From: Chromohalobacter nigrandesensis
GTDB lineage: Bacteria > Pseudomonadota > Gammaproteobacteria > Pseudomonadales > Halomonadaceae
Assembly (NCBI RefSeq): GCF_023061285.1
Contig: NZ_JAKGAM010000001.1
Span: 682,001-746,000 of the forward strand
Direction of reading: 5' to 3'
Length of the DNA: 64,000 nt
The translations under genes were made by a program, and so were the position numbers. The notes under the pieces were generated by a model. It saw only the letters and a program-made list of their open reading frames with translations, did no database searches and was not told the DNA's origin. Shown one piece after another: positions 1-64,000 of this stretch; the first letter of the stretch is position 1; each line of letters opens with the position of its first letter.

Positions 1-2
1 CC

Positions 3-683
3 GGGGTACGCGTGCATTCGCATAGCGCCGCGTGCACGATCCGCCGCGGTCAACCGGCCACGGTCACCACCGAGCATGGCAGCGTGACTGCAGATTTCGT
101 GGTCCTGGCCACCAATGCGTATCACGGCGGCCTGGTGCCGGAACTCTCCGGCCGCGTCATGCGGGCCGCCAACTACATGATCGCCACCGCACCGCTGAGC
201 GAGACACAGGCGGCACAGGTACTGCCGAAGAACGACGCCCTGGCCGATGCCAACTTCGTGCTCGACTATTACCGGCTCAGCGCCGACAGACGCCTGATCT
301 ACGGTGGCGAGGTCAGTTACGACGGCCGCGAACCCCCGCAGTTGCAGGCGCGTATGGACGCCAAGATCACCCGACTGTTCCCGGTACTCGAAGGAGTGCC
401 CATCGAGTACCGCTGGGGCGGCGATGTGGCGATCACCCTCAATAGAGCCCCCGATTTCGGCCGTCTAGGCGATAATCTCTACTATGCCCAAGGGTATTCC
501 GGCCATGGCATGGCTATGGCCGGGCTGGCCGGCAAGCTGATGGCCGAAACCATCGCCGGCCAGAGCGAGCGCTTCGATGTCTTCGCCGCCATACCGCATC
601 GTCAGTTCCCGGGCGGTCGCGCTCTGCGCAAGCCGCTGCTGGTGCTGGCGACCAACTTTTACAAACTGCGCGACCGGCTCTGA
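3..683 (+). CDS. puuB: FAD-dependent gamma-glutamylputrescine oxidase, C-terminal part (PuuB-like)
   Basis: This is the C-terminal 226 codons of a DAO-family flavoprotein; the frame is open to the window edge, so the N-terminal Rossmann FAD site lies outside. PuuB oxidises gamma-glutamyl-putrescine to gamma-glutamyl-aminobutyraldehyde in the cytoplasm. Visible family signals are VLATNAYHGG, the substrate-domain stretch RLIYGGEVSYDGR, and the C-terminal FAD-contact segment YYAQGYSGHGMAMAG. The stop is followed after 31 bases by a transporter ATPase gene, and a PuuA-like ligase lies downstream, which supports the polyamine assignment. Another amine or glycine oxidase of the same fold is possible. 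Confidence 0.8.
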   Translation, partial: GVRVHSHSAACTIRRGQPATVTTEHGSVTADFVVLATNAYHGGLVPELSGRVMRAANYMIATAPLSETQAAQVLPKNDALADANFVLDYYRLSADRRLIYGGEVSYDGREPPQLQARMDAKITRLFPVLEGVPIEYRWGGDVAITLNRAPDFGRLGDNLYYAQGYSGHGMAMAGLAGKLMAETIAGQSERFDVFAAIPHRQFPGGRALRKPLLVLATNFYKLRDRL

Positions 684-714
684 GAGAAGTCTTCAACAAT
701 AAAGAGGTATCCCC

Positions 715-1839
715 ATGAGCGAGACCATGACGGCAGATATCGCCGACCATCCGGACGCTCGCCCGGCCGCCGATGAACGCGACCGGTCGAACCATAAGGC
801 GTCTTCGATCGAGATGCAGGGCCTGCACAAGCGCTTCGGGCGCGATACCGTCGCCTTGGATGGCGTCGATCTGAACATCCGGGCCGGCGAGTTCTTCACC
901 CTGCTGGGGCCCTCCGGCTGCGGCAAGACCACATTGCTGCGCATCCTCGCCGGCCTCGAGGAACCGGATGCTGGATCGCTGGTGGTAGGCGGCAAGGACA
1001 TCACCGAGATGCCTCCCCATCAACGCAGCGTCAATACCGTCTTCCAGTCCTATGCGCTTTTCCCGCATCTTTCGGTACGCGAGAACCTGGCTTTCGGGCT
1101 GAAGATGCGCGGCATGCCGGCCGCCAAGCGCCACGCCAAGGTCGACGAAATCGCCGACTTCATCAAGCTCGGTGATCTCGTCGATCGCCATGTCGACCAG
1201 CTCTCCGGTGGCCAACGCCAGCGCATCGCACTGGCCCGAGCGCTGATCTGCGAACCCGACGTGCTGCTGCTCGACGAACCACTCTCGGCACTGGATGCCG
1301 GGCTGCGCAGCCAGTTGCAGGTAGAACTGCTGCGGGTGCAGAAGCGACTCGGCATGACCTTCGTCTTCGTGACCCACGACCAGCAGGAGGCGATGGTCAT
1401 GTCCGATCGCATCGCCGTGCTCAATGGCGGCACCATCCAGCAGGTAGGCCCACCGCGTGAAGTCTACGAGCGCCCGGTGAATGCCTTCGTGGCGCACTTC
1501 ATGGGCCACGACAATCTCTATCCGATCAGCGCTCGCCAGGGCGACCGTTTGACCACGGCACTGGGTGAACTGACCGCCGAGGAGGCCGGCGACGGCGAAC
1601 TGTTGCTGATTCGCCCCGAGACGCTGGATCTATTGCCCGGCGCGGTCGAGGGACCCAACCATCTGACGGCGACCGTCACCGAGCGACTCTATCGTGGCAG
1701 CCATGCCGAGTTCCGCCTGGCCATCGGCGATACCACCCTGCAGGCCACGGTCAACAACCGCGGCCGTCATCTTCCCGAGGTCGGCGAAACGGTGACGGTA
1801 GCAGTAGCGCCGGAAGACCTGGTCACCCTGAGCGAGTGA
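715..1839 (+). CDS. potA: Polyamine ABC transporter ATP-binding protein (PotA-type)
   Basis: Cytoplasmic ATPase that powers spermidine/putrescine import. Of 374 residues, Walker A GPSGCGKTT is at 65-73, the signature LSGGQRQR at 163-170, Walker B VLLLDEPLSALD at 183-194, with the H-loop THD after it. A TOBE-like domain fills roughly 270-370, as in PotA/PotG. The ATG has an AGAGG ribosome site 8 bases upstream. It heads a potA-potB-potC-potD set on the same strand, 10 bases from potB. The order and the flanking puu genes make polyamines the most likely substrate. The exact polyamine cannot be told from sequence alone. Confidence 0.92.
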   Translation: MSETMTADIADHPDARPAADERDRSNHKASSIEMQGLHKRFGRDTVALDGVDLNIRAGEFFTLLGPSGCGKTTLLRILAGLEEPDAGSLVVGGKDITEMPPHQRSVNTVFQSYALFPHLSVRENLAFGLKMRGMPAAKRHAKVDEIADFIKLGDLVDRHVDQLSGGQRQRIALARALICEPDVLLLDEPLSALDAGLRSQLQVELLRVQKRLGMTFVFVTHDQQEAMVMSDRIAVLNGGTIQQVGPPREVYERPVNAFVAHFMGHDNLYPISARQGDRLTTALGELTAEEAGDGELLLIRPETLDLLPGAVEGPNHLTATVTERLYRGSHAEFRLAIGDTTLQATVNNRGRHLPEVGETVTVAVAPEDLVTLSE

Positions 1840-1849
1840 GGAGGCGAAC

Positions 1850-2773
1850 ATGTCCTATCCTGGAGCAGTACCCACTGCCCGCAGCCGGGCCATGGTCCGC
1901 GAGACCCGCCATCTGCTGTTCACGGTGACGCCGGGGGCGTTATGGATATTCATCTTCCTGGTATTGCCCAGTGCGTACCTGATGGGTGTGGCTTTCATGA
2001 CCAACGGGCCCTATGGGCTGCCGCAGATGCCGCTATCACTGGACTCCTTCGAGCGCCTGGCGGGCGTCGGCTTTCTAGGCTGGAGCCCAGGTAATCTCTA
2101 CACCCTGCTGCGCTCGCTGTGGCAGACCCTAGTATCGACGCTGCTGGTAGTGATAATCGCCTACCCGGTGGCCTACTACATCACCACCTGTCGTGAGAAG
2201 TGGCGGCCGATCCTGCTGTTGCTGGTCGTCGTGCCGTCGTGGACCAATCAGGTGATTCGCGCCTTCGGCTGGATGAACCTGCTGGCACCGGGCACACCGC
2301 TATCCAGCCTGGCCGAGAGCCTGGGGTTGGTGGCACCGAACATGGGGCTGTATCCCTCCAACTTCGCGGTCACCCTGGGGCTAATCTACAACTTCCTGCC
2401 TTTCATGGTGCTGCCGCTGTATGCCGCCTTCGAGAAGCTCGATACGGCGCAGGTGCAGGCCGCACAAGATCTCTATGCCAGCCCGGTGCGCGCCTTCTGG
2501 CACGCCGTCTTCCCGCAGACACTCCCTGGACTACTGGCGGGCACGGTCCTGGTGGCGATTCCCGCCTTCGGCATGTACGTGATTCCCGAACTGCTCGGCG
2601 GCGGCAAAGGCATGATGCTCGGTAACCTGGTCGCCAACCAGTTCGCCGGCAGTTCCAATTGGCCGCTGGGAGCGGCCGGGGCGATCTTGATGTTGATCGC
2701 GACGTTCATCGGCCTGTTCGCCATGCGGCGTATCGGCAAGCGCCTGGGCGGCGGTGAGGAGGTGGTGATATGA
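1850..2773 (+). CDS. potB: Polyamine ABC transporter permease (PotB-type)
   Basis: Inner-membrane permease of 307 residues with about six hydrophobic segments. The EAA-like coupling loop reads AAQDLYASPVRAFWHAVFPQ near residues 203-222, which contacts the ATPase. The GAGGAGG-like ribosome site overlaps the end of the preceding ATPase gene (stop at 1837-1839). The stop overlaps the potC start by four bases (ATGA), indicating translational coupling. Length and motif agree with PotB/PotH. Confidence 0.92.
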   Translation: MSYPGAVPTARSRAMVRETRHLLFTVTPGALWIFIFLVLPSAYLMGVAFMTNGPYGLPQMPLSLDSFERLAGVGFLGWSPGNLYTLLRSLWQTLVSTLLVVIIAYPVAYYITTCREKWRPILLLLVVVPSWTNQVIRAFGWMNLLAPGTPLSSLAESLGLVAPNMGLYPSNFAVTLGLIYNFLPFMVLPLYAAFEKLDTAQVQAAQDLYASPVRAFWHAVFPQTLPGLLAGTVLVAIPAFGMYVIPELLGGGKGMMLGNLVANQFAGSSNWPLGAAGAILMLIATFIGLFAMRRIGKRLGGGEEVVI

Positions 2774-3567
2774 GAAAGCGAACGCTTGCGCGCGGTCTCG
2801 CCGGCATCTGGTGGGTGACGCTGTTCTTCCTCTACGTGCCGTTGTTCGTGATCGTGCTGTTCTCCTTCAACTCGGCCAATAGTACGGCCGTTTTCGAGAA
2901 CTTCTCGCTGGTCTGGTATCGCAGACTGTTCGGCAATGAGCAGATCATCGACGCCTTCGGCCACAGCCTGGTACTGGCGGTGAGTTCCTCGATCGTGGCG
3001 TTGGTGATTGGCTGTCTGATCGGCTATGGCATGTACCGTCATCGCCACCGCAAGCTGGGCTGGCTGATCGTGCTGATCTATCTACCGATCGTGCTGCCGG
3101 ATATCGTCTTCGGCATCTCCGAGATGGCCTTCTTCGTGCAGATCCACGCCTGGACCGGCCTACTCGAGCCAGGACTCGGCACCATGATCATCGCGCATGT
3201 GACTTTCCAGATCCCTTTCGTGGCACTGATCGTCTACTCACGCTTCGTGGGCCTGGATCCAACGCTATTCGAGGCCGCCAAGGACCTCTATGCGTCGCCG
3301 GTCAAGCGCGTGGTGCACTTCATGGTGCCGACCATCAAGCCGGCGTTGATTTCCGCCTTCTTCCTGTCGTTCACGCTGTCGATCGACGACTTCGTGATCA
3401 GTTTTTTCACGGCAGGGCCGGAGAGCGCCACATTGCCGATCTATATCTGGAGTGCCATCAAGAAAGGCGTGACGCCCGAGATCAATGCGATCGCCACCCT
3501 GATGATTGGCGCAGTGGCCATAGCCGCCATATTCAGCATGCTGTTCAACCGGCAGGGACGCCGCTAG
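2770..3567 (+). CDS. potC: Polyamine ABC transporter permease (PotC-type)
   Basis: Second permease, 265 residues, with about six membrane spans and the EAA loop EAAKDLYASPVKRVVHFMVP starting at residue 168. It overlaps the potB stop by four bases, so the two permeases are probably made in equal amounts and form the heterodimeric channel. Length matches PotC/PotI. A 60-base gap separates it from the binding-protein gene, which has its own good ribosome site. Confidence 0.92.
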   Translation: MRKRTLARGLAGIWWVTLFFLYVPLFVIVLFSFNSANSTAVFENFSLVWYRRLFGNEQIIDAFGHSLVLAVSSSIVALVIGCLIGYGMYRHRHRKLGWLIVLIYLPIVLPDIVFGISEMAFFVQIHAWTGLLEPGLGTMIIAHVTFQIPFVALIVYSRFVGLDPTLFEAAKDLYASPVKRVVHFMVPTIKPALISAFFLSFTLSIDDFVISFFTAGPESATLPIYIWSAIKKGVTPEINAIATLMIGAVAIAAIFSMLFNRQGRR

Positions 3568-3627
3568 GCGCTTCCTGTCAAAACAAAGTAGCACCAACAA
3601 AACGTAGCACCGCAGGAGAGCGAAACG

Positions 3628-4695
3628 ATGAAAACAATGACCACAAGAATCGCCGCGACACTCGGGGGCCTATTGCTGGCCAGCGGCGTCCAGGCTCAGG
3701 AAGACAACAAGCTTTACCTGTTCAACTGGACCCAGTACATGGACCCGGCAATCATCACGGCCTTCGAGGAAAAATACGACGCCGAGGTGGTGCAGAACTA
3801 CTACAACTCGCTACCCGAGATGTTCGCCAAGCTCAATGCCGGCGGCGTATCGCAGTACGACATCATCGTACCGTCCAACTACTACGTGCCACGGCTGATC
3901 GAGACCGGCATGGTACAGAAGCTCGACAAGTCCAAGATTCCCAACCTGGATAACGTCATGGAGCAGTTCCAGGACCCCGGCTATGACCCGCAGAGCACCT
4001 ATTCAGCGCCTTACCAATGGGGGGTAACCGGCCTGGTGTATAACACCGAAACGTTCCCCGACGCGCCCAAGAGCTGGTCGCTGATGTTCGATCCCGAGAT
4101 CAACCCAGGACACCCTTTCGCCCTGATGGGCGATGGCCAAGTGAGTATGGGCGGTGCCTGCGCTTACCTGAGTCACGGCTATGACTGCACCGACACCGAG
4201 GCCTGGAAGGAGGCTGCAAGGCTGCTGATCGACACCAAGAATCGTGACAACTTCAGCGGTTTCGTCGACGGCACGCCGAGCCTGCAGCAATTGGCGCGAG
4301 GCGTGACGCACGTCGCCTTGAGCTACAACGGCGACTACCTCTTCTACCGCCAGGACAACCCGGAATCTTTCGAGAACATCGAGTTCATGATTCCCGACGA
4401 AGGCACCGAGATGTGGGTCGACACCATGCTGATCCCCTCCAAGGCCCCCCATCCCGACCTCGCGCACAAGTTCATCAACTTCATCCTCGACGCCAAGATC
4501 GGCGCTCAGCTATCCAATTACAACTACTACGCCAGCCCCAATGCGGCGGCCCAGCCCTACCTCGACGACATACTGACCCAGCCCCCGATCCAGCCGTCCG
4601 AGGAGGACATGCAACGGTTGCACTTCACGCCCAGTCTCCAGGGCGAGCAACTGCAGGTCTTCCAACAGTTGTGGTCTGAGGTCCAGGCACGCTGA
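3628..4695 (+). CDS. potD: Periplasmic polyamine-binding protein (PotD/PotF-type)
   Basis: Extracytoplasmic solute-binding protein of 355 residues. The N-terminus carries a Sec signal peptide: MKTMTTR, then a hydrophobic core, with probable cleavage after VQA at about residue 23. The mature start LYLFNWTQYMDP is the typical opening strand of the PotD/PotF/SpuD family. A GGAGAG ribosome site lies upstream of the ATG. It closes the importer set and is followed 56 bases later by the PuuA-like ligase gene, so imported substrate would feed directly into gamma-glutamylation. Specificity for putrescine or spermidine is not determined. Confidence 0.9.
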   Translation: MKTMTTRIAATLGGLLLASGVQAQEDNKLYLFNWTQYMDPAIITAFEEKYDAEVVQNYYNSLPEMFAKLNAGGVSQYDIIVPSNYYVPRLIETGMVQKLDKSKIPNLDNVMEQFQDPGYDPQSTYSAPYQWGVTGLVYNTETFPDAPKSWSLMFDPEINPGHPFALMGDGQVSMGGACAYLSHGYDCTDTEAWKEAARLLIDTKNRDNFSGFVDGTPSLQQLARGVTHVALSYNGDYLFYRQDNPESFENIEFMIPDEGTEMWVDTMLIPSKAPHPDLAHKFINFILDAKIGAQLSNYNYYASPNAAAQPYLDDILTQPPIQPSEEDMQRLHFTPSLQGEQLQVFQQLWSEVQAR

Positions 4696-4751
4696 GACGA
4701 CAGGCTCCCGGCCATCCGGCCGGGGCCCCATCCGCAGAGCAAGGAAATCCC

Positions 4752-6119
4752 ATGAGTAACCGTCAGGAACACCCTCACTTCAACGACTGGTTTCAGACGC
4801 GCGGCATCACCGAGGTCGAGTGCCTGGTCACCGATCTCACTGGCATCCTCAAGGGCAAGATCATGCCCGCCGGCAAGTACCTGGGCGGCGGACGTCCGCG
4901 ACTGCCGGATTCGATCTTCATCCAGACCGTCACCGGCGGCTACCCCGATGACGATGACATCCATTTCTGGAATCCTGCCGAACGGGACATGGAGCTGGTG
5001 CCCGACCCCAATGCCATCTTCCTGGTGCCTTGGGCCGATGATGCCACCGCCCAGATCATCCACGATTGCCACTATCTGACCGGCGAGCCGGTGGAGCTTT
5101 CCCCCCGCCACGTCCTCAAGCGAGTGCTCTCCTTCTACGAAGCGCGCGGCTGGAAGCCGGTCGTCGCGCCCGAAGTCGAGTTCTTCCTGGTCAAGACCAA
5201 CACCGACTCCGACTATCCGCTGGAGCCACCTATCGGCCGTAACGGCCGCCAGGAAAGCAGCCGTCAGTCGTTCTCCATCGATGCGGTCAACGAGTTCGAT
5301 CCGCTATTCGAGGAGATGTACGACTACTGCGATGCCATGAACCTCGACCTGGATACCCTGATTCACGAAGAAGGCGCCGGGCAGATGGAGGTCAACTTCC
5401 AGCACGGCGATCCCCTGCGGCTGGCCGACCAGGTGGTGATGTTCAAGCGCGCCCTGCGCGAAACAGCGCTTCGTCACGGCATGTATGCCACCTTCATGGC
5501 CAAGCCGATGGCCAATGAGCCGGGCAGTTCGATGCATCTCCATCAGAGTCTGTTGGATGCCGAATCCGGTGACAACCTGTTCGCCGGCGAAAACGGCAAG
5601 TCCAGCCGACTGTTCCAGCAGTTCATCGGCGGGCTGCAGCAATACCTACCGGCGGCCATGCCGCTGCTGGCGCCCAATGTCAATTCTTACCGCCGGCTGA
5701 TGCGCACCGAGACCAGCGGCTCGGCGCCGACCAACGTCGAATGGGGCACCGACAACCGCACCGTGGGCCTGCGAGTCCCGGTCTCGACGCCCGAGGCGAC
5801 TCGGGTCGAGAACCGCCTGGCAGGGGCCGATGCCAACCCTTATCTGGTCATGGCAGCCTCGCTGGCCTGCGGCTACCTCGGCATGCTCGACCAGCTCGAG
5901 CCACGCCCGCCGATGATCGGCTCGGCCTGGGCCGGCGGCCACAAACTGCCTGACGATATCCGTCCGGCGCTGGATATGCTGAGCGATTGTCAGCCCCTGG
6001 CCGAGGTCCTCGGCGAACGTTTCACCAACAGCTACCTGGCAGTCAAGCGCGCCGAGCACCGCGAATACTTCCAGGTGATCAGCTCCTGGGAGCGCGAACA
6101 TCTGCTACTTAGGGTCTAA
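4752..6119 (+). CDS. puuA: Gamma-glutamylputrescine synthetase, glutamine-synthetase fold (PuuA-like)
   Basis: ATP-dependent ligation of glutamate to putrescine or a related amine, the first step of the Puu/Pau route. The 455-residue length and GS-fold motifs fit: EVEFFLV (metal), GAGQMEVNF, NSYRRL and NRTVGLRVP (ATP and glutamate binding). The N-terminus ECLVTDLTGILKGKIMP is typical of the PuuA/PauA branch rather than ammonia-assimilating GlnA. The ribosome site AAGGAAA lies 7 bases before the ATG. A paralogue is found at 14962-16311. Substrate choice between putrescine, cadaverine, spermidine and other amines is open. Confidence 0.88.
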   Translation: MSNRQEHPHFNDWFQTRGITEVECLVTDLTGILKGKIMPAGKYLGGGRPRLPDSIFIQTVTGGYPDDDDIHFWNPAERDMELVPDPNAIFLVPWADDATAQIIHDCHYLTGEPVELSPRHVLKRVLSFYEARGWKPVVAPEVEFFLVKTNTDSDYPLEPPIGRNGRQESSRQSFSIDAVNEFDPLFEEMYDYCDAMNLDLDTLIHEEGAGQMEVNFQHGDPLRLADQVVMFKRALRETALRHGMYATFMAKPMANEPGSSMHLHQSLLDAESGDNLFAGENGKSSRLFQQFIGGLQQYLPAAMPLLAPNVNSYRRLMRTETSGSAPTNVEWGTDNRTVGLRVPVSTPEATRVENRLAGADANPYLVMAASLACGYLGMLDQLEPRPPMIGSAWAGGHKLPDDIRPALDMLSDCQPLAEVLGERFTNSYLAVKRAEHREYFQVISSWEREHLLLRV

Positions 6120-6125
6120 TTTTTC

Positions 6126-6956
6126 GTGACACCGACCGACCACCTCGCCAATCCCGCCAGCCTGACCTGGCACCATCATCTGGCCCGTCTGTTCCAAGCC
6201 GTCGCCGGCAGCGGCTTTCCACTCCTGTTGGAGCAGACGCTGCACGAGCTGGTCGGTTTCGATACCATCCTGATCAATACCTATAAAGGACAACGACGAC
6301 CGCTGCTGATCCACGACAATTATCCGGCTACACGTCGCGAGCAAGGCATCGAACGCTATTTGAACCAGGCCTTCCTGCTGGATCCCTTCTTCAAGGCCGT
6401 GTACGACGGACTGGAAAGCGGCGCGCATCGGCTGCGGGAGCTGACTCCGGATCGTTTCGAGAGCAGCGACTATTATCACCACTACTACCGTGCCCTAGGG
6501 CTCAGCGACGAGATCGGCTTGTTTGCCAGGGTCGACACGGACGTCGTCATGGTAGTGTCACTAGGATTTCGCGACGATACCCCACGAATCACCCGACGGG
6601 AGCTGCTAGCGTTGCGACACATCTCGCCGGTGCTGGAAGTTCTACTCGGCGAATACTGGAAGTGGCAGGAACATCGCTTCCACCAATGCTTGGCCGAACG
6701 GGAGCCGGTGGAGGAAGCCTTCGACAGCTTCGGTCGGGAGCGCCTGACGGCACGTGAACGGGAGATCGTGCGCCTGCTGCTGGCCGGTCACTCCACCAAA
6801 TCGGCGGCCCGCGAGCTGGGTATCAGCGACGGCACCGTCAAGGTCCATCGCAAGCACCTCTATCAGCGCCTCGACGTCTCCAGCCAGTCGCAACTCTTTC
6901 GGCTGTTCCTCGATCATGTGGCGCTGGTCTCGCGACGCCAGACAGAACAACAGTAG
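6126..6956 (+). CDS. LuxR-type transcriptional regulator next to puuA (copy 1)
   Basis: Regulator of 276 residues starting at GTG, six bases after the puuA stop, so co-transcribed with it. The C-terminal LuxR/FixJ helix-turn-helix spans about 207-262 (LTAREREIVRLLLAGHS...GTVKVHRKHLYQRL). Residues 1-190 match no receiver or autoinducer domain that I recognise, but resemble the paralogue at 16540-17352, for example FDTILINTYKGQRRPLLIH against FDTILLLTYKKSLRPILVH. Its placement suggests control of the polyamine genes in response to an unknown ligand. Confidence 0.85.
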   Translation: MTPTDHLANPASLTWHHHLARLFQAVAGSGFPLLLEQTLHELVGFDTILINTYKGQRRPLLIHDNYPATRREQGIERYLNQAFLLDPFFKAVYDGLESGAHRLRELTPDRFESSDYYHHYYRALGLSDEIGLFARVDTDVVMVVSLGFRDDTPRITRRELLALRHISPVLEVLLGEYWKWQEHRFHQCLAEREPVEEAFDSFGRERLTAREREIVRLLLAGHSTKSAARELGISDGTVKVHRKHLYQRLDVSSQSQLFRLFLDHVALVSRRQTEQQ

Positions 6957-7036
6957 GCTTCACGAACTCGACCATAGCGTCATGACGGGCCCTTCCCTGG
7001 GCCTGCTTGCCTTCCCCGGTGGCCTCGCGGCCATGC

Positions 7037-8578
7037 TCACGACGCGGGCGTCAGCGTCATCCACACCGTCTTGAGGTCGGAGTATTCCTCCAGCGAGTGG
7101 TGGGACTTGTCGCGGCCGTTGCCGGACTGCTTGACGCCGCCGAAGGGCACCGTCTGGTCCATGTCCGCCCAGTTGTTAACGAAGACCTGCCCCGAGCGTA
7201 GCCGCCGCGTGACACGCATGATGCGATCGATGTCCTGGCTCCACAGGCCTGCTGCCAGGCCGTAGTCACTGTCGTTGGCCAACCGCACGGCCTCTTCTTC
7301 AGTATCGAAGCCGAATACCGCCAATACCGGACCGAAAATTTCCTCCCGGCCGATGGCCATGCTGTCGGTGACGCCGTCGAATACCGTCGGACCGATGAAC
7401 AGGCCCTGGCCATTCGCCTCCTCGCCGTTCAGGGCCTTGCCACCGGTACGTAGCGTCGCGCCTTCTTCAACGCCCTGGCGGATATAGTCGAGCACCCGCT
7501 GGTACTGGGTCTGATCGACCATCGCCCCCATGAAGCTCGCAGGATCCAGCGGATCGCCGGGCTGCATATGTTCGGCGGCGCTCAGAACCTTGTCGACGAA
7601 GCGCTCGCGAATGCTGTTTTCGACCAGTAGCCGCGAGCCGGCGATGCACACCTCGCCTTGATTGTGGAAAATCGCGGCGGCGGCGTGCTCGGCCACTCGG
7701 TCCAGGTCCTTGCAGTCGGCGAAGACCACATTCGGGCTCTTGCCGCCGCACTCCAGAAAGACCTTCTTGAGGTTCGACTGGCCGGCGTACTGCATCAGTT
7801 GCTTGCCGACCCCGGTGGAGCCGGTAAAGGCCAGGCAGTCGACGCCCATCGACAGTGCCAATGCCTTGCCCACGGTGTGGCCGAAACCGGGCAGCACCTG
7901 GAAGACGCCGCGCGGCAAACCGGCTTCCCGCGTCAGTTGCGCGAGGCGCAATGCCGACAGCGGCGACTTTTCCGAGGGCTTGAGGATGACACTGTTGCCG
8001 GCCGCCAGCGCCGGCCCGATCTTCCAGGCCGTCATCATCAACGGAAAGTTCCAGGGCACGATCGACGCCACCACACCGAGCGGTTCGCGCAGCACCAATC
8101 CCAGACTGTCCTCGCCGGTGGGGGCGATCTCGCCGTAGAGCTTGTCGATGGACTCGGCATGATGACGAATGCAGCCGATGGCGCCGCCCATGTCCCCCAT
8201 GGCGCTCGACACCGGCTTGCCCATGTCCAGACTGTCGAGCACCGCCAACTCATGCTTGTGCTCCTCCATCAGCTCAGCCAGACGCAGCAGCACGGCCTTG
8301 CGTTCGCCCGGTGACAACCGCGACCACGCGCCGCCCTCGAAGGCACGTCGCGCCACCGTCACCGCCGCCTCGGCGTCGGCGGCATCACAACTGGCCACTT
8401 CGGCGAGCATCTCGCCGGTGGCCGGATTGAGGCTCGTGAACGTCTCGCCGCTGACAGCGTCAACGAAAGTATCGTCAATATAGGCACGCGCCTCGAGGCC
8501 CTTTTCGACACTCAGATGCTCGGCCAGCGCCCGCCAATCGGCATGGGTTTCGGGAATTGAGGTCTTGGATTGAGTCAT
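7037..8578 (-). CDS. puuC: Aldehyde dehydrogenase of amine catabolism (PuuC-like)
   Basis: NAD(P)-dependent oxidation of an omega-amino- or gamma-glutamylamino-aldehyde to the acid. The 513 residues show the ALDH catalytic set: Asn177 in PWNFP, Glu276 in LECGGK and nucleophile Cys311 in NQGEVCIAGSR, the last almost as in E. coli PuuC. A GAGGAGAA ribosome site precedes the ATG. It follows the M20 hydrolase gene by 15 bases on the minus strand, so both are one transcript divergent from the aminotransferase. Likely substrates are 4-aminobutyraldehyde derivatives, possibly N-carbamoyl-4-aminobutyraldehyde in this context. Confidence 0.88.
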   Translation of the reverse strand: MTQSKTSIPETHADWRALAEHLSVEKGLEARAYIDDTFVDAVSGETFTSLNPATGEMLAEVASCDAADAEAAVTVARRAFEGGAWSRLSPGERKAVLLRLAELMEEHKHELAVLDSLDMGKPVSSAMGDMGGAIGCIRHHAESIDKLYGEIAPTGEDSLGLVLREPLGVVASIVPWNFPLMMTAWKIGPALAAGNSVILKPSEKSPLSALRLAQLTREAGLPRGVFQVLPGFGHTVGKALALSMGVDCLAFTGSTGVGKQLMQYAGQSNLKKVFLECGGKSPNVVFADCKDLDRVAEHAAAAIFHNQGEVCIAGSRLLVENSIRERFVDKVLSAAEHMQPGDPLDPASFMGAMVDQTQYQRVLDYIRQGVEEGATLRTGGKALNGEEANGQGLFIGPTVFDGVTDSMAIGREEIFGPVLAVFGFDTEEEAVRLANDSDYGLAAGLWSQDIDRIMRVTRRLRSGQVFVNNWADMDQTVPFGGVKQSGNGRDKSHHSLEEYSDLKTVWMTLTPAS

Positions 8579-8593
8579 GTCGTTCTCCTCAGG

Positions 8594-9832
8594 TCAGGAC
8601 ACGCGATTGGCGCGTTCAAGGATGGCATCGCAAAGCACTTGAGTACCTGCGGCACAGTGTTCCGGCGAGGCGTATTCGGCCTCGTTGTGGCTGATGCCGT
8701 CGCGGCAAGGAATGAAGATCATGGCCGTCGGCGCCACCCGTGACACATAGACAGCGTCGTGACCGGCCCCGCTCATCATGCGACGGTATTTCAGGCCATG
8801 CTCGAGAGCGCCACGTTCCACCGCCGCCACGCACTCCGGGGCGAACGCCACCACCGGCGAGGCCCATATCCGCTCTTGGGCCACCGTGACGCCGCAGGTC
8901 TCACCCACTTCAGTAAGCAACTCTTCGAAATACGCCTGCAACGCGTCCAGCTCGCTCTCTACCACATGGCGCAGGTCGATAGTGAGCCTGACCTCGCCGG
9001 GCACCACATTGCGTGATGCCGAGACGATATCCAGACAACCGCAGGTCACCTTGGTATCGCCGCTGTCGTCCGCCAGGGCATGGGCCTGCAGTCGGTCGAT
9101 CAGGCGCGCCGCTGCCGCCAGCGCATCGCGGCGATAGCGCATGGGAGTCGGCCCGGCATGAGCCGACTGGCCCGAGAGCGTCACGTCGAACCAGCGCATA
9201 CCCTGGACGCCGGTCACCACACCGATAGCCTCGCCCTCTTCCTCGAGCACCGGTCCCTGCTCGATATGCACCTCGAAGAAACTGTCCAGACGGGGCTCTC
9301 CCACCGGCGAAGCACCCGCGTACCCGCAGGCAGCCAGCGCTTCACCGAACGTCACCCCGTCACGATCCTCGCGCGCCAGCGTCGACTCGACGCTGAATAC
9401 GCCCGCATAGGTACCGGACGCCACCATGGCCGGCGCAAAACGGCTACCTTCTTCGTTGGTCCAGACCACCAGCTCCAGCGGTCGCTCGGTGACGATGCCC
9501 TGATCCGACAGCGCGCGAAACACCTCCAAACCACCCAGTACGCCCAGATTACCGTCGAAGCGACCGCCCTTGGGCTGGGTATCCAGATGACTGCCCATGG
9601 CAACCGGATCGAGGTCGTTACGCTTGCCGGCACGGCGAATAAAGATATTGCCGACGCGGTCGACCCGCCAGGTACAACCGAGCGACTCGCACCAGTCGAG
9701 CAACAGTTGCCGGCCGGCGGCATCCTCTTCGGTCAAGGCCAGACGGCCACTACCACCGTTCTCGGTAGGACCGATCTCGGCCATCGCCATCAGGCTGTCC
9801 CACAACCGTTGGCCGTCAATGGAAACCGCCAT
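8594..9832 (-). CDS. M20-family N-carbamoyl-amino-acid hydrolase / ureidopropionase-like amidase
   Basis: Zinc-dependent amidohydrolase of 412 residues that releases CO2 and ammonia from N-carbamoyl acids. Metal motifs are visible: His82-x-Asp84 in MGSHLDT, Asp93 in GGRFDGN, Glu127-Glu128 in TNEEGSRF, and the late loop RDGISHNEAEY. It belongs to the group of beta-ureidopropionase, allantoate amidohydrolase and L-carbamoylases. It is the first gene of a minus-strand pair with the aldehyde dehydrogenase. Agmatine deiminase nearby makes N-carbamoylputrescine, so the likely substrate here is 4-ureidobutyrate; this is inference. Confidence 0.82.
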   Translation of the reverse strand: MAVSIDGQRLWDSLMAMAEIGPTENGGSGRLALTEEDAAGRQLLLDWCESLGCTWRVDRVGNIFIRRAGKRNDLDPVAMGSHLDTQPKGGRFDGNLGVLGGLEVFRALSDQGIVTERPLELVVWTNEEGSRFAPAMVASGTYAGVFSVESTLAREDRDGVTFGEALAACGYAGASPVGEPRLDSFFEVHIEQGPVLEEEGEAIGVVTGVQGMRWFDVTLSGQSAHAGPTPMRYRRDALAAAARLIDRLQAHALADDSGDTKVTCGCLDIVSASRNVVPGEVRLTIDLRHVVESELDALQAYFEELLTEVGETCGVTVAQERIWASPVVAFAPECVAAVERGALEHGLKYRRMMSGAGHDAVYVSRVAPTAMIFIPCRDGISHNEAEYASPEHCAAGTQVLCDAILERANRVS

Positions 9833-9857
9833 GAGGTACCCCCTTTGTGCTTGTTAG

Positions 9858-9999
9858 GTGTTTGAACCATTGAACACATTAGGCGGCCCGCCAGTGGTTG
9901 CGATATACCCCTATCAGGATATATTCCCGCCCTCCCTTTCCTCGCTAGTCTCTTTCCGACCACAACGACTCATCACAACAACTCATCACAACAACTCAT
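9858..9999. promoter_or_regulatory. Divergent control region with a dyad and 13-bp tandem repeats
   Basis: This lies between the divergent hydrolase and aminotransferase genes. It contains the dyad GTGTT-N10-AACAC at 9858-9877, an imperfect dyad around ATACCCC...GGATAT near 9905-9922, and three tandem 13-bp units CACAACRACTCAT at 9961-9999. The open frame of the aminotransferase runs back through this DNA, but the repeats and poor similarity argue that it is non-coding leader. It may carry operators for the LuxR-type regulators; this is not proven. Confidence 0.5.
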
Positions 10000-10049
10000 C
10001 GCGGCCACTTATCACGGCAATGACCGCTTTTAACTTGCGAGATGACACC

Positions 10050-11447
10050 ATGAGCACCGAAACCCGTCCCTACGATGCCCAAGCGCTCTGGCAAAAGGAC
10101 AAGGATCACTTCATTCATCCTTTCACCGACTTCAGCGTCTTTCACGAGGAAGGCTGTGACCTGATCACCGACAGCGAGGGCATCTACGTCCAGGATGCCC
10201 ACGGCAACCGCTTCATCGACGGCATCGCCGGGCTGTGGTGCGTCAACGTCGGCCATGGCCGTGCCGAGATCGGCCAGGCCATGTCCGAGCAGGCCACGCG
10301 CATGGCCTACTTCTCGACCTTCAACAACCTCTCCAACGTGCCGGCCACACTGCTCGCCGACAAGCTCGCCGAGCTGGCCCCCGCGCATCTCAATCACGTC
10401 TTTTACAGCTGCGGTGGCTCGGCGGCCAACGATGCCACCATCCGCCTGGTGCATTACTACTTCAATCGCCTCGGCAAGCCGGCCAAGAAGCGCATCCTGT
10501 CGCGCAACAATGCCTATCACGGCACCACCTATCTGGCCTCTACCCTGACGGGAATTGCGAGCAACAATTGGGGCTTCGATACTCTCGATCATCTGGTCAC
10601 CCATCTCAGCGAGGCCAACTGCTACCGCCGCCCCGAAGGCATGAGCGAAAGCGAATACTGCGATCATCTCGTGGCGGAATTCGTGGAGACCGTCGCCGAG
10701 ATCGGCGCCGACAACATCGCCGCCTTCATCGCCGAGCCGATCATGGGCGCCGGCGGCGTGCTGGTAGCACCGAAGGGCTACCACAAGCGTATGCAGGCGG
10801 TGTGTCGCGCCAACGACATCCTATTCATCGCCGACGAGGTAGTGACAGGTTTCGGCCGTCTGGGGCACTTCTTCGCCTCCGAGGCGATGTTCGAGACCCA
10901 GCCCGATATCATCAACTGCGCCAAGGGGCTGTCGTCCGGCTATGCGCCGCTGGGCGCGACGCTGATCTCCGACGCACTCTACGACGTGCTCTCTACCCCG
11001 CAGGGACCGGGCGGCGTGCTGAGCACTGGTTTCACCTACTCCGGGCATCCGGTGAGCTGCGCGGCGGCACTCAAGAACATCGAAATCATCGAGCGCGAGG
11101 CGATCTGCGAAAACGTCCGCGAGGTGGGGCCCTATCTCGAAGAGCGCCTGCATTCACTGTCACATCACGCCACGGTGGGCGACGTGCGCGGCAGCCATTT
11201 CATGATGTGTCTCGAGAACGTCGCCGACAAGAACACCAAGGCACTCTTCCCAGTGGAAGCGCGAGTCGGTGACCGCATCGCCTTCGAGGCCCAGCAGCGC
11301 GGCCTGATCATTCGTCCGGTGGGCCATCTCAACATCGTGTCGCCCCCGCTGATCTGGACTCGCGAAGTGGTCGACGAGGTCGTGGCCATCCTCGACGCGG
11401 CGCTGACCGCCGCGACGGCGTCACTCAAGGCCGACGGTTACCTGTAA
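10050..11447 (+). CDS. Class III omega-aminotransferase, putrescine/polyamine type (SpuC-like)
   Basis: PLP-dependent transamination of a terminal amine to an aldehyde, with pyruvate or 2-oxoglutarate as acceptor. The ATG at 10050 gives 465 residues beginning MSTETRPYDAQALW, the usual family start; an in-frame GTG at 9858 would add an unconserved leader. PLP sites are GGSAAND at 122-128, Asp262 in ADEVVTGFGR and Lys292 in NCAKGLSSG. It is followed by the NhaC-family carrier and agmatine deiminase on the same strand, and divergent from the aldehyde dehydrogenase. Putrescine or N-carbamoylputrescine is the likely donor, but beta-alanine or taurine cannot be excluded. Confidence 0.85.
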   Translation: MSTETRPYDAQALWQKDKDHFIHPFTDFSVFHEEGCDLITDSEGIYVQDAHGNRFIDGIAGLWCVNVGHGRAEIGQAMSEQATRMAYFSTFNNLSNVPATLLADKLAELAPAHLNHVFYSCGGSAANDATIRLVHYYFNRLGKPAKKRILSRNNAYHGTTYLASTLTGIASNNWGFDTLDHLVTHLSEANCYRRPEGMSESEYCDHLVAEFVETVAEIGADNIAAFIAEPIMGAGGVLVAPKGYHKRMQAVCRANDILFIADEVVTGFGRLGHFFASEAMFETQPDIINCAKGLSSGYAPLGATLISDALYDVLSTPQGPGGVLSTGFTYSGHPVSCAAALKNIEIIEREAICENVREVGPYLEERLHSLSHHATVGDVRGSHFMMCLENVADKNTKALFPVEARVGDRIAFEAQQRGLIIRPVGHLNIVSPPLIWTREVVDEVVAILDAALTAATASLKADGYL

Positions 11448-11486
11448 AAGAGCATTTCTCGACCTGTCCGATAGGCATCCAAGGTA

Positions 11487-11582
11487 GGCCGCCCGTAGAA
11501 GGTCATTCGCCATGGACGGCGAATGTAGCGCCCATGGAAGGGTTTACAGCGCCTTCCAACGGGACGGTCTACAGAGGCGGCC
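11487..11582. repeat. Structured palindromic element between aminotransferase and carrier genes
   Basis: The outer arms are GGCCGCC at 11487-11493 and its complement GGCGGCC at 11576-11582. Nested inside are a perfect stem CATTCGCC/GGCGAATG (11504-11511 with 11518-11525) and a smaller GGAAGG/CCTTCC pair. It fills most of the 181-base gap upstream of the carrier start. It may be a REP-like dispersed element or an mRNA structure that separates expression of the two genes. Other copies were not seen in this window. Confidence 0.5.
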
Positions 11583-11628
11583 CCGCCACAGGGCCGTCCC
11601 CGAGACCACAAAGACAAAAGAGGACTTC

Positions 11629-12978
11629 ATGATGGACACTTACGGACTCTGGAGCCTGTTTCCCACCCTGATCGTGCTGATCATGGCCATCGTCACCCGC
11701 CGCACCATCGAATCGCTGATGACCGGCGCACTGGTCGGCATGTTGATGATCGAGCCGACAAGCGTGGTGACCCAGGCTTCCGACACGCTGCTCACGGTGC
11801 TCGGCAACGACACCGTGACCTGGATCATTCTGGTCTGCGGGCTGTTCGGCAGTCTGATCGCGCTACTCGTGCGCACCGGCGGCGTGCTGACCTTCGGCGA
11901 CGTCATGACTCGCCGCATCCACGGCCGACGTCAGGGGCTGCTGACAACCTGGGTCCTCGGACTGGTCATTTTCGTCGACGACTATCTCAACGCCCTGGCG
12001 ATCAGCGCCTCGATGAAGAAGATCACCGATCGCTTCAAGGTCTCGCGGGAGATGCTCGCCTACATCGTCGACTCGACCGCCGCACCGATCTGCATCCTGG
12101 TACCCTTCTCCACCTGGGCGGTATTCTTCGCCGGACTGCTCGAGGACAACGATGTGACCGGCAGCGGTATGGGACTCTACATCGAATCGATTCCCTACAT
12201 GTTCTACGCCTGGATCGCCGCTGCAGTGGTGCCCCTGGTAGCGATGGGGTGGATTCCCGCCATCGGCCCCATGAAGGCCGCTGAATCGCGCGCTGCGGGC
12301 GGCCAGTTGATGCCCGACGGAGCCGAGGAAAACGCCCTGGAAGTCGAGGACGAAGGCCAGCGCCGCCCGCATCTGCTCAACTTCCTGCTGCCCATCGCCA
12401 GCCTGATCTTCTTCACCTGGTATTTCGACATCGACATCCTGCGCGGGGTGATCGTGGCCCTGGCCGTGACACTGGTACTGATCTTCAGCCAGCGCCTGAT
12501 GAGCTTTCACGCCACCTTCGATACCGCACTCGACGGCTTCAAGTCGATGCTGATGCCGTTGGGCACGCTGGTCGCCGGCTTCACGCTCAAGGAAGTCAAC
12601 GACGGCCTGGGGCTCACCGAATACGTGATCCAGACCCTGCAGCCACTGATGACCGCGCAACTGCTACCAGCGGTGAGCTTCGTCACCATGGCGTTACTGG
12701 CCTTTGCCACCGGCTCGTTCTGGGGACTCTTTGCCGTGGCGATGCCCATCGTGCTGCCACTGGCGAGCAGCGTCCACGCCGAGATGCCACTGGTGATCGG
12801 CGCGCTGATCTCAGCCAGCGCCTTCGGCAGTCACGCCTGCTTCTACGGCGACTCCACCGTGCTCTCGGCCCAGGGCAGCGGCTGCACGCCGATGGCCCAC
12901 GCTCTGACTCAGCTTCCCTATGCGCTTATTGCCGCTTTCCTGGCAACGCTGGTATTCCTGGCAGCAGGCTATCTTTGA
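11629..12978 (+). CDS. NhaC-family antiporter/carrier in the agmatine cluster
   Basis: Polytopic inner-membrane protein, 449 residues from the ATG at 11629, which has an AAAAGAGGA ribosome site; an upstream in-frame ATG at 11512 lies inside a palindromic element. It has roughly 11-12 hydrophobic segments and a central hydrophilic loop with acidic residues near 215-245. The NhaC group includes Na+/H+ and substrate antiporters. Its position between an aminotransferase and agmatine deiminase, with the stop only nine bases before the next start, suggests transport of agmatine or a breakdown product rather than simple sodium exchange. This is inference. Confidence 0.8.
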
Positions 12979-12986
12979 GGTTCGTC

Positions 12987-14099
12987 ATGAACGACACACA
13001 CATCGCAACAGCGCGTCGCACCACCACGCCCACCGCGCGGGGCTTTGCCATGCCCGCCGAGTTCGCCCCGCATGACGCCTGCTGGATGCTCTGGCCGCAG
13101 CGTCCCGACAACTGGCGCTACGGCGCCAAGCCGGCTCAGGCGGCATTCGTCGCCGTCGCCGAGGCGATCGCCGTGAGCGAGGCGGTCTTCGTCGGCGTCA
13201 ACGACGATCAGTACGAAAACGCCCGCAACCAGTTGCCGACACACATTCGGGTGATCGAGCTTTCCAGCAACGACGCCTGGATGCGCGATGTCGGGCCGAC
13301 CTTTCTGACCCATCCGGATGGTCGCTTGGCGATGGTCGACTGGGAGTTCAATGCCTGGGGCGGGCTCAACGGAGGGCTCTACTTCCCCTGGGACAAGGAC
13401 CGCCGCATCCGCCAGAAGATCGCCGAGATACTCGGCATCGAACGCTTCATCACCCCGCTGGTCCTCGAGGGTGGCGCGATCCACGTCGACGGCGAGGGCA
13501 CCCTGATCACCACCGAGGAATGCCTGCTCAACCCCAACCGCAATCCCGATCTCGACAAGGCCGAGATCGAACGGCTTTTGTGCGTCTATCTGGGTGTCGA
13601 AAAGGTCATCTGGCTACCGCGCGGCTGTTTTCAGGACGAGACCGACGGCCACGTCGACAACCTGTGTTGCTTCGTCGCCCCCGGCGAGGTGGCGCTGACC
13701 TGGACCGACGACGAGAGTGACCCGCAGCATGCCATCTCCCGCGAGGCCCTGGCGATTCTCGAGGCCGCCACCGACGCCAAGGGACGGCGGCTTATAGTGC
13801 ACAAACTACCGATGCCCGGCCCGCTGAAGATCGCCGAGACCGAGGCCAGCGGCGTCGATCGGCTAAGCAGCTCGCGGCCCCGCCAACCCGGCGACCGCAT
13901 GGCCGGCTCCTATGTCAATTTCTATATCGGCAACGCGGTAGTGGTAATGCCCAAACTCGATCCAGTCCACGACGACGCGGCACGAATAATCCTCGAGAGA
14001 TTGTTCCCGGGGCGCCGGGTGGTCGCCGTCGATGCCCGCGAGATCCTGCTCGGCGGCGGCAACATCCACTGCATCACCCAACAGCAACCCCGGGCCTGA
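12987..14099 (+). CDS. aguA: Agmatine deiminase
   Basis: Hydrolyses agmatine to N-carbamoylputrescine and ammonia. The start at ATG 12987 follows TGAGG that overlaps the carrier stop; a TTG at 12975 would also be in frame. The 370 residues show the guanidine-modifying fold motifs [20 protein letters not shown] with the catalytic His, and the nucleophile Cys362 in [15 protein letters not shown], all as in characterised agmatine deiminases. The nitrilase-like partner AguB is not found in the window, which is unusual for an aguA locus. Confidence 0.95.
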
Positions 14100-14169
14100 T
14101 TCCTGTCAGGCGCTATCGTGGGACAAGCCTATGCAGCAGGACGGCCGTGTTAGCCACGCTCGACGACGT

Positions 14170-14907
14170 CTACTCTGTTGAAGAGCGACCCTGCTGCAAA
14201 AAAGCGGCCATCCAGTGAGCGACCTGCAGTGAGTCCGTACGCGCAGATGCCTCATGGAGTTTGGTCAGCGCCTGGTCGGCCGCCGCCGACGGAATCGGCG
14301 CGTCGCGACGTGACTGAAGCAACCGGGTTTCGAACGCCACGTTGAACTCCGGATGCGCCTGCAGGGTCAGGATGCGATTGTCATACTGCAGCGCCGCAAA
14401 CGGACAGAACGACGAAGAGGCGATGAGCTCGGCCTGCGTCGGTTTGCTCAGCACCTGATCCTGGTGCACCGCATTCAGTGTGAATTGGCCCCCCAGGGCG
14501 CTCAGTTCCGGCACGCTTTTGTCCAGTCGATAGGTATGCAGCCCCACGCCCCAACCGTTCGGATACCGGTTGACGTCGGCCCCAAAGGCTTCCGCCACGA
14601 TCTGGTGGCCAAAGCAGATCCCTACGATGGGACGGCCGGTGGCGTAGATTTCAAGAATCAGTGCTTTCAAGCGTGCCATCCAGGGCGTCTTGTCGCAGAC
14701 GCTGGATTTTGAGCCAGTGATGATCCAGGCATCACAGGCATCGGCTGATTCGGGAAAGATATCGTCGCGGACATCGAAGGTAATGAAGGTAAAGTCATAG
14801 CCGGCTTGCCCGAACAAGTTAACGAACATGTCGGCGTAGGAGCCGTGCGTCTCGATCAGATCATCCGGCGCAGTGCCGGTGGCCAATATGCCGATTTTCA
14901 GCGTCAT
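14170..14907 (-). CDS. Class I glutamine amidotransferase (PauD/SpuA-like)
   Basis: GATase-fold protein of 245 residues from the ATG at 14907 with a GAGGAA ribosome site; the frame extends a little further back without a better start. The nucleophile Cys98 is in PIVGICFGHQIVAEAFG, and the catalytic His-x-Glu is in LQAHPEFN. In polyamine clusters such proteins are proposed to hydrolyse gamma-glutamyl-GABA to GABA and glutamate. It lies on the same strand just downstream of the second PuuA-like ligase, so both are probably one unit. A biosynthetic amidotransferase role is the alternative. Confidence 0.82.
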   Translation of the reverse strand: MTLKIGILATGTAPDDLIETHGSYADMFVNLFGQAGYDFTFITFDVRDDIFPESADACDAWIITGSKSSVCDKTPWMARLKALILEIYATGRPIVGICFGHQIVAEAFGADVNRYPNGWGVGLHTYRLDKSVPELSALGGQFTLNAVHQDQVLSKPTQAELIASSSFCPFAALQYDNRILTLQAHPEFNVAFETRLLQSRRDAPIPSAAADQALTKLHEASARTDSLQVAHWMAAFLQQGRSSTE

Positions 14908-14961
14908 GACGAATTCCTCACTCACGGTCGCGCCGTGCCTGTCTTTAGCGCCTGGCCAGGA

Positions 14962-16311
14962 TCAGAGCAATCCTAGATAGGCCTCGTATTCGATATCGGA
15001 AATGCGCTCGTTCAGGCAGCGGTGCTCCTGGCGCTTGGCTTGCGCATAGACACGCACGAACTCGTCGCTCAGGTATCCCCGCAGTCTCTCACTGTGATCA
15101 AAACGCTCGATGGCGTCCTGCCACTCGCAAGGCAACGGATAGCGGGGATTCTCTTCGGCGTAGGCATCACCTTCCACCGGGGCATCTGGCTCGAGTTCGT
15201 TTTCCATGCCATGCAGCGCACCAGCGAGAACGGCCGCCAGCACCAGATACGGGTTGGCATCGGCACCGGCTACCCGATGCTCGATCCGCCGCGCCTGATG
15301 GGGGCTTTCCGGCACGCGCAGCGCCACCGTGCGATTCTCGTAACCCCAGCTAGCATGAGTCGGGGCATGGGCGCCCGGCATGAAGCGGCGATAGGAATTC
15401 AGGTGCGGCGCGAACATCAGCATGCTCTCCGGCATCGACTGCATCAGCCCCGCAATGGCATGGCGCAGCAGATCGCTGCCCTGTTCGGTGCCGTCATCGA
15501 AGACATTGTTGCCGTCGCAGTCGAGCAGACTGAAATGCACATGAAAACCGTTGCCGCTTTCCTCGACATAGGGCTTGGCCATGAAGGTAGCCGCATAGCC
15601 ATGGCGACGGGCAACGCCGCGTACGAGGCGCTTGAACAGGATCGCCTGATCGCCCGCATTCAGCGGGTCGTCCACATGGTCGAGGTTGACCTCGAACTGC
15701 CCCGGGCCCATCTCGGCGATGATGGTATCCGCACCGATACCCTGTGCCTGACAAGCCGTGCGGATATCGGTAAAAAACGCCTCGAAGCCATCCATTTCCT
15801 CAACGGAATAACCTTCCGTATAGGCCAGGCGGCGGCCTTTGCCCTCTGCAAGTGCCGGCGGAATCGGACGCTGAATGCTTTCCGATTCGGCATCCATCAA
15901 ATAGAACTCAAGCTCGGTGGCCATCACCGGTGTCAGCCCCTTGTCGGCGAAACGATCCACCATGCGCTTGAGCACCTGGCGAGGATCGGCCTCGAAGGGC
16001 GTGCCATCAGGATTGAACATCATCGCCAGCATCTGGTCACGCGGCGCCTCCGACCATGGCACCGGGATTGGCGTTGCACTGACAGGCAGGCAGACACCAT
16101 CACTGTCGCCGGTCTCGAACACCAGGCCATTGTCCAGCACATCGGCACCCCAGAAATCAAAGCCCACCACCGAGCGCGGCAGTTTGAGCCCTTCCTTGCG
16201 GACCTTTTCCAGACCGCTGGCGGGCATACGCTTGCCGCGTAAATTGCCGTTCAAATCCGTGATGAAGAGATCCAGATCGCGGTTCTTGTCGTGTTTTTTA
16301 TTCGTCGCCAT
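14962..16311 (-). CDS. Gamma-glutamyl-polyamine synthetase, second copy (PuuA/PauA-like)
   Basis: GS-fold ligase of 449 residues, paralogous to 4752-6119. Motifs include ELEFYLMD, EMGPGQFEVNLDH, NSYRRFMPG and ENRTVALRVP. The N-terminus DLFITDLNGNLRGKRMP places it in the polyamine ligase branch. It is divergent from a LuxR-type gene and upstream of the GATase, so it repeats the ligase-regulator pairing seen at 4752-6956. The two ligases probably differ in amine substrate, as do the PauA paralogues of Pseudomonas. Confidence 0.85.
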   Translation of the reverse strand: MATNKKHDKNRDLDLFITDLNGNLRGKRMPASGLEKVRKEGLKLPRSVVGFDFWGADVLDNGLVFETGDSDGVCLPVSATPIPVPWSEAPRDQMLAMMFNPDGTPFEADPRQVLKRMVDRFADKGLTPVMATELEFYLMDAESESIQRPIPPALAEGKGRRLAYTEGYSVEEMDGFEAFFTDIRTACQAQGIGADTIIAEMGPGQFEVNLDHVDDPLNAGDQAILFKRLVRGVARRHGYAATFMAKPYVEESGNGFHVHFSLLDCDGNNVFDDGTEQGSDLLRHAIAGLMQSMPESMLMFAPHLNSYRRFMPGAHAPTHASWGYENRTVALRVPESPHQARRIEHRVAGADANPYLVLAAVLAGALHGMENELEPDAPVEGDAYAEENPRYPLPCEWQDAIERFDHSERLRGYLSDEFVRVYAQAKRQEHRCLNERISDIEYEAYLGLL

Positions 16312-16364
16312 ACGTGTGACTCTTGAATGCTTTTCGAAATCAGAGCATCAAGATATCCCATCCA

Positions 16365-16393
16365 GATAGTGGTGTATCTATCACCCCAGGGGT
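16365..16393. promoter_or_regulatory. Nested dyads in the divergent ligase/LuxR region
   Basis: The segment holds GATAG...CTATC (16365-16369 with 16378-16382) and the perfect 11-bp palindrome ACCCCAGGGGT at 16383-16393. The string ATACCCCT, read on the minus strand here, also occurs near 9906 upstream of the aminotransferase. The gap of 228 bases between the divergent ligase and regulator genes makes an operator plausible. No binding data exist; the call rests on symmetry alone. Confidence 0.45.
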
Positions 16394-16539
16394 ATCCGAT
16401 CAACGGAAGACGTCATCTATCTCTGCCTGCGACATGGCCCGAAGGCGAGCCGGGCTGGTACCGGCCCACCATCTGGCTTAGCCTTGGTAAAATTCCTGAA
16501 AGCCTCCTTTCGGCCGCCTACAAGAAGCAAGGATAAGCG

Positions 16540-17352
16540 ATGAGAGATCGCGTCAATCAGATACACACCAATGAGAGTTGGCAGAAAAACCTGGCCGTAC
16601 TCATCGAGCATCAGCGGCTGCGCAGTTTTCCGATGATGCTGGAGGCCTTCCTGTCGACCCTGTGTTTCTTCGACACGATTCTGCTGCTGACCTACAAGAA
16701 ATCGCTGCGACCGATTCTCGTCCACCCTTCCGACCCGGCGGAGCAGAGCGATACCCTACGCCAGTACATCAATCATGCCTATGTACTCGACCCCCTGTTC
16801 CACGCCATCAAGGACACCGCACCCCCCGGTATCGTGCGGCTTGCCGATATCATGCCGGATTCGTTCAAGAGTACCGAGTACTATCAAACCTGCTACCAGA
16901 ACTTCGGGCTGGTGGATGAGATCAACCTCTTGATCCGCCTCGATGACGAAGTGACCTGCGCCATCACGCTGGGGCGCAAAGCCTCGCTGGAAAGCATTTC
17001 GCGTACCGAACTGAATGCCCTGCAAGAGTTTCACCCTGTCATCAGCGCGCTCATGCGCCAGTTCTGGCAGACCCAGTCCGACGAGTTCCTGCAATATGGC
17101 CGCTCCGACGACCCCATGAAACGCGCGCTACGCACCTTCGCCAGCGGCGTGCTGACTCAGCGTGAGCGAGAAATCACCGATCTGATCCTGCGGGGTTTTT
17201 CCTCCCAAGCGATTGCCGACCATCTGACAATCAGCGTCGGCACGGTCAAGGTGCATCGCAAGAATATTCATGCACGACTAAACACCTCTACCCAGGCGGA
17301 AATCTTCACACAGTTCATCAACCACCTGAGTCACCTGGAAGAGCATCACTAG
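16540..17352 (+). CDS. LuxR-type transcriptional regulator (copy 2)
   Basis: Protein of 270 residues with a C-terminal LuxR helix-turn-helix (LTQREREITDLILRGFS...GTVKVHRKNIHARL) and an N-terminal sensor-like region related to the regulator at 6126-6956. The ribosome site AAGGATA precedes the ATG. It is divergent from the second PuuA-like ligase, the usual layout for a local regulator. The N-terminal ligand is unknown. Confidence 0.85.
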   Translation: MRDRVNQIHTNESWQKNLAVLIEHQRLRSFPMMLEAFLSTLCFFDTILLLTYKKSLRPILVHPSDPAEQSDTLRQYINHAYVLDPLFHAIKDTAPPGIVRLADIMPDSFKSTEYYQTCYQNFGLVDEINLLIRLDDEVTCAITLGRKASLESISRTELNALQEFHPVISALMRQFWQTQSDEFLQYGRSDDPMKRALRTFASGVLTQREREITDLILRGFSSQAIADHLTISVGTVKVHRKNIHARLNTSTQAEIFTQFINHLSHLEEHH

Positions 17353-17383
17353 AAAGACCTCCTCCGAGCCTGCAAGGCCAATG

Positions 17384-18136
17384 TCAGATACACATGCGCC
17401 GGTGGCGATATAGCCACGCGACATCAATCGCAAACGAATACGTCAGCAATACCAGCGCCAGGCTCACACAGAGCATGGCCCAGAAAGGCGCGACGAACGG
17501 CAGCAGCGCCACCAGCAGGCTGGCGACTTGCCATACACACACCAACTGGCGACGAAAGCTTGGGGGGAGCGGCCGTTGCAGCCAGTGCCACACCCACCCT
17601 GCCGCGACGAACACATAGCGCAGCGCCCCGCACAACAGCACCCAACCGCCCAGCTTGTCGAGCACCACGAGCGCGCAGCACAGCACCGCGATGAAGAAGG
17701 CATCCAGCTCCATATCGAAACGGGCACCGAAGCCAGTGACAGAATGCGTATGCCGGGCCACCCAACCATCAAGGCCGTCCAGGCACAACGCCAGCAATGC
17801 CAGTCCCGCCATTTCCAGCGCATGACGCTGCATGAAAGCAGGAAACACCATGCTGCCGGCAAGCAGGGCGACCAATATCCCCCGCAACAAGGTCACGCGA
17901 TTGGCCCAACCCAGCCAGCGCGATGCCGTCGGCCAGGCCCACACGATCATGACCGCCATGCCCAGATACACACCGCCCACCGCCCAGCCAAGCCCCGCAG
18001 GTGCCGCCAGATGCCACTGCAAGGCCTCCACCAGCACGCCCACCAGGCATAGGCCTAGCAGAAGTTCCAGCATCGCCGGCAGACCATGGGCCCAGGACGG
18101 CCTGCGGCCAGTGGTGTGGGGGGACGTGGAACGCAT
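17384..18136 (-). CDS. CDP-alcohol phosphatidyltransferase family membrane enzyme
   Basis: The start at 18136 has the strong site GGAGGAAG; the longer frame to 18283 lies in a promoter-like AT-rich region. The 250 residues carry the complete family signature D-G-x2-A-R-x8-G-x3-D-x3-D at 123-145 (DGWVAR, then G137, D141, D145), between hydrophobic segments. The enzyme transfers a phospho-lipid group from a CDP-linked donor to an alcohol acceptor in the inner membrane. It is divergent from the dehydrogenase/PTPS/GT4 operon and probably works with it. It lacks the flanking features of PgsA, PssA or Cls, so the acceptor is unknown. Confidence 0.82.
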   Translation of the reverse strand: MRSTSPHTTGRRPSWAHGLPAMLELLLGLCLVGVLVEALQWHLAAPAGLGWAVGGVYLGMAVMIVWAWPTASRWLGWANRVTLLRGILVALLAGSMVFPAFMQRHALEMAGLALLALCLDGLDGWVARHTHSVTGFGARFDMELDAFFIAVLCCALVVLDKLGGWVLLCGALRYVFVAAGWVWHWLQRPLPPSFRRQLVCVWQVASLLVALLPFVAPFWAMLCVSLALVLLTYSFAIDVAWLYRHRRMCI

Positions 18137-18223
18137 GCCCTTCCTCCGCAGCCTTTTGGTTTCACTATGGCAGAGGCACCGGTGACCAGCGCAATTTTTA
18201 CTAAGCTGATAGCACTCGATGCT

Positions 18224-18270
18224 TATAATAAAAATGGTACAAAAACGATCCTGTGTACAATACCTGTACA
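18224..18270 (+). promoter_or_regulatory. Divergent promoter with three NGTACA half-sites
   Basis: A perfect TATAAT is at 18224-18229 in an AT-rich patch unlike the GC-rich surroundings. Downstream come GGTACA at 18236-18241, TGTACA at 18254-18259 and TGTACA at 18265-18270. The first two are spaced N12, the last two start 11 bases apart, one helical turn. I recall that MerR-family LitR light regulators of Pseudomonas recognise T(G/A)TACA-N12-TGTA(C/T)A, close to the first pair. The region separates the CDP-alcohol transferase gene from the operon starting at 18317. Confidence 0.55.
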
Positions 18271-18316
18271 TGAATGGTGTCATGGACGATACTCAAGGCA
18301 AAGAAGGAGATTTGCC

Positions 18317-19294
18317 ATGCACGCAGCGAACGCCCAGGCTTTCTGGATACAGGCACCGGGGCACGGTGAAATCAGACAGCACGCCCTGCCCGACCTCCAG
18401 GCGCATGAGCTGTTGATCAGAACACGCTACAGCGCCGTCAGTCGCGGCACCGAAAGTCTGGTATTTCAAGGCAAGATCCCGGAGAGCGAATACACCCGCA
18501 TGCGCGCGCCCTTTCAGGAAGGCGATTTCCCGGGGCCGGTCAAATATGGCTATGCCAACGTCGGCGTGGTCGAAGAAGGGCCGGGGGCCTGGCGTGGCCG
18601 CGAGGTATTCTGTCTTTATCCGCACCAGACACGCTACGTCGTTCCTCTCGAGTCCGTCGTGCCACTACCCGAGGATCTTCCCGCCGCGCGTGCAGTCCTC
18701 GCGGCCAACATGGAAACCGCCGTCAATGCCCTGTGGGACGCCGCCCCACGCGTCGGCGACCGGATCAGTGTCGTCGGCGCCGGCGTGGTCGGCAGCCTGG
18801 TCGCCTGGTTATGCCAACAAACGGCTGGCGCGCGCGTGCAACTGCTCGACATCGATGCCGGCAAGGCCGAACTGGCCGCCGCACTGGGCCTGCCCTTTCG
18901 CCACCCACGCGATGCCGAGGACGAGCAAGACATCGTGATCAACGCCAGCGGCAGCCCTCACGGCCTGCGCAGCGCTCTGGAGCTGGCGGGATACGAAGCG
19001 GAGATCATCGAGCTGAGCTGGTTCGGACGCGACGAGGTCACGCTGCCGCTCGGCGAGGCTTTTCACTCGCGGCGATTGACCCTGCGTGCCAGCCAGGTGG
19101 GCGGGGTCTCCCCGGCCAGACGCGCGCGACGCAGCCATGCCCAGCGTCTGCAACTGGCCCTGACGCTACTTCGCGATGCCCGCCTCGATGCCTTGATCGA
19201 CGCTGAAAGCGATTTTCACGACTTGCCCACTACATTGGCACGCCTGAGCGACACGGATCGCCCGGCGCTATGCCATCGCATACGCTATTCGTGA
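18317..19294 (+). CDS. BchC-like MDR dehydrogenase of the pterin/lipid cluster
   Basis: Medium-chain dehydrogenase/reductase fold of 325 residues from the ATG at 18317 with an AAGGAGA site. The N-terminal GroES-like part includes SAVSRGTESLVFQGKIP and PVKYGYANVGVVEEG, close to the BchC type. The cofactor loop SVVGAGVVGSLVAWL is at 151-165 and ends with the acidic LLDID, which favours NAD. No structural zinc cysteine cluster is seen. The substrate is unknown. It is the first gene of an operon with the PTPS-like, GT4, methyltransferase and flippase-like genes. Confidence 0.75.
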   Translation: MHAANAQAFWIQAPGHGEIRQHALPDLQAHELLIRTRYSAVSRGTESLVFQGKIPESEYTRMRAPFQEGDFPGPVKYGYANVGVVEEGPGAWRGREVFCLYPHQTRYVVPLESVVPLPEDLPAARAVLAANMETAVNALWDAAPRVGDRISVVGAGVVGSLVAWLCQQTAGARVQLLDIDAGKAELAAALGLPFRHPRDAEDEQDIVINASGSPHGLRSALELAGYEAEIIELSWFGRDEVTLPLGEAFHSRRLTLRASQVGGVSPARRARRSHAQRLQLALTLLRDARLDALIDAESDFHDLPTTLARLSDTDRPALCHRIRYS

Positions 19295-19388
19295 CGCCAC
19301 CGCCATGCGGTGGCGCCCATCCAACACGCCTAACCAGTAACACGCATGACCGGTATTACGCATCGGCAATACATAAGGAGTCACACGG

Positions 19389-19787
19389 ATGTTCAGCCTG
19401 ACGGTTAGAGACCACTTCATGATCGCGCACAGCTTCAACGGCGAGATCTTCGGCCCTGCACAGCGCTTGCATGGCGCCACCTATGTGGTCGATGTCGCCT
19501 TCAAGCGCCCCGAACTCGACCGCGATGACCTCATCGTCGATATCGGCTTGGCCAGCCAGACGCTGTCGCGCGTGCTGAGCGATCTCAATTTCAATAACCT
19601 CGACGACGTGCCCGAATTCCGGGGGCGCAACACCACTACCGAGTTCATGGCCAAGGTGATTTTCGAACGGCTCACCCACGCCATCCGCCAGGGCGAACTC
19701 GGCGAGACCGGGCATGGCCTGACGGCCCTCGGCGTCACGCTGCATGAATCGCATATCGCCTGGGCGAGTTACGAGGGCGCGGTATGA
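19389..19787 (+). CDS. COG0720 (6-pyruvoyltetrahydropterin synthase/QueD-like) protein lacking catalytic residues
   Basis: Protein of 132 residues with the T-fold pattern of PTPS/QueD. His14 and His28 keep two zinc-ligand positions, but the usual LHGH motif reads LHGA (Ala30 for the third His). The nucleophile Cys position is Ala24, and the DHHYLN segment reads NFNNLD (67-72), so the catalytic His is also absent. The late Glu120 in LHESH remains. It therefore matches neither the QueD (CxxxHGH) nor the PTPS-III (ExxxHGH) type. The ribosome site AAGGAGT is good, and the stop overlaps the GT4 start by four bases. It may bind a pterin or pyrimidine, or catalyse a different step. Confidence 0.8.
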
Positions 19788-20833
19788 GTCATCCCGTGAC
19801 CCTCATCGTCGCTGGCAACCCCGCGCAGTTGACCGGCGGCTACGTCTACGACGCACGCGTCGTCGCGGCCCTGCGCGAACACGGCTGGCCGGTCGAGGTG
19901 ATCGGCCTCGAGGGGCGTTTTCCCGAACCCGACGCCACGGCGCAAAAGGCCCTGGAAAACGCCTTGGCGGCCCAGCCCGAGGGTGCCCATGTGATCATCG
20001 ATGGACTCGCGATGGGTGGCTTGCCCGACGTCCTCGAGACCCATACCCAGCGCCTGACGCTCACCGCCCTGATCCACCATCCGCTCGCCGATGAAACCGG
20101 CCTCGGCGACGCCGAGCGCGAGCGCTTCTTGATCAGCGAGACGCGCGCGCTGTCGGCGGTGCGCGACGTCATCGTCACCAGCCTCTTCACCGCGCGGCGT
20201 CTGGCGGATTTTCAGGTGGCTGCGCAGCGCTTGCACGTGGTCGAACCCGGCGTGACGCGCGCCACGCCGGCACATGGCAACGGCGATGTGCCGCGCCTTT
20301 TGTGCGTGGCCACGGTCACCCCGCGCAAGGGACATGACGTGCTCGTCGAGGCGCTGGCCACGCTGACCGACCTGCCCTGGACATGCGACTGCATCGGCGG
20401 CCTGGATCGCGCGCCGGCGCATGTCGCGCACGTCCAGCAACGTATCGCCGCCCATGGCCTGGAAGAACGCATTCACCTGCTCGGCGAGCGATCCGCCGAT
20501 GCTCTGGACAAGGCCTATCACACCAGCGATATCTTCGTGCTGCCCTCGCATTACGAGGGCTACGGCATGGTCGTCAGCGAAGCCCTTGCACATGCCTTGC
20601 CCGTGGTTACCACCACCGGCGGCGCCCTCGCTCATACTCTGCCCGACGATGCCGGCCTCAAGGTGCCGCCCGGCGATGTCGAGGCCCTCGCCGCTGCGCT
20701 GCGCGAGATGCTCGGCGATCCGCGCAAGCGTCAAGCATGGTGCGAAGGTGCCGAGCGCGCCCAGGCCTCGCTGCGCGACTGGTCACAGGTCGGCGCGGCC
20801 TTCGCCGCCGCCTTGCAGCGAGGCGCCGCATGA
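19784..20833 (+). CDS. GT4-family glycosyltransferase
   Basis: GT-B fold enzyme of 349 residues. The C-terminal half shows [20 protein letters not shown] and the E-x7-E donor motif [11 protein letters not shown], then [20 protein letters not shown], typical of GT4. The start ATG overlaps the upstream PTPS-like stop, and the stop overlaps the next methyltransferase start, both as ATGA. It transfers an unknown activated sugar to an unknown acceptor at the cytoplasmic face. Context suggests glycosylation of the product of this cluster. Confidence 0.85.
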
Positions 20834-21696
20834 ACACCGCCGGTACGTTCAGCGAATCCTGGCTGGCGCAGCGCGAGCAGGCCGATCACGACGCCCGCGC
20901 CATGGCGCCCTTGCACGCCGCCAGTGACTGGCTTGCCACGCGTGGGAGCCACGTTCCCTGGCAACTACTCGATCTGGGCAGTGGCAGCGGCGCCAATGTA
21001 CGCTACCTCGCGCCTCGCTTGCCCGGCACTCAGCACTGGTGCCTGGTCGATCATGACGATTCTCTGCTCGATCATGCCGTGGGGCGCTGTCAGTCCTTGC
21101 GCGATAACGCGGGAGCGCCTATCCACGTGACCACGCAACAGCGCGACCTGCATGCCCTCGAGGCATCGTGGTTCACCGGTATCGACCTCGTCACCGCCTC
21201 GGCGTTGTGCGATCTGGTCAGTGCTGACTGGGTCGAGGCCCTGGCCGACGCCTGCGCGGCCCAAGGCGCCGCGGCACTGATCACGCTCAGCGTGGATGGC
21301 GAAATTCATTTCCAGGCCGATAACGTGGCAGTCAATGACGCCGAAGATGCCTGGCTCTTCGCGCTCCTCGCCGCGCATCAACGCCGCGACAAGGGCCTGG
21401 GTCCCGCGCTGGGCACCACGGCACCCCAGACATTGATCGAAGCCTTCACCGCCAGAGGCTTTCACCTCGTCGACGCTGAAAGCCCCTGGCGCCTGACGCC
21501 GGCGCAACGCCCCCTGGCGCTGAGCCTGATCGACGGCTGGGCCAACGCCGCCCGCGAACAAGCGCCACATGATCGTCAGCGCATCGAGCGCTGGTGGCAA
21601 CATCGCCGGGAGGCCCTCGAGCGGGGCCGACTCGATCTATACGTCGGGCACCGCGACCTGTTCGCCGCCCCGGGGCCCGCCCATGCGTCCCGCTAA
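20830..21696 (+). CDS. Class I SAM-dependent methyltransferase
   Basis: The 288 residues begin at the ATG overlapping the glycosyltransferase stop. SAM motif I is LLDLGSGSG at 46-54, followed by the acidic LVDHDDSLL. The C-terminal third has no domain I can name. The frame continues upstream as a shadow of the GT4 gene, so the coupled ATG was chosen. The stop overlaps the membrane-protein gene by 14 bases. The substrate is probably an intermediate or the final lipid-linked product of the cluster. Confidence 0.82.
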   Translation: MNTAGTFSESWLAQREQADHDARAMAPLHAASDWLATRGSHVPWQLLDLGSGSGANVRYLAPRLPGTQHWCLVDHDDSLLDHAVGRCQSLRDNAGAPIHVTTQQRDLHALEASWFTGIDLVTASALCDLVSADWVEALADACAAQGAAALITLSVDGEIHFQADNVAVNDAEDAWLFALLAAHQRRDKGLGPALGTTAPQTLIEAFTARGFHLVDAESPWRLTPAQRPLALSLIDGWANAAREQAPHDRQRIERWWQHRREALERGRLDLYVGHRDLFAAPGPAHASR

Positions 21697-22663
21697 GGCG
21701 ACCCTCGTACGCCTGGGCGTGAGCCTGGCGCTGATCGGGGTGCTCGCCTGGCAACTCGACACGCGGACGCTGCGTGACGCCTTCGCCACCCCCGCGCCGG
21801 GCTGGCTGTTGCTGGCATGGGCCCTCAGCGTACCCCAGGTGGTGCTCTCCGCCTGGCGCTGGCGCCTGACCGCCCGACGCATGGGGCTTAAGTTGCCGCT
21901 GCGCCGTGCCGTGGCGGAATACTACATGGCTACCTTTCTCAACCAGGTACTGCCGGGCGGCGTCATTGGCGACGCCTCGCGGGCCTGGCGCCATGCCCGG
22001 TCGAGCAGCGACCGCCCACGGGCGTGGCGCGCGGTGATCATCGAACGCCTCTCCGGCCAACTGATGCTGGCCGTAATCGCCATCGCGGGGCTCATGGCCT
22101 CATCGGACTTGCGCGATAGCGTACTCGGTAGCCTTGTCCGGCTGGGTAATGTCCCTGGTGCGCTGACGATAGGGATCATCATGCTGGGCGGACTGGGAAT
22201 CTGGGGCTATCGCCGTCCGCCGGCCTGGCTACGCGACACGCTGGGCGATCTCGGCGCCGCCCTGGTCGCCTCGCGCATGTGGTTCTGGCAATGCCTCAGT
22301 TCGCTGGGTGTGGTGGCGAGCTATATCGCCATCTACGCCATCGCCGCTCGTGGCGTGGGGGCCGATATCCACCTCGCCACCCTATTGCCGTTGATTCCGC
22401 CGGTGCTGATGGTCATGGCGATTCCCCTCTCGGTAGCCGGTTGGGGATTGCGCGAGAGCGCCGCCGCATTGGTGTGGATGGGGGCCGGGCTGGATCCCGC
22501 CCAGGGCGTGGCCATTTCACTGGTCTACGGGGTCATCGTGCTGGTCTCGAGCCTGCCGGGCGCCTGGCTGCTCTGCCGCCGTCGTCCCCCGCGCCGGGGT
22601 CGCGAGACTCGGACAGGCGCTCCGCTAACGAGCAAGCGTGGAGGAGGCTGCCATGCGCGATGA
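21683..22663 (+). CDS. UPF0104/AglD-like flippase-like membrane protein
   Basis: Integral membrane protein of 326 residues with about eight hydrophobic spans, related to the lysylphosphatidylglycerol-synthase transmembrane region (the MprF flippase domain, without its synthase part). Motifs include YYMATFLNQVLPGGVIGDASRAW, written here as YYMATFLNQVLP then GGVIGD, and the late GWGLRESA. It is the last gene of the operon and is translationally overlapped. It would fit a step moving the lipid product across the inner membrane. It ends six bases before the palindromic-ended repeat. Confidence 0.8.
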   Translation: MRPAKATLVRLGVSLALIGVLAWQLDTRTLRDAFATPAPGWLLLAWALSVPQVVLSAWRWRLTARRMGLKLPLRRAVAEYYMATFLNQVLPGGVIGDASRAWRHARSSSDRPRAWRAVIIERLSGQLMLAVIAIAGLMASSDLRDSVLGSLVRLGNVPGALTIGIIMLGGLGIWGYRRPPAWLRDTLGDLGAALVASRMWFWQCLSSLGVVASYIAIYAIAARGVGADIHLATLLPLIPPVLMVMAIPLSVAGWGLRESAAALVWMGAGLDPAQGVAISLVYGVIVLVSSLPGAWLLCRRRPPRRGRETRTGAPLTSKRGGGCHAR

Positions 22664-22669
22664 CGCAGA

Positions 22670-22806
22670 GGGTATTTACAAAAGGGCTGCACTCGACAAT
22701 CCGGCGTTAAAATCGGCCTCAAAAGACTCATTTACCCCATGTAAACTCCGTGTTTTCGGCCAATTTTGCCTTGTCTTGCCATCGTTCGCCTGTTTTGTAA
22801 ACACCC
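22670..22806. repeat. Palindromic-ended dispersed repeat, copy 1
   Basis: This 137-bp element has ends GGGTATTTACAAAA and TTTTGTAAACACCC, an inverted repeat with two mismatches. Its interior aligns along its length to the reverse complement of 24929-25069, sharing for example GGCGTTAAAA, CTCATTTAC, GTAAACTCCG and TTTTGCCTTGTC. It sits between convergent genes and stops two bases before the reductase stop codon. It contains no gene. A MITE- or REP-like element that may also act as a bidirectional terminator is the likely nature. Confidence 0.8.
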
Positions 22807-22808
22807 TC

Positions 22809-23654
22809 TTACACCGTATGACCGGGACGCAGCGTCAGATCGAACAGCGTGTCGTCGCCCATCGCGAACGTGCGACACGGCGGACGCAGGGCCGCGTCGA
22901 GGGTCTCGATTTCGGCCAGGCTCACCGCCGGGCGCCCCGAGCCGATCAACAGCGGCGCCACGACCACATGCAGGCGATCGAGCTGGCCATCTGCCAGAAA
23001 ACGCGACACGGTTTGCCCGCCGCCTTCGATGAGCACCCGGTGAAGACCGCGTGCCGCCAGGGTATCGAGCAGCGCTGCGGGCGTCAGGCCGGCGGCACTC
23101 TCGGGCACCAGCGATTCGACGTGTCCGCCCAGGGTATCGCGCGGCAGCGGATGCCGGGTGATATGCAGCGTCGAGGCATCGCCGTGCTGGAACACGCCGC
23201 TGGTCGCGGGAACGCGGCCGTTGGGGTCGAGAATCACGCGTACCGGATTGTCTCCCGGCACATGCCGCACGGTGAGTTGCGGGTCGTCGGCACAGGCCGT
23301 GCCCGCCCCGATGATCACGGCATCGACCAGCGCGCGCAGGCGGTGCAGGTGCACGCGGCTGGCCTCGCCGGTGACGTAGTGCGAGGCGCCGGTGATCGTG
23401 GCGATACGTCCATCGAGGCTCTGCCCGAGTTGCGCGATGACGAAGCGCCCGGGTGTCGCACTGCTCGGCAACAGACTATCGAGCAGCGCCGTCGCCTCCG
23501 CCGTGACCGGGCCCTCGGCTTGCCAGGCGCCGCCGCGCCAGACGCGCAGCCGGCCATCCGCCAGCGTCAACGCCGCATGGGCGCCCCAGTCCTCGCGTCG
23601 AGCCTCGCAAATCGCCTGCCAGGCCAGCGCCACATCGAGTGTCGCAGGACTCAT
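22809..23654 (-). CDS. RibD C-terminal-type reductase without deaminase domain
   Basis: Of 281 residues from the ATG at 23654 (GGGAGA ribosome site), about 1-70 match nothing I know. Residues 71-281 are a RibD_C/DHFR-fold reductase: FVIAQLGQSLDGRIAT at 71-86, GAGTACADDPQLTVR near 116-130 and LIEGGGQTVSRFL towards the end. The deaminase domain of bacterial RibD (HAE and PCxxC zinc motifs) is missing. It may reduce the ribose of a pyrimidine formed by the adjacent cyclohydrolase, as in the archaeal and fungal order of riboflavin synthesis. It is divergent from that gene. Confidence 0.82.
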   Translation of the reverse strand: MSPATLDVALAWQAICEARREDWGAHAALTLADGRLRVWRGGAWQAEGPVTAEATALLDSLLPSSATPGRFVIAQLGQSLDGRIATITGASHYVTGEASRVHLHRLRALVDAVIIGAGTACADDPQLTVRHVPGDNPVRVILDPNGRVPATSGVFQHGDASTLHITRHPLPRDTLGGHVESLVPESAAGLTPAALLDTLAARGLHRVLIEGGGQTVSRFLADGQLDRLHVVVAPLLIGSGRPAVSLAEIETLDAALRPPCRTFAMGDDTLFDLTLRPGHTV

Positions 23655-23684
23655 ACGGTCTCCCGTGCCGTGTGCCAACGAATA

Positions 23685-23694
23685 TGTCATGACA
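23685..23694. promoter_or_regulatory. Palindrome TGTCATGACA between reductase and cyclohydrolase genes
   Basis: A perfect 10-bp palindrome lies midway in the 83-base divergent gap. A second half, GACACGTCATC, follows directly. Its position suits one regulator controlling both directions. No regulator gene lies next to it, so the assignment as operator is tentative. Confidence 0.4.
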
Positions 23695-23737
23695 CGTCAT
23701 CGAAGCATTACGACGCGCAAAAACCAAGGAGAGGCTC

Positions 23738-24892
23738 ATGAGACAGGTAGAACGTGCGATCTTCGATTTGCGCCGCGGCCTTCCGGTCGTGCTGCGCACC
23801 CCGCAAGACGACGTCTTGATCCAGCCACTGGAAGGCATCGACGATACCGCCCTGAGCGCGCTCGCTGATATGGCCGGTCACGCGCCCGGTCTAGTGATTA
23901 CCACGCATCGACTCGCTTCCCTGGGCACGCACGCGCCCGAGGGCGCCGACGCAGTCCGCCTGCCCCTCGGCACGCATCACCGCGCCAGCGATGTCGTCGC
24001 CTGGGCGATGGCGGCCATGGCCGAGCCTCCGGGCATCCAGCCACCCGCCCCCGCCTCAGCGGCGGAAACGGCCGCGCTGAATTTGATGCGGCGTGGCCAG
24101 TTAGTGCCCGCCGCGCTCAGCGCCCGTGTCGACGCCACGCGGCGCGAAGCCATGGCTGCGCTCATCGACGACGGCACCCTGCTTGGTGTAGCACTCGACG
24201 ACGTGCAACGCTACGGCGAAGGTGACACGACCACCCTCAAGCGTATCAGCGAAGCCAACGTGCCCCTCGCCGATGCCGAACAGGCCCGCTTCGTGCTTTT
24301 TCGCGAAAGCGACGGCCTGCGCGAACATCTAGCGGTGCTGGTCGGCGATCCCACCGAGTGGGCGGACGCCGTGCCCGTGCGTCTGCATTCGGCCTGCCTG
24401 ACGGGCGATCTGTTCGGCAGCCTGCGCTGCGATTGCGGCGAGCAGTTACGCACCAGCGTGGCGGCCATTAGCGAACATGGCGGTGGCATCCTGCTGTATC
24501 TCGCCCAGGAAGGACGCGGTATCGGCCTGGCCAACAAGCTGCGTGCCTATGGCCTGCAGGATACCGGACTGGACACCGTCGATGCCGATCAGGTGCTGGG
24601 CTTCGGCGAGGACGAGCGGCAGTACCGCGCCGCGCTGCAGATGCTCGCCGAGCTTGCCGTCACGCGTATCGCGCTGTTGACCAACAATCCCGAAAAGATC
24701 GCGGCCATGAGCCTCGGCGGCATCGATGTGATGGGTCGCGAAGCCTGCTATGGCAAACTCAACGAGCACAATCGGCGCTACCTGAGCGCCAAGGCCGAAC
24801 GCGCCGGCCACTGGCTGGAGGACGTGCTCGAAAGCCGCGATGTCAGCGACAGGCACGCCCTGCACCGCGATACCTCCGGCTCGCTCGAATGA
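23738..24892 (+). CDS. GTP cyclohydrolase II with degenerate N-terminal RibB-like domain
   Basis: Converts GTP to a 2,5-diamino-6-ribosylamino-pyrimidinone phosphate, formate and pyrophosphate. Of 384 residues, about 165-375 form the cyclohydrolase: zinc ligands Cys220, Cys231 and Cys233 in CLTGDLFGSLRCDCG, Tyr254 and Arg260 in ILLYLAQEGRGIGL. The Tyr is retained, so full opening rather than a formylated product is expected. Residues 1-150 resemble the size of a DHBP synthase domain, but the DREN acid motif is absent. The ribosome site AAGGAGAGG is strong. Probably a specialised paralogue rather than the housekeeping ribA. Confidence 0.87.
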   Translation: MRQVERAIFDLRRGLPVVLRTPQDDVLIQPLEGIDDTALSALADMAGHAPGLVITTHRLASLGTHAPEGADAVRLPLGTHHRASDVVAWAMAAMAEPPGIQPPAPASAAETAALNLMRRGQLVPAALSARVDATRREAMAALIDDGTLLGVALDDVQRYGEGDTTTLKRISEANVPLADAEQARFVLFRESDGLREHLAVLVGDPTEWADAVPVRLHSACLTGDLFGSLRCDCGEQLRTSVAAISEHGGGILLYLAQEGRGIGLANKLRAYGLQDTGLDTVDADQVLGFGEDERQYRAALQMLAELAVTRIALLTNNPEKIAAMSLGGIDVMGREACYGKLNEHNRRYLSAKAERAGHWLEDVLESRDVSDRHALHRDTSGSLE

Positions 24893-24898
24893 CGTGAT

Positions 24899-24917
24899 GC
24901 GCGCCATGCTGGCGCGC
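24899..24917 (+). terminator. Hairpin after the cyclohydrolase gene
   Basis: The stem GCGCGCC/GGCGCGC with loop ATGCT begins seven bases after the stop. The following CTCTCACTCT is only partly T-rich, so this is a weak intrinsic terminator at best. The adjacent repeat may add to termination. Confidence 0.4.
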
Positions 24918-24928
24918 CTCTCACTCTA

Positions 24929-25069
24929 GGCTATGTACGAAAAGTCGGCGAGCGAAGGTCAGACAAGGCAAAAATCTGCGAAAAGGCGGAGTTTACGGGG
25001 TGTAAATGAGTACTTTGAGCTGATTTTTAACGCCGTATGGCCGAGCACAGGCAGTTTTCGTACATAGCC
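24929..25069. repeat. Palindromic-ended dispersed repeat, copy 2
   Basis: This 141-bp element has perfect 15-bp terminal inverted repeats (GGCTATGTACGAAAA and its complement). It is homologous to 22670-22806 in the opposite orientation. It lies between the convergent cyclohydrolase and creatininase genes, and its last base is the first base of the creatininase stop codon as read on the plus strand. Both copies thus occupy the same kind of site. No gene is carried, so any transposase would have to act from elsewhere. Confidence 0.85.
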
Positions 25070-25895
25070 TACGGGGAGCGTTCGCGCAGTTGGCCCAGAT
25101 CGAAGCAGCCGGCTTCCTCGATCACGCTCGCCAGGCGCGCGGCGAAATGCGCCACCAGGCGCTCCCCCAGGGCCGGCGCGGCCAGAGTCGCGTTGCCCAC
25201 CACGCCGCTGGGGTGCAGGTCCTGCGCCATCCAGGCGAAACCGGCATCGCCCTCGGGCAACAGCGTGCGTCCTGCACGTTCCTGATGGGCGCCCAGCGAG
25301 ACCGCTTCGTCGAGCTCGGCCCGGCGGACCTTGTGCGGCGCCAGATGCATCATCATCGCGGTTTCCAGCGCCCCGCCGTGCAGTCCGTGGCGCAACTCCT
25401 CGGCGGGCAGCGCGTCTTCGGGCGGCGTGAAGCGAAAGTAATTCGCCTTGATCACCAGCAAACCATGCCGCTGGCGTAACTTGAGTGCCGCCAGGTCGAC
25501 CACCGCCTTGTTGCCGCCATGGCTGTTGAACAGCACCAGACGGCGAATGCCCGCACGCGCCACGCTGGCACCGATATCCACCAGGTGGGCGATGGCCGTC
25601 TCCGGCGTCAGACTCAAGGTGCCGGCGAAGTCGCCATGCTCGAGGCTCGACCCCACCGCCAGGGTGGGCAGTATCAGCACATCCCGCGACGCCTCGACAC
25701 GTGTGCACATCGCCGCGACCAGGCCCTCGACGATATCCACGTCGGTGGAAAGCGGCAGGTGCGCGCCATGCTGTTCGATGGCCCCCAGCGGCAACAACGC
25801 CACGCTCTCCGGGCCTACGCATCGGGCCAGCTCGGGGCTGCTCAACGACGCCCAGTCGACGCCACCGTTCGCAGTATTTTCAGGCGATGAAGCGT

Positions 25896-25899
<4 letters not shown>
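25069..25899 (-). CDS. Creatininase-family amidohydrolase (ArfB/MftE-like)
   Basis: Metal-dependent amidohydrolase of 276 residues with the family ligands Glu42, His44 and Asp53 in LGAIEQHGAHLPLSTD, the loop NSHGGN, and the Glu in HGGALETAMM. Relatives include creatininase, archaeal ArfB formamide hydrolase of riboflavin synthesis and MftE peptidase. The ATG overlaps the recD stop (ATGA) with a GGAGGAGAG site, so it is cotranscribed with recCBD, yet it also converges on the cyclohydrolase gene. An ArfB-like step on a GTP-derived pyrimidine is attractive but unproven. Confidence 0.83.
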
Positions 25900-27859
<1,960 letters not shown>

Positions 27860-27863
<4 letters not shown>

Positions 27864-30800
27864 GCATTCTCTCCCGGGGCAGTCTCAGGTGCGGCGACGC
27901 CGTGTTCGCGGCGCAGCGCCTCGACGAGCGCCGCGTCGCCGGCGAGCCAGGCATCCAGGGCCTCGATCAAGCGCCGTTCGGGGCGACGCTGGAAGACGCC
28001 ATGACCCGGCGTGCCATCGAAGCCGCGCAGGAACACGTAACAGGCCCCACCCATGTGGGTATCGTAATCATAATCCTCGAGACGCGCCGTCAGCAGGCGG
28101 TGCAATGCCAGCACGTACAACACGTACTGCAGGTCATAGCGATGCGCGACCATGGCCTCGGCCAGCGCCTCGTGATGATAGTCGGCCAGGGCATCGCCGA
28201 GATGATTGGACTTCCAGTCGAGGACGTACCAGCGGCCGTCCTCGGCCTCGAATACCAAGTCGATGAAGCCCTTGAGCATGCCGTTGAGCTTGCGCGGCGC
28301 CAGCCGGGGGCGTGGCGTCGGCAAGGGCTCCAGCGCGCAGACCAAGGCATCGAGCGGTGTGCTCCAGGCATCCTCGGCGGGCAGCCAGAACTCCAGCTCG
28401 GCGCGCCAGGCGGCCAGGCCATCGAGGCGGATCGCTGCGCCCTGATGGCCGGCGAACGGTGCCGGCAGCGCCTGGCACAGCCAGTCGAGCAACACCGGCG
28501 CCCACTCGGCGTCGAAGCCGCCGAGGTGCAAACGCGTGCTGACCAGGCGCTGCAATTCATCACGATAAGCCGGTTCGCTCAGGCGGTCGAAGTCCACCGC
28601 TTCCAGCAGGCCATGCAGAAAGGTCCCCGGGCGTGGGCCGCGCGGAAAATCGCGTAGCGTGCGTGCGGCAGGACGCGGCACCGGATCGCGCTCGCGGCTG
28701 ACCTCGACATCCAACGTCGCCGGGGCGTCCCAGGGCAGCGCCTGTGCGCCTCCGCCGCTCTCGAGACGCGCGTCGACGATCAACGCCGAATACGAGGCGA
28801 TCCACCAGTCATCGTCGATGCCCCCCGTGAAACGCCGCGCCGGCGCCATTTCCGGGGATGTGCCACCGAGGCGCAGGCGATGCGTGGGCGGCTCGGGCAG
28901 CGCCTCGACGTTCAGCGCCGCCGCCAGGCGTTCGCGCAGCGCATGGCCGTCGTCATCGGCCTGGCAGCCCAGCAAGCGACCCAGCGCCGTCTCGTGCAGG
29001 CAGCTCGACACGCCGCGCCCACGCCCCAGTTGCGCAACGCCCAGCCGGCAGGCATGCGCGGCCCGCGTGAGGGCGACATAGAGCAGCCGCACGTCTTCAT
29101 CCATGCGTGCCTGCTCGGCGGCCGCCAGTTGCGTGTCGTCGGCACCATGCACCCAGACCCGACCCTGGTGCGGATCGCGCCATTCGAGCAAGCCGGTGCC
29201 ACGATCCGGCGTCGCCGGCCGGTAATCGCAGACGAACGGCAACAACACGATGGGATACTCGAGGCCCTTGGCCTTGTGGATGGTGATGACCTTGACCAGA
29301 TCCTCGTCGCTTTCCAGCCGCTGGCTGACGGCTTCGGCATCGAGCTCGGCCGCCCCTTCGAGGAGCGCGCGATGCCACCAGCGCAACAGCGCATGTTCGC
29401 CGTCGAGCCGGGCCGACACCGTCTGCGCCAGCTCGCCCAGATGCAACAGGTCGGTCAGTGCTCGCTCGCCGTCGTCGCGCTGTCCCAGGCGTTCGGCGAC
29501 CCGGAAGTCGCGCATCACCGCGCGCAGCATGGGCAGCACGCCACGCCGCTGCCACTGGCGGTGATAGTCGGCGAAACGCTCGACTTCGCGCTCCCAGGCC
29601 AGTTCATCGGCGAGCAGCGTTTCCAGCGTCGCCGGTGTATCGCACAACAGGCGCGTCGCCAACGCTGCCTTGAGGCGAGCGTCCTGGCGTGGCTGCGCCA
29701 CCGCCTCGAACAACTGCAACAGCTCGAAGGCCAACGGCGTATCGAAAACGCTGGTGCGCTCGCTGAGATAGACGCTACGAATGCCGCCCTCGGCCAGCGC
29801 CCGGCGTACCGCCAATGCCTCGGCGCCCTTGCGCACCAGAATCGCGATGTCTGCGGGTCGCACCGGACGCCGGGTACCACTGTCATCGGCGGAGCTGTTA
29901 TCCACAAAATAGGCGCCGCCCTCGAGCATTCGCTGGATCTCGGCACGCGTGGCATTGGCCATGCGCGCCTGATAATCCGCCTTGGTGTGACGCTCCTCGC
30001 CCGGCCACCAGGCACCAAGCGCCGCCATATCGTGGCCATCGGCGTCCACCAGGCGCGTCGACTTGCCCTGGGCTTCGACCTCGACGAAGGGGATCTCGTC
30101 GCTGCCGAACGGTTCGGGATGGCGCGCGAACAGCGTATTGACCGCCTCGACCATGGCCTGGCTGGAGCGAAAGTTGCGCGCCAGGGTGAAGCGACTCGGG
30201 GTTTCGCGCCGCGCCGCCAGATAGGTGTCGATATCGGCGCCGCGAAAGGCGTAGATCGCCTGCTTGGGGTCGCCGATCATCAACAAGGTGGTCGTGGTCT
30301 CCACCTCAGGCGCCCGGTAGATACGCGAGAAGATGCGGTACTGCAGCGGATCGGTGTCCTGAAATTCGTCGATCAACGCCACCGGCAGTGCCCGACGAAT
30401 GCGCCCCGCGAGGCGCAGCGCGGCTTCCGGCGCCGCGTCAGGGTCGAGCGCGGCGTCCAGGTCGCACAACAGATCGCCGAACTCCCACCAGCCCTGGCGA
30501 CGCTTCTCGGCGGCGAACATCGCTGCCACCGTATCGCGGGCATGGGCCAGCACTTGCGGTGCCAACTGATCAAAAGGCGTGGCCGTCTCGGCCAGCTCGT
30601 CGAGCAGCGCGAAAAACGCATGCGTCGGCGCCTCGTGGCCCTTCTTGGTCCCGCCTTCGAGTTTGGCCTGGCTCAGCCAGAAGCGGCCCTGGCTGTCGGT
30701 CGTGTCGTCATCACCGCCTGCCTCGAGTGTCGTCAGCCACTGCTCGAAGGCCGCCAGGCGCGTGTCGAGCTCCTCCGGCTTGTAACTGCGCTTGTTGAGA

Positions 30801-31642
30801 GCGCCGCGCGCGAAGGCGTCCTGCAGGCAGGCGGCGATAGCGTCGCGATCCCACGCCTGGCGCAGCCGAGCTTCCAGTTCACTGCGGGCGGCCAGCGAGC
30901 GCTCGGCACTCTCCAGCAGTGCGTTCAACGACGCGGGCGCCTTTATATACTCGCCGTCCCACCACAGCGGCTGTGCCCGGCCTTCCTTGAGCAACGGCGT
31001 CAAGGCACGGCTAAGCGCCTCCGGCCCCTCCCAGCGGCGGCGTATTTCGCGCTGCCAATGCGCCGCGAGGGGATAGAAATGGCAACGCCAATAGTCCTCC
31101 ACGACCCGCGTCAACAAGGCCGAGCCGTCCTGCAGTAACTCGGCACCGAAACGCGCGCCGGCATCGAAGGCGTGGCGCGTCAGCATGCGCTGGCAGAAGC
31201 CATGGATGGTAAAGATCGCCGCCTCGTCCATCAGCCGTGCGGCCTGGTCGAGGCGCTTGGCGGCACCGGCCAGGGCGTCGTCACCGGCCTCGACCAAGGA
31301 CCCCAGCAGCGCCGCGAGCACCTTGTCGTCACGCGCTTCCGGCGGCGCCAGCAACCAGTCGCGGGCCTCCTTGAGACGCCCGCGAATGCGCCCGCGCAGC
31401 TCGGCAGTGGCGGCTTCGGTAAAGGTCACCACGAGAATTTCCGGCGGCAACAGCGGACGCGGGAAATCGTACTCTTCGCGACCGGGCAACGGGCCCAGCA
31501 CCAGCCGCACGTAGAGCGCCGCCAGGGTGAAGGTCTTGCCGGTGCCCGCACTGGCCTCGATCAGGTGATGGCCGGTCAACGGCAGCGTCTCGAGCACCAA
31601 GGGCTGAACGGCCGGCGCCGTGGCATGGCTGGGCGACGTCAT
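27860..31642 (-). CDS. recB: Exodeoxyribonuclease V subunit beta, helicase-nuclease
   Basis: 3'-5' helicase and the nuclease of RecBCD, 1260 residues from the ATG at 31642, which overlaps the recC stop. The frame runs on upstream within recC as a shadow. Walker A ASAGTGKT is at 30-37, LIDEFQDTDPLQYRIF gives Walker B, and KVITIHKAKGLEYPIVLLPF is helicase motif V/VI. The nuclease signature VLDWKSNHLGD is present near the C-terminus. Size and motifs match gammaproteobacterial RecB (E. coli 1180). Confidence 0.95.
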
Positions 31643-34600
31643 GAACGTCCTCTGTGTACTCGCTGGGTGATGCGCGCCAGCATGTCCATTAGCGGCGCAT
31701 ACTGGGTGAGCGAGGCGGCGATGCCGCCTGCTGCCTCGAAGGTGGCGAAATCGGGCCACAGTTGCCCCAGTGCGCCATCGCTTGCACGCAGCGCCGCCGG
31801 CCCGGCGAAGGCATCGGTCTCGTAGCGCGCGATAAGCGCCTCGCGCAGGCCGGCATCCGGCGCTTCCCCTGCCGCCAACGGCGCCCAGTCGGCACGCGGC
31901 AAGCGTTTCCAGACTTCCTTGGCGATCTCGTCGATGGCCGGCCACGGCGCGCGATAGGCACGCGCCCAGGCCACCAGCAGGCCGTCGAGTTCGCCTGCGG
32001 CGCTGGCCTTGTCCAGTCCCGGGAGGCTCAGGCAGCGATCCTCGAAGATCGCCGTCCAGGCACACGACGCCTCCAACGTGGCATTGGCGAGCAGCCAGCG
32101 CAGATAACCGGCATACAGCCGATGCAACTTGCCGACGTGGCGATAAGGCCCCTCGCCCTCGACCTTCAGATGCCCATAGTGCCCCGGCTCCAGCGTCACC
32201 AGCCGCCAAGGTGCCGAGGCCTCTTCGGGCGCGGCGAAAAGCCCGTCCAGACGCGCCTCCAGAGTGAGTGCTTTGTCGTCCGGTGCTTCATGGACAGCGA
32301 CATAACGCACCAGTGGCGGCGTCGAGGCGACGCACTCGGCCACCTCGCGGCGCCAGCTTTCCACCTGGCGCGACAGGCGCGCCAGGCGCGGTTCGATCAA
32401 GGCCTCGCCGAAACCCGCCGTGGGCAAGCGCCCGGCCAGGCGCAGCCGCTCGGCGACGGCGGTAAGCGGCACGCCATCGCGGGCGCCCTCGAGCAGCTCG
32501 CGCTTGAGGCCGTGGTCTTCCAGGCCATCCGGCGCGAACGGCTCATTGTCCTCGTCGGGGACCTGGGCGTCGGCGAAATGTACCCCCAGGCGTCCCAGAT
32601 AGACCGTCCAGGGACGACGCAGCACGCGTTGCAGATCACCGAGACCCAGCGGTTCACTGGGCAATTCGACCGCCGTGGCGGCATGTGGCAGCACGGATTC
32701 GTCGCGCTCGGGTAGCATATACAGCGCCTCCCAGCTCGACTCATAGGTGAAGCGCGGATCGTCGCGTTCGAAGTAGCGTCGCGAGAACGGCTGCAACGGA
32801 TGCGTCTCGATCAGGCGCTGCGCCAGTCGGGTGGCGCGGTCGGCGGCATCGCTCTCCGGCACGTCCCAGCCTTGCTCGAGGGTATCGAGCAACTCGCCGA
32901 GCAACACCGACGGCGGGCGCGGGGTATTGTCGCGCACATCGCGCCCCACCCAGGAGAGCGTCAGGCGTTCGCGCGCCGAAAGCATGGCCTCGAGCATCAG
33001 GTAGCGGTCGTCATCACGCCGCGAACGGTCCCCGGGGCGCGGCCGCGTGGCCATCAGATCGAAATCCTGGGGCTGGCGCACGCGGGGATAGTCGCCGTCG
33101 TTCATGCCCAGCAGATAGACATGGCGAAAGGGAATCGCGCGCATCGGCATCAGCGTCGCGAAGTTGACCTTGCCGGCTAGAAAGCGCTGCGCGAGGCCGC
33201 CTTCGTCGAGTTCGGCGCGCAGCGCATCGCGCACCACACCGAGTCCCACCGGGGCCTCGAAGCCGGCCTGCCGACATTGCTGCGACCAGCGCCCCAGCGC
33301 CGCGTCGAGACGCGCCACGACATCGTGCTCTTCTGCGCCGGTGGGGCTCAGGCAGGCGGCGAACAAGGCCTGCAGACGTCCCAGCCATGCCTCGGGGGAC
33401 AGCCGCTCGCTCAAGGCCGCACACTGCGTTTCCAGAGTCTCGAGCAGCGCCGCCACACGCCCGGCAAGATCCGCCTCGAGCCCGCCCACCTCGGCATACG
33501 GCACGATACCTTGGAAGTCCCAGCTCGGCGGGCGCCCCAGTGAGTCATCACTTTCGCCCTGAGCACCGGCCGAGGCCGGTTCGCCCACCGCATAGCCGAG
33601 CAGCATGCGCGACAGCCCGAAGCGCCAGCTGTTCTCGCCCAGCGCCGGAAATCCCAGTGATTGACGGTGCTCGGCACTCAGCCCCCAGCGCACACCGCTG
33701 CCGGCCAGCCACTGGCGCAGCCGTTCGAGTTCGGCCTCGTCGATGGCGAAACGGGCACGAAATGCGGGCACTTCCAAGGCATCGAGCACCTCGCTGACCG
33801 TCAGACGCCGCTCGGGCAAGTCGAGCAACAGCAAGGCCAGCACCATCAGCGGGTGCGCCTCGCTGGCCACCTGGTCGGCGATGGTGAAAGGAATATGCCG
33901 GGGATGCGACGGCGGCAACTGACCGAAGACCGCCTCGATGCAGGGCGCGTAGCGGTCGATCTCCGGCACCATGACCACGATGTCGCGAGGCCGCAGCGGC
34001 TCGCCCGCCGCCTCGGCGTCCTCGAAGGCCGCCAGCAAGCGGTCGTGGAGGATCTCCACCTCGCGCAGCGGTGAGTGAGCGCTGACCAGGGCCAGGGAGT
34101 CGTCGTCCGGGGCGATCGTTCTCGGCCCGCCTTCCTGTCGGGCGCGCTCGCCGGGATGCACCAGTTCGAGGACATCCTGTTGTAACTGCTGCAGCAGCGT
34201 CGGCGACTGCGCAGGCGCCATATCACGGAAGACATCGGTTTCCAGGTCGAAGCCGCGCGCGCTCTCGAATTCGTACAGGCCGACGATGAAATCGCGCCCC
34301 TGGGTGCCCCACCCCGCCAACAGCGGATTGGCGTGCAGGTGCAGGGCCTCCTCGTCGAGTTCGGCCAACCACGGTGCCTCGGGGTGGCGCGCTTCCTGCT
34401 CGTGGCGTGCCTGGGCCGATAACCGCCCGGCGCGTTTGATGGCATCGCGGTCGGACACGATATCGCCCCAGTAGTGGCGACACGGGTTGGCGATCATCAG
34501 GAACACGTCGACCACGCCGGACAGCGCATGCAAGGCCTCCAGCGTCTGCGCCGGCAACGCCGAGATGCCGAACACGAACAGCCGTGGCGGCATCTCGCGG

Positions 34601-35271
34601 GGTCGCTCGCGAAGCTGCCGGGCGGCGTCGAGAAAACGCCGGTGCAGACGCGCGCGATGGTGCTCACGTGCCTGCGCCGGGGCATCTTCGATCAGCGCCC
34701 GCCACAGCGCCGGCTGCCAGCGCTGGTCGTCGGGCAACTCCAGAGGCGCCGTCTCGCCGCGCTCCCAGGCTTCGATCCATTCGGGCCGGTAGATCAGGTA
34801 CTGATCGAAGAGATCGGCGAGGCGCACCGCCAGATGCCAACGGCGACGCTCGCGCGCCTCATGTGCGGCGCCCGGCATGGGGCTGGCCTCCAGCGCCTCG
34901 CTCTGCAAGTAATCGCGAAGCGGCGCGTAGCAACTCGGATCGTCGGGCGCGGCTTGCGGATCGAGACAGCGCTCCAGCAGATGCATCAGGCGCCAGGCCA
35001 AGGGCGTCTTGTCGAATGGCGAGTGCTCGGGAATGTCATCGCCGAGCACCGCGCGATAGGCACGCCACACGAAGCTCGACGGCAAGGGGAAATCCACCGA
35101 GGCGGCGATGCCATCGGCCTCGGCCAGCGTCAGGCGCAACCACTGCGCCATGCCGTTGGATTGCACGAGGAAAGTTTCCGGCACCAGCGGCGGTTGGCGA
35201 TGGCGCCGAATGACATCGAGCGCCAGGCTTCCCAGGTCCTCGAGATGATTGGCGTGTATGACGCTGAACAT
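31639..35271 (-). CDS. recC: Exodeoxyribonuclease V subunit gamma
   Basis: Chi-recognition and scaffold subunit of RecBCD, 1210 residues (E. coli 1122). The N-terminus MFSVIHANHLEDLGSLAL and the segment FLVQSNGMAQWLRLTLAE match the RecC start. It is the first gene of recC-recB-recD-creatininase, all joined by ATGA overlaps, and is divergent from the biotin operon. Confidence 0.94.
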   Translation of the reverse strand: MFSVIHANHLEDLGSLALDVIRRHRQPPLVPETFLVQSNGMAQWLRLTLAEADGIAASVDFPLPSSFVWRAYRAVLGDDIPEHSPFDKTPLAWRLMHLLERCLDPQAAPDDPSCYAPLRDYLQSEALEASPMPGAAHEARERRRWHLAVRLADLFDQYLIYRPEWIEAWERGETAPLELPDDQRWQPALWRALIEDAPAQAREHHRARLHRRFLDAARQLRERPREMPPRLFVFGISALPAQTLEALHALSGVVDVFLMIANPCRHYWGDIVSDRDAIKRAGRLSAQARHEQEARHPEAPWLAELDEEALHLHANPLLAGWGTQGRDFIVGLYEFESARGFDLETDVFRDMAPAQSPTLLQQLQQDVLELVHPGERARQEGGPRTIAPDDDSLALVSAHSPLREVEILHDRLLAAFEDAEAAGEPLRPRDIVVMVPEIDRYAPCIEAVFGQLPPSHPRHIPFTIADQVASEAHPLMVLALLLLDLPERRLTVSEVLDALEVPAFRARFAIDEAELERLRQWLAGSGVRWGLSAEHRQSLGFPALGENSWRFGLSRMLLGYAVGEPASAGAQGESDDSLGRPPSWDFQGIVPYAEVGGLEADLAGRVAALLETLETQCAALSERLSPEAWLGRLQALFAACLSPTGAEEHDVVARLDAALGRWSQQCRQAGFEAPVGLGVVRDALRAELDEGGLAQRFLAGKVNFATLMPMRAIPFRHVYLLGMNDGDYPRVRQPQDFDLMATRPRPGDRSRRDDDRYLMLEAMLSARERLTLSWVGRDVRDNTPRPPSVLLGELLDTLEQGWDVPESDAADRATRLAQRLIETHPLQPFSRRYFERDDPRFTYESSWEALYMLPERDESVLPHAATAVELPSEPLGLGDLQRVLRRPWTVYLGRLGVHFADAQVPDEDNEPFAPDGLEDHGLKRELLEGARDGVPLTAVAERLRLAGRLPTAGFGEALIEPRLARLSRQVESWRREVAECVASTPPLVRYVAVHEAPDDKALTLEARLDGLFAAPEEASAPWRLVTLEPGHYGHLKVEGEGPYRHVGKLHRLYAGYLRWLLANATLEASCAWTAIFEDRCLSLPGLDKASAAGELDGLLVAWARAYRAPWPAIDEIAKEVWKRLPRADWAPLAAGEAPDAGLREALIARYETDAFAGPAALRASDGALGQLWPDFATFEAAGGIAASLTQYAPLMDMLARITQRVHRGRS

Positions 35272-35404
35272 GGATGCTCCCGGCGGTCGAGGTAACGTCC
35301 AGCGGTATCTTACACCATCGTGTGGACGGCCCCGAGCCCCGGGGAGGTGAAGGGAGCCGACGCGCCTGGACGCTACCGCATTCCGAAAGTCGTGGTGCCG
35401 CCAA

Positions 35405-35437
35405 TAGTCAACCCAAATAAAACCAAAAGGTTGACAT
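35405..35437 (+). promoter_or_regulatory. BirA-like operator 1
   Basis: TAGTCAACC at 35405-35413, N15, GGTTGACAT at 35429-35437. The spacing and 7 of 9 bases in each arm match the gammaproteobacterial BirA box TTGTAAACC-N15-GGTTTACAA. The right arm contains the -35 element, so bound BirA-biotinyl-AMP would block the promoter. Confidence 0.7.
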
Positions 35438-35460
35438 AGGAATGTACCCTCGTATCCTCA

Positions 35461-35493
35461 CTGTTAACTTTTAATCACTAATAAAGTTAACGG
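35461..35493 (+). promoter_or_regulatory. BirA-like operator 2
   Basis: GTTAAC at 35463-35468 and again at 35486-35491 with N17 between, embedded in the longer perfect arms GTTAACTTT/AAAGTTAAC. The core spacing equals that of the BirA consensus. It covers the expected transcription start. Two boxes in tandem would tighten biotin repression. Confidence 0.65.
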
Positions 35494-35507
35494 AGAGCGA
35501 GAACATT

Positions 35508-35630
35508 ATGCCTGCCCGGTCACACGACAACGCTTGCGGTGATCTCTCAAAGACTCGCCACGATTGGTCCCTGAAGGAAATCCGTGAGCACCAAGGCGAG
35601 TCGATGTTCCACGCCGCCTACGAAGCCTGA
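35508..35630 (+). pseudogene. bioB: bioB remnant: biotin synthase with large in-frame internal deletion
   Basis: This 40-codon frame has its own GGAGAG site and ends four bases before bioF. Its residues TRHDWSLKEIRE match the conserved BioB N-terminus (pseudomonad type TRHDWSLAEV), and the tail SMFHAAYEA resembles the BioB C-terminus (type ELFYDAASA). The whole radical-SAM core, including CxxxCxxC, is missing, about 300 codons, yet frame and stop are kept. It cannot be an active biotin synthase. It may serve as a translated leader for bioF. Confidence 0.75.
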
Positions 35631-35634
35631 TCTC

Positions 35635-36786
35635 ATGGCCGAGACCTGGACCCGCCGTCTGAACGAACGGGCCGCAGCCCGACGCGCCGAGGGACTGTGG
35701 CGGCGGCGAACCACCCTCGCGCCCGGTGATACGCGACGCGACTTCGCCGGCAACGACTACCTGGGCCTGGCCGGCGACCCACGGCTCGCCGAGGCCCAGG
35801 CCGAGGGTGCAAGACGCTTCGGCGCCGGGGCTCGGGCCTCGCATCTGGTCGCCGGGCATCTCGATGTTCACGAGCGGCTAGAGCAACGTCTGGCCACGCT
35901 CACCGGGCGTCCCCGAGCACTGCTGTTCTCCACGGGTTACATGGCCAATCTGGGCACTCTCCAGGCGCTGTGCGACCGCCACATCCCGGTCTTCCAGGAT
36001 CGCCTCAACCATGCCTCGCTGATCGATGGCGCCCAACTTGCCGGCGCGCCCTCGCGGCGCTTTCACCACCGCGACCTCGCCGACCTCGAGCGCCTGTTGG
36101 TCCGGGCCCCGAACGATGCCCCGGCCCTGGTGGTCAGCGACGGCGTGTTCAGCATGGACGGCGACATGGCCGACATCGCCGAGCTGGCCGCGACCACTCG
36201 CCGCCACGGTGCCTGGTTGATGGTCGACGATGCCCACGGCCTGGGCGTACTCGGTGAACATGGCGACGGTTGCGTGGGACGCGCTCACGGCGTCGACGAC
36301 GTGCCGATACTGGTCGGCACCCTGGGCAAGGCTCTGGGCAGTGCCGGGGCCTTCGTGGCCGGCGATGCTGCCCTGATCGAGCATCTCATCCAGTTCGCCC
36401 GTCCCTACATCTACACCACGGCCCAGCCACCCGGCGTGGCAGCGGCCACCCTGGCCGCCCTGAACATCCTCGGAGACGAACCCGAGCGTCGCACCCAACT
36501 GTTTGAGCGCATCGACCGTTTCCGCCGCGAGGCCGCCACACTCGGCTTGCCGCTGACCGACTCCCACACGCCCATCCAGCCCATCGTGCTGGGTGACAAC
36601 GCGCGCGTCATGCGCTGGGCCGAGCACCTGGGCCGGGCCGGATTGCGCGTCGGCGCCATCCGCGCGCCCACCGTACCCCGCGGCCAGGCACGCCTGCGGA
36701 TCACCCTGAGTACCGCCCATGACGATGACGCCATCGACGCCCTGCTCGAGGCACTGGACGCCTGTCGACGGGAGGGTATCTCATGA
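35635..36786 (+). CDS. bioF: 8-amino-7-oxononanoate synthase
   Basis: PLP enzyme joining pimeloyl-ACP/CoA and alanine. From the ATG at 35635 the 383 residues begin MAETWTRRLNERAAARRAEG, as is usual for BioF; a GTG at 35584 lies inside the bioB remnant. Motifs: RDFAGNDYLGLA, MVDDAHGLGVLGEHG and PLP-lysine in VGTLGKALGSAGAF. The stop overlaps bioH by four bases. Confidence 0.95.
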   Translation: MAETWTRRLNERAAARRAEGLWRRRTTLAPGDTRRDFAGNDYLGLAGDPRLAEAQAEGARRFGAGARASHLVAGHLDVHERLEQRLATLTGRPRALLFSTGYMANLGTLQALCDRHIPVFQDRLNHASLIDGAQLAGAPSRRFHHRDLADLERLLVRAPNDAPALVVSDGVFSMDGDMADIAELAATTRRHGAWLMVDDAHGLGVLGEHGDGCVGRAHGVDDVPILVGTLGKALGSAGAFVAGDAALIEHLIQFARPYIYTTAQPPGVAAATLAALNILGDEPERRTQLFERIDRFRREAATLGLPLTDSHTPIQPIVLGDNARVMRWAEHLGRAGLRVGAIRAPTVPRGQARLRITLSTAHDDDAIDALLEALDACRREGIS

Positions 36787-37496
36787 CGCAGTTGATATTG
36801 CTCAGCGGCTGGGGCTGCGATGCCCGGCTGTGGCAGGCGCTCGACGGATACTGGTCGACGGAAGTCGACATCGAGACACCGGATTGGCCAGGCTATGGCG
36901 ATCGCGCCGCGCTCGACGATCCCGCCTCGCTGGACGGCCTGGCCGACGCCATGGCCAATGACCTGCCGAGTGACGCCGTCTGGATCGGCTGGTCGCTGGG
37001 TGGTCTGCTGGCCGGCGCTCTGCTCGACCATCTTCCCCCACCTCGCGCCCTGGTACTGCTCGGGATGGACGAACGCTTCTGCCATCCCGAGGGCGTCAGC
37101 GAGTCCGATCTAGCGACCTTCCGCGACGCCTTCCGACGCAATCCGGAGGCTACCCGCAGCCACTTCCTGCGCTGGCAGCTCGGTGGCGAACCATCGCCCA
37201 GGAGCGCTCATCGACGACTGCGCGCCCTGCTCGGCGACGCCGCTCCTGCGACTTCGGCCACTCTGGCGGCGGGCCTCGAGCAGCTCGCCACGCTCGACAA
37301 CACTTCGCGCCTTGCTACCGCCTCCTGCCCGGTGCATCGGCTGGTCGGCGCACGCGATCCCTTGCTGGCCCCGAACGTCCTTGCGCACGCCGATCGACGT
37401 ATCGAGGACGCAGGCCACTGTCCGTTGCTCAGCCAACCGCAGCAACTGGCGACATTATTGTCGGGTATCGCCGCCCGCCCGGGAGCGATGCCATGA
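36783..37496 (+). CDS. bioH: Pimeloyl-ACP methyl ester esterase
   Basis: Alpha/beta hydrolase of 237 residues that releases pimeloyl-ACP from its methyl ester, ending the BioC-BioH detour. The nucleophile elbow is IGWSLGGLLAGAL; the catalytic His is in EDAGHCPLLSQP. It overlaps bioF and bioC by four bases each, so it is part of a coupled bioFHCD set. Confidence 0.92.
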   Translation: MTQLILLSGWGCDARLWQALDGYWSTEVDIETPDWPGYGDRAALDDPASLDGLADAMANDLPSDAVWIGWSLGGLLAGALLDHLPPPRALVLLGMDERFCHPEGVSESDLATFRDAFRRNPEATRSHFLRWQLGGEPSPRSAHRRLRALLGDAAPATSATLAAGLEQLATLDNTSRLATASCPVHRLVGARDPLLAPNVLAHADRRIEDAGHCPLLSQPQQLATLLSGIAARPGAMP

Positions 37497-38293
37497 TCAC
37501 CGCCTCGACCGTCACCGAGCCAATCGATCATACCGACGCCGCCGACTGGCGCGCCCGGGTCGCCCATGCCTTCTCGCGGGCCGCACCGTATTACGCCCGC
37601 CGCGCCAAGGCGCAGCGGGCCATGGCCGAACGGCTGCTCGAGCGGCTGCCGAGGCATGCCGACAACCTCCTGGATCTGGGCTGCGGTCCCGGCGACCTCA
37701 CCGCCGAACTGGCCCAATACTATGGTGAAAACTGCACGGTGAGCGGTCTCGACCTGGCCCCGGGCATGCTCGCCGAGGCCCGCAAGCGTCACGGAGCGTC
37801 CGCCATCTGGCTATGTGCCGATGCCGCCGACCTGCCGCTGCCGAGCGCACGCTTCGATCTGGTGGTCTCCAACCTGGCGATCCAGTGGAGCCCGGATCTC
37901 GACGCGGTACTCGGTGAGATTCACCGGGTACTGCGCCCCGGCGGACGCGCGCTGATCAACACCCTGGGACCAGGCACCCTCGATGAGATAGGCCAGGCCT
38001 GGGCACGCCCCACCGCCCTGCTCGAGTTCCGCGATGCCGACCACTATCGGAGGTCCGCTCATGGAGCCGGCTTTCGGCGCGTCGAGGTCTCGGCGCACAC
38101 CGAGCGCTTCCACTACCCCGACCTGTCGGCCGTGATGGCGTCCATCAAGGGCGTCGGCGCCCAGGTGGCGCGCGCCGGAGCGCGGCTTTCCCGCGCCGAC
38201 ATGGCACGTGCCACTCGCCGCTACGAGCATCTGCGCACGGATGCCGGACTACCCGTTTCCTATCACCTGCTGAGTCTCGACCTGGAACGCTGA
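37493..38293 (+). CDS. bioC: Malonyl-ACP O-methyltransferase
   Basis: SAM-dependent methyltransferase of 266 residues that primes pimelate synthesis. Motif I is LLDLGCGPGDLTAEL, followed by VSGLDLAPGMLAEARKR and the conserved VVSNLAIQW. Start overlaps the bioH stop, and the stop TGA is directly followed by the bioD ATG. Confidence 0.94.
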   Translation: MITASTVTEPIDHTDAADWRARVAHAFSRAAPYYARRAKAQRAMAERLLERLPRHADNLLDLGCGPGDLTAELAQYYGENCTVSGLDLAPGMLAEARKRHGASAIWLCADAADLPLPSARFDLVVSNLAIQWSPDLDAVLGEIHRVLRPGGRALINTLGPGTLDEIGQAWARPTALLEFRDADHYRRSAHGAGFRRVEVSAHTERFHYPDLSAVMASIKGVGAQVARAGARLSRADMARATRRYEHLRTDAGLPVSYHLLSLDLER

Positions 38294-39007
38294 ATGACCG
38301 CTTACTTCGTTACCGGCACCGACACCGATGCCGGCAAGACCCTCGTCGCCAGTGGCCTGCTGGCCCTGGCCCGACGCCACGGCCGGACCACCCTCGGGCT
38401 CAAGCCGGTAGCCTCCGGCTGTGACAGCACATCCCGAGGGTTGTGCAACATCGACGCCCTGACCCTCCAGGCCCAGAGCGAACCTGCCACCGCCTACACC
38501 ACCATCAACCCCTACGCCTATGAACCGGCCATTGCCCCGCACCTGGCCGCCCGTCGTGCCGGCGAGATCCCGACGCTGGATGACCTGGTCGCAGTCACCG
38601 CCGCTCCGCTGGCCGAGAAACACGGGATGACGCTGATCGAAGGCGCCGGCGGCTGGCGCGTCCCACTCAATGACACCGAAGACCTCGCCGGCCTGGCGGT
38701 GCGCCTCGGGCTGCCAGTGGTCTTGGTAGTGGGGCTCAAGCTCGGCTGCCTGAACCACGCCCGGCTCACGGCCGAGGCGATTCGCGCCGACGGCCTGCCA
38801 CTGGCCGGTTGGGTCGGCAACCTGATCGAGCCGGGACTGTCCTTCGACGCGACCGCCGATGAGGCCTGCTATCGCAACAACCTGGCGACCCTGGAGCGCA
38901 GCCTGGACGCGCCCTGTCTCGGCATCGTTCCGCGCCTGACCGCCGACACGCCGGACGCGCGCGCCCGTGCCGCCGCCGACTACCTGACGCTGCCCGGCGA
39001 TGAATGA
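38294..39007 (+). CDS. bioD: Dethiobiotin synthetase
   Basis: ATP-dependent carboxylation of 7,8-diaminopelargonate, 237 residues. P-loop VTGTDTDAGKTLVASGLL at the N-terminus, then LKPVASGC and EGAGGWRVPL, all diagnostic of BioD. The ATG abuts the bioC stop with no spacer, so expression depends on coupling. Confidence 0.95.
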   Translation: MTAYFVTGTDTDAGKTLVASGLLALARRHGRTTLGLKPVASGCDSTSRGLCNIDALTLQAQSEPATAYTTINPYAYEPAIAPHLAARRAGEIPTLDDLVAVTAAPLAEKHGMTLIEGAGGWRVPLNDTEDLAGLAVRLGLPVVLVVGLKLGCLNHARLTAEAIRADGLPLAGWVGNLIEPGLSFDATADEACYRNNLATLERSLDAPCLGIVPRLTADTPDARARAAADYLTLPGDE

Positions 39008-39061
39008 CGTCCAACACCCGCGCCCCCCCCCCGATACACTACCCACATGCGAGGAATCCCG

Positions 39062-40372
39062 ATGACCTCCCCCGTCTGGCCCCCCTATGCCCATCTCAAC
39101 ACCCAGGCGCCATCACCCAAGGTAGTCGGTGGCGAGGGGCCCCGATTCACCCTGGAAAGCGGCGAGTCGCTGCTCGACGCCACTTGTTCCTGGTGGTGCA
39201 TGATCCACGGCTATCGCCACCCACGGCTGGTGCGTGCCATCCAGCGGCAGGCCGAGGAACTTTGCCATGTGATGCTCGGCGGACTGACCCACGAGCCCGC
39301 AGACCGCCTGGCCCGCGAGCTGGTGCGCGTCACGCCTGAAGGATTGAACCATGTATTCTTCTCCGACAGCGGCTCGGTCGGCATGGAAGTGGCGATGAAG
39401 ATGTCGGTGCAGTATCACTATCTGCGCGGCAAACCGGCCAAGCATCGCATGCTGTCCCTGATGAAGGCCTACCACGGCGATACCGCCGGCTGCATGGCGG
39501 TCTGCGATCCCGAGGAAGGCATGCACTCGCTGTTCGCCGGTTTTTTGCCGCAACATCGCTTCGCCCCGGCGCCCACTGCCCCGTTCGATGCCGAAGAAGA
39601 TGCCGTACAGACCGATCTCGACGCCCTGCGCGAAGTATTAGAAGCTCATCACCACGAGATCGCCGCCCTGCTCATGGAACCGCTATTGCAGGCAGCCGGC
39701 GGCCTCAACATGACCTCGCCCCATTACCTGCGTGGCGCCCGAAAACTGTGCGATGAGTTCGACGTGCTGCTGGTGTTCGACGAGGTCGCCACCGGCTTCG
39801 GCCGCACAGGAAAGATGTTCGCCGCCGACCACGCCGCTGTGACGCCGGACATCATGGTGCTCTCCAAGGGCCTGACCGGCGGCTACCTGGGGCATGCCGC
39901 AACCCTGGCCACCGATCGCGTGCATGACACCTTCATCGGCGATAGCGAGCTGCATGCCTTCATGCACGGCCCCACCTTCATGGGCAACCCGCTGGCCTGC
40001 CGGGTGGCGCTGGAAAGCCTGGCAGTATTCGAGGAGGATGACTATCTGAACCGCATTCAGGCGCTGAACGGCGTGCTGCGCGAGGAACTGCTCGACGACG
40101 AGGTGCTACGTGTGCACCCGGACGTGGTCGACGTGCGCGTGCTGGGTGCCACTGCGGTGATCGAGGTCCACGATGCCAAGGCACTCAAGGGCGTGGCCGA
40201 CTTCGCCCTTCAACAGGGCGTGTGGCTGCGTCCCTTCGGTCGCTGGCTGTACACCATGCCCGCCTACATCACATCGAGTAACGACTTGCGCCATATTACC
40301 GGTGTCATGAAGCATTGGTTCAGCACACGTCACGCCCCTCGACCCGGCAGGAATGTCGCGACTCATCCATGA
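39062..40372 (+). CDS. bioA: Adenosylmethionine-8-amino-7-oxononanoate aminotransferase
   Basis: Class III PLP aminotransferase of 436 residues using SAM as amino donor. Specific BioA features: the N-terminal WPPYAHLN, DATCSWWCMIHGYRHP, SDSGSVGMEVAMKMSVQYH, and PLP-lysine in MVLSKGLTGGYLGHAATL. The start at 39062 has GAGGA eight bases before; an ATG at 39047 is also in frame. It follows bioD by 54 bases and completes all pathway steps except BioB. Confidence 0.94.
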   Translation: MTSPVWPPYAHLNTQAPSPKVVGGEGPRFTLESGESLLDATCSWWCMIHGYRHPRLVRAIQRQAEELCHVMLGGLTHEPADRLARELVRVTPEGLNHVFFSDSGSVGMEVAMKMSVQYHYLRGKPAKHRMLSLMKAYHGDTAGCMAVCDPEEGMHSLFAGFLPQHRFAPAPTAPFDAEEDAVQTDLDALREVLEAHHHEIAALLMEPLLQAAGGLNMTSPHYLRGARKLCDEFDVLLVFDEVATGFGRTGKMFAADHAAVTPDIMVLSKGLTGGYLGHAATLATDRVHDTFIGDSELHAFMHGPTFMGNPLACRVALESLAVFEEDDYLNRIQALNGVLREELLDDEVLRVHPDVVDVRVLGATAVIEVHDAKALKGVADFALQQGVWLRPFGRWLYTMPAYITSSNDLRHITGVMKHWFSTRHAPRPGRNVATHP

Positions 40373-40469
40373 AGACGCGGATTACGTCTTGGCCCGCCGG
40401 CAATGTTAACCTGTCGGGCTAATGTGCCCTTTCATTCACCGGCACCGCGAATTCCGCGAGGAGTCATCC

Positions 40470-41474
40470 GTGCAGCCATTGCCGCCTCCCTACCCGAATA
40501 CCGCCGAGGGACGCCCACGGCGGGTCGGCGTGGAAATCGAATTCGCCGGCCTCATGCCGGATACCGCTGCGCGGCTGGTCGTCGATTGCTTCGGCGGCGA
40601 CATCGTACGCAAGAGCCCTCACCGCATGAGTGTCGAAGGCACGCCCTGGGGCAAGTTCACCATCGAGCTGGACAGCAAATACGTCCATCCCGATGCGGCG
40701 GTCATGAAGGCCAACGGGATGGCCCCCGGCCAGGCGCCCTCGGCGGGACGCGAATGGCGCATGGAGTTCCATCAGCGCTCACGCGAGTGGCTCGGTGAAA
40801 TGGTCGCCGGCCTGGTGCCCACCGAAATCGTCTCGCCACCGATTCCGTGGTCGCAGCTCGGCGAGTTCGATCGGCTCTTCGAGGCCTTGCGCCGGCATGG
40901 CGCGGAAGGCACCGATGCCAGCGTCTTCTATGGTTTCGGGTTGCATCTCAATCCCGAAGTCCCGGCGACCGATACGCCAAGCGTCCTCGCGCATCTGCAG
41001 GCCTATATCATCCTCGCCGCCTGGCTGCGCGATCAGATCCAGGTCGACATCACGCGCGAGATACTGCCGCATACCAACCCCTTCCCCAAAGCCTATGCCT
41101 TGAAGGTGCTCGATCCCGATTACGCACCGACGCAGGCGCAGTTGATCAGCGATTACCTGCGCGACAATCCCACGCGCAACCGTGAACTCGACATGTGCCC
41201 CCTGTTCGCCCACCTCGCACCCGAGGCCGCGCATCCCTTGCTCCAGGAAAGCCTGGTCAAGCCGCGCCCTACCTTTCACTTTCGCCTGCCCAACGCCCAG
41301 CTCAACACGCTCGACTGGGGCAGTGTCACGGAATGGAATCGTTGGGTAACGGTCGAACGCCTGGCTGCCGATCCGCATAGCCTGCACACACAGATGCAGG
41401 CCTATCGCGCCCACCATGCGCAATCGACGATGGGGCAATGGCGGGACAAACTGAAACGCTGGGTCGAGAAATGA
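40470..41474 (+). CDS. ATP-grasp-related amidoligase (amidoligase_2 family)
   Basis: Protein of 334 residues from GTG 40470, preceded by GCGAGGAGT; a frame start at 40422 lacks a ribosome site. VGVEIEFAG at 19-27 is the GS-like metal-binding opening of amidoligases, and GKFTIELDSKYVHP follows. Comparative genomics (Iyer, Aravind and colleagues) predicted these enzymes join amino groups to carboxylates in unknown metabolites or proteins. It overlaps the GATase gene by four bases, the usual two-gene arrangement. Substrate unknown. Confidence 0.8.
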   Translation: MQPLPPPYPNTAEGRPRRVGVEIEFAGLMPDTAARLVVDCFGGDIVRKSPHRMSVEGTPWGKFTIELDSKYVHPDAAVMKANGMAPGQAPSAGREWRMEFHQRSREWLGEMVAGLVPTEIVSPPIPWSQLGEFDRLFEALRRHGAEGTDASVFYGFGLHLNPEVPATDTPSVLAHLQAYIILAAWLRDQIQVDITREILPHTNPFPKAYALKVLDPDYAPTQAQLISDYLRDNPTRNRELDMCPLFAHLAPEAAHPLLQESLVKPRPTFHFRLPNAQLNTLDWGSVTEWNRWVTVERLAADPHSLHTQMQAYRAHHAQSTMGQWRDKLKRWVEK

Positions 41475-42142
41475 GCTCACGACCACTAATCGGTATCACC
41501 ACCTCGGACCACAAGAGCTTTCTGGCGTGGGCATGCGACCGGCTCGCCGTGTGGCGTGCCGGCGGCCAGCCGGTGCGACTATCACCTTCGCGCGAGATTC
41601 CCGAAGGGCTCGCGGGATTGATGATCGGCGGTGGCGACGACATCGGCGCCCAGCTCTATGATGGCGGGGAGGTGCGCCTCGATGTGCGTGTCGACCCCGC
41701 GCGGGATCAATTAGAACTCTCGCTGCTCGAGCGTTTTCTGCCCCAACAGTTGCCCGTGCTGGGCATCTGCCGAGGCGCGCAGATCATCAACGTGCACTGT
41801 GGCGGCACCCTGATCGGCGATATCTATACCACCTACGATCATGTGCGCCGCCAGCGCACCGTACTGCCTCGCAAGCAGGTCGACATCGCCACCGAGAGCC
41901 GCTTGCATACCCTGCTCGGCGTCTCGCGCTGCCGCGTCAACAGCCTTCATCACCAGGCAGTGGATCGGCTCGGCGATACCCTTCACGTCGTGGCGCGCGA
42001 CCGCGATGGCCTGATTCAGGCCATCGAGGCCTCTGGATACCCCTATCTGGTCGGCGTACAGTGGCATCCCGAATTCCTCATCTTCAATCGCCCCCAGCAG
42101 CGTCTTATTCGCGGCCTCGTCGACGCCGCACGCACGCGTTGA
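41471..42142 (+). CDS. Peptidase C26 / gamma-glutamyl-hydrolase-type GATase, amidoligase partner
   Basis: GATase1-fold protein of 223 residues from the ATG overlapping the amidoligase stop. Nucleophile Cys100 in PVLGICRGAQIINVHCGG, catalytic His-Glu in QWHPEF; related to PuuD. As the partner of the amidoligase it may either remove the ligated group or supply ammonia. Because region 1 degrades gamma-glutamyl amines, a PuuD-like role in that pathway is an alternative, but the fixed pairing points to the amidoligase. Confidence 0.82.
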   Translation: MSSRPLIGITTSDHKSFLAWACDRLAVWRAGGQPVRLSPSREIPEGLAGLMIGGGDDIGAQLYDGGEVRLDVRVDPARDQLELSLLERFLPQQLPVLGICRGAQIINVHCGGTLIGDIYTTYDHVRRQRTVLPRKQVDIATESRLHTLLGVSRCRVNSLHHQAVDRLGDTLHVVARDRDGLIQAIEASGYPYLVGVQWHPEFLIFNRPQQRLIRGLVDAARTR

Positions 42143-42163
42143 TCGCACTGCCCTTCCCACACG

Positions 42164-42193
42164 ACGACGCCCCGCATGATGGCGGGGCGTCGT
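42164..42193. terminator. Strong hairpin between convergent genes
   Basis: Perfect 12-bp stem ACGACGCCCCGC/GCGGGGCGTCGT with loop ATGATG, 22 bases after the GATase stop and before the convergent transporter stop. It lacks a clear T tract on either side. It probably helps terminate both transcripts. Confidence 0.55.
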
Positions 42194-42230
42194 GGTCTGC
42201 GTGCGATTTCGTCGAGGACCTCTCAGCGGC

Positions 42231-43538
42231 TCATGAAGCCATGACAGCCAGACGCCGACCGCTCGACGCACGCATCAGATAGAGCCCGATGACGATGCCC
42301 AACCCGCCCAACGCAGCGACGTAGAACGCCGGGAACAGGGGATGCACGGTCATCAACACCGACACCACGATGGGCGTGAAACCGCCGAAGATGGCGTAGG
42401 CGACATTGTACGAGAACGACAGCCCCGTGAAACGCACCATGGCCGGGAACGATTTGACGGCAATCGTCGGTACCACGCCGACGATCCCCACGGCGAAACC
42501 GCAGACGATGTAAAGCGGCGTCAGCCACTCGGGATGCGTGCCGACGGTGGTCATCATCGCCCAGTAGCTGATCGCCAATAGCAAACCCCAGAGCATGATG
42601 GTCGGGCCGCTGCCGAAGCGGTCCGCGCTCCAGCCCGAGGCCAGGCACCCGACCACCACACCGAGGATGGCATAGACATTGGCCAGCGAGGCATCCAGCG
42701 CGTAGCGGCTCTCGAGCAGGCTCGGCGTCATCAGGATCACCACCACGATGGCGGCGGTCAGAATCCAGGTGACGGCCATCGACAGCACCACACTCGGCAA
42801 GTGGTTGCGCAAGATACTCTTGACCGGTAGCTCCTCGGCCAGCGCCTTCTTTTCCTGCATCTCGGCAAACACCGGCGTCTCGTGCAACCAGCGACGCAGG
42901 TACACGGCCAACAGCCCGAACACCCCGCCGATCAGAAACGGAATCCGCCAGGCATACGCGGCCAGCTCAGCATCGCTGTAGGTGGTCTTGATGAACGCCG
43001 ACATCAGCGAACCGATGAGAATCCCCGACACCAGGCCAGCAGACAGCGTGCCGCAGGCGAAGCCCACGTGGCGGCGCTTGACGTGCTCGGTGACGAACAC
43101 CCAGGCACCGGGCACTTCACCGCCCACCGCAGCCCCCTGCAGGATACGCAGCGCTACCAGCAGCAGGGGCGCCGCATAGCCCAGGGTGTCGTAGGTCGGC
43201 ATCAAACCGATCAACAGCGTCGGCACCGACATCAGGAAGATCGACAGGGTAAACATCTTCTTGCGCCCCAGCAGATCACCGAAGTGCGCCATGATGATGC
43301 CACCCAGCGGGCGTGCCAGATAGCCGGCGGCGAAGATCCCGAAGGTCTGGACCTGGCGTAGCCATTCAGGCATCTCGGGGGGAAAGAACAACTGCCCCAC
43401 CACCGTCGCGAAATACACGAAGATGATGAAGTCGTAAAACTCCAGTGCGCCGCCCAGGGCGGATAGCGATAGCACCTTGACGTCGCGGCGATTCAGCGGG
43501 CGCGACGATGCCGCATCGGTCTCTTGCGAAGTAGCCAT
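42231..43538 (-). CDS. MFS transporter of the metabolite:H+ symporter (MHS) type
   Basis: Inner-membrane carrier of 435 residues with about 12 spans. The loop GGIIMAHFGDLLGRKKMF between spans 2 and 3 is the MHS form of the MFS signature. Relatives import citrate, proline/betaine, shikimate or 2-oxoglutarate; in a likely halophile a compatible-solute substrate is possible but not shown. Single gene with its own upstream gap and no clear ribosome site (GAAGACC only). Confidence 0.85.
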   Translation of the reverse strand: MATSQETDAASSRPLNRRDVKVLSLSALGGALEFYDFIIFVYFATVVGQLFFPPEMPEWLRQVQTFGIFAAGYLARPLGGIIMAHFGDLLGRKKMFTLSIFLMSVPTLLIGLMPTYDTLGYAAPLLLVALRILQGAAVGGEVPGAWVFVTEHVKRRHVGFACGTLSAGLVSGILIGSLMSAFIKTTYSDAELAAYAWRIPFLIGGVFGLLAVYLRRWLHETPVFAEMQEKKALAEELPVKSILRNHLPSVVLSMAVTWILTAAIVVVILMTPSLLESRYALDASLANVYAILGVVVGCLASGWSADRFGSGPTIMLWGLLLAISYWAMMTTVGTHPEWLTPLYIVCGFAVGIVGVVPTIAVKSFPAMVRFTGLSFSYNVAYAIFGGFTPIVVSVLMTVHPLFPAFYVAALGGLGIVIGLYLMRASSGRRLAVMAS

Positions 43539-43794
43539 GATGAATGAGGTCTTCCGTCGAATGATCGTTGATCGTGTTATATGAACATCAGTCCAGCGTC
43601 GCGATACCCAAGTAGGGAGGGAGGTACCGACCGACGAGCGTATAGGAGGCTAACAGATTCGCGGAAAGACTGCATCGGCGACGTTGTCAAGTATCAACGA
43701 CACCAAGGGAGAGCACTTACTATAAGAAGACCGTCGCAAATATAAAAGGGCCGGCGCAAGGCCGGCCCTCGGGGAAGCGGAAGTGATACCGCTA
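43539..43794. other. Intergenic gap between transporter and OsmC-family gene
   Basis: This 256-base gap is more AT-rich than its neighbours (ACTATAAGAAGACCG, TATAAAAGGG). It should hold the minus-strand promoter of the transporter gene. Apart from the hairpin at 43747-43769 I see no coding potential in it; the 60-codon frame inside it has no ribosome site. Confidence 0.5.
43747..43769 (-). terminator. Rho-independent terminator of the OsmC-family gene
   Basis: Nine-bp stem AGGGCCGGC/GCCGGCCCT with loop GCAAG, followed on the minus strand by TTTATATTTGCG. It lies 26 bases after the stop at 43795. Confidence 0.75.
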
Positions 43795-44226
43795 TCAGCT
43801 TTCGAGCGTTGCATCCAGCGTGATCTCGGCATTCAGCACGCGCGAGATCGGGCAACCTTCCTTGGCCTTGTTGGCCGATTCCTCGAAGCCTGACTGATCG
43901 ATGCCCGGCACCTTGGCGCGGGTGACGAGGTGTACCTTGGTGATCTTGAAGCCGCTGTCATCCTGATCCAGCGTCACGGTCGCTTCGGTACGCACATCGT
44001 CGGGATCGTGGCCAGCTTCTCCCAGAATCATCGACAGCGCCATCGAATAGCAACTGGCGTGGGATGCCGCGATCAATTCCTCGGGATTGGTCCCCGGCTC
44101 GCCTTCGAAGCGCGTATTGAAACCATAGGGATTGTCCTTGAGCGCACCGCTCTGAGTGGAGACCGTCCCCTTGCCGCGCTTGAGACTGCCTTGCCAATGG
44201 GCGGAACCGGTTTTCTCGATACTCAT
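43795..44226 (-). CDS. osmC: OsmC/Ohr-family peroxiredoxin
   Basis: Thiol peroxidase of 143 residues acting on organic hydroperoxides. The two active cysteines are in ASHASCYSMAL (near 59) and KEGCPISRVL (near 124), the OsmC spacing. N-terminal TGSAHWQGSLKRGKGTVST is the OsmC subgroup signature. Ribosome site AGGAGG; terminator at 43747-43769. Confidence 0.9.
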   Translation of the reverse strand: MSIEKTGSAHWQGSLKRGKGTVSTQSGALKDNPYGFNTRFEGEPGTNPEELIAASHASCYSMALSMILGEAGHDPDDVRTEATVTLDQDDSGFKITKVHLVTRAKVPGIDQSGFEESANKAKEGCPISRVLNAEITLDATLES

Positions 44227-44309
44227 TCGTGCCTCCTGTCGTGAGTGGGCGTCATGCCCTTACACCATAGTCCATGTGGGTGATGTCGTGGACTTCAAGG
44301 GGCAAAGGA

Positions 44310-44879
44310 TCAATCACTCGCCCGAACGCGACGACACGCCGCCCACTGCTCCGCCAGCGCAGCGCTGCCCATTTCACGCAAGACTGCGACGTTACGCTCG
44401 GGGATGGCGTCAGGATCGGCATATCCCGCCACGGCGGCCTCGACACTGGCTTCGCGCAGGAGATGCCACATCGGCCAGGGCGAGCGATTGGTGTAATTGG
44501 CGGGATCGTTGGCCGCGACGCCCTCAAAAACATAGTCGGGGTGAAAGCTCGCCAGTTGGTAGATCCCCGCATAGCCCTCCGCCTCGAGCAAGGCCTCGGC
44601 GACGCCTAGCAGATCCAGATAGTCGTCGAAGTCGGCCAGTCCCTCCGGCAGGATCACCAGCGTGGTCTCGATTGCCGGCTCGCCGTCCAGCCGCTGACAT
44701 TCCTCGATCAAGGTATGCAGCAGGCGTTCGGGAGCGGCATCGCCCGCCACGACATAGCGCACGCTGTCACGGCGCACCTCGCGACCGGCGAAGGGGCAAA
44801 CGTCATGCGCCACGACGAAGTTCGCTACCCAGGCGCGGGTCATGGCGATGACATCGGCATCCAAGGGACGCTCGGACAT
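44310..44879 (-). CDS. DUF1415 family protein
   Basis: Conserved cytoplasmic protein of 189 residues of unknown function. Visible features are the N-terminal TRAWVANFVVAHDVCPFAG, LVILPEGLADFDDYLDLLG, and GIYQLASFHPDYVFEG; Cys and His residues recur in these conserved blocks, so a metal or thiol role is conceivable. AGGA site before ATG. Next upstream is the divergent aldo/keto reductase gene. Confidence 0.75.
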   Translation of the reverse strand: MSERPLDADVIAMTRAWVANFVVAHDVCPFAGREVRRDSVRYVVAGDAAPERLLHTLIEECQRLDGEPAIETTLVILPEGLADFDDYLDLLGVAEALLEAEGYAGIYQLASFHPDYVFEGVAANDPANYTNRSPWPMWHLLREASVEAAVAGYADPDAIPERNVAVLREMGSAALAEQWAACRRVRASD

Positions 44880-45010
44880 ATGAATCGATCCTGAAACGAG
44901 AGAGGGCTACCAGTATAACGGACTTGTCGTGCTTTCCGTGTCGGCGCACCCTGAATGCATCCGCATTCATCCATACTATTCCCTCATGCCAATGCCAGGG
45001 AGGCAGCGAT

Positions 45011-45898
45011 ATGTCCAAACTCCTTTCCCCCGACACACCTAGCGTCACCCTCGCCGCCACCGCCCGGGAACCCGCCGTCACGCTGCCCGCCATCGGCCAG
45101 GGTAGCTGGCACATGGGCGAGAACCGCGCTCCGCGCCGTGATGAAGTCCACGCCCTGCAATACGGTCTCGACTTGGGCATGACGCTGATCGACACCGCCG
45201 AGATGTACGCCGACGGCGGCGCTGAGAAAATCGTCGGCGAGGCCCTGCGCGGGCGTCGCGACGAGGCCTTCGTGGTCTCCAAGGTCTACCCGTGGAATGC
45301 TGGCCGCCAGGACGCCGTCGCCGCCTGCGAGCGCAGCCTGAAACGCCTGGGCAGCGATTATCTGGACCTGTATCTACTGCACTGGCCCGGCAACGTCCCC
45401 CTGGAAGAAACGCTGGAAGCATTCGAGCATCTACAAGCCCAGGGCAAGATTCGCCGCTACGGCGTCTCCAACTTCGACATCGACGACATGCACGCCCTGC
45501 ATAGCTTGCCCGGTGGCAATGCCAGCGCCGTCAACCAGGTGCTCTATCATCTCGGCTCGCGGGGTATCGAACACAGCTTGCTGCCCTGGCAGCGCCAACA
45601 CGTCCTGCCGACCATGGCCTACTGTCCGCTAGCCCAGGGCGGTCAGGAACTCGACCACCCCGAGGTCCGCGCTATCGCCGATACATTCGGCGTCACCCCC
45701 GCCCAGGTGCTGCTGGCATGGGCGATCCGCCCGGTGAACGGCCAACGCGACGTCATCGCCATCCCCAAGGCCGTGCAGCCCGCTCACGTCGAAGCCAACG
45801 CCGCTGCCCTGGCACTCACACTGGACGACGCCAGCCTCGCGCGCCTGGACGCCGCCTTTCCCGCGCCGACGCGCAAACCACCGCTGGATATCGTCTAG
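45011..45898 (+). CDS. Aldo/keto reductase
   Basis: NADPH-dependent carbonyl reductase of 295 residues from the ATG at 45011 with AGGGAGG before it. Catalytic tetrad: Asp and Tyr in LIDTAEMYADGGAE, Lys in VVSKVYPWN, His in YLLHWPG. Resembles the E. coli YeaE/DkgA-type soluble AKRs. The substrate is unknown; methylglyoxal or similar aldehydes are common for this group. It converges on the PaiB-like gene with a four-base overlap. Confidence 0.88.
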   Translation: MSKLLSPDTPSVTLAATAREPAVTLPAIGQGSWHMGENRAPRRDEVHALQYGLDLGMTLIDTAEMYADGGAEKIVGEALRGRRDEAFVVSKVYPWNAGRQDAVAACERSLKRLGSDYLDLYLLHWPGNVPLEETLEAFEHLQAQGKIRRYGVSNFDIDDMHALHSLPGGNASAVNQVLYHLGSRGIEHSLLPWQRQHVLPTMAYCPLAQGGQELDHPEVRAIADTFGVTPAQVLLAWAIRPVNGQRDVIAIPKAVQPAHVEANAAALALTLDDASLARLDAAFPAPTRKPPLDIV

Positions 45899-46593
45899 GT
45901 GCATCGACCATTCGAGGAGAATAAATCGTCAGGCGGCATTCCGCTGAGGCAAGCGGCGTCGCGTTCGCTGTAGCCGTACTCGTCTCGCAAACCGCAGTGG
46001 ATGGCTTGACGCTCTTCGAGCGGCTTGTGCTGACTCGCTTTGCATTTGCCTTCCAGACGCTCGATGGTGAGTTCGACGCCGACGATGGCCCGGCACATCG
46101 CCGCAATATAATCGTCGGGCGCATCGCTCACCCGCCAAGGCCTTTCCCGTTCGCCTTCGAAGCGTTCGGTAAGTGCTGTCACCGTCTCGACTAACCAGTG
46201 CGGAGCGTCGATCAAACGAAGCCGGCCATGCGCATGCACCACCTGATAATTCCAGGTCGGCACCACCTTGCCGTGCTCCCGCTTGGCCGGATACCAGCTC
46301 GGCGTGATATAGGCCTGAGGGCCGTGGAAGATCGCCAACGCCTCGAGCATCTCTGCCGGGTTTTCCGCAACTGGGCTTTCAAGACAGGACACCAGCGGAT
46401 TGGCACGCGCTATATGGCCACGCAGGATATCCGGCGATTGCGCATCCGCTGCCGGTGTCAGCAACAGCGGCAAGTGATCGGCGCTTAGCGCACCGGATGA
46501 GTCCCGAGTCACCAGCGTGGCGAAGGGAGCGGATGCGATGGCGCGACGACATTCGGCACGATCATCGAGGCGAAACTGAGACGGCTGATACAT
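45895..46593 (-). CDS. PaiB-family FMN-binding split-barrel protein
   Basis: Protein of 232 residues with the PaiB start MYQPSQFR, then HLPLLLTP and the block YITPSWYPAKREHGKVVPTWNYQVVHAHG. In Bacillus PaiB acts with the acetyltransferase PaiA in control of protease and sporulation genes; here it lies 10 bases behind a GNAT gene, a similar pairing. It probably binds FMN or heme. The actual role in this organism is unknown. Confidence 0.85.
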   Translation of the reverse strand: MYQPSQFRLDDRAECRRAIASAPFATLVTRDSSGALSADHLPLLLTPAADAQSPDILRGHIARANPLVSCLESPVAENPAEMLEALAIFHGPQAYITPSWYPAKREHGKVVPTWNYQVVHAHGRLRLIDAPHWLVETVTALTERFEGERERPWRVSDAPDDYIAAMCRAIVGVELTIERLEGKCKASQHKPLEERQAIHCGLRDEYGYSERDAACLSGMPPDDLFSSNGRCT

Positions 46594-46603
46594 GGCTCGA
46601 CCT

Positions 46604-47347
46604 TCAAGACAGAGAAATCGTGGCAGTCATCGACGATAACGACTGGTGTTGGCGACCCGCCGCATCGAAGTTCTCGAGCGCCAGCCAGCGGCGGTGGCAC
46701 TCGCGAATCGCCGGCCACTCAGTGTCTAGTACCGAGAACCAGGCCGTGTCGCGGTTACGCCCGGCGACGACCCGATGCTGGCGAAAGACACCCTCGAAGC
46801 GAAAACCGAGGCGCTCGGCGGCGCGGCGCGAGGGCGCGTTCAGGGCATCGCACTTCCATTCGAGGCGTCGATATCCCTTGTCGAAGGCGTGCGCCATCAT
46901 CAGCATCAATGCCTCGCTGGACATCGGCGTGCGTGCCATGCGGGGCGAGAAGCTGAGATGACCGATCTCGATTCGCCCATCTGCCGGCACGATATTGAGA
47001 TACGTCGCCATGCCTGCCGCTTGCCCATCAGCGGGATCGACCACGGCATAGCAGAGCGGATCCCACCCCGCGCTCATGCGCGACAACCAGGCCTGGCAGC
47101 CGGCCTCGTCATCGAACGGACGACCACCGAGATAGGTCCAGCGGGCACGCGCCTCAGGATCGTTGGCGAATTCCGGAGCTGGCATCCGCCACGCCTGCCA
47201 CAGCGACGCCGCGTGATACGCCGCATCCAATGGCTCCACCCGGCAGAAGCGCCCCACCAGAAGCGCGGCATCGGGCGCCGATGGTGCTTGCCAGCGGTCG
47301 AGGTTCGGGCCGACCGGCTGTCCGTAAGCGTTATAGGCTTGGCTCAT
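46604..47347 (-). CDS. GNAT acetyltransferase of the RimJ/RimL type
   Basis: N-acetyltransferase of 247 residues. The acetyl-CoA region is IEIGHLSFSPRMARTPMSSEA, followed by RLEWKCDALNAPSRRAAERLGFRFEG, typical of RimJ/L-like and YdaF-like enzymes. Substrate may be a small amine or a protein N-terminus. It heads a two-gene unit with the PaiB-like gene and is divergent from the MocR regulator. Confidence 0.85.
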   Translation of the reverse strand: MSQAYNAYGQPVGPNLDRWQAPSAPDAALLVGRFCRVEPLDAAYHAASLWQAWRMPAPEFANDPEARARWTYLGGRPFDDEAGCQAWLSRMSAGWDPLCYAVVDPADGQAAGMATYLNIVPADGRIEIGHLSFSPRMARTPMSSEALMLMMAHAFDKGYRRLEWKCDALNAPSRRAAERLGFRFEGVFRQHRVVAGRNRDTAWFSVLDTEWPAIRECHRRWLALENFDAAGRQHQSLSSMTATISLS

Positions 47348-47401
47348 GGGAGACTTTCCTCAGGGTGTGACGAAGCACTAGTCTGTCGCCATAATGGTCC
47401 C

Positions 47402-47425
47402 CCAATAAGAACCAATATTGCCAAT
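47402..47425. promoter_or_regulatory. Three CCAAT direct repeats upstream of the MocR gene
   Basis: CCAAT occurs at 47402, 47412 and 47421, about one helical turn apart, in the 91-base gap between the divergent GNAT and MocR genes. MocR/GntR regulators commonly bind direct repeats in such gaps. This is a plausible operator for both directions. Confidence 0.5.
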
Positions 47426-47438
47426 ATGCGAGGAACCA

Positions 47439-48941
47439 GTGACCGATCCGAACGCCCACCGGCTCTGGATTCAGGAAGCGCTGAATCTGCAACTGGCCGA
47501 ACCGGATGCCCGAACGCTCGGCCAGCGTCTTTATGGTGCTCTGCGCAGCGGTATCCAGCAGGGCCAACTATCCCCTGGAAGTGCCCTGCCCTCGTCCCGG
47601 CAGTTGGCCTCCAGCCTGGGTATCGGGCGCAACACCGTGCTGGGTGCGGTCGATCGCCTCATCGCCGAGGGCTTTCTTGTCTCGCGCCCAGGTGCGGGTG
47701 TTTTCGTTGCCGATTGGCAGTGGGGAACACAGCAAGATCTCGAGATACCATCTCTAACCAATGTGGCACTCTCGCGCCGCGGCGAACGCCTCCTCGAATT
47801 CACGGCGCCCTCGAGCGAGCGTCATACTGCCTTCGCGCCCGGCGTACCGGCGCTGGATCGTTTTCCCCGCGAGCGCTGGCAGCGCTTGCTTAGACGCCAC
47901 CAGCAGCGCGCTCCTATGGAATGGTTCGATTACCAGAATGCGGGTGGCGTCAACGCGCTACGCAAGGCGCTGTGCGATTATCTGCGCCTGTCGCGCTCGG
48001 TGCGCTGCCACCCGGAACAGATCCTGATCACCCAAGGAGCCCAGCAGGGCTTTGAGTTGATCGCACGACTGCTCGCCGATGTCGGGGATAGCGTCTGGAT
48101 GGAGGAGCCCGGCTATGGCGGTGCGCAGGCCTGCTTCGCGTCGGCGGGGCTGACATTACAGCCGGTGCCAGTCGACGGTGACGGTTTGAACGTCGCGTCA
48201 TTGCCCGCCGAGACGCCACCACCCAAGCTGATCTACGTGACGCCATCGCACCAGTATCCCAGCGGCGCGACCCTACCGCTGTCACGTCGTACAGCGCTGT
48301 TAGCGCTCGCCCAGCGGCATGACGCCTGGATCATCGAGGACGACTACGACAGCGAGTTCCGCTATACCAGCGCGCCGATCGCCTCGCTTCAGGGACTGAT
48401 GGAGAACGCCCCGGTGATCTATGTCGGCACCTTCAGCAAGGTCCTCTATCCGGGGCTTCGGCTGGGCTATCTGGTGCTGCCACCGTCGCTGGTGGCAACC
48501 TTCCAGCGCATCAACGCCCGCCTGCACCGAGAGGGGCAGTATATCGCCCAGGCAGCGCTGGCCGACTTCATCGGCGAAGGCCATTTCTCACGCCATGTAG
48601 CACGCATGCGCAAGTGCTACCGGCACCGCCAGGCAGCGCTTCGCCAGGCGCTGGCGCCGGCGGTATCCCGCGGGCTCGAACTCTCGTCCGGCCATGCGGG
48701 GATGCACCTGGTCGCGTATCTACAAAGCCATGCACTGGAGCGCGAACTCGTCCACCGGGGCAAGCAAGCAGGCCTGCGGCTATCGCCGCTATCCGGCTTT
48801 TATCTGCAAGCACCCGGCCAGCCGGGGCTGGTACTCGGCTATGCCGGCGCAACTGAGGCCGAGATCGAACGCGCCGGCCGGTGGCTCAGCGAAACGTGGC
48901 GGTCACTGACACGAGACGTAAGCAACAGCGGCACCGCCTAG
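47439..48941 (+). CDS. MocR-family PLP-dependent regulator (GntR HTH plus aminotransferase domain)
   Basis: Of 500 residues from GTG 47439 (AGGAA site), about 1-85 are a GntR winged helix (LYGALRSGIQQGQLSPGSAL, SSRQLASSLGIGRNTV). The rest is a fold-type I aminotransferase-like domain with PLP-lysine in YVGTFSKVLYPGLRLGYL and DDYDSEFRY. The family includes PdxR, GabR and TauR. It is divergent from the GNAT/PaiB pair, its likely target. The ligand is not evident. The stop overlaps the endonuclease V gene in convergent orientation. Confidence 0.88.
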   Translation: MTDPNAHRLWIQEALNLQLAEPDARTLGQRLYGALRSGIQQGQLSPGSALPSSRQLASSLGIGRNTVLGAVDRLIAEGFLVSRPGAGVFVADWQWGTQQDLEIPSLTNVALSRRGERLLEFTAPSSERHTAFAPGVPALDRFPRERWQRLLRRHQQRAPMEWFDYQNAGGVNALRKALCDYLRLSRSVRCHPEQILITQGAQQGFELIARLLADVGDSVWMEEPGYGGAQACFASAGLTLQPVPVDGDGLNVASLPAETPPPKLIYVTPSHQYPSGATLPLSRRTALLALAQRHDAWIIEDDYDSEFRYTSAPIASLQGLMENAPVIYVGTFSKVLYPGLRLGYLVLPPSLVATFQRINARLHREGQYIAQAALADFIGEGHFSRHVARMRKCYRHRQAALRQALAPAVSRGLELSSGHAGMHLVAYLQSHALERELVHRGKQAGLRLSPLSGFYLQAPGQPGLVLGYAGATEAEIERAGRWLSETWRSLTRDVSNSGTA

Positions 48942-49657
48942 CCTCTGCCCCGCCGCGACGCCAGCCGATCCGCCAGCCGGGTCGGTTCGGGCAACTTGGT
49001 CTTGCCCAGGCAGGCAATCGCCCATTCCAGCGCTGCGGCCTGATCCAGCCGATGTCCCGGCGAGACGATCACCGGCTGGACATTATCACGCGAGCGCAAC
49101 ACCGCGCCGATGACCACGCGTCCCTCGGCATCGGTTTCGACGTCAGCGGGATCCTCGGCGCGGCGACGGTCGGTGAGCGGCGTCCATTCACCGCGCGTGG
49201 CCGGCACATCGCCGTGACGACCGCAAAGCACCTTCTTCGCCACGCCGATCGTCGGCAGATCGAGCCATAGGCCCAGGTGCGAAGCCACGCCGAGACGCCG
49301 TGGATGCGCGATGCCCTGGCCATCGACCATGACCAGATTGGGGCACGACGCCAGCCGCGCAAAGGCCGCCAGGGCGGCGGGAATCTCGCGAAACGACAAC
49401 AGCCCCGGGATATACGGCATGCGTGTCGGCTCACGATGCACCACCGACTCCTGCAGCGTCAGCGACGGCCATTCGAGCACCACAACCGCCGCCCGCGTCG
49501 TCTCGCCGCCATCCTCGAAGCCGATATCCACGCCCGCGATGCAGGTCACCGCGTCCGGCTTTCCCTGCCTGACCACGCGCGGCGCCAGACGACGCTGCAA
49601 TACCACAGCCTCCTCCGGCGTCAGCGTCCACTCATGCAACGCTTGTTGATTCGTCAT
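48938..49657 (-). CDS. nfi: Deoxyinosine 3'-endonuclease V
   Basis: DNA repair nuclease of 239 residues cutting near deaminated adenine. Active-site motifs: IAGVDIGFED near the N-terminus, RMPYIPGLLSFREIP, and VDGQGIAHPRRLGVASHLGL, DLPTIGVAKKVLCG. The start at 49657 has GGAGG; the frame continues upstream without a good start. Family identity is clear, with Gln in place of the common His in DGHG. Confidence 0.93.
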   Translation of the reverse strand: MTNQQALHEWTLTPEEAVVLQRRLAPRVVRQGKPDAVTCIAGVDIGFEDGGETTRAAVVVLEWPSLTLQESVVHREPTRMPYIPGLLSFREIPAALAAFARLASCPNLVMVDGQGIAHPRRLGVASHLGLWLDLPTIGVAKKVLCGRHGDVPATRGEWTPLTDRRRAEDPADVETDAEGRVVIGAVLRSRDNVQPVIVSPGHRLDQAAALEWAIACLGKTKLPEPTRLADRLASRRGRG

Positions 49658-49751
49658 ATGGCCTCCTTGGCATTCCTTCTTCCTTGTTACCGGCCCCATT
49701 GGGCCGCCCTCCCGCAACCGGTAGACTGGCACTCCAGTAAAGGAGATCTGC

Positions 49752-51011
49752 GTGAAACTCATCCACACAGCGGACTGGCATCTCGGCCAGACTTTCCATG
49801 GCCAGGAGCGTCATGCCGAGCAACGCGCGTTTCTCGACTGGCTGTTGGCGGCCCTCGAAACGCGCCACCCGGACGCCTTGCTCATCGCAGGCGATATCTT
49901 CGATGTCGTCAATCCCTCGCTGCGCGCCCAGGAGATGCTCTACGACTTCATCGTCGAAGCGCATCAACGTTTGCCGCAACTGAATATCGTCATGATCGCC
50001 GGCAACCACGACAGCGGCAACCGTATCGAGTTGCCCGCGCCGCTGATGCAGCGCCTCAACACCCACGCCCTGGGCCGTGTGAGCTGGCTCGACGACGGAC
50101 GACTCGACGCCGAGCGCCTGCTGGTACCGCTGACCGATACCGACGGCGCGGTTCGCGCCTGGTGCCTGGCGCTGCCCTTCCTGCGGCCCGCCGAGGTCAC
50201 CGGCAATACCGCGCTGAGCAGCGACAAGACCGACGACGCCTCGCCCAATAGCTATGTCGCGGGCATCACGCGCGTTCACCAACAGCTCATCGACGCCGCA
50301 CGCAAGCATCGCGTCCCCGGCCAGGCGCTGATCGCCATGAGTCACGCCCATCTGCACGGCGCTGCGGTCTCCGAGGCCAGCGAGCGGCCCATCGTCATCG
50401 GCGGCGAGGAATCGATCCCGGCCTCGTTGTTCCCCGCCGACATCGCCTATGTCGCACTGGGCCACCTGCATCGCGCCCAGCAGGTCGGCGAAGAGCGCAT
50501 CCGTTACAGCGGTAGTCCGTTGCCGCTGGACTTCAGCGAGGTGGCCTATCCCCATCAGGTCGTCGAAGTCACGCTCGACGGCGCCGCCTTGTGCGATGTC
50601 GAGAGCCTGGCGGTCCCGCGTCCGGTGGCCATGCACCGCCTCGGCCCGGCACCACTCGACGACGTGCTTGCCGAGCTGGATGCCCTGGAAGATACGCCCG
50701 AACTACCACGCGAGCGCTGGCCCTGGCTCGAGATACGCGTCGAACTCGACGCCCCGATGCCCGATCTGCGCGCCCGGGTGGACACGGCGCTCGACGGCAA
50801 GACACTGCGTCTGCTGCGCCTGGAGCGTCGCTTGCCGAGAGTCGCCGCCGAGGACGCACCCGCCCGCATCGACCTGGCGGCGCTCGGTCCGCGCAAGCTG
50901 TTCGAGCGTACCTGGCAAGCGCGCTGGGGCGAGCCGCCCTCCACCGATGTGCTCGCCGACTTTGACCGGCTACGTCAGGACGTGCTCGACGACGAGGAGA
51001 CACCGACATGA
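49752..51011 (+). CDS. sbcD: Exonuclease subunit SbcD
   Basis: Mn-dependent nuclease subunit (Mre11-like), 419 residues from GTG 49752 with an AAGGAGA site. Phosphoesterase motifs: HTADWHLGQ, IAGDIFDVVNPS, AGNHDSGNR and SHAHLHG, with ALGHLHRAQ. The stop overlaps the sbcC start by four bases. Together they open hairpins and process DNA ends. Confidence 0.95.
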   Translation: MKLIHTADWHLGQTFHGQERHAEQRAFLDWLLAALETRHPDALLIAGDIFDVVNPSLRAQEMLYDFIVEAHQRLPQLNIVMIAGNHDSGNRIELPAPLMQRLNTHALGRVSWLDDGRLDAERLLVPLTDTDGAVRAWCLALPFLRPAEVTGNTALSSDKTDDASPNSYVAGITRVHQQLIDAARKHRVPGQALIAMSHAHLHGAAVSEASERPIVIGGEESIPASLFPADIAYVALGHLHRAQQVGEERIRYSGSPLPLDFSEVAYPHQVVEVTLDGAALCDVESLAVPRPVAMHRLGPAPLDDVLAELDALEDTPELPRERWPWLEIRVELDAPMPDLRARVDTALDGKTLRLLRLERRLPRVAAEDAPARIDLAALGPRKLFERTWQARWGEPPSTDVLADFDRLRQDVLDDEETPT

Positions 51012-54000
51012 AGATCCTCGCCCTGCGCCTGGCCAACCTGGCCTCGATCCCCGGCCCGCTGGAACTCGACTTCACCACCGCGCCGCTCGCCGAAGCCGGC
51101 CTGTTCGCCATTACCGGCCCCACCGGCGCCGGCAAGAGCACGCTGCTCGATGCCTTGTGTCTGGCGCTCTACGGCAGCACGCCCCGGTTGCGCCAGGCCC
51201 CCGGTCAGAACGCCCCGCTGCCCGACGTGGGCGACGCCACGCTCAATACCGCCGACCCGCGAACTCTACTTCGCCGAGGCACCGCCAGCGGCCATGCCGA
51301 GGTCGACTTCCTGGGTCGCGACGGCCGCCGCTATCGCGCTCGCTGGGCCGTGCGTCGTGCCCGCGAGAAAGCCGATGGCAAATTGCAGAAAATCGAGCAG
51401 TCGCTCACCGATCTGGATAGCGACCGCCTGCTGACCACACAGAAGCGCGAGTTCGACCGCCTGCTGCCCGAGCGCCTGGGCCTCAGCTTCGAGCAATTCA
51501 CTCGCGCCGTGCTGCTGGCCCAGAGCGAATTCGCCGCCTTTCTCAAGGCCGACGACAACGAGCGCAGCGACCTGCTCGAGCGCCTCACCGGCACCGCCGA
51601 GTACTCCGAGATCTCGGTCGCCGCCTATCGCCGCGCCAGTCAGGCCAAGAAAGCCGTCGACGCGCTGGATGCCAAGCTCGCCGACGACCTGCCCGCCGAG
51701 GCCGAGGCTCGCGCAGCGCTCGAAAAGACCGCCGAGACCGCCCAAACCGAGCTCGACACCGTACAACGCCATGCCAAGCGCCTGGAGACACAGGCACAGT
51801 GGCACGCCACGGACGCCAAACTGCGTGACGCTCATACCCAGGGGCAGCGCGAGCACCGCGCTGCCGAGACGCATTGGCAGACACTGGCCCCGGCCCGCGC
51901 CGACCGTGACTGGCAGCGCCTGATCGCACCTCAACGTCACCGTCTGACACGCCAGGCCGAACTGCCCGGCGAGATCACACGTCTCGAGACGACTCATGCC
52001 GACACGCGCAAGGCCCTGGCGCAGGCCGAGACCACACAGCAGCAGGCCAAACAATCACATGCGACGGCCGAACAGGCTCTCCAGGATGCCGATACCGCAC
52101 GCCGCACGGCCGAGCCTCAACTGCACCAGGCCCGCGAGCAGGCACAGCAACTGGCGACCCGCGAGCATCAGTTAGCCGAGCTCGACAAAACGCACGCCGC
52201 GCATCGCCGCGACGCGCAAGCACTGACCAAACGCCGCCAGGAGGCCCACGAGACACAGCAACGCCAACGTCGACAGCGCGATGACTGGCAGGCTACCCTG
52301 CATCAACTGATGGGCGAGCACACCCGCGTGGAAGACGCCCGCCAGGCCGTTCAGCGCGCGCATGATCACGCCGCGCAGCGTCATCTGGCACTCAGCGAGT
52401 TGCAAAGTCGCTGGCAAAGCGCCCGGCGCGCCGACCACACCCAGCGCACACTCAATGAGCGCCTGACGCAGGACGCCAAGCAACTCGAGGCATTGATCAC
52501 CCAAGGCCAGGCCGCGCGCCAGCGCCTCGATGAGTACGAGCGCCACTATCGCAGCGTGCTGGAATTCGTCGAACGCGGCCGCGCGGTGCGCAGCGAGAGT
52601 GTCACGCAGTTGCGCGAGGCCCTCGAGGAAGGCCAGCCCTGCCCGGTGTGCGGCGGTCTCGAGCATCCCTGGCGCCACCAGCCGCCACAGACGCCCGAAG
52701 CCGCCCAGCTTGCCGCCCAGCAGGCGGAAGAAGACCGCCAGTTGACGGACGCCCAGCAGCAGCGCGACCACGCCCAGCAACAGCGCGACGAACTGCTGGG
52801 CCAGTACCGGGCGCTTGACGCCTCGCTCACGCAGCAACGCCAGGACGCTGCGGATGCCGACAAGCGCCGTCAGGAGGCGTACCAGGTACTCGACGAGCAT
52901 CCGCTGTATGCCGAGCTGTCTACCATCGATCACGAGCGGCGCGACGCCTGGCTGACCGAGCAACACCAGACAAGCGACGCCCAGCGCGCACAACACGCAG
53001 AGACGCTTCAAGCCCTTGCCCGCGCCGAGGCCGAGCTGGCACCGCTCGACGAGGCATTGCGCCAGAGCGAGCTGACACTGGCGCAGCTCGACGCCCAGCG
53101 CATCAGCCTCGACAAGGAACTTGAAGAACTCGATGCGCGTCTGCCTCCGCTACGCCGCGAGCGCGACGATATTGCCACCCGGCTCAAGGCCCTGCTCGGC
53201 GAGCATGCCTCGCCGGATGCCTGGCAGCAGTACCTCGATACGCGCCAGGCCACCGCGCGCCAAGCCCGGGATACGGCGCTCGCCCAATGCCATGACAGTG
53301 AGCGGGAAACCCAGCGGCTTGCCCAGCAATCGCACTACGAGGCCGAGCAACTCGCCCGGCTCAAGCAGGAAATCGACACCCTTAACCGTGAGCTGGAGGC
53401 CTGGCGCCAAGCACATCCCGAGCTGGACGATGCCACGCTGCAGCGGCTACTCGCCGAAAGCGATGACGACGCCGAATCACGAGAACGGGAATTGACCCAG
53501 GCCGAGCAGACCCGCCAGCAGACCGCTGCCGCCCTCGCCGAGCGCCGCCAGGCCCTCATCACGCATCGCCGTGAGCAGGCGTTGACCGAGCACGACGCCA
53601 ACCCGGACGCCCTCTTGAGCGAGACGGTCGACGCCCGGATCGACCAGCGCCGAGAGGCGTTAGACACCGCGCGTGACGCCCTGACGCCTCAGCACGATGA
53701 CGCCCAGGCACGCCGCGACGACGCCCTGCACGCCCTGCGAGACGATGACCGCAAGCGTCAGCGCCAACGCGAAGGGCAAGCCGAACTCGATGCCGCGCGC
53801 GCCGAGTACCGACGCTGGGGTCGCATCAGCGAACTGATCGGCTCCGCCGACGGCAAGGTCTTCCGGCGCATCGCGCAGACCTACAACCTTGAGCAACTGC
53901 TGGAACACGCCAACGCGCATCTGACGGGGCTGAGTCGCCGTTACACGCTGATTCGTGGCGGCAGCGAGCTGGGCCTGCTGGTGGAGGACCGCGACATGGG

Positions 54001-54313
54001 CGACGAGTGCCGCTCGGTGCATTCGCTTTCCGGCGGCGAAACCTTCCTCGTCTCGCTGGCGCTGGCGCTGGGGCTCGCTTCAATGGCCTCCGGCGAACTC
54101 GTCATCGAATCGCTGTTCATCGACGAAGGCTTCGGCAGCCTCGACCCGCAATCCCTGGCGCTCGCCATGGACGCCCTGGACGGCCTGCAAGCGCTGGGCC
54201 GTCGCGTCGGCGTGATCTCCCACGTACAGGAAATGCACGAACGCATCCCGGTACAGATCCAAGTCGAACCGCTGGGTAATGGGACGAGTCGAGCGAGATT
54301 GGTGAGTACCTAG
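51008..54313 (+). CDS. sbcC: Exonuclease subunit SbcC, SMC-like ATPase
   Basis: Rad50-like ATPase of 1101 residues. Walker A GPTGAGKST at 37-45, long coiled coils rich in Gln, Arg and Ala on both sides of the zinc hook Cys545-Pro-Val-Cys548, then signature HSLSGGETFLVSLALALG and Walker B LFIDEGFGSLD. Partner of sbcD upstream. Stop is followed closely by a 17-bp tandem repeat. Confidence 0.95.
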   Translation: MKILALRLANLASIPGPLELDFTTAPLAEAGLFAITGPTGAGKSTLLDALCLALYGSTPRLRQAPGQNAPLPDVGDATLNTADPRTLLRRGTASGHAEVDFLGRDGRRYRARWAVRRAREKADGKLQKIEQSLTDLDSDRLLTTQKREFDRLLPERLGLSFEQFTRAVLLAQSEFAAFLKADDNERSDLLERLTGTAEYSEISVAAYRRASQAKKAVDALDAKLADDLPAEAEARAALEKTAETAQTELDTVQRHAKRLETQAQWHATDAKLRDAHTQGQREHRAAETHWQTLAPARADRDWQRLIAPQRHRLTRQAELPGEITRLETTHADTRKALAQAETTQQQAKQSHATAEQALQDADTARRTAEPQLHQAREQAQQLATREHQLAELDKTHAAHRRDAQALTKRRQEAHETQQRQRRQRDDWQATLHQLMGEHTRVEDARQAVQRAHDHAAQRHLALSELQSRWQSARRADHTQRTLNERLTQDAKQLEALITQGQAARQRLDEYERHYRSVLEFVERGRAVRSESVTQLREALEEGQPCPVCGGLEHPWRHQPPQTPEAAQLAAQQAEEDRQLTDAQQQRDHAQQQRDELLGQYRALDASLTQQRQDAADADKRRQEAYQVLDEHPLYAELSTIDHERRDAWLTEQHQTSDAQRAQHAETLQALARAEAELAPLDEALRQSELTLAQLDAQRISLDKELEELDARLPPLRRERDDIATRLKALLGEHASPDAWQQYLDTRQATARQARDTALAQCHDSERETQRLAQQSHYEAEQLARLKQEIDTLNRELEAWRQAHPELDDATLQRLLAESDDDAESRERELTQAEQTRQQTAAALAERRQALITHRREQALTEHDANPDALLSETVDARIDQRREALDTARDALTPQHDDAQARRDDALHALRDDDRKRQRQREGQAELDAARAEYRRWGRISELIGSADGKVFRRIAQTYNLEQLLEHANAHLTGLSRRYTLIRGGSELGLLVEDRDMGDECRSVHSLSGGETFLVSLALALGLASMASGELVIESLFIDEGFGSLDPQSLALAMDALDGLQALGRRVGVISHVQEMHERIPVQIQVEPLGNGTSRARLVST

Positions 54314-54315
54314 TG

Positions 54316-54349
54316 AATATGAGCCTCTAGGAAATATGAGCTTCTAGGA
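54316..54349. repeat. 17-bp tandem duplication behind sbcC
   Basis: Two adjacent units AATATGAGCYTCTAGGA differ at one base. They begin two bases after the sbcC stop and mark the change from the GC-rich chromosome to a more AT-rich accessory patch. Confidence 0.75.
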
Positions 54350-54387
54350 AATACAGGACGGCCGCCTCCGCCCTCCTCGGCGCAGCA

Positions 54388-54421
54388 TCATAACGCCCGA
54401 AGCCTCAACCAGAGGCGGCCA
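54388..54421. repeat. 34-bp direct repeat, left copy
   Basis: This matches 55260-55293 at 33 of 34 positions. On the minus strand the right copy encodes the last codons and stop (GRLWLRLRAL) of the membrane protein gene; this copy is detached from any gene. The two copies bracket the HepT/MntA module, as attachment sites or a target duplication would. Confidence 0.8.
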
Positions 54422-54480
54422 GCGGCTCTTGGTAGCTGTACCCATCAGCTCGCTCTTTACACTCCAATTTCACCGGCGAG

Positions 54481-54828
54481 TCAGTGCCTTAGAATCTCGA
54501 GTTGTTCGCGAAGCTCCGGGATATGCGTCTGAATGATGCTCCAGACAGTATCGTGATCAATCCCGAGATAGGCATGGATGAGACGATTCCGCGTGGCGAT
54601 AATCAGACGCCATGGAATCTCTGGGTGAGCGGCACGTATATCATCTGGAATGCGGGTAGCTGCCTCACCAATCAATTCCAGATTGCGGAGGGTGGCATCA
54701 TATGTGAGGTCGTGGGTGATGAAGCCTTCTTGATCCAGCCCATCAGTGTAAGCAAGCACTTTCTCGGAGAAGCCGATCATGTCATCGATGTAGAAACGCC
54801 ACTCTCGTTGCGGTCTATTTTCAGACAT
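54481..54828 (-). CDS. hepT: HepT-like HEPN toxin (DUF86)
   Basis: Ribonuclease toxin of 115 residues. The HEPN active motif R-x4-H-x-Y is complete in TRNRLIHAYLGID; the Tyr is the residue AMPylated by MntA in the characterised pair. It overlaps the antitoxin gene by eight bases and lies downstream of it, the usual order. Confidence 0.88.
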   Translation of the reverse strand: MSENRPQREWRFYIDDMIGFSEKVLAYTDGLDQEGFITHDLTYDATLRNLELIGEAATRIPDDIRAAHPEIPWRLIIATRNRLIHAYLGIDHDTVWSIIQTHIPELREQLEILRH

Positions 54829-55111
54829 GCATGGCCTCGCGCTCGATGAAAGGCCGGATCTCGGGACGCAAAGCCTTATCGGTCACCAAATCCACCGGAC
54901 GCCCCAAGAGATCTTCCAAATAGAATTGCACCCCGAAGTAGCGATCTGCCGTTGCCGGGCCCTCAAAGCTCACCAGGATATCGACGTCACTGCGCTCTTC
55001 CGCCTCATCGCGCGCCATGGAGCCGAAGAGTGCGAGATCCCGAACACCGAATTGATGGACCATGGCAGGCAGATGCTGCTTCAGTAACGACAGCGTTTGC
55101 TGTTTGTTCAT
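54821..55111 (-). CDS. mntA: MntA-like minimal nucleotidyltransferase antitoxin
   Basis: Protein of 96 residues with the nucleotidyltransferase signature FGSMARDEAEERSDVDILVSF (motif G-S-x-A-R then S-D-x-D) and LGRPVDLVT. It neutralises HepT by tyrosine AMPylation in known systems. First gene of the pair, read from the minus strand. Confidence 0.88.
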   Translation of the reverse strand: MNKQQTLSLLKQHLPAMVHQFGVRDLALFGSMARDEAEERSDVDILVSFEGPATADRYFGVQFYLEDLLGRPVDLVTDKALRPEIRPFIEREAMHV

Positions 55112-55259
55112 CTTTTACCTCCACGTCAGGCAGCAACGGACTCACTGCACCCTTTGCCTCATGTGCGCTTAGCATAGCACCCGGCACTTCCGCATCAACG
55201 ACTGCCAGGAACCCCATTGTCCTCCATCTCGCTCGGTCCTCGGCCCTGCCGGCATAGAG

Positions 55260-55293
55260 TCATAACGCCCGAAGCCGCAACCAGAGGCGGCCA
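55260..55293. repeat. 34-bp direct repeat, right copy
   Basis: Right partner of 54388-54421, coinciding with the 3' end and stop codon of the membrane-protein gene. Period between copies is 872 bases, just enough for the HepT/MntA module and its control region. Confidence 0.8.
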
Positions 55294-55748
55294 ATGCCGA
55301 CGGAACTGACAAACAGCATGATTCCGATTGCCACGGAAAAACCACCGCGCCAGAGGCTGTCTGGACTGGCGGCGCCCACTGTTTCCAGTCGCGCATAATG
55401 CGTTCCCAGCGTGACCAGACCCGCCGCCAGATAACCGATGCCAATCAAGGCAGCACCCACGGCTATCAGAGTCGCCGACGAAGCAGAGACGTCGGCCTCT
55501 TGCGGTGTTAACCATCGACTGATCGGCTTGCGCGCCAGGATAAGCACCGCTCCCAAGAGTAGACTGACGAGAAAATGCACGCCCTGTATGGCAAGCATGT
55601 TCGGTGTCCCCGGCTCTTGAGCCACCGACAAGCTGGACCAGGTTATATAGAGAGACATGGCATAACTCGAAAGCGTCCTGACCAGAAGCCAAATCCCCGC
55701 GACACCCAACAGCGCTTCGCACAACGAACGAGTCTGGAAACTGGGCAT
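55260..55748 (-). CDS. Small four-helix membrane protein of unknown function
   Basis: The ATG at 55748 has a strong AAGGAGAA site and gives 162 residues; the frame continues 13 codons further upstream. Four hydrophobic segments are visible, around LLGVAGIWLLV, VHFLVSLLLGAVLIL, LIAVGAALIGIGYLAAGLV and GFSVAIGIMLFVSSVGIG. No family recognised. The last codons lie in the 34-bp repeat, so the C-terminus may have been restored when the adjacent module inserted. Confidence 0.65.
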   Translation of the reverse strand: MPSFQTRSLCEALLGVAGIWLLVRTLSSYAMSLYITWSSLSVAQEPGTPNMLAIQGVHFLVSLLLGAVLILARKPISRWLTPQEADVSASSATLIAVGAALIGIGYLAAGLVTLGTHYARLETVGAASPDSLWRGGFSVAIGIMLFVSSVGIGRLWLRLRAL

Positions 55749-55783
55749 ATTTCTCCTTGTGGTGATAGAAGCCTTGGGTAGGC

Positions 55784-56161
55784 TCAAGCTGAGAACGCTT
55801 CATTCAACCACTTGATGAAGTTGCGTTTTTGCTTGAATTCAGTGCGCACCTCCGCGAGACGCGCTTGCTCGGCCTGCTCCGCCCGGTACGTCAAGGCGAC
55901 CGCCACGCAATGCTTGCAGAAGTCGATGCCTTCAGAGGCTGGGCAATCGCAACCACCATCAAGACCACGCTTGTTCAGTTTCAACGTCACGGTATAACGC
56001 TCGCTCCCCTCTACATCAGCAGTGATGGTAGCGCCCTGCTTGTTCCAGCCGACCACCATGCCCTGGCGGTAATAATCCAGCCCTCGGCCAAACGCCGCCT
56101 CGCCCGCCAGTACGCTGAGCTGACGATCGGTCAGAAGTGCCACCTCATCGTGTTGCGTCAT
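55784..56161 (-). CDS. SWIM zinc-finger mini-protein
   Basis: Protein of 125 residues from the ATG at 56161 (a GTG at 56176 is also possible). The SWIM motif C-x-C...C-x-H is seen in GCDCPASEGIDFCKHC. The N-terminal LLTDRQLSVLAGEAAFGRGLDYYRQG resembles the start of larger SWIM-SNF2 helicase-type proteins, but here the chain stops after RNFIKWLNEAF. It is either a natural short DNA-binding protein or the surviving head of a truncated larger gene. Confidence 0.65.
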   Translation of the reverse strand: MTQHDEVALLTDRQLSVLAGEAAFGRGLDYYRQGMVVGWNKQGATITADVEGSERYTVTLKLNKRGLDGGCDCPASEGIDFCKHCVAVALTYRAEQAEQARLAEVRTEFKQKRNFIKWLNEAFSA

Positions 56162-56439
56162 TCGTAATGGCTCCACACGCGGGGAACTCTCACCACTCGC
56201 TCGTCTTCGAGAAGATGGCCGTATACCCTACCTTTGAATGTTTCTACAATATGTCGATGCCATCGACATGTTTCGACGACGTGTCGAAAAAATGGCGCTT
56301 CGTGCACATATAAAAGCGAAGTGGCGATGGCGTGAACATATCGGCTCGCTTCTGATGGATTATCATTGAGCCCTTGCATGCACCTTACTCTGTTTGCGGG
56401 TGCCTGATTCCTGATAGCGTTCAAGGTAAGCTGAGACGT
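56162..56439. other. Gap upstream of the SWIM gene with paired palindromes
   Basis: Contains a perfect 19-bp palindrome ATGTCGATGCCATCGACAT at 56251-56269, followed by TTTCGAC-N5-GTCGAAA at 56271-56289. An 88-codon minus-strand frame (56158-56424) crosses the gap and would overlap the SWIM start by ATGA, but it has no family likeness and is probably non-coding. An operator or RNA structure is more likely. Confidence 0.5.
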
Positions 56440-56754
56440 TCATGCTGAGTTCAATGGCTTGATGCGGGCGACCTCGTCCTTGACCGATCGTGCGGCCGTC
56501 CATAAATCAATGGCTCGCTGCGCATTCAGCCAAAACTCCGGAGAGTTGCCAAACAAGCGACCAAGCCTAAGCGCCATTTCAGGGCTGACAGAACGTCTTT
56601 CACGTAACAGCTCATTGACAGATTGGCGAGACACGCCCAGCAATTCGGCCAACCCCGCAACGGTCAAGCCATAGTCCGGGACAAAGTCCTCCCTCAGCAT
56701 TTCGCCAGGATGCGTCGGCTTGCGTCGCATTCCGTCGGTGTTAGAAATAGCCAT
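56440..56754 (-). CDS. higA: HigA-type antitoxin
   Basis: XRE-family antitoxin of 104 residues. PTHPGEMLREDF at 14-25 and LTVAGLAELLGVSRQSVNEL form the HTH; LGRLFGNSPEFWLNAQ follows, the HigA/VapI hallmark. It lies 14 bases after higB on the same transcript and probably represses the pair. Confidence 0.92.
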   Translation of the reverse strand: MAISNTDGMRRKPTHPGEMLREDFVPDYGLTVAGLAELLGVSRQSVNELLRERRSVSPEMALRLGRLFGNSPEFWLNAQRAIDLWTAARSVKDEVARIKPLNSA

Positions 56755-56768
56755 AGTTATGACCTCAC

Positions 56769-57050
56769 TCAGTGGTAATCACATACCTCAACATCGTATG
56801 CGTCACCATCTTCAAAATAGAAGCAGATACGCCATTGAGCATTGATTGAAATCGCGTACTGACCCTGCCTATCCCCAGAAAGTGAATGGAGACGGTTGCC
56901 AGGCGGCACTTTCAAATCATCTAGTTGCTCCGCCAGATTTACGTATTCCAGCTTCCGGGAAGCTCTTGAAGCTACATCCGAGGGGAACTTCTTTGACCTC
57001 CCTCTGGAATAAAGCTCTTGGGTACGTTTATCTGCGAAGGTTTTGATCAT
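56769..57050 (-). CDS. higB: HigB-type toxin
   Basis: RelE-superfamily mRNA interferase of 93 residues: MIKTFADKRTQELYSRG start, LKVPPGNRLHSLSGDRQGQY and INAQWRICFYFEDGDAYDVE, all HigB motifs. First gene of higBA. Its ATG lies about one base after the predicted transcription start, so the mRNA may be leaderless. Confidence 0.92.
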   Translation of the reverse strand: MIKTFADKRTQELYSRGRSKKFPSDVASRASRKLEYVNLAEQLDDLKVPPGNRLHSLSGDRQGQYAISINAQWRICFYFEDGDAYDVEVCDYH

Positions 57051-57057
57051 ACACCGA

Positions 57058-57086
57058 AATGTATTTTGTCACGTGACGCTTGTCAA
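57058..57086 (-). promoter_or_regulatory. higBA promoter and operator palindrome
   Basis: On the minus strand TTGACA (57086-57081), N17, TACATT (57063-57058). The spacer contains the perfect palindrome GTCACGTGAC at 57068-57077, a probable HigA operator. Confidence 0.75.
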
Positions 57087-57122
57087 CAAACATCGCGTTT
57101 CGTATCCATATCCCTGACAGCA

Positions 57123-57150
57123 AAACGCCGCGCCCGAAGGCACGGCGTTT
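57123..57150 (-). terminator. Terminator of the WrbA-like gene
   Basis: Stem AAACGCCG/CGGCGTTT extended by GCC/GGC past one mismatch, loop CGAA; followed on the minus strand by TTTTGCTG. It lies about 30 bases after the stop. Confidence 0.75.
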
Positions 57151-57180
57151 AGCATGACGTTGTTGGCTACGTCGTAGTGC

Positions 57181-57786
57181 TCAACCGGCGAATTTAGCGG
57201 CCATTTCAGCAGTGTGCTGGCCCTGGAAGCGGGCGATAGTCAGCTCGTTTTCGCTGGGTTGGCGGCTGCCGTCGCCACCGGCGATGGTCGTTGCACCGTA
57301 GGGCGTGCCGCCGGAGACTTCCTCGAGCTCGCTCAGCGCCGCGCAGGAATACGGGACGCCGACGATCGCCATACCGTGGTGAAGCAAGGTGGTGTGAATC
57401 GAGGTCAGGGTGGTTTCCTGCCCGCCATGCTGGCTGGCAGTGGAGGTGAAGGCGCCGCCCAGCTTGCCGATCAGCTTGCCCTGGGCCCAGAGGCCGCCCG
57501 TCTTGTCCCAGAAATTGCGCATCTGCGAGGCCATGTTGCCGAAACGCGTGGGCGTGCCGACGAGAATCGCGTCATACTCGGCCAAAATGCTGGGGTCCTC
57601 CAGCACGGCGGCGGTGCTGTCTTCCTTATAGCCGGATTTTTCGGCGACATCGGCGGGCACGAGTTCGGCCACGCGGTACAGATCCACCTGGGTACCGGCA
57701 ACACTGCGCGCGCCTTCGGCGACGGCATTGGCCAGCGTTTCGACATGCCCGTAACTGGAGTAATAAATGACGAGAATCTTGCTCAC
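57181..57786 (-). CDS. wrbA: NAD(P)H:quinone oxidoreductase, WrbA type
   Basis: Flavodoxin-like two-electron quinone reductase of 201 residues from GTG 57786 with AGGAGAG; E. coli WrbA has 198. Motifs: [49 protein letters not shown] and the [20 protein letters not shown] loop (in two conserved parts). Divergent from argE. Confidence 0.94.
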
Positions 57787-57912
57787 GTGAGTGCTCTCCT
57801 GACTGGATGTATGGACGTTCTCAAGATGACGCACGCTCGCGCTGCCGTCAAAGTGACGCCCCGTGACATCAGCGTGCTAGGCTGGCGTAAAACATCCCGC
57901 TGGGAGGCTGTC

Positions 57913-59067
57913 ATGTCCAACACCACTGCCCTGCTCGAACGCTTGATTGGCTTCGACACCGTGTCGCGACATTCCAACCTGGAATTGATCGCCTTCATCG
58001 AATCCTATCTTGCCGAACACGACGTACCATGTACCCGCATTACCAACGATGACGGCAGCAAGGCCAACTTGCTGGCCCGCATCGGTCCCGAGGTGGCGGG
58101 TGGCGTGGTCCTGTCCGGGCATACCGATGTGGTGCCGGTGGACGGCCAACCGTGGAGCAGCGATCCTTTCACGCTGACCGACAAGGGCGATGGCCGCCTC
58201 TACGGACGCGGTAGCTGCGACATGAAAGGCTTTATCGCCAGCGCGTTGGCGCAGGTACCGCAATGGCAAGCACTCGACCTGCAGCGCCCCATCTACCTGG
58301 CGTTTTCCTACGACGAGGAAGTCGGCTGCCTGGGCGCGCCGCGTTTGATCGAGCGTCTGATGGCCGATGCACCGACCCCGGCGGCGGTGATCGTCGGCGA
58401 GCCCACCCTGATGGCGCCGGTGGTGGCCCAGAAAGGCATCACCAACCTGCGCACCACGGTGACCGGCCGCGAAGCGCATTCCAGTCAGGTGCGACAGGGC
58501 GTCTCCGCCGTGCATGTAGCGGCCCGCCTGGTGACGCGCATCGAGGACATCATGTCGGAGCTGGTCGCGGAGGGCCGTGTCGATCCGCTCTTCAATGTGC
58601 CCCACTCCAGCCTGCACGTAGGCAAGATTCAGGGTGGCACGGCGATCAACATCATGGCCCGCGAGTGCCATTTCGACTGGGAGATCCGCCACCTGCCGAC
58701 GGATGGCTTCGAGGCCTTGTTCGAACGCCTGCAGCACTACGCCGAGACGCTGATGAACGAATTGCGCCCACGCGCACCCCAGATCGACATTCATACTCAG
58801 CACCTGACCGAGACCGTGCCCGCCCTGGCCGACCGCGACAACCAGACGGCGCTCGAACTCTGCCACGCACTGCTGGGCGACGCCGACAACGAAGCCGTAG
58901 CCTATGCCACCGAAGCGGGCCAATTCCAGCATGCCGGCCTGTCCACCGTCATCTGCGGCCCTGGCAGCATCGCCCAGGCGCATCAGCCCGACGAATACCT
59001 GGAGATCGCTCAACTCGACGCCGCCGATGCCTTCATGGCTAAGCTCGGGCAGCGTCTGGCTCAGTGA
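57913..59067 (+). CDS. argE: Acetylornithine deacetylase
   Basis: M20 zinc peptidase-fold enzyme of 384 residues from the ATG at 57913 with GGGAGG; a long upstream frame is the shadow of wrbA. Metal motifs: LSGHTDVVPVDGQPW, GRGSCDMKGF, YDEEVGCLGAP and IVGEPT. It removes acetate from N-acetylornithine in arginine synthesis. Related deacylases such as succinyl-diaminopimelate desuccinylase are less similar. Confidence 0.88.
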   Translation: MSNTTALLERLIGFDTVSRHSNLELIAFIESYLAEHDVPCTRITNDDGSKANLLARIGPEVAGGVVLSGHTDVVPVDGQPWSSDPFTLTDKGDGRLYGRGSCDMKGFIASALAQVPQWQALDLQRPIYLAFSYDEEVGCLGAPRLIERLMADAPTPAAVIVGEPTLMAPVVAQKGITNLRTTVTGREAHSSQVRQGVSAVHVAARLVTRIEDIMSELVAEGRVDPLFNVPHSSLHVGKIQGGTAINIMARECHFDWEIRHLPTDGFEALFERLQHYAETLMNELRPRAPQIDIHTQHLTETVPALADRDNQTALELCHALLGDADNEAVAYATEAGQFQHAGLSTVICGPGSIAQAHQPDEYLEIAQLDAADAFMAKLGQRLAQ

Positions 59068-59126
59068 CTTCAGCTTTTGCGTCGATAAGAGTAACTGGGA
59101 AAATCCACCAGTAGTAGCATGACAAG

Positions 59127-60179
59127 TCAATTCGACTGCTGGTGGCGCCACTGGCGCGGGCTCACGCCGTGCCAGCGCCGAAATGCCCGCGAAAATGCGC
59201 TCACCTCTGAAAAGCCCAGCAGCAAGGCCATCTCAGAGATACTCAGGTGTGGCTGTCGAAGATAGTGAGCCGCCATCTCCTGACGTATCCCATCCACAAT
59301 CTGGCTGAAGCTGAGCCCGTCTCGATGGAGACGTCGCTGCAGCGACCAACTGGAGAGATCGAGCCGATAGGCGATCGTTTCCAGCGTCGGCTCACCTAAC
59401 GACAAGGTCTGACGTACCTGATCGCGGGTCCGCTCGATCAGGCTCTGAAGTACCCGCTGGCCATCCAGACGCCGGATCGCGTCCTGAATCACCGTCAGCA
59501 GCAGCGGGTCGCTATCCGGCATCGGCCGATCCAGATCGCGCTTGGGAATCAGCATCGAATTGACCGGCTGGTCGAAATAGACCTGCGCGTCAAACGCTTT
59601 GCAGTGATCGTGCCACTGTTCGGGGCGGGGATGCTCGAACAACACTGCGCGGGGCGACCATTGGCTGCCAGCCCCATGTCGGATCAGATTGAGTGCCATG
59701 CCCATGGTCAGCTCGGCATCCTGCCGCCGGCAGAGAATGCGGCCGTGTCGGACCTGGTAGTCGAGCCGCCAGCAGTCGTCGTTCTCCACCAGTCGGATCA
59801 GGGTGTCGTGCTGATGATAGGGGAACGCCGCCACCCAGTTATGCAGCGCCTGACCCAAGGTCGCCGAACACAGTCCGATATAACCGATCAATCCCAGCGC
59901 CTGCGGCCTGAACTGCTGACCGTAATAAAGCCCGAAATTATCACACCGTGAATCCCGCGCCGCGTTCTCCATCACCTCGCAGTAGTTGCCAAGGTTGAGG
60001 CTGAGCGTAGGCTTAGCCAATCGCTCGGGATCGATGCCGCTGCTGCCGAGTACGCGATCGGCGTCTCCCCCGTAGTGGCCGATGAAGTCACAAAGGCCAC
60101 TGGCAGCCGCCGAAAGCACGCCAAGATTGCCCTCACCGACTCCTGTCGCGCCTTGATCTTGCAAAAGAGAAAGATCCAT
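59127..60179 (-). CDS. AraC-family regulator with AraC-type N-terminal binding domain
   Basis: Of 350 residues the C-terminal ~100 form the double HTH (LSSWSLQRRLHRDGLSFSQ, then LSISEMALLLGFSEVSAFSR and FRRWHGVSPRQWR). The rest resembles the PF12625-type sensor of OruR/ArgR-like regulators. It precedes the kinase/phospho-lyase/permease genes, which it may control. TTGACC repeats at 61385-61482 are candidate sites. Confidence 0.85.
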   Translation of the reverse strand: MDLSLLQDQGATGVGEGNLGVLSAAASGLCDFIGHYGGDADRVLGSSGIDPERLAKPTLSLNLGNYCEVMENAARDSRCDNFGLYYGQQFRPQALGLIGYIGLCSATLGQALHNWVAAFPYHQHDTLIRLVENDDCWRLDYQVRHGRILCRRQDAELTMGMALNLIRHGAGSQWSPRAVLFEHPRPEQWHDHCKAFDAQVYFDQPVNSMLIPKRDLDRPMPDSDPLLLTVIQDAIRRLDGQRVLQSLIERTRDQVRQTLSLGEPTLETIAYRLDLSSWSLQRRLHRDGLSFSQIVDGIRQEMAAHYLRQPHLSISEMALLLGFSEVSAFSRAFRRWHGVSPRQWRHQQSN

Positions 60180-60317
60180 GACCGTTACCTGCTGCAGTGG
60201 AACTTATTATTGGATCAGCAATTTCTGTACCAGCTACTGATGCGCGTCACGACCGCTTTGGCCAATCTCTTCACGATTTCAAGCGCACATCCCCGGTGCA
60301 TCATGCACCCTTCCGGT

Positions 60318-61325
60318 TCACTCGTCGCCGACCGGTAGCTTGCCATCCAGGTAGCGCCGTATCAGCCGCACCGATTGCGCGGCCCAGTCAGGCCCTAGCT
60401 CTTCGGCCTGCCGGGTCTGAGCATGGGAACCCACCCACGCCAGCAGTTGAATCCGCCGCTGGGCGATCATCGTCGGGATGATGTCCAGATCGGCCTGCTC
60501 CAACCCCGCTATCTGCCGATAACCGGCAAGCCAGTGATCAACCCACGCCGCCGCACGGGGATGATGCTCCTCGAAGCTCAGCGCGGCCGCCAGGTCGTGC
60601 ATGTACCAACCCAGCCCGCAGTCGTCGAAGTCGATCACTTTGGTTTTGTCACCCTCAAGTAGCAGGTTGGTCAGGCGCAAATCCGCATGAATCAAACCGT
60701 AGCGATCCGGCGATTGCCCGTAACCCTCAAGTTCCCCGGCAATCCGCGCCAGCGCGGCTTCGATCACCGGCCAATCTCGGGGATCAAGGTTGGGCGCATC
60801 CTGCCAGCGCCCCCAGTGCCCTTGCTCGCCCACCATGGTCTGGTGATTCCAGATGATGCGCTGGAAGCCATCGGGCGGCTGCCACGTCCGGCTATGCCGG
60901 TGTAAATGCGCAGTCATCTCGCCGAGACGGCGAAAGGCGCGGGGATCGACCGCATTGGTTGGCATGTCACCGTCGATCCAATGGAACAGCACCGCATGAC
61001 GCGATTCATCCTCGCCCAGTGGCAACGTCAGCACGGTTTCACCATTGTCGGCAGTGATCGGCTCGGGCACCTCGAGCCCGGTCTCGCGCAGCGCCGCCAA
61101 CCACTCGAGCTCGCTGACGATATCCCGATGTTGATGGTAACCACCACGATGCAGACGCAGCGCATAGCGCCTGCCTTGCCTATCGCGCAGTTCAAAGGTC
61201 GCGTTTTCCGAGCGGCAAAGCAGGCCCAACTCTCCCTGATAGTCAGCCGGATAGCGCGCGACAGCGGCGTCGGCAAGACGGTAGAGAGCAGCGTTGTCCA
61301 GCGAATCGGCTTGGATGGCAGCCAT
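60318..61325 (-). CDS. Aminoglycoside-phosphotransferase-family kinase (hydroxylysine/ethanolamine kinase-like)
   Basis: APH-fold small-molecule kinase of 335 residues from the ATG at 61325 with AAGGAGT. Catalytic loop LIHADLRLTNLLL and metal site KVIDFDDCGLGW are intact. It is divergent from the phospho-lyase-like PLP gene; in other organisms such kinases are found with, or fused to, that enzyme. Hence phosphorylation of ethanolamine or 5-hydroxylysine is likelier than drug resistance. Confidence 0.82.
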   Translation of the reverse strand: MAAIQADSLDNAALYRLADAAVARYPADYQGELGLLCRSENATFELRDRQGRRYALRLHRGGYHQHRDIVSELEWLAALRETGLEVPEPITADNGETVLTLPLGEDESRHAVLFHWIDGDMPTNAVDPRAFRRLGEMTAHLHRHSRTWQPPDGFQRIIWNHQTMVGEQGHWGRWQDAPNLDPRDWPVIEAALARIAGELEGYGQSPDRYGLIHADLRLTNLLLEGDKTKVIDFDDCGLGWYMHDLAAALSFEEHHPRAAAWVDHWLAGYRQIAGLEQADLDIIPTMIAQRRIQLLAWVGSHAQTRQAEELGPDWAAQSVRLIRRYLDGKLPVGDE

Positions 61326-61384
61326 GAGCAGACTCCTTGAGCGGTGAGTATGTTCACAGCATGAGATTGTCACGCCGGCTCGGC

Positions 61385-61482
61385 TTGACCTTGCAGCGCA
61401 GAGATTTGACCCGTGACGACAGCCTTGATCAAAACACCGCGATCTTGACCCAACGACACAGCCGGCGCCGTGCTCGGGTCAA
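61385..61482. promoter_or_regulatory. TTGACC repeat array between kinase and phospho-lyase genes
   Basis: TTGACC occurs at 61385, 61406 and 61445, and GGTCAA at 61477. The first two are exactly 21 bases apart, two helical turns, as often found for AraC-family half-sites. The gap separates divergent genes. Confidence 0.55.
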
Positions 61483-61548
61483 GTTTTTACCGACGACGCA
61501 AAGCATCATCGATCCACACCACCTCGCCAGCTGCCAAGGAGATAAATC

Positions 61549-62859
61549 ATGCTGAAGACCAACGCCTTCGATGCCAGTGCCAGCGACTCGCTAAGCGTGG
61601 AAAAGCGCGACATGATCGAGCGCCGCCGGCGCCTTCTTGGACCGGCCTACCAGCTCTTTTACAAGGATCCGCTTCATCTGGTGCGTGGCGATGGAGTCTG
61701 GGTTTTCGATGCTGAGGGTCGCCATTATCTCGATGTCTACAATAACGTGCCTTCGGTGGGCCACTGCCATCCCCACGTGCTCGAGGCACTCACACGTCAG
61801 GCAAGTGAGCTCAACACCCACACCCGTTACCTCCACGACAACGTGCTGGATTTCGCCGAGAAGCTAATCGGAACCATGCCGAGCGCGCTGAGCCAGGTGA
61901 TGTTCACCTGTACCGGCAGCGAAGCCAACGATCTGGCACTGCGAATCGCCGAGGATTACACCGGCGGCACCGGCGTGATCGTCACCGACTACAGCTATCA
62001 CGGCATGACGAAATCGATCGCCGCCCTCTCCGCGTCGATGGGCCCCTATGTCAAGCTGGACCGCGACGCCCGCGCCATCCCCGCACCCGTCCATGACCCC
62101 ATCAATCCGGAGACGGTAGGCAAGCGCTTCGCCGCCGATGTCAGAGCGGCGATCACCGACATGCGACGGCATGGCATCAAGCCGGCGGCGCTGCTGATCG
62201 ACACCTTCTTTACCAGCGACGGCGGCTTCTTCGATCCTCCCGGCTTCCTTCAGGAGGCTGTCGATGTCATTCGCGAAGCCGGCGGTCTCTATATCGCCGA
62301 CGAGGTACAACCCGGCTACGGTCGTAGCGGCGAGCACATGTGGGGTTTTCAGCGTCATGGCCTGGTGCCGGATCTGGTCACCCTCGGCAAACCCATGGGC
62401 AACGGCCACCCTATGGCGGCGACCGTGGTCAAGCCGCACATCCTCGAACGCTTCGGCAGCGAGTCGAGCTATTTCAATACCTTCGCTGGCAACACCGTCT
62501 CCGCCGCCGTGGGACTTGCGGTACTCGAGGTCATCGAACGCGAAAACCTGCTGCCGTCTATCCAACGCGCAGGCAAGGTGATCGTCGATGGGATCGTCGA
62601 ACTGGCAACCCGCCACCCCGCCATCGGCAGCGTACGCGGCGTCGGACTCTATGCCAGCGTCGACTTCGTCACTCCCGAAGGTCAGCCAGATCCAGAAACC
62701 GCGTTGAGAGTCGTCAACGACCTGCGCGACGAAGGCATCCTGATCGGCGCCTCCGGCCCGCACTCGAACGTTCTCAAGATTCGTCCGCCGCTGGTGTTCA
62801 CCGAGGTGCACAGCCGGTTGCTGGTCGAGGGGCTGGAGAAGGTGCTGTCGCGCCATTGA
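61549..62859 (+). CDS. Class III PLP enzyme, O-phosphoethanolamine/phosphohydroxylysine phospho-lyase-like
   Basis: Of 436 residues, PLP-lysine Lys281 lies in VTLGKPMGNGHP and Asp251 in IADEVQPGYGR. LLGPAYQLFYKDPLHLVRG, YNNVPSVGHCHP and LNTHTRYLHDN are close to the vertebrate AGXT2L1/2 phospho-lyases rather than ordinary omega-transaminases. The reaction would split a phosphorylated amino alcohol into aldehyde, phosphate and ammonia. A kinase is divergent next to it and an ethanolamine-type permease follows, which supports this reading. Confidence 0.82.
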   Translation: MLKTNAFDASASDSLSVEKRDMIERRRRLLGPAYQLFYKDPLHLVRGDGVWVFDAEGRHYLDVYNNVPSVGHCHPHVLEALTRQASELNTHTRYLHDNVLDFAEKLIGTMPSALSQVMFTCTGSEANDLALRIAEDYTGGTGVIVTDYSYHGMTKSIAALSASMGPYVKLDRDARAIPAPVHDPINPETVGKRFAADVRAAITDMRRHGIKPAALLIDTFFTSDGGFFDPPGFLQEAVDVIREAGGLYIADEVQPGYGRSGEHMWGFQRHGLVPDLVTLGKPMGNGHPMAATVVKPHILERFGSESSYFNTFAGNTVSAAVGLAVLEVIERENLLPSIQRAGKVIVDGIVELATRHPAIGSVRGVGLYASVDFVTPEGQPDPETALRVVNDLRDEGILIGASGPHSNVLKIRPPLVFTEVHSRLLVEGLEKVLSRH

Positions 62860-62904
62860 CCCTGGCCGTTTCGCGCAACGCGTCATTTATCGTTGGAGAA
62901 CATC

Positions 62905-64000
62905 ATGACAACAACACTGAAACCGACATTGGGCCCCATTCAGCTATGGGGCATTGCCGTGGGCCTGGTCATCTCAGGCGAGTACTTCGGCTGGAGCTAC
63001 GGCTGGGGTGTCGCCGGCACCCTGGGTTTTCTAGTGACCACGCTGATGATCGCCGCCATGTATACCTGCTTCATCTTCAGCTACACCGAGCTGACCACCG
63101 CCATTCCGCACGCTGGCGGGCCCTTCGCCTTCAGCCGCCGCGCCTTCGGCGAGATCGGCGGAATGATCGCTGGTATGGCGACGCTGATCGAGTTCGTATT
63201 CGCGCCACCGGCGATTGCTATGGCCATCGGCGCCTATCTCAACGTCCAGTACCCGACCCTCGATCCCAGGGTCGCCGCCATCGGCGCCTATGTCGTGTTC
63301 ATGACGCTCAATATCCTCGGCGTCAAACTGGCGGCGATGTTCGAGCTACTGGTCACCGCCCTGGCGGTATTCGAGCTACTGGTCTTTATGGGCGTCGTCG
63401 CACCGGGATTCAGCTTCGCCAACTTCGCTGCCAACGGCTGGGCAGGAAGCGACGCATTCAGCAGCCAGGCGCTCTCCGGCATCTTCGCCGCCATCCCTTT
63501 CGCCATCTGGTTCTTTCTCGCTATCGAAGGTGCCGCAATGGCCGCCGAAGAGACCCGTGATCCGCGACGTACGATTCCCAAGGCTTATATCAGCGGCATC
63601 ATAACGCTGGTGATTCTGGCTTTCGGCGTGATGCTAATGGCCGGCGGCGTTGGCGACTGGCGCACGCTCTCGAGTATCAACGATCCGCTCCCTCAGGCGA
63701 TGAAAACAGTGGTAGGCAATGATTCCAATTGGATGCACATGCTGGTGTGGATCGGCCTGTTCGGTCTGGTAGCGAGCTTTCACGGTATCATTCTCGGCTA
63801 CTCCCGGCAGTTCTTCGCGCTGGCACGGGCCGGCTATCTCCCTGTCGGGCTAGCTAAGCTGTCGCGCTTCCAGACCCCCCACCGTGCAATTCTTGCCGGC
63901 GGAGTCATAGGCATCGCCGCGATTCTCAGCGACGGCCAAATCGATCTGCAGGGCATGAGTCTAACCGCAGCGATGATCACCATGGCAGTGTTCGGTGCCA
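62905..64000 (+). CDS. Ethanolamine/amino acid permease of the APC superfamily, N-terminal part
   Basis: Starts at ATG 62905 with TTGGAGAA and stays open to the window end, 365 codons visible. VGLVISGEYFGWSYGWGVAG near 20-39 is characteristic of the EAT ethanolamine permease branch of APC carriers; IPHAGGPFAFSRRAFG, AEETRDPRRTIPKAY and GYSRQFFALARAGYLP follow. About ten membrane spans are seen so far. It would supply substrate to the kinase/phospho-lyase pair upstream. Confidence 0.85.
   Translation, partial: MTTTLKPTLGPIQLWGIAVGLVISGEYFGWSYGWGVAGTLGFLVTTLMIAAMYTCFIFSYTELTTAIPHAGGPFAFSRRAFGEIGGMIAGMATLIEFVFAPPAIAMAIGAYLNVQYPTLDPRVAAIGAYVVFMTLNILGVKLAAMFELLVTALAVFELLVFMGVVAPGFSFANFAANGWAGSDAFSSQALSGIFAAIPFAIWFFLAIEGAAMAAEETRDPRRTIPKAYISGIITLVILAFGVMLMAGGVGDWRTLSSINDPLPQAMKTVVGNDSNWMHMLVWIGLFGLVASFHGIILGYSRQFFALARAGYLPVGLAKLSRFQTPHRAILAGGVIGIAAILSDGQIDLQGMSLTAAMITMAVFGA

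Follow-up and report, generated by a model that had tools for sequence, protein, structure and literature searches.

What product is made by the genes at positions 17384-25899 of the Chromohalobacter nigrandesensis window (the whole stretch of 64,000 nucleotides analysed here)? A sequence-only reading had named eight protein families in this cluster and proposed that they jointly make a pyrimidine- or pterin-containing glycophospholipid. All eight match Pfam above cut-off where they had been placed, and the motifs that had been called visible are intact in our alignments of the cyclohydrolase II, the CDP-alcohol transferase and the creatininase. The gene list was incomplete, as it left out a core gene, the BchC-like dehydrogenase. 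The features are as follows.

17384..18136, minus strand: CDP-alcohol phosphatidyltransferase family membrane enzyme, 250 aa (PF01066, 4e-16)
18236..18288, no strand: candidate LitR/CarH-type operator in the divergent promoter (GGTACA-N12-TGTACA-N5-TGTACA-N12-TGGACG)
18317..19294, plus strand: BchC-like medium-chain dehydrogenase (TIGR01202, 4e-12, below cut-off)
19389..19787, plus strand: PTPS-IV, COG0720, FGPAQ type (PTPS, 6e-25; 3d7j, SCO6650, 2e-53)
19784..20833, plus strand: GT4-family glycosyltransferase (Glycos_transf_1, PF00534, 1.7e-30)
20830..21696, plus strand: SAM-dependent methyltransferase (Methyltransf_25)
21683..22663, plus strand: flippase-like membrane protein, LPG_synthase_TM (PF03706, 7e-40)
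22653..23741, plus strand: open frame antisense to all of ribD (no Pfam match)
22809..23690, minus strand: RibD_C-type reductase without deaminase domain (PF01872, 2e-40)
23738..24892, plus strand: GTP cyclohydrolase II paralogue (GTP_cyclohydro2, 1e-53)
25069..25899, minus strand: creatininase-family metal hydrolase (PF02633, 1e-65)

No riboswitch or other RNA matched Rfam within 16000-27000. We tentatively read the locus, at somewhat below an even chance, as a PTPS-IV-centred biosynthetic cluster for a pteridine or aminopyrimidine glycoside that would be lipid-anchored in this host and probably light-regulated.

The PTPS-IV protein carries the FGPAQ signature, with F21, G22, P23, A24 and Q25 kept in 124, 126, 124, 124 and 124 of 126 aligned sequences, respectively. 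It lacks the Cys nucleophile and one of the three Zn-binding His of canonical PTPS/QueD enzymes (CxxxHGH type): the catalytic-Cys position and the third Zn-His position are each Ala in 124 of 126, and Glu120 is kept in all 126. Streptomyces coelicolor SCO6650 (PDB 3d7j, labelled uncharacterised) belongs to the same subfamily and matches over 131 residues at 2e-53; it reportedly has neither zinc nor PTPS activity. Haloarchaea and actinobacteria that carry PTPS-IV commonly make F420 (deazaflavin). A role in F420 synthesis is the function given for PTPS-IV by PMC5041015, the sole paper naming one, where it is stated as unpublished and without data. We rejected it for this host, and consider it very improbable overall, as no FO synthase exceeds cut-off in the whole genome (cofH, the one gene tested, scores at best 24.5 bits against a cut-off of 374). 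PTPS-IV was defined as a COG0720 subfamily with the FGPAQ signature (AGeNNT cluster-node 62, 561 sequences), and its neighbours PF00925 and PF01872 were published in 2017, with no function assigned in the available text of that paper (PMC5445326). The claim that no pathway with this gene set was known was therefore too broad, since the neighbourhood of PTPS-IV with cyclohydrolase II and RibD_C is already in print (PMC5445326, PMC5041015); what our literature search did not find is a paper on the whole set. To the two neighbours in the available text of PMC5445326, the present locus adds the dehydrogenase, GT4, methyltransferase, CDP-alcohol transferase, flippase, creatininase and operator.

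We found PTPS-IV in 32 of 397 genomes of the phylum, excluding as other COG0720 members four weak PTPS matches (at most 42 bits) and 26 in the phylum sample (at most 56 bits). Beside PTPS-IV in the 31 other genomes, 18 of which fall outside the order of the window, stand the dehydrogenase (31), the glycosyltransferase (30), the methyltransferase (29) and the RibD-type reductase (27). It should be noted that the profile cut-offs for these counts were chosen after the scores were known, and that the flanks were 10 kb, with some contigs ending sooner. The same genes surround PTPS-IV in most of the best 80 of 490 confirmed loci, mostly Halomonadaceae, and the core is common to actinobacterial and haloarchaeal loci; the expectation of conserved co-occurrence is borne out, and the grouping goes beyond chance. 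Two Streptomyces plasmid loci have PTPS-IV without the neighbours of the cluster (15 of 26 plasmid records were examined). Within 10 kb of the core, further families of envelope type recur: a membrane GT2 in 13 of the 31 genomes, an FkbM methyltransferase in 10, cytochrome b561 in 7 and a sulfatase-like gene in 6. The glycosyltransferase and methyltransferase are fused in one frame in 33 of the best 80 of 490 loci and in 6 of the 31 sampled genomes; in the window, the methyltransferase narrowly passes, with a single match out of three (Methyltransf_25, 28.4 bits; cut-off, 27). The core dehydrogenase falls well short of a BchC assignment (TIGR01202, 45.8 bits against a cut-off of 291). Its relatives are annotated as zinc-binding alcohol dehydrogenases, a label that we rejected for this protein, given weak matches only.

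The lipid genes behave differently from this core. The transferase keeps the motif D-x2-D-G-x2-A-R-x8-G-x3-D-x3-D, which marks the CDP-alcohol phosphatidyltransferases, in 97 of 97 aligned sequences; its nearest named families are archaetidylinositol-phosphate synthase, PssA and PgsA, all far below cut-off, and its length rests on the chosen ATG, the open frame extending to 18283. Transferase and flippase both stand beside the core in 14 of the 31 genomes, one of them in 1 and neither in 16 (counts 14, 1, 0 and 16; Fisher p 6e-8, with kinship ignored), where 240 bits were required for the flippase because its profile is contaminated by antisense frames. As the two travel as a pair, lipid attachment seems to be a module added to the core. 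The cyclohydrolase and the creatininase are likewise not beside the core in 18 and 24 of the 31 genomes, and it is therefore improbable that all core-bearing genomes make a glycophospholipid. Of the proposed joint pathway, the part that stands is that one conserved set links riboflavin-type pyrimidine chemistry with methylation, sugar transfer and, in many loci, genes for lipid assembly; a glycophospholipid as the joint product is not supported in the form proposed. In a possible alternative, somewhat less likely than our main reading, the cluster makes a soluble glycoside or cofactor of pteridine or pyrimidine type, with transferase and flippase as add-ons or acting on another substrate. The 16 genomes that have neither gene beside the core point that way, as do two Rhodobacterales plasmids on which the core comes down to dehydrogenase, PTPS-IV, methyltransferase and RibD, a sugar-kinase family gene lying close by. 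However, the pair lies inside or adjoining the core in Halomonadaceae and Rhizobiaceae, and in other genomes the lipid genes could sit beyond the flanks counted.

The pyrimidine-chemistry genes bear on another alternative, namely that cyclohydrolase, a BrbF-like formamidase and reductase feed flavin synthesis, boosting or bypassing riboflavin supply, and that the other genes are unrelated neighbours. We regard this as quite unlikely. In its favour, the available text of PMC9478397 describes BrbF of Sinorhizobium as a formamidase of the creatininase family that acts in riboflavin synthesis and whose partner cyclohydrolase is still missing, and our cluster resembles the BrbF/ArfB systems described there in that a creatininase-family gene adjoins GTP-to-pyrimidine chemistry. 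Among the best 80 of 490 loci, the creatininase accompanies the cyclohydrolase in 59 of 60 cyclohydrolase-bearing loci, and Streptomyces locus L105 has Met at the cyclohydrolase Tyr position, a change that we take to be formamide-forming. In contrast to those systems, the cluster hydrolase, with its family motif intact, scores 24.6 bits with the ArfB model against a cut-off of 180, and its partner cyclohydrolase is of the Tyr type. The latter, with an N-terminal extension (NF006456 type), has the three Zn Cys, the QEGR loop and the RAY-motif Tyr of GTP cyclohydrolase II, its predicted activity; the Zn Cys are kept in 79 of 79 sequences at each site and Tyr 271 in 78 of 79, and this classic-type enzyme should not leave formamide. 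The reductase has RibD_C only, as had been claimed, without the N-terminal deaminase domain of bacterial bifunctional RibD. Its nearest solved structures are the diaminopyrimidine (DARPP) reductases 6p8c and 2azn, of the archaeal/fungal type, which share the stand-alone RibD_C domain; it differs from them at a position that is Asn in 6p8c and 2azn, Lys in three bacterial RibD chains, and here Gln in 103, His in 6 and Arg in 1 of 110, and in a neighbourhood without lumazine or riboflavin synthase. RibD and PTPS-IV also stay with GT4 and methyltransferase where cyclohydrolase and creatininase are absent. The main riboflavin pathway was rejected as the role of the cluster since rib genes also exist elsewhere in the genome: a separate RibD_C frame (398 aa, at C50) and cyclohydrolase II at C2 and C50. 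With housekeeping copies elsewhere and the neighbourhood conserved, the locus escapes both objections that the sequence-only reading had raised against itself, namely a scattered neighbourhood and genes belonging to unrelated known pathways.

Light regulation, the last element of the glycoside reading, is suggested by the promoter. The candidate operator has two TGTACA-like half-sites 12 bases apart (GGTACA-N12-TGTACA, one mismatch), is common to the genus, and has the spacing of the LitR sites footprinted in PMC9758184. In the window alone the half-sites are not beyond chance, the N12 count being reached in 9 of 100 shuffles, and no sigma-70 consensus was found. Upstream of the dehydrogenase, half-site pairs with at most two mismatches occur at spacing 11 in 47 of 122 cases and at spacing 18 in 30 of 122, compared to backgrounds of 2.2% and 1.4%; each of the remaining sixteen spacings between 7 and 24 gives at most 4 of 122, and at three mismatches spacings 16 and 17 are also raised. 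LitR is present in 11 of 11 same-family PTPS-IV genomes versus 0 of 21 others, and the candidate operator in 7 of 11 versus 0 of 21; a good N12 site is missing from 5 of the 11 LitR promoters. The regulator of this genome belongs to class II of LitR, and its B12 domains score below cut-off. Pseudomonas kin of this class need a LOV partner. The LitR gene here adjoins a photolyase gene, and as in the regulon of Pseudomonas putida and P. mendocina, so far as the available text of PMC9758184 describes it, LitR, photolyase, SDR, FAD oxidoreductase and a gene of the cyclopropane/furan fatty-acid synthase type stand in one run. That text has light-induced folE, folM and folX making pterins, whereas the putative target here is the PTPS-IV cluster, and none of the nine PAS_9 matches in this genome has the LOV motif. 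From these sites and the co-occurrence we infer light control: in Halomonadaceae the cluster is probably under a LitR-type repressor, and its product would therefore serve under light or photo-oxidative stress.

From knowledge of the families, the steps could run as follows. The cyclohydrolase II would open GTP to 2,5-diamino-6-ribosylamino-4(3H)-pyrimidinone 5'-phosphate, and the reductase, with no deaminase alongside, would yield the ribityl phosphate with the 2-amino group retained; the creatininase-family enzyme may hydrolyse an amide or formamide in this early part. PTPS-IV and the BchC-like dehydrogenase would then form a pteridine-like or modified aminopyrimidine compound, which the GT4-methyltransferase pair, frequently fused, would glycosylate and methylate. 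In this host, the CDP-alcohol transferase would couple the compound to a phosphatidyl group, plausibly via a sugar-alcohol phosphate, much as PgsA-type enzymes join glycerol phosphate, and the flippase would move the resulting lipid outward. In an unlikely, more far-reaching version, light would induce a membrane lipid with a head group derived from GTP, namely a ribityl-pteridine or aminopyrimidine that is glycosylated and methylated. Such a lipid would form a class of its own and its synthesis a new branch off riboflavin chemistry; it would act as a sunscreen or as a singlet-oxygen or redox agent, and plasmids would have spread the pathway among proteobacteria, actinobacteria and haloarchaea. 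If the glycoside reading is true, PTPS-IV, a solved but unexplained family, would gain a function, and the riboflavin branch would be the source of an additional class of lipids or glycosides. Through the LitR link, light would become a trigger of this orphan cluster that can be tested in cultured halophiles, and the creatininase-cyclohydrolase pairing offers candidates for the partner cyclohydrolase missing in BrbF bacteria (PMC9478397, available text).

A separate observation concerns the frame antisense to ribD. It starts with an ATG behind GGAGGAGG (22640-22647), overlaps the flippase stop and ends with ATGA on the cyclohydrolase start. As a conserved protein it was rejected, as the conservative-change test was unsupportive (ribD 0.073 above null, versus 0.067 for the dehydrogenase). 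Fourfold-site identity is 0.537 in ribD and 0.41-0.46 in four other genes, and does not decide the matter because PTPS-IV has 0.538 too. In Halomonas relatives, the flippase frame is open antisense through the whole of ribD and ends on the cyclohydrolase start codon; antisense-stop codons in ribD number 0 versus 273 expected with loci L055 and L067 left out of 36, and 5 versus 308 expected when both and L061 are added.

Using the PTPS-like protein of the cluster (PTPS-IV) as query, we searched 397 genomes drawn from the phylum at a threshold of 1e-10. The 58 matches were divided by a clean gap, 32 scoring at least 179 bits and 26 at most 56 bits, and the surroundings of the 31 strong matches outside the window's own genome were fetched (10 from the same family, 3 more from the same order and 18 from elsewhere). 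A second set comprised the best 80 of 490 named loci, mostly Halomonadaceae, led by Chromohalobacter sarecensis with a PTPS 98% identical to that of the window, which puts the window genome very near that genus. The cluster is real, wide and undescribed as a pathway. The boundaries assigned by the sequence-only reading (17384-25899) were exact, and its gene list holds for all genes named but lacks a BchC-like dehydrogenase. From left to right, the order is CDP-alcohol phosphatidyltransferase (-), BchC-like dehydrogenase (+), PTPS-like protein (+), GT4 glycosyltransferase (+), methyltransferase (+), flippase-like protein (+), RibD_C reductase (-), GTP cyclohydrolase II (+) and creatininase-family hydrolase (-), with overlaps of about 4 to 14 bases among the last four genes of the + run (PTPS-like to flippase-like).

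Genes beside PTPS-IV (31 sampled genomes; best 80 of 490 named loci), with profile cut-offs chosen after the scores were seen
Dehydrogenase: 31; 78
GT4 glycosyltransferase: 30; 79
Methyltransferase: 29; 75
Reductase: 27; 74
CDP-alcohol transferase: 15; 73
Flippase: 14; 68
Cyclohydrolase: 13; 60
Creatininase: 7; 59

The GT4 and methyltransferase genes form a single frame of over 560 codons in 33 of these 80 loci and 6 of the 31 genomes. Opened plasmid loci added hosts in Streptomyces, Microbacterium, Arthrobacter, Rhizobiaceae, Methylosinus, Rhodobacterales, Thiodictyon and haloarchaea; in two Streptomyces plasmids PTPS-IV had no other cluster gene adjoining, and RibD_C was not found by profile in the haloarchaeal and Streptomyces loci. 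A LuxR-type regulator gene lies to the left of the cluster (16540-17352); it is probably no member, because it adjoins the cluster in just 1 of the 31 genomes and 3 of the best 80 loci.

The CDP-alcohol transferase and flippase vary together: among the 31 genomes both occur in 14, the transferase only in 1, the flippase only in none and neither in 16 (Fisher p 6e-8, uncorrected for kinship), and the corresponding numbers in the best 80 loci are 65, 8, 3 and 4. For cyclohydrolase and creatininase (both, cyclohydrolase only, creatininase only, neither), the numbers are 59, 1, 0 and 20 in these loci, and 5, 8, 2 and 16 in the 31 genomes. Therefore, the cluster is a core of dehydrogenase, PTPS-IV, GT4, methyltransferase and reductase that acquires two further modules, one for lipid and one for GTP entry. 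Envelope-type genes recur within 10 kb of the core in the 31 genomes: membrane GT2 (13), FkbM methyltransferase (10), cytochrome b561 (7) and sulfatase-like membrane protein (6), all broad families whose adjacency was checked in fourteen loci. The cytochrome b561-type gene, seen near the core in loci L018, L103, L109, L110, L156-L158, L160 and L168-L170, hints at a redox-active membrane product.

The window PTPS protein matched one solved chain, 3d7j (SCO6650, Streptomyces coelicolor; 2e-53), and carries FGPAQ, given as the PTPS-IV signature in the available portions of PMC5445326 and PMC5041015. The former, in that portion, reports that PTPS-IV has cyclohydrolase II and RibD_C as neighbours; the latter cites, as unpublished, a role in F420 synthesis, and no FO synthase (cofH) scored over cut-off in the window genome. 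Ala occupies the positions of the catalytic Cys and of the third zinc His, each in 124 of 126 aligned PTPS-IV members; judged by motif, the protein is thus no working PTPS or QueD. His14, His28 and Glu120 are invariant across the 126. PTPS-IV retains in Glu120 the residue by which T-fold enzymes hold a 2-amino-4-oxo ring.

The cyclohydrolase residues are of the classic GCH II type, with Met for Tyr, which we take to be the change giving the formylamino product, in Streptomyces L105 only. There (14479-15138, a Streptomyces fungicidicus plasmid) the gene adjoins one of the creatininase family, and the two are a candidate pair for formamide formation. Stand-alone diaminopyrimidine reductases are closest to the cluster reductase. 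At one site, 103 of 110 cluster reductases have Gln, 6 His and 1 Arg; three bacterial RibD chains have Lys, and 6p8c and 2azn have Asn. Because the Lys, which presumably reads the deaminated ring in bacterial RibD, is replaced, a 2-amino substrate would fit. Since no deaminase adjoins, the natural product would be ribityl-diaminopyrimidine phosphate, with a sugar-alcohol phosphate end that would suit the PgsA-type CDP-alcohol transferase; that it serves as acceptor is our central guess. The sequence-only reading had proposed a GTP-derived lipid or glycolipid. We consider a GTP-derived heterocycle likely and a glycoside likely, and lipid attachment likely for this host only.

A regulatory candidate lies in the intergenic region:

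18236-18288: GGTACA-N12-TGTACA-N5-TGTACA-N12-TGGACG, candidate operator between the divergent transferase and dehydrogenase genes

Taken alone, this match in the window is not beyond chance. Among 122 dehydrogenase upstream regions (window included), which are related to each other and give counts that are not independent, half-site pairs with up to two mismatches occurred at spacing 11 in 47 and spacing 18 in 30, versus at most 4 at each of the sixteen remaining spacings in the range 7-24; random stretches gave 2.2% and 1.4%, respectively. Spacings 16 and 17 were also raised once three mismatches were allowed. The four-site frame, at up to six mismatches, was found in 23 of the 122 regions, versus 3 among 968 random stretches and none among 366 shuffles. 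In the available part of PMC9758184, LitR sites footprinted in Pseudomonas read T(G/A)TACA-N12-TGTA(C/T)A, the same spacing as spacing 18 here. The 3.64 Mb window genome has one LitR-like gene (MerR; CarH model 110 bits versus a cut-off of 400), behind which stand genes for a photolyase, a SnoaL-like protein, an SDR, an amine oxidase and a cyclopropane synthase, the run reported from Pseudomonas in that part of PMC9758184. At 1e-20, LitR was found in all 11 PTPS-IV genomes of the same family versus 0 of 21 others, and the operator pair (spacing 11, up to two mismatches) in 7 of the 11 versus 0 of 21; of eleven LitR promoters, six carry an N12 site with no more than one mismatch and five do not. 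The window genome contains 13 one-mismatch N12 sites (reversed-pattern control, 3), one each at the cluster, the LitR promoter, a divergent epimerase and a ferrochelatase; surroundings were opened in part for five of the other nine. Light control of the cluster is plausible. Against it count the B12 domains of the LitR-like protein, which are under cut-off, and the lack of a LOV motif in the nine PAS_9 matches of the genome, which slightly lowers the odds of the composite reading. The ferrochelatase site (G000:C12:263134-263157, locus L188) lies directly upstream of the gene (PF00762, 396 bits), and haem synthesis may possibly be under light control.

Of 77 flippase/ribD pairs in convergent orientation, 36 have a flippase frame that spans the whole of ribD; in two it spans about 0.84 to 0.9 of the gene, in one 0.37, and in the remaining 38 it covers none. 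Frames open antisense over whole ribD occur in loci L034-L052, L056-L099 (part), L141, L146 and L147 and in the window. In the 23 of 36 open loci with GC below 0.60, ribD contains no TTA, CTA or TCA codon, where the usage of five other cluster genes predicts 273; the remaining A-ending codons stand at 0.6 to 1.4 of expectation; short-flippase loci have 139 antisense-stop codons versus 133 expected. In 33 of 36 loci, the stop of the flippase frame comes 13 bases past the A of the cyclohydrolase ATG. The set was selected for openness, so what carries weight is the size of the deficit, the division into whole or no coverage, and the constant position of the stop; no extra conservation of the amino acids encoded by the antisense frame was found. 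We read the arrangement as translation carried across the nested opposite gene ribD to reach the cyclohydrolase. The window (22653-23741) and five Chromohalobacter-type loci have a separate antisense frame ending ATGA on the cyclohydrolase start. An imperfect, MITE-like palindrome of about 150 bases, with terminal inverted repeats of 17-24 bases, lies in two copies of opposite orientation at 22667-22809 and 24920-25078, and a DNA search of the genome at 0.001 gave 12 matches to it, several of them partial.
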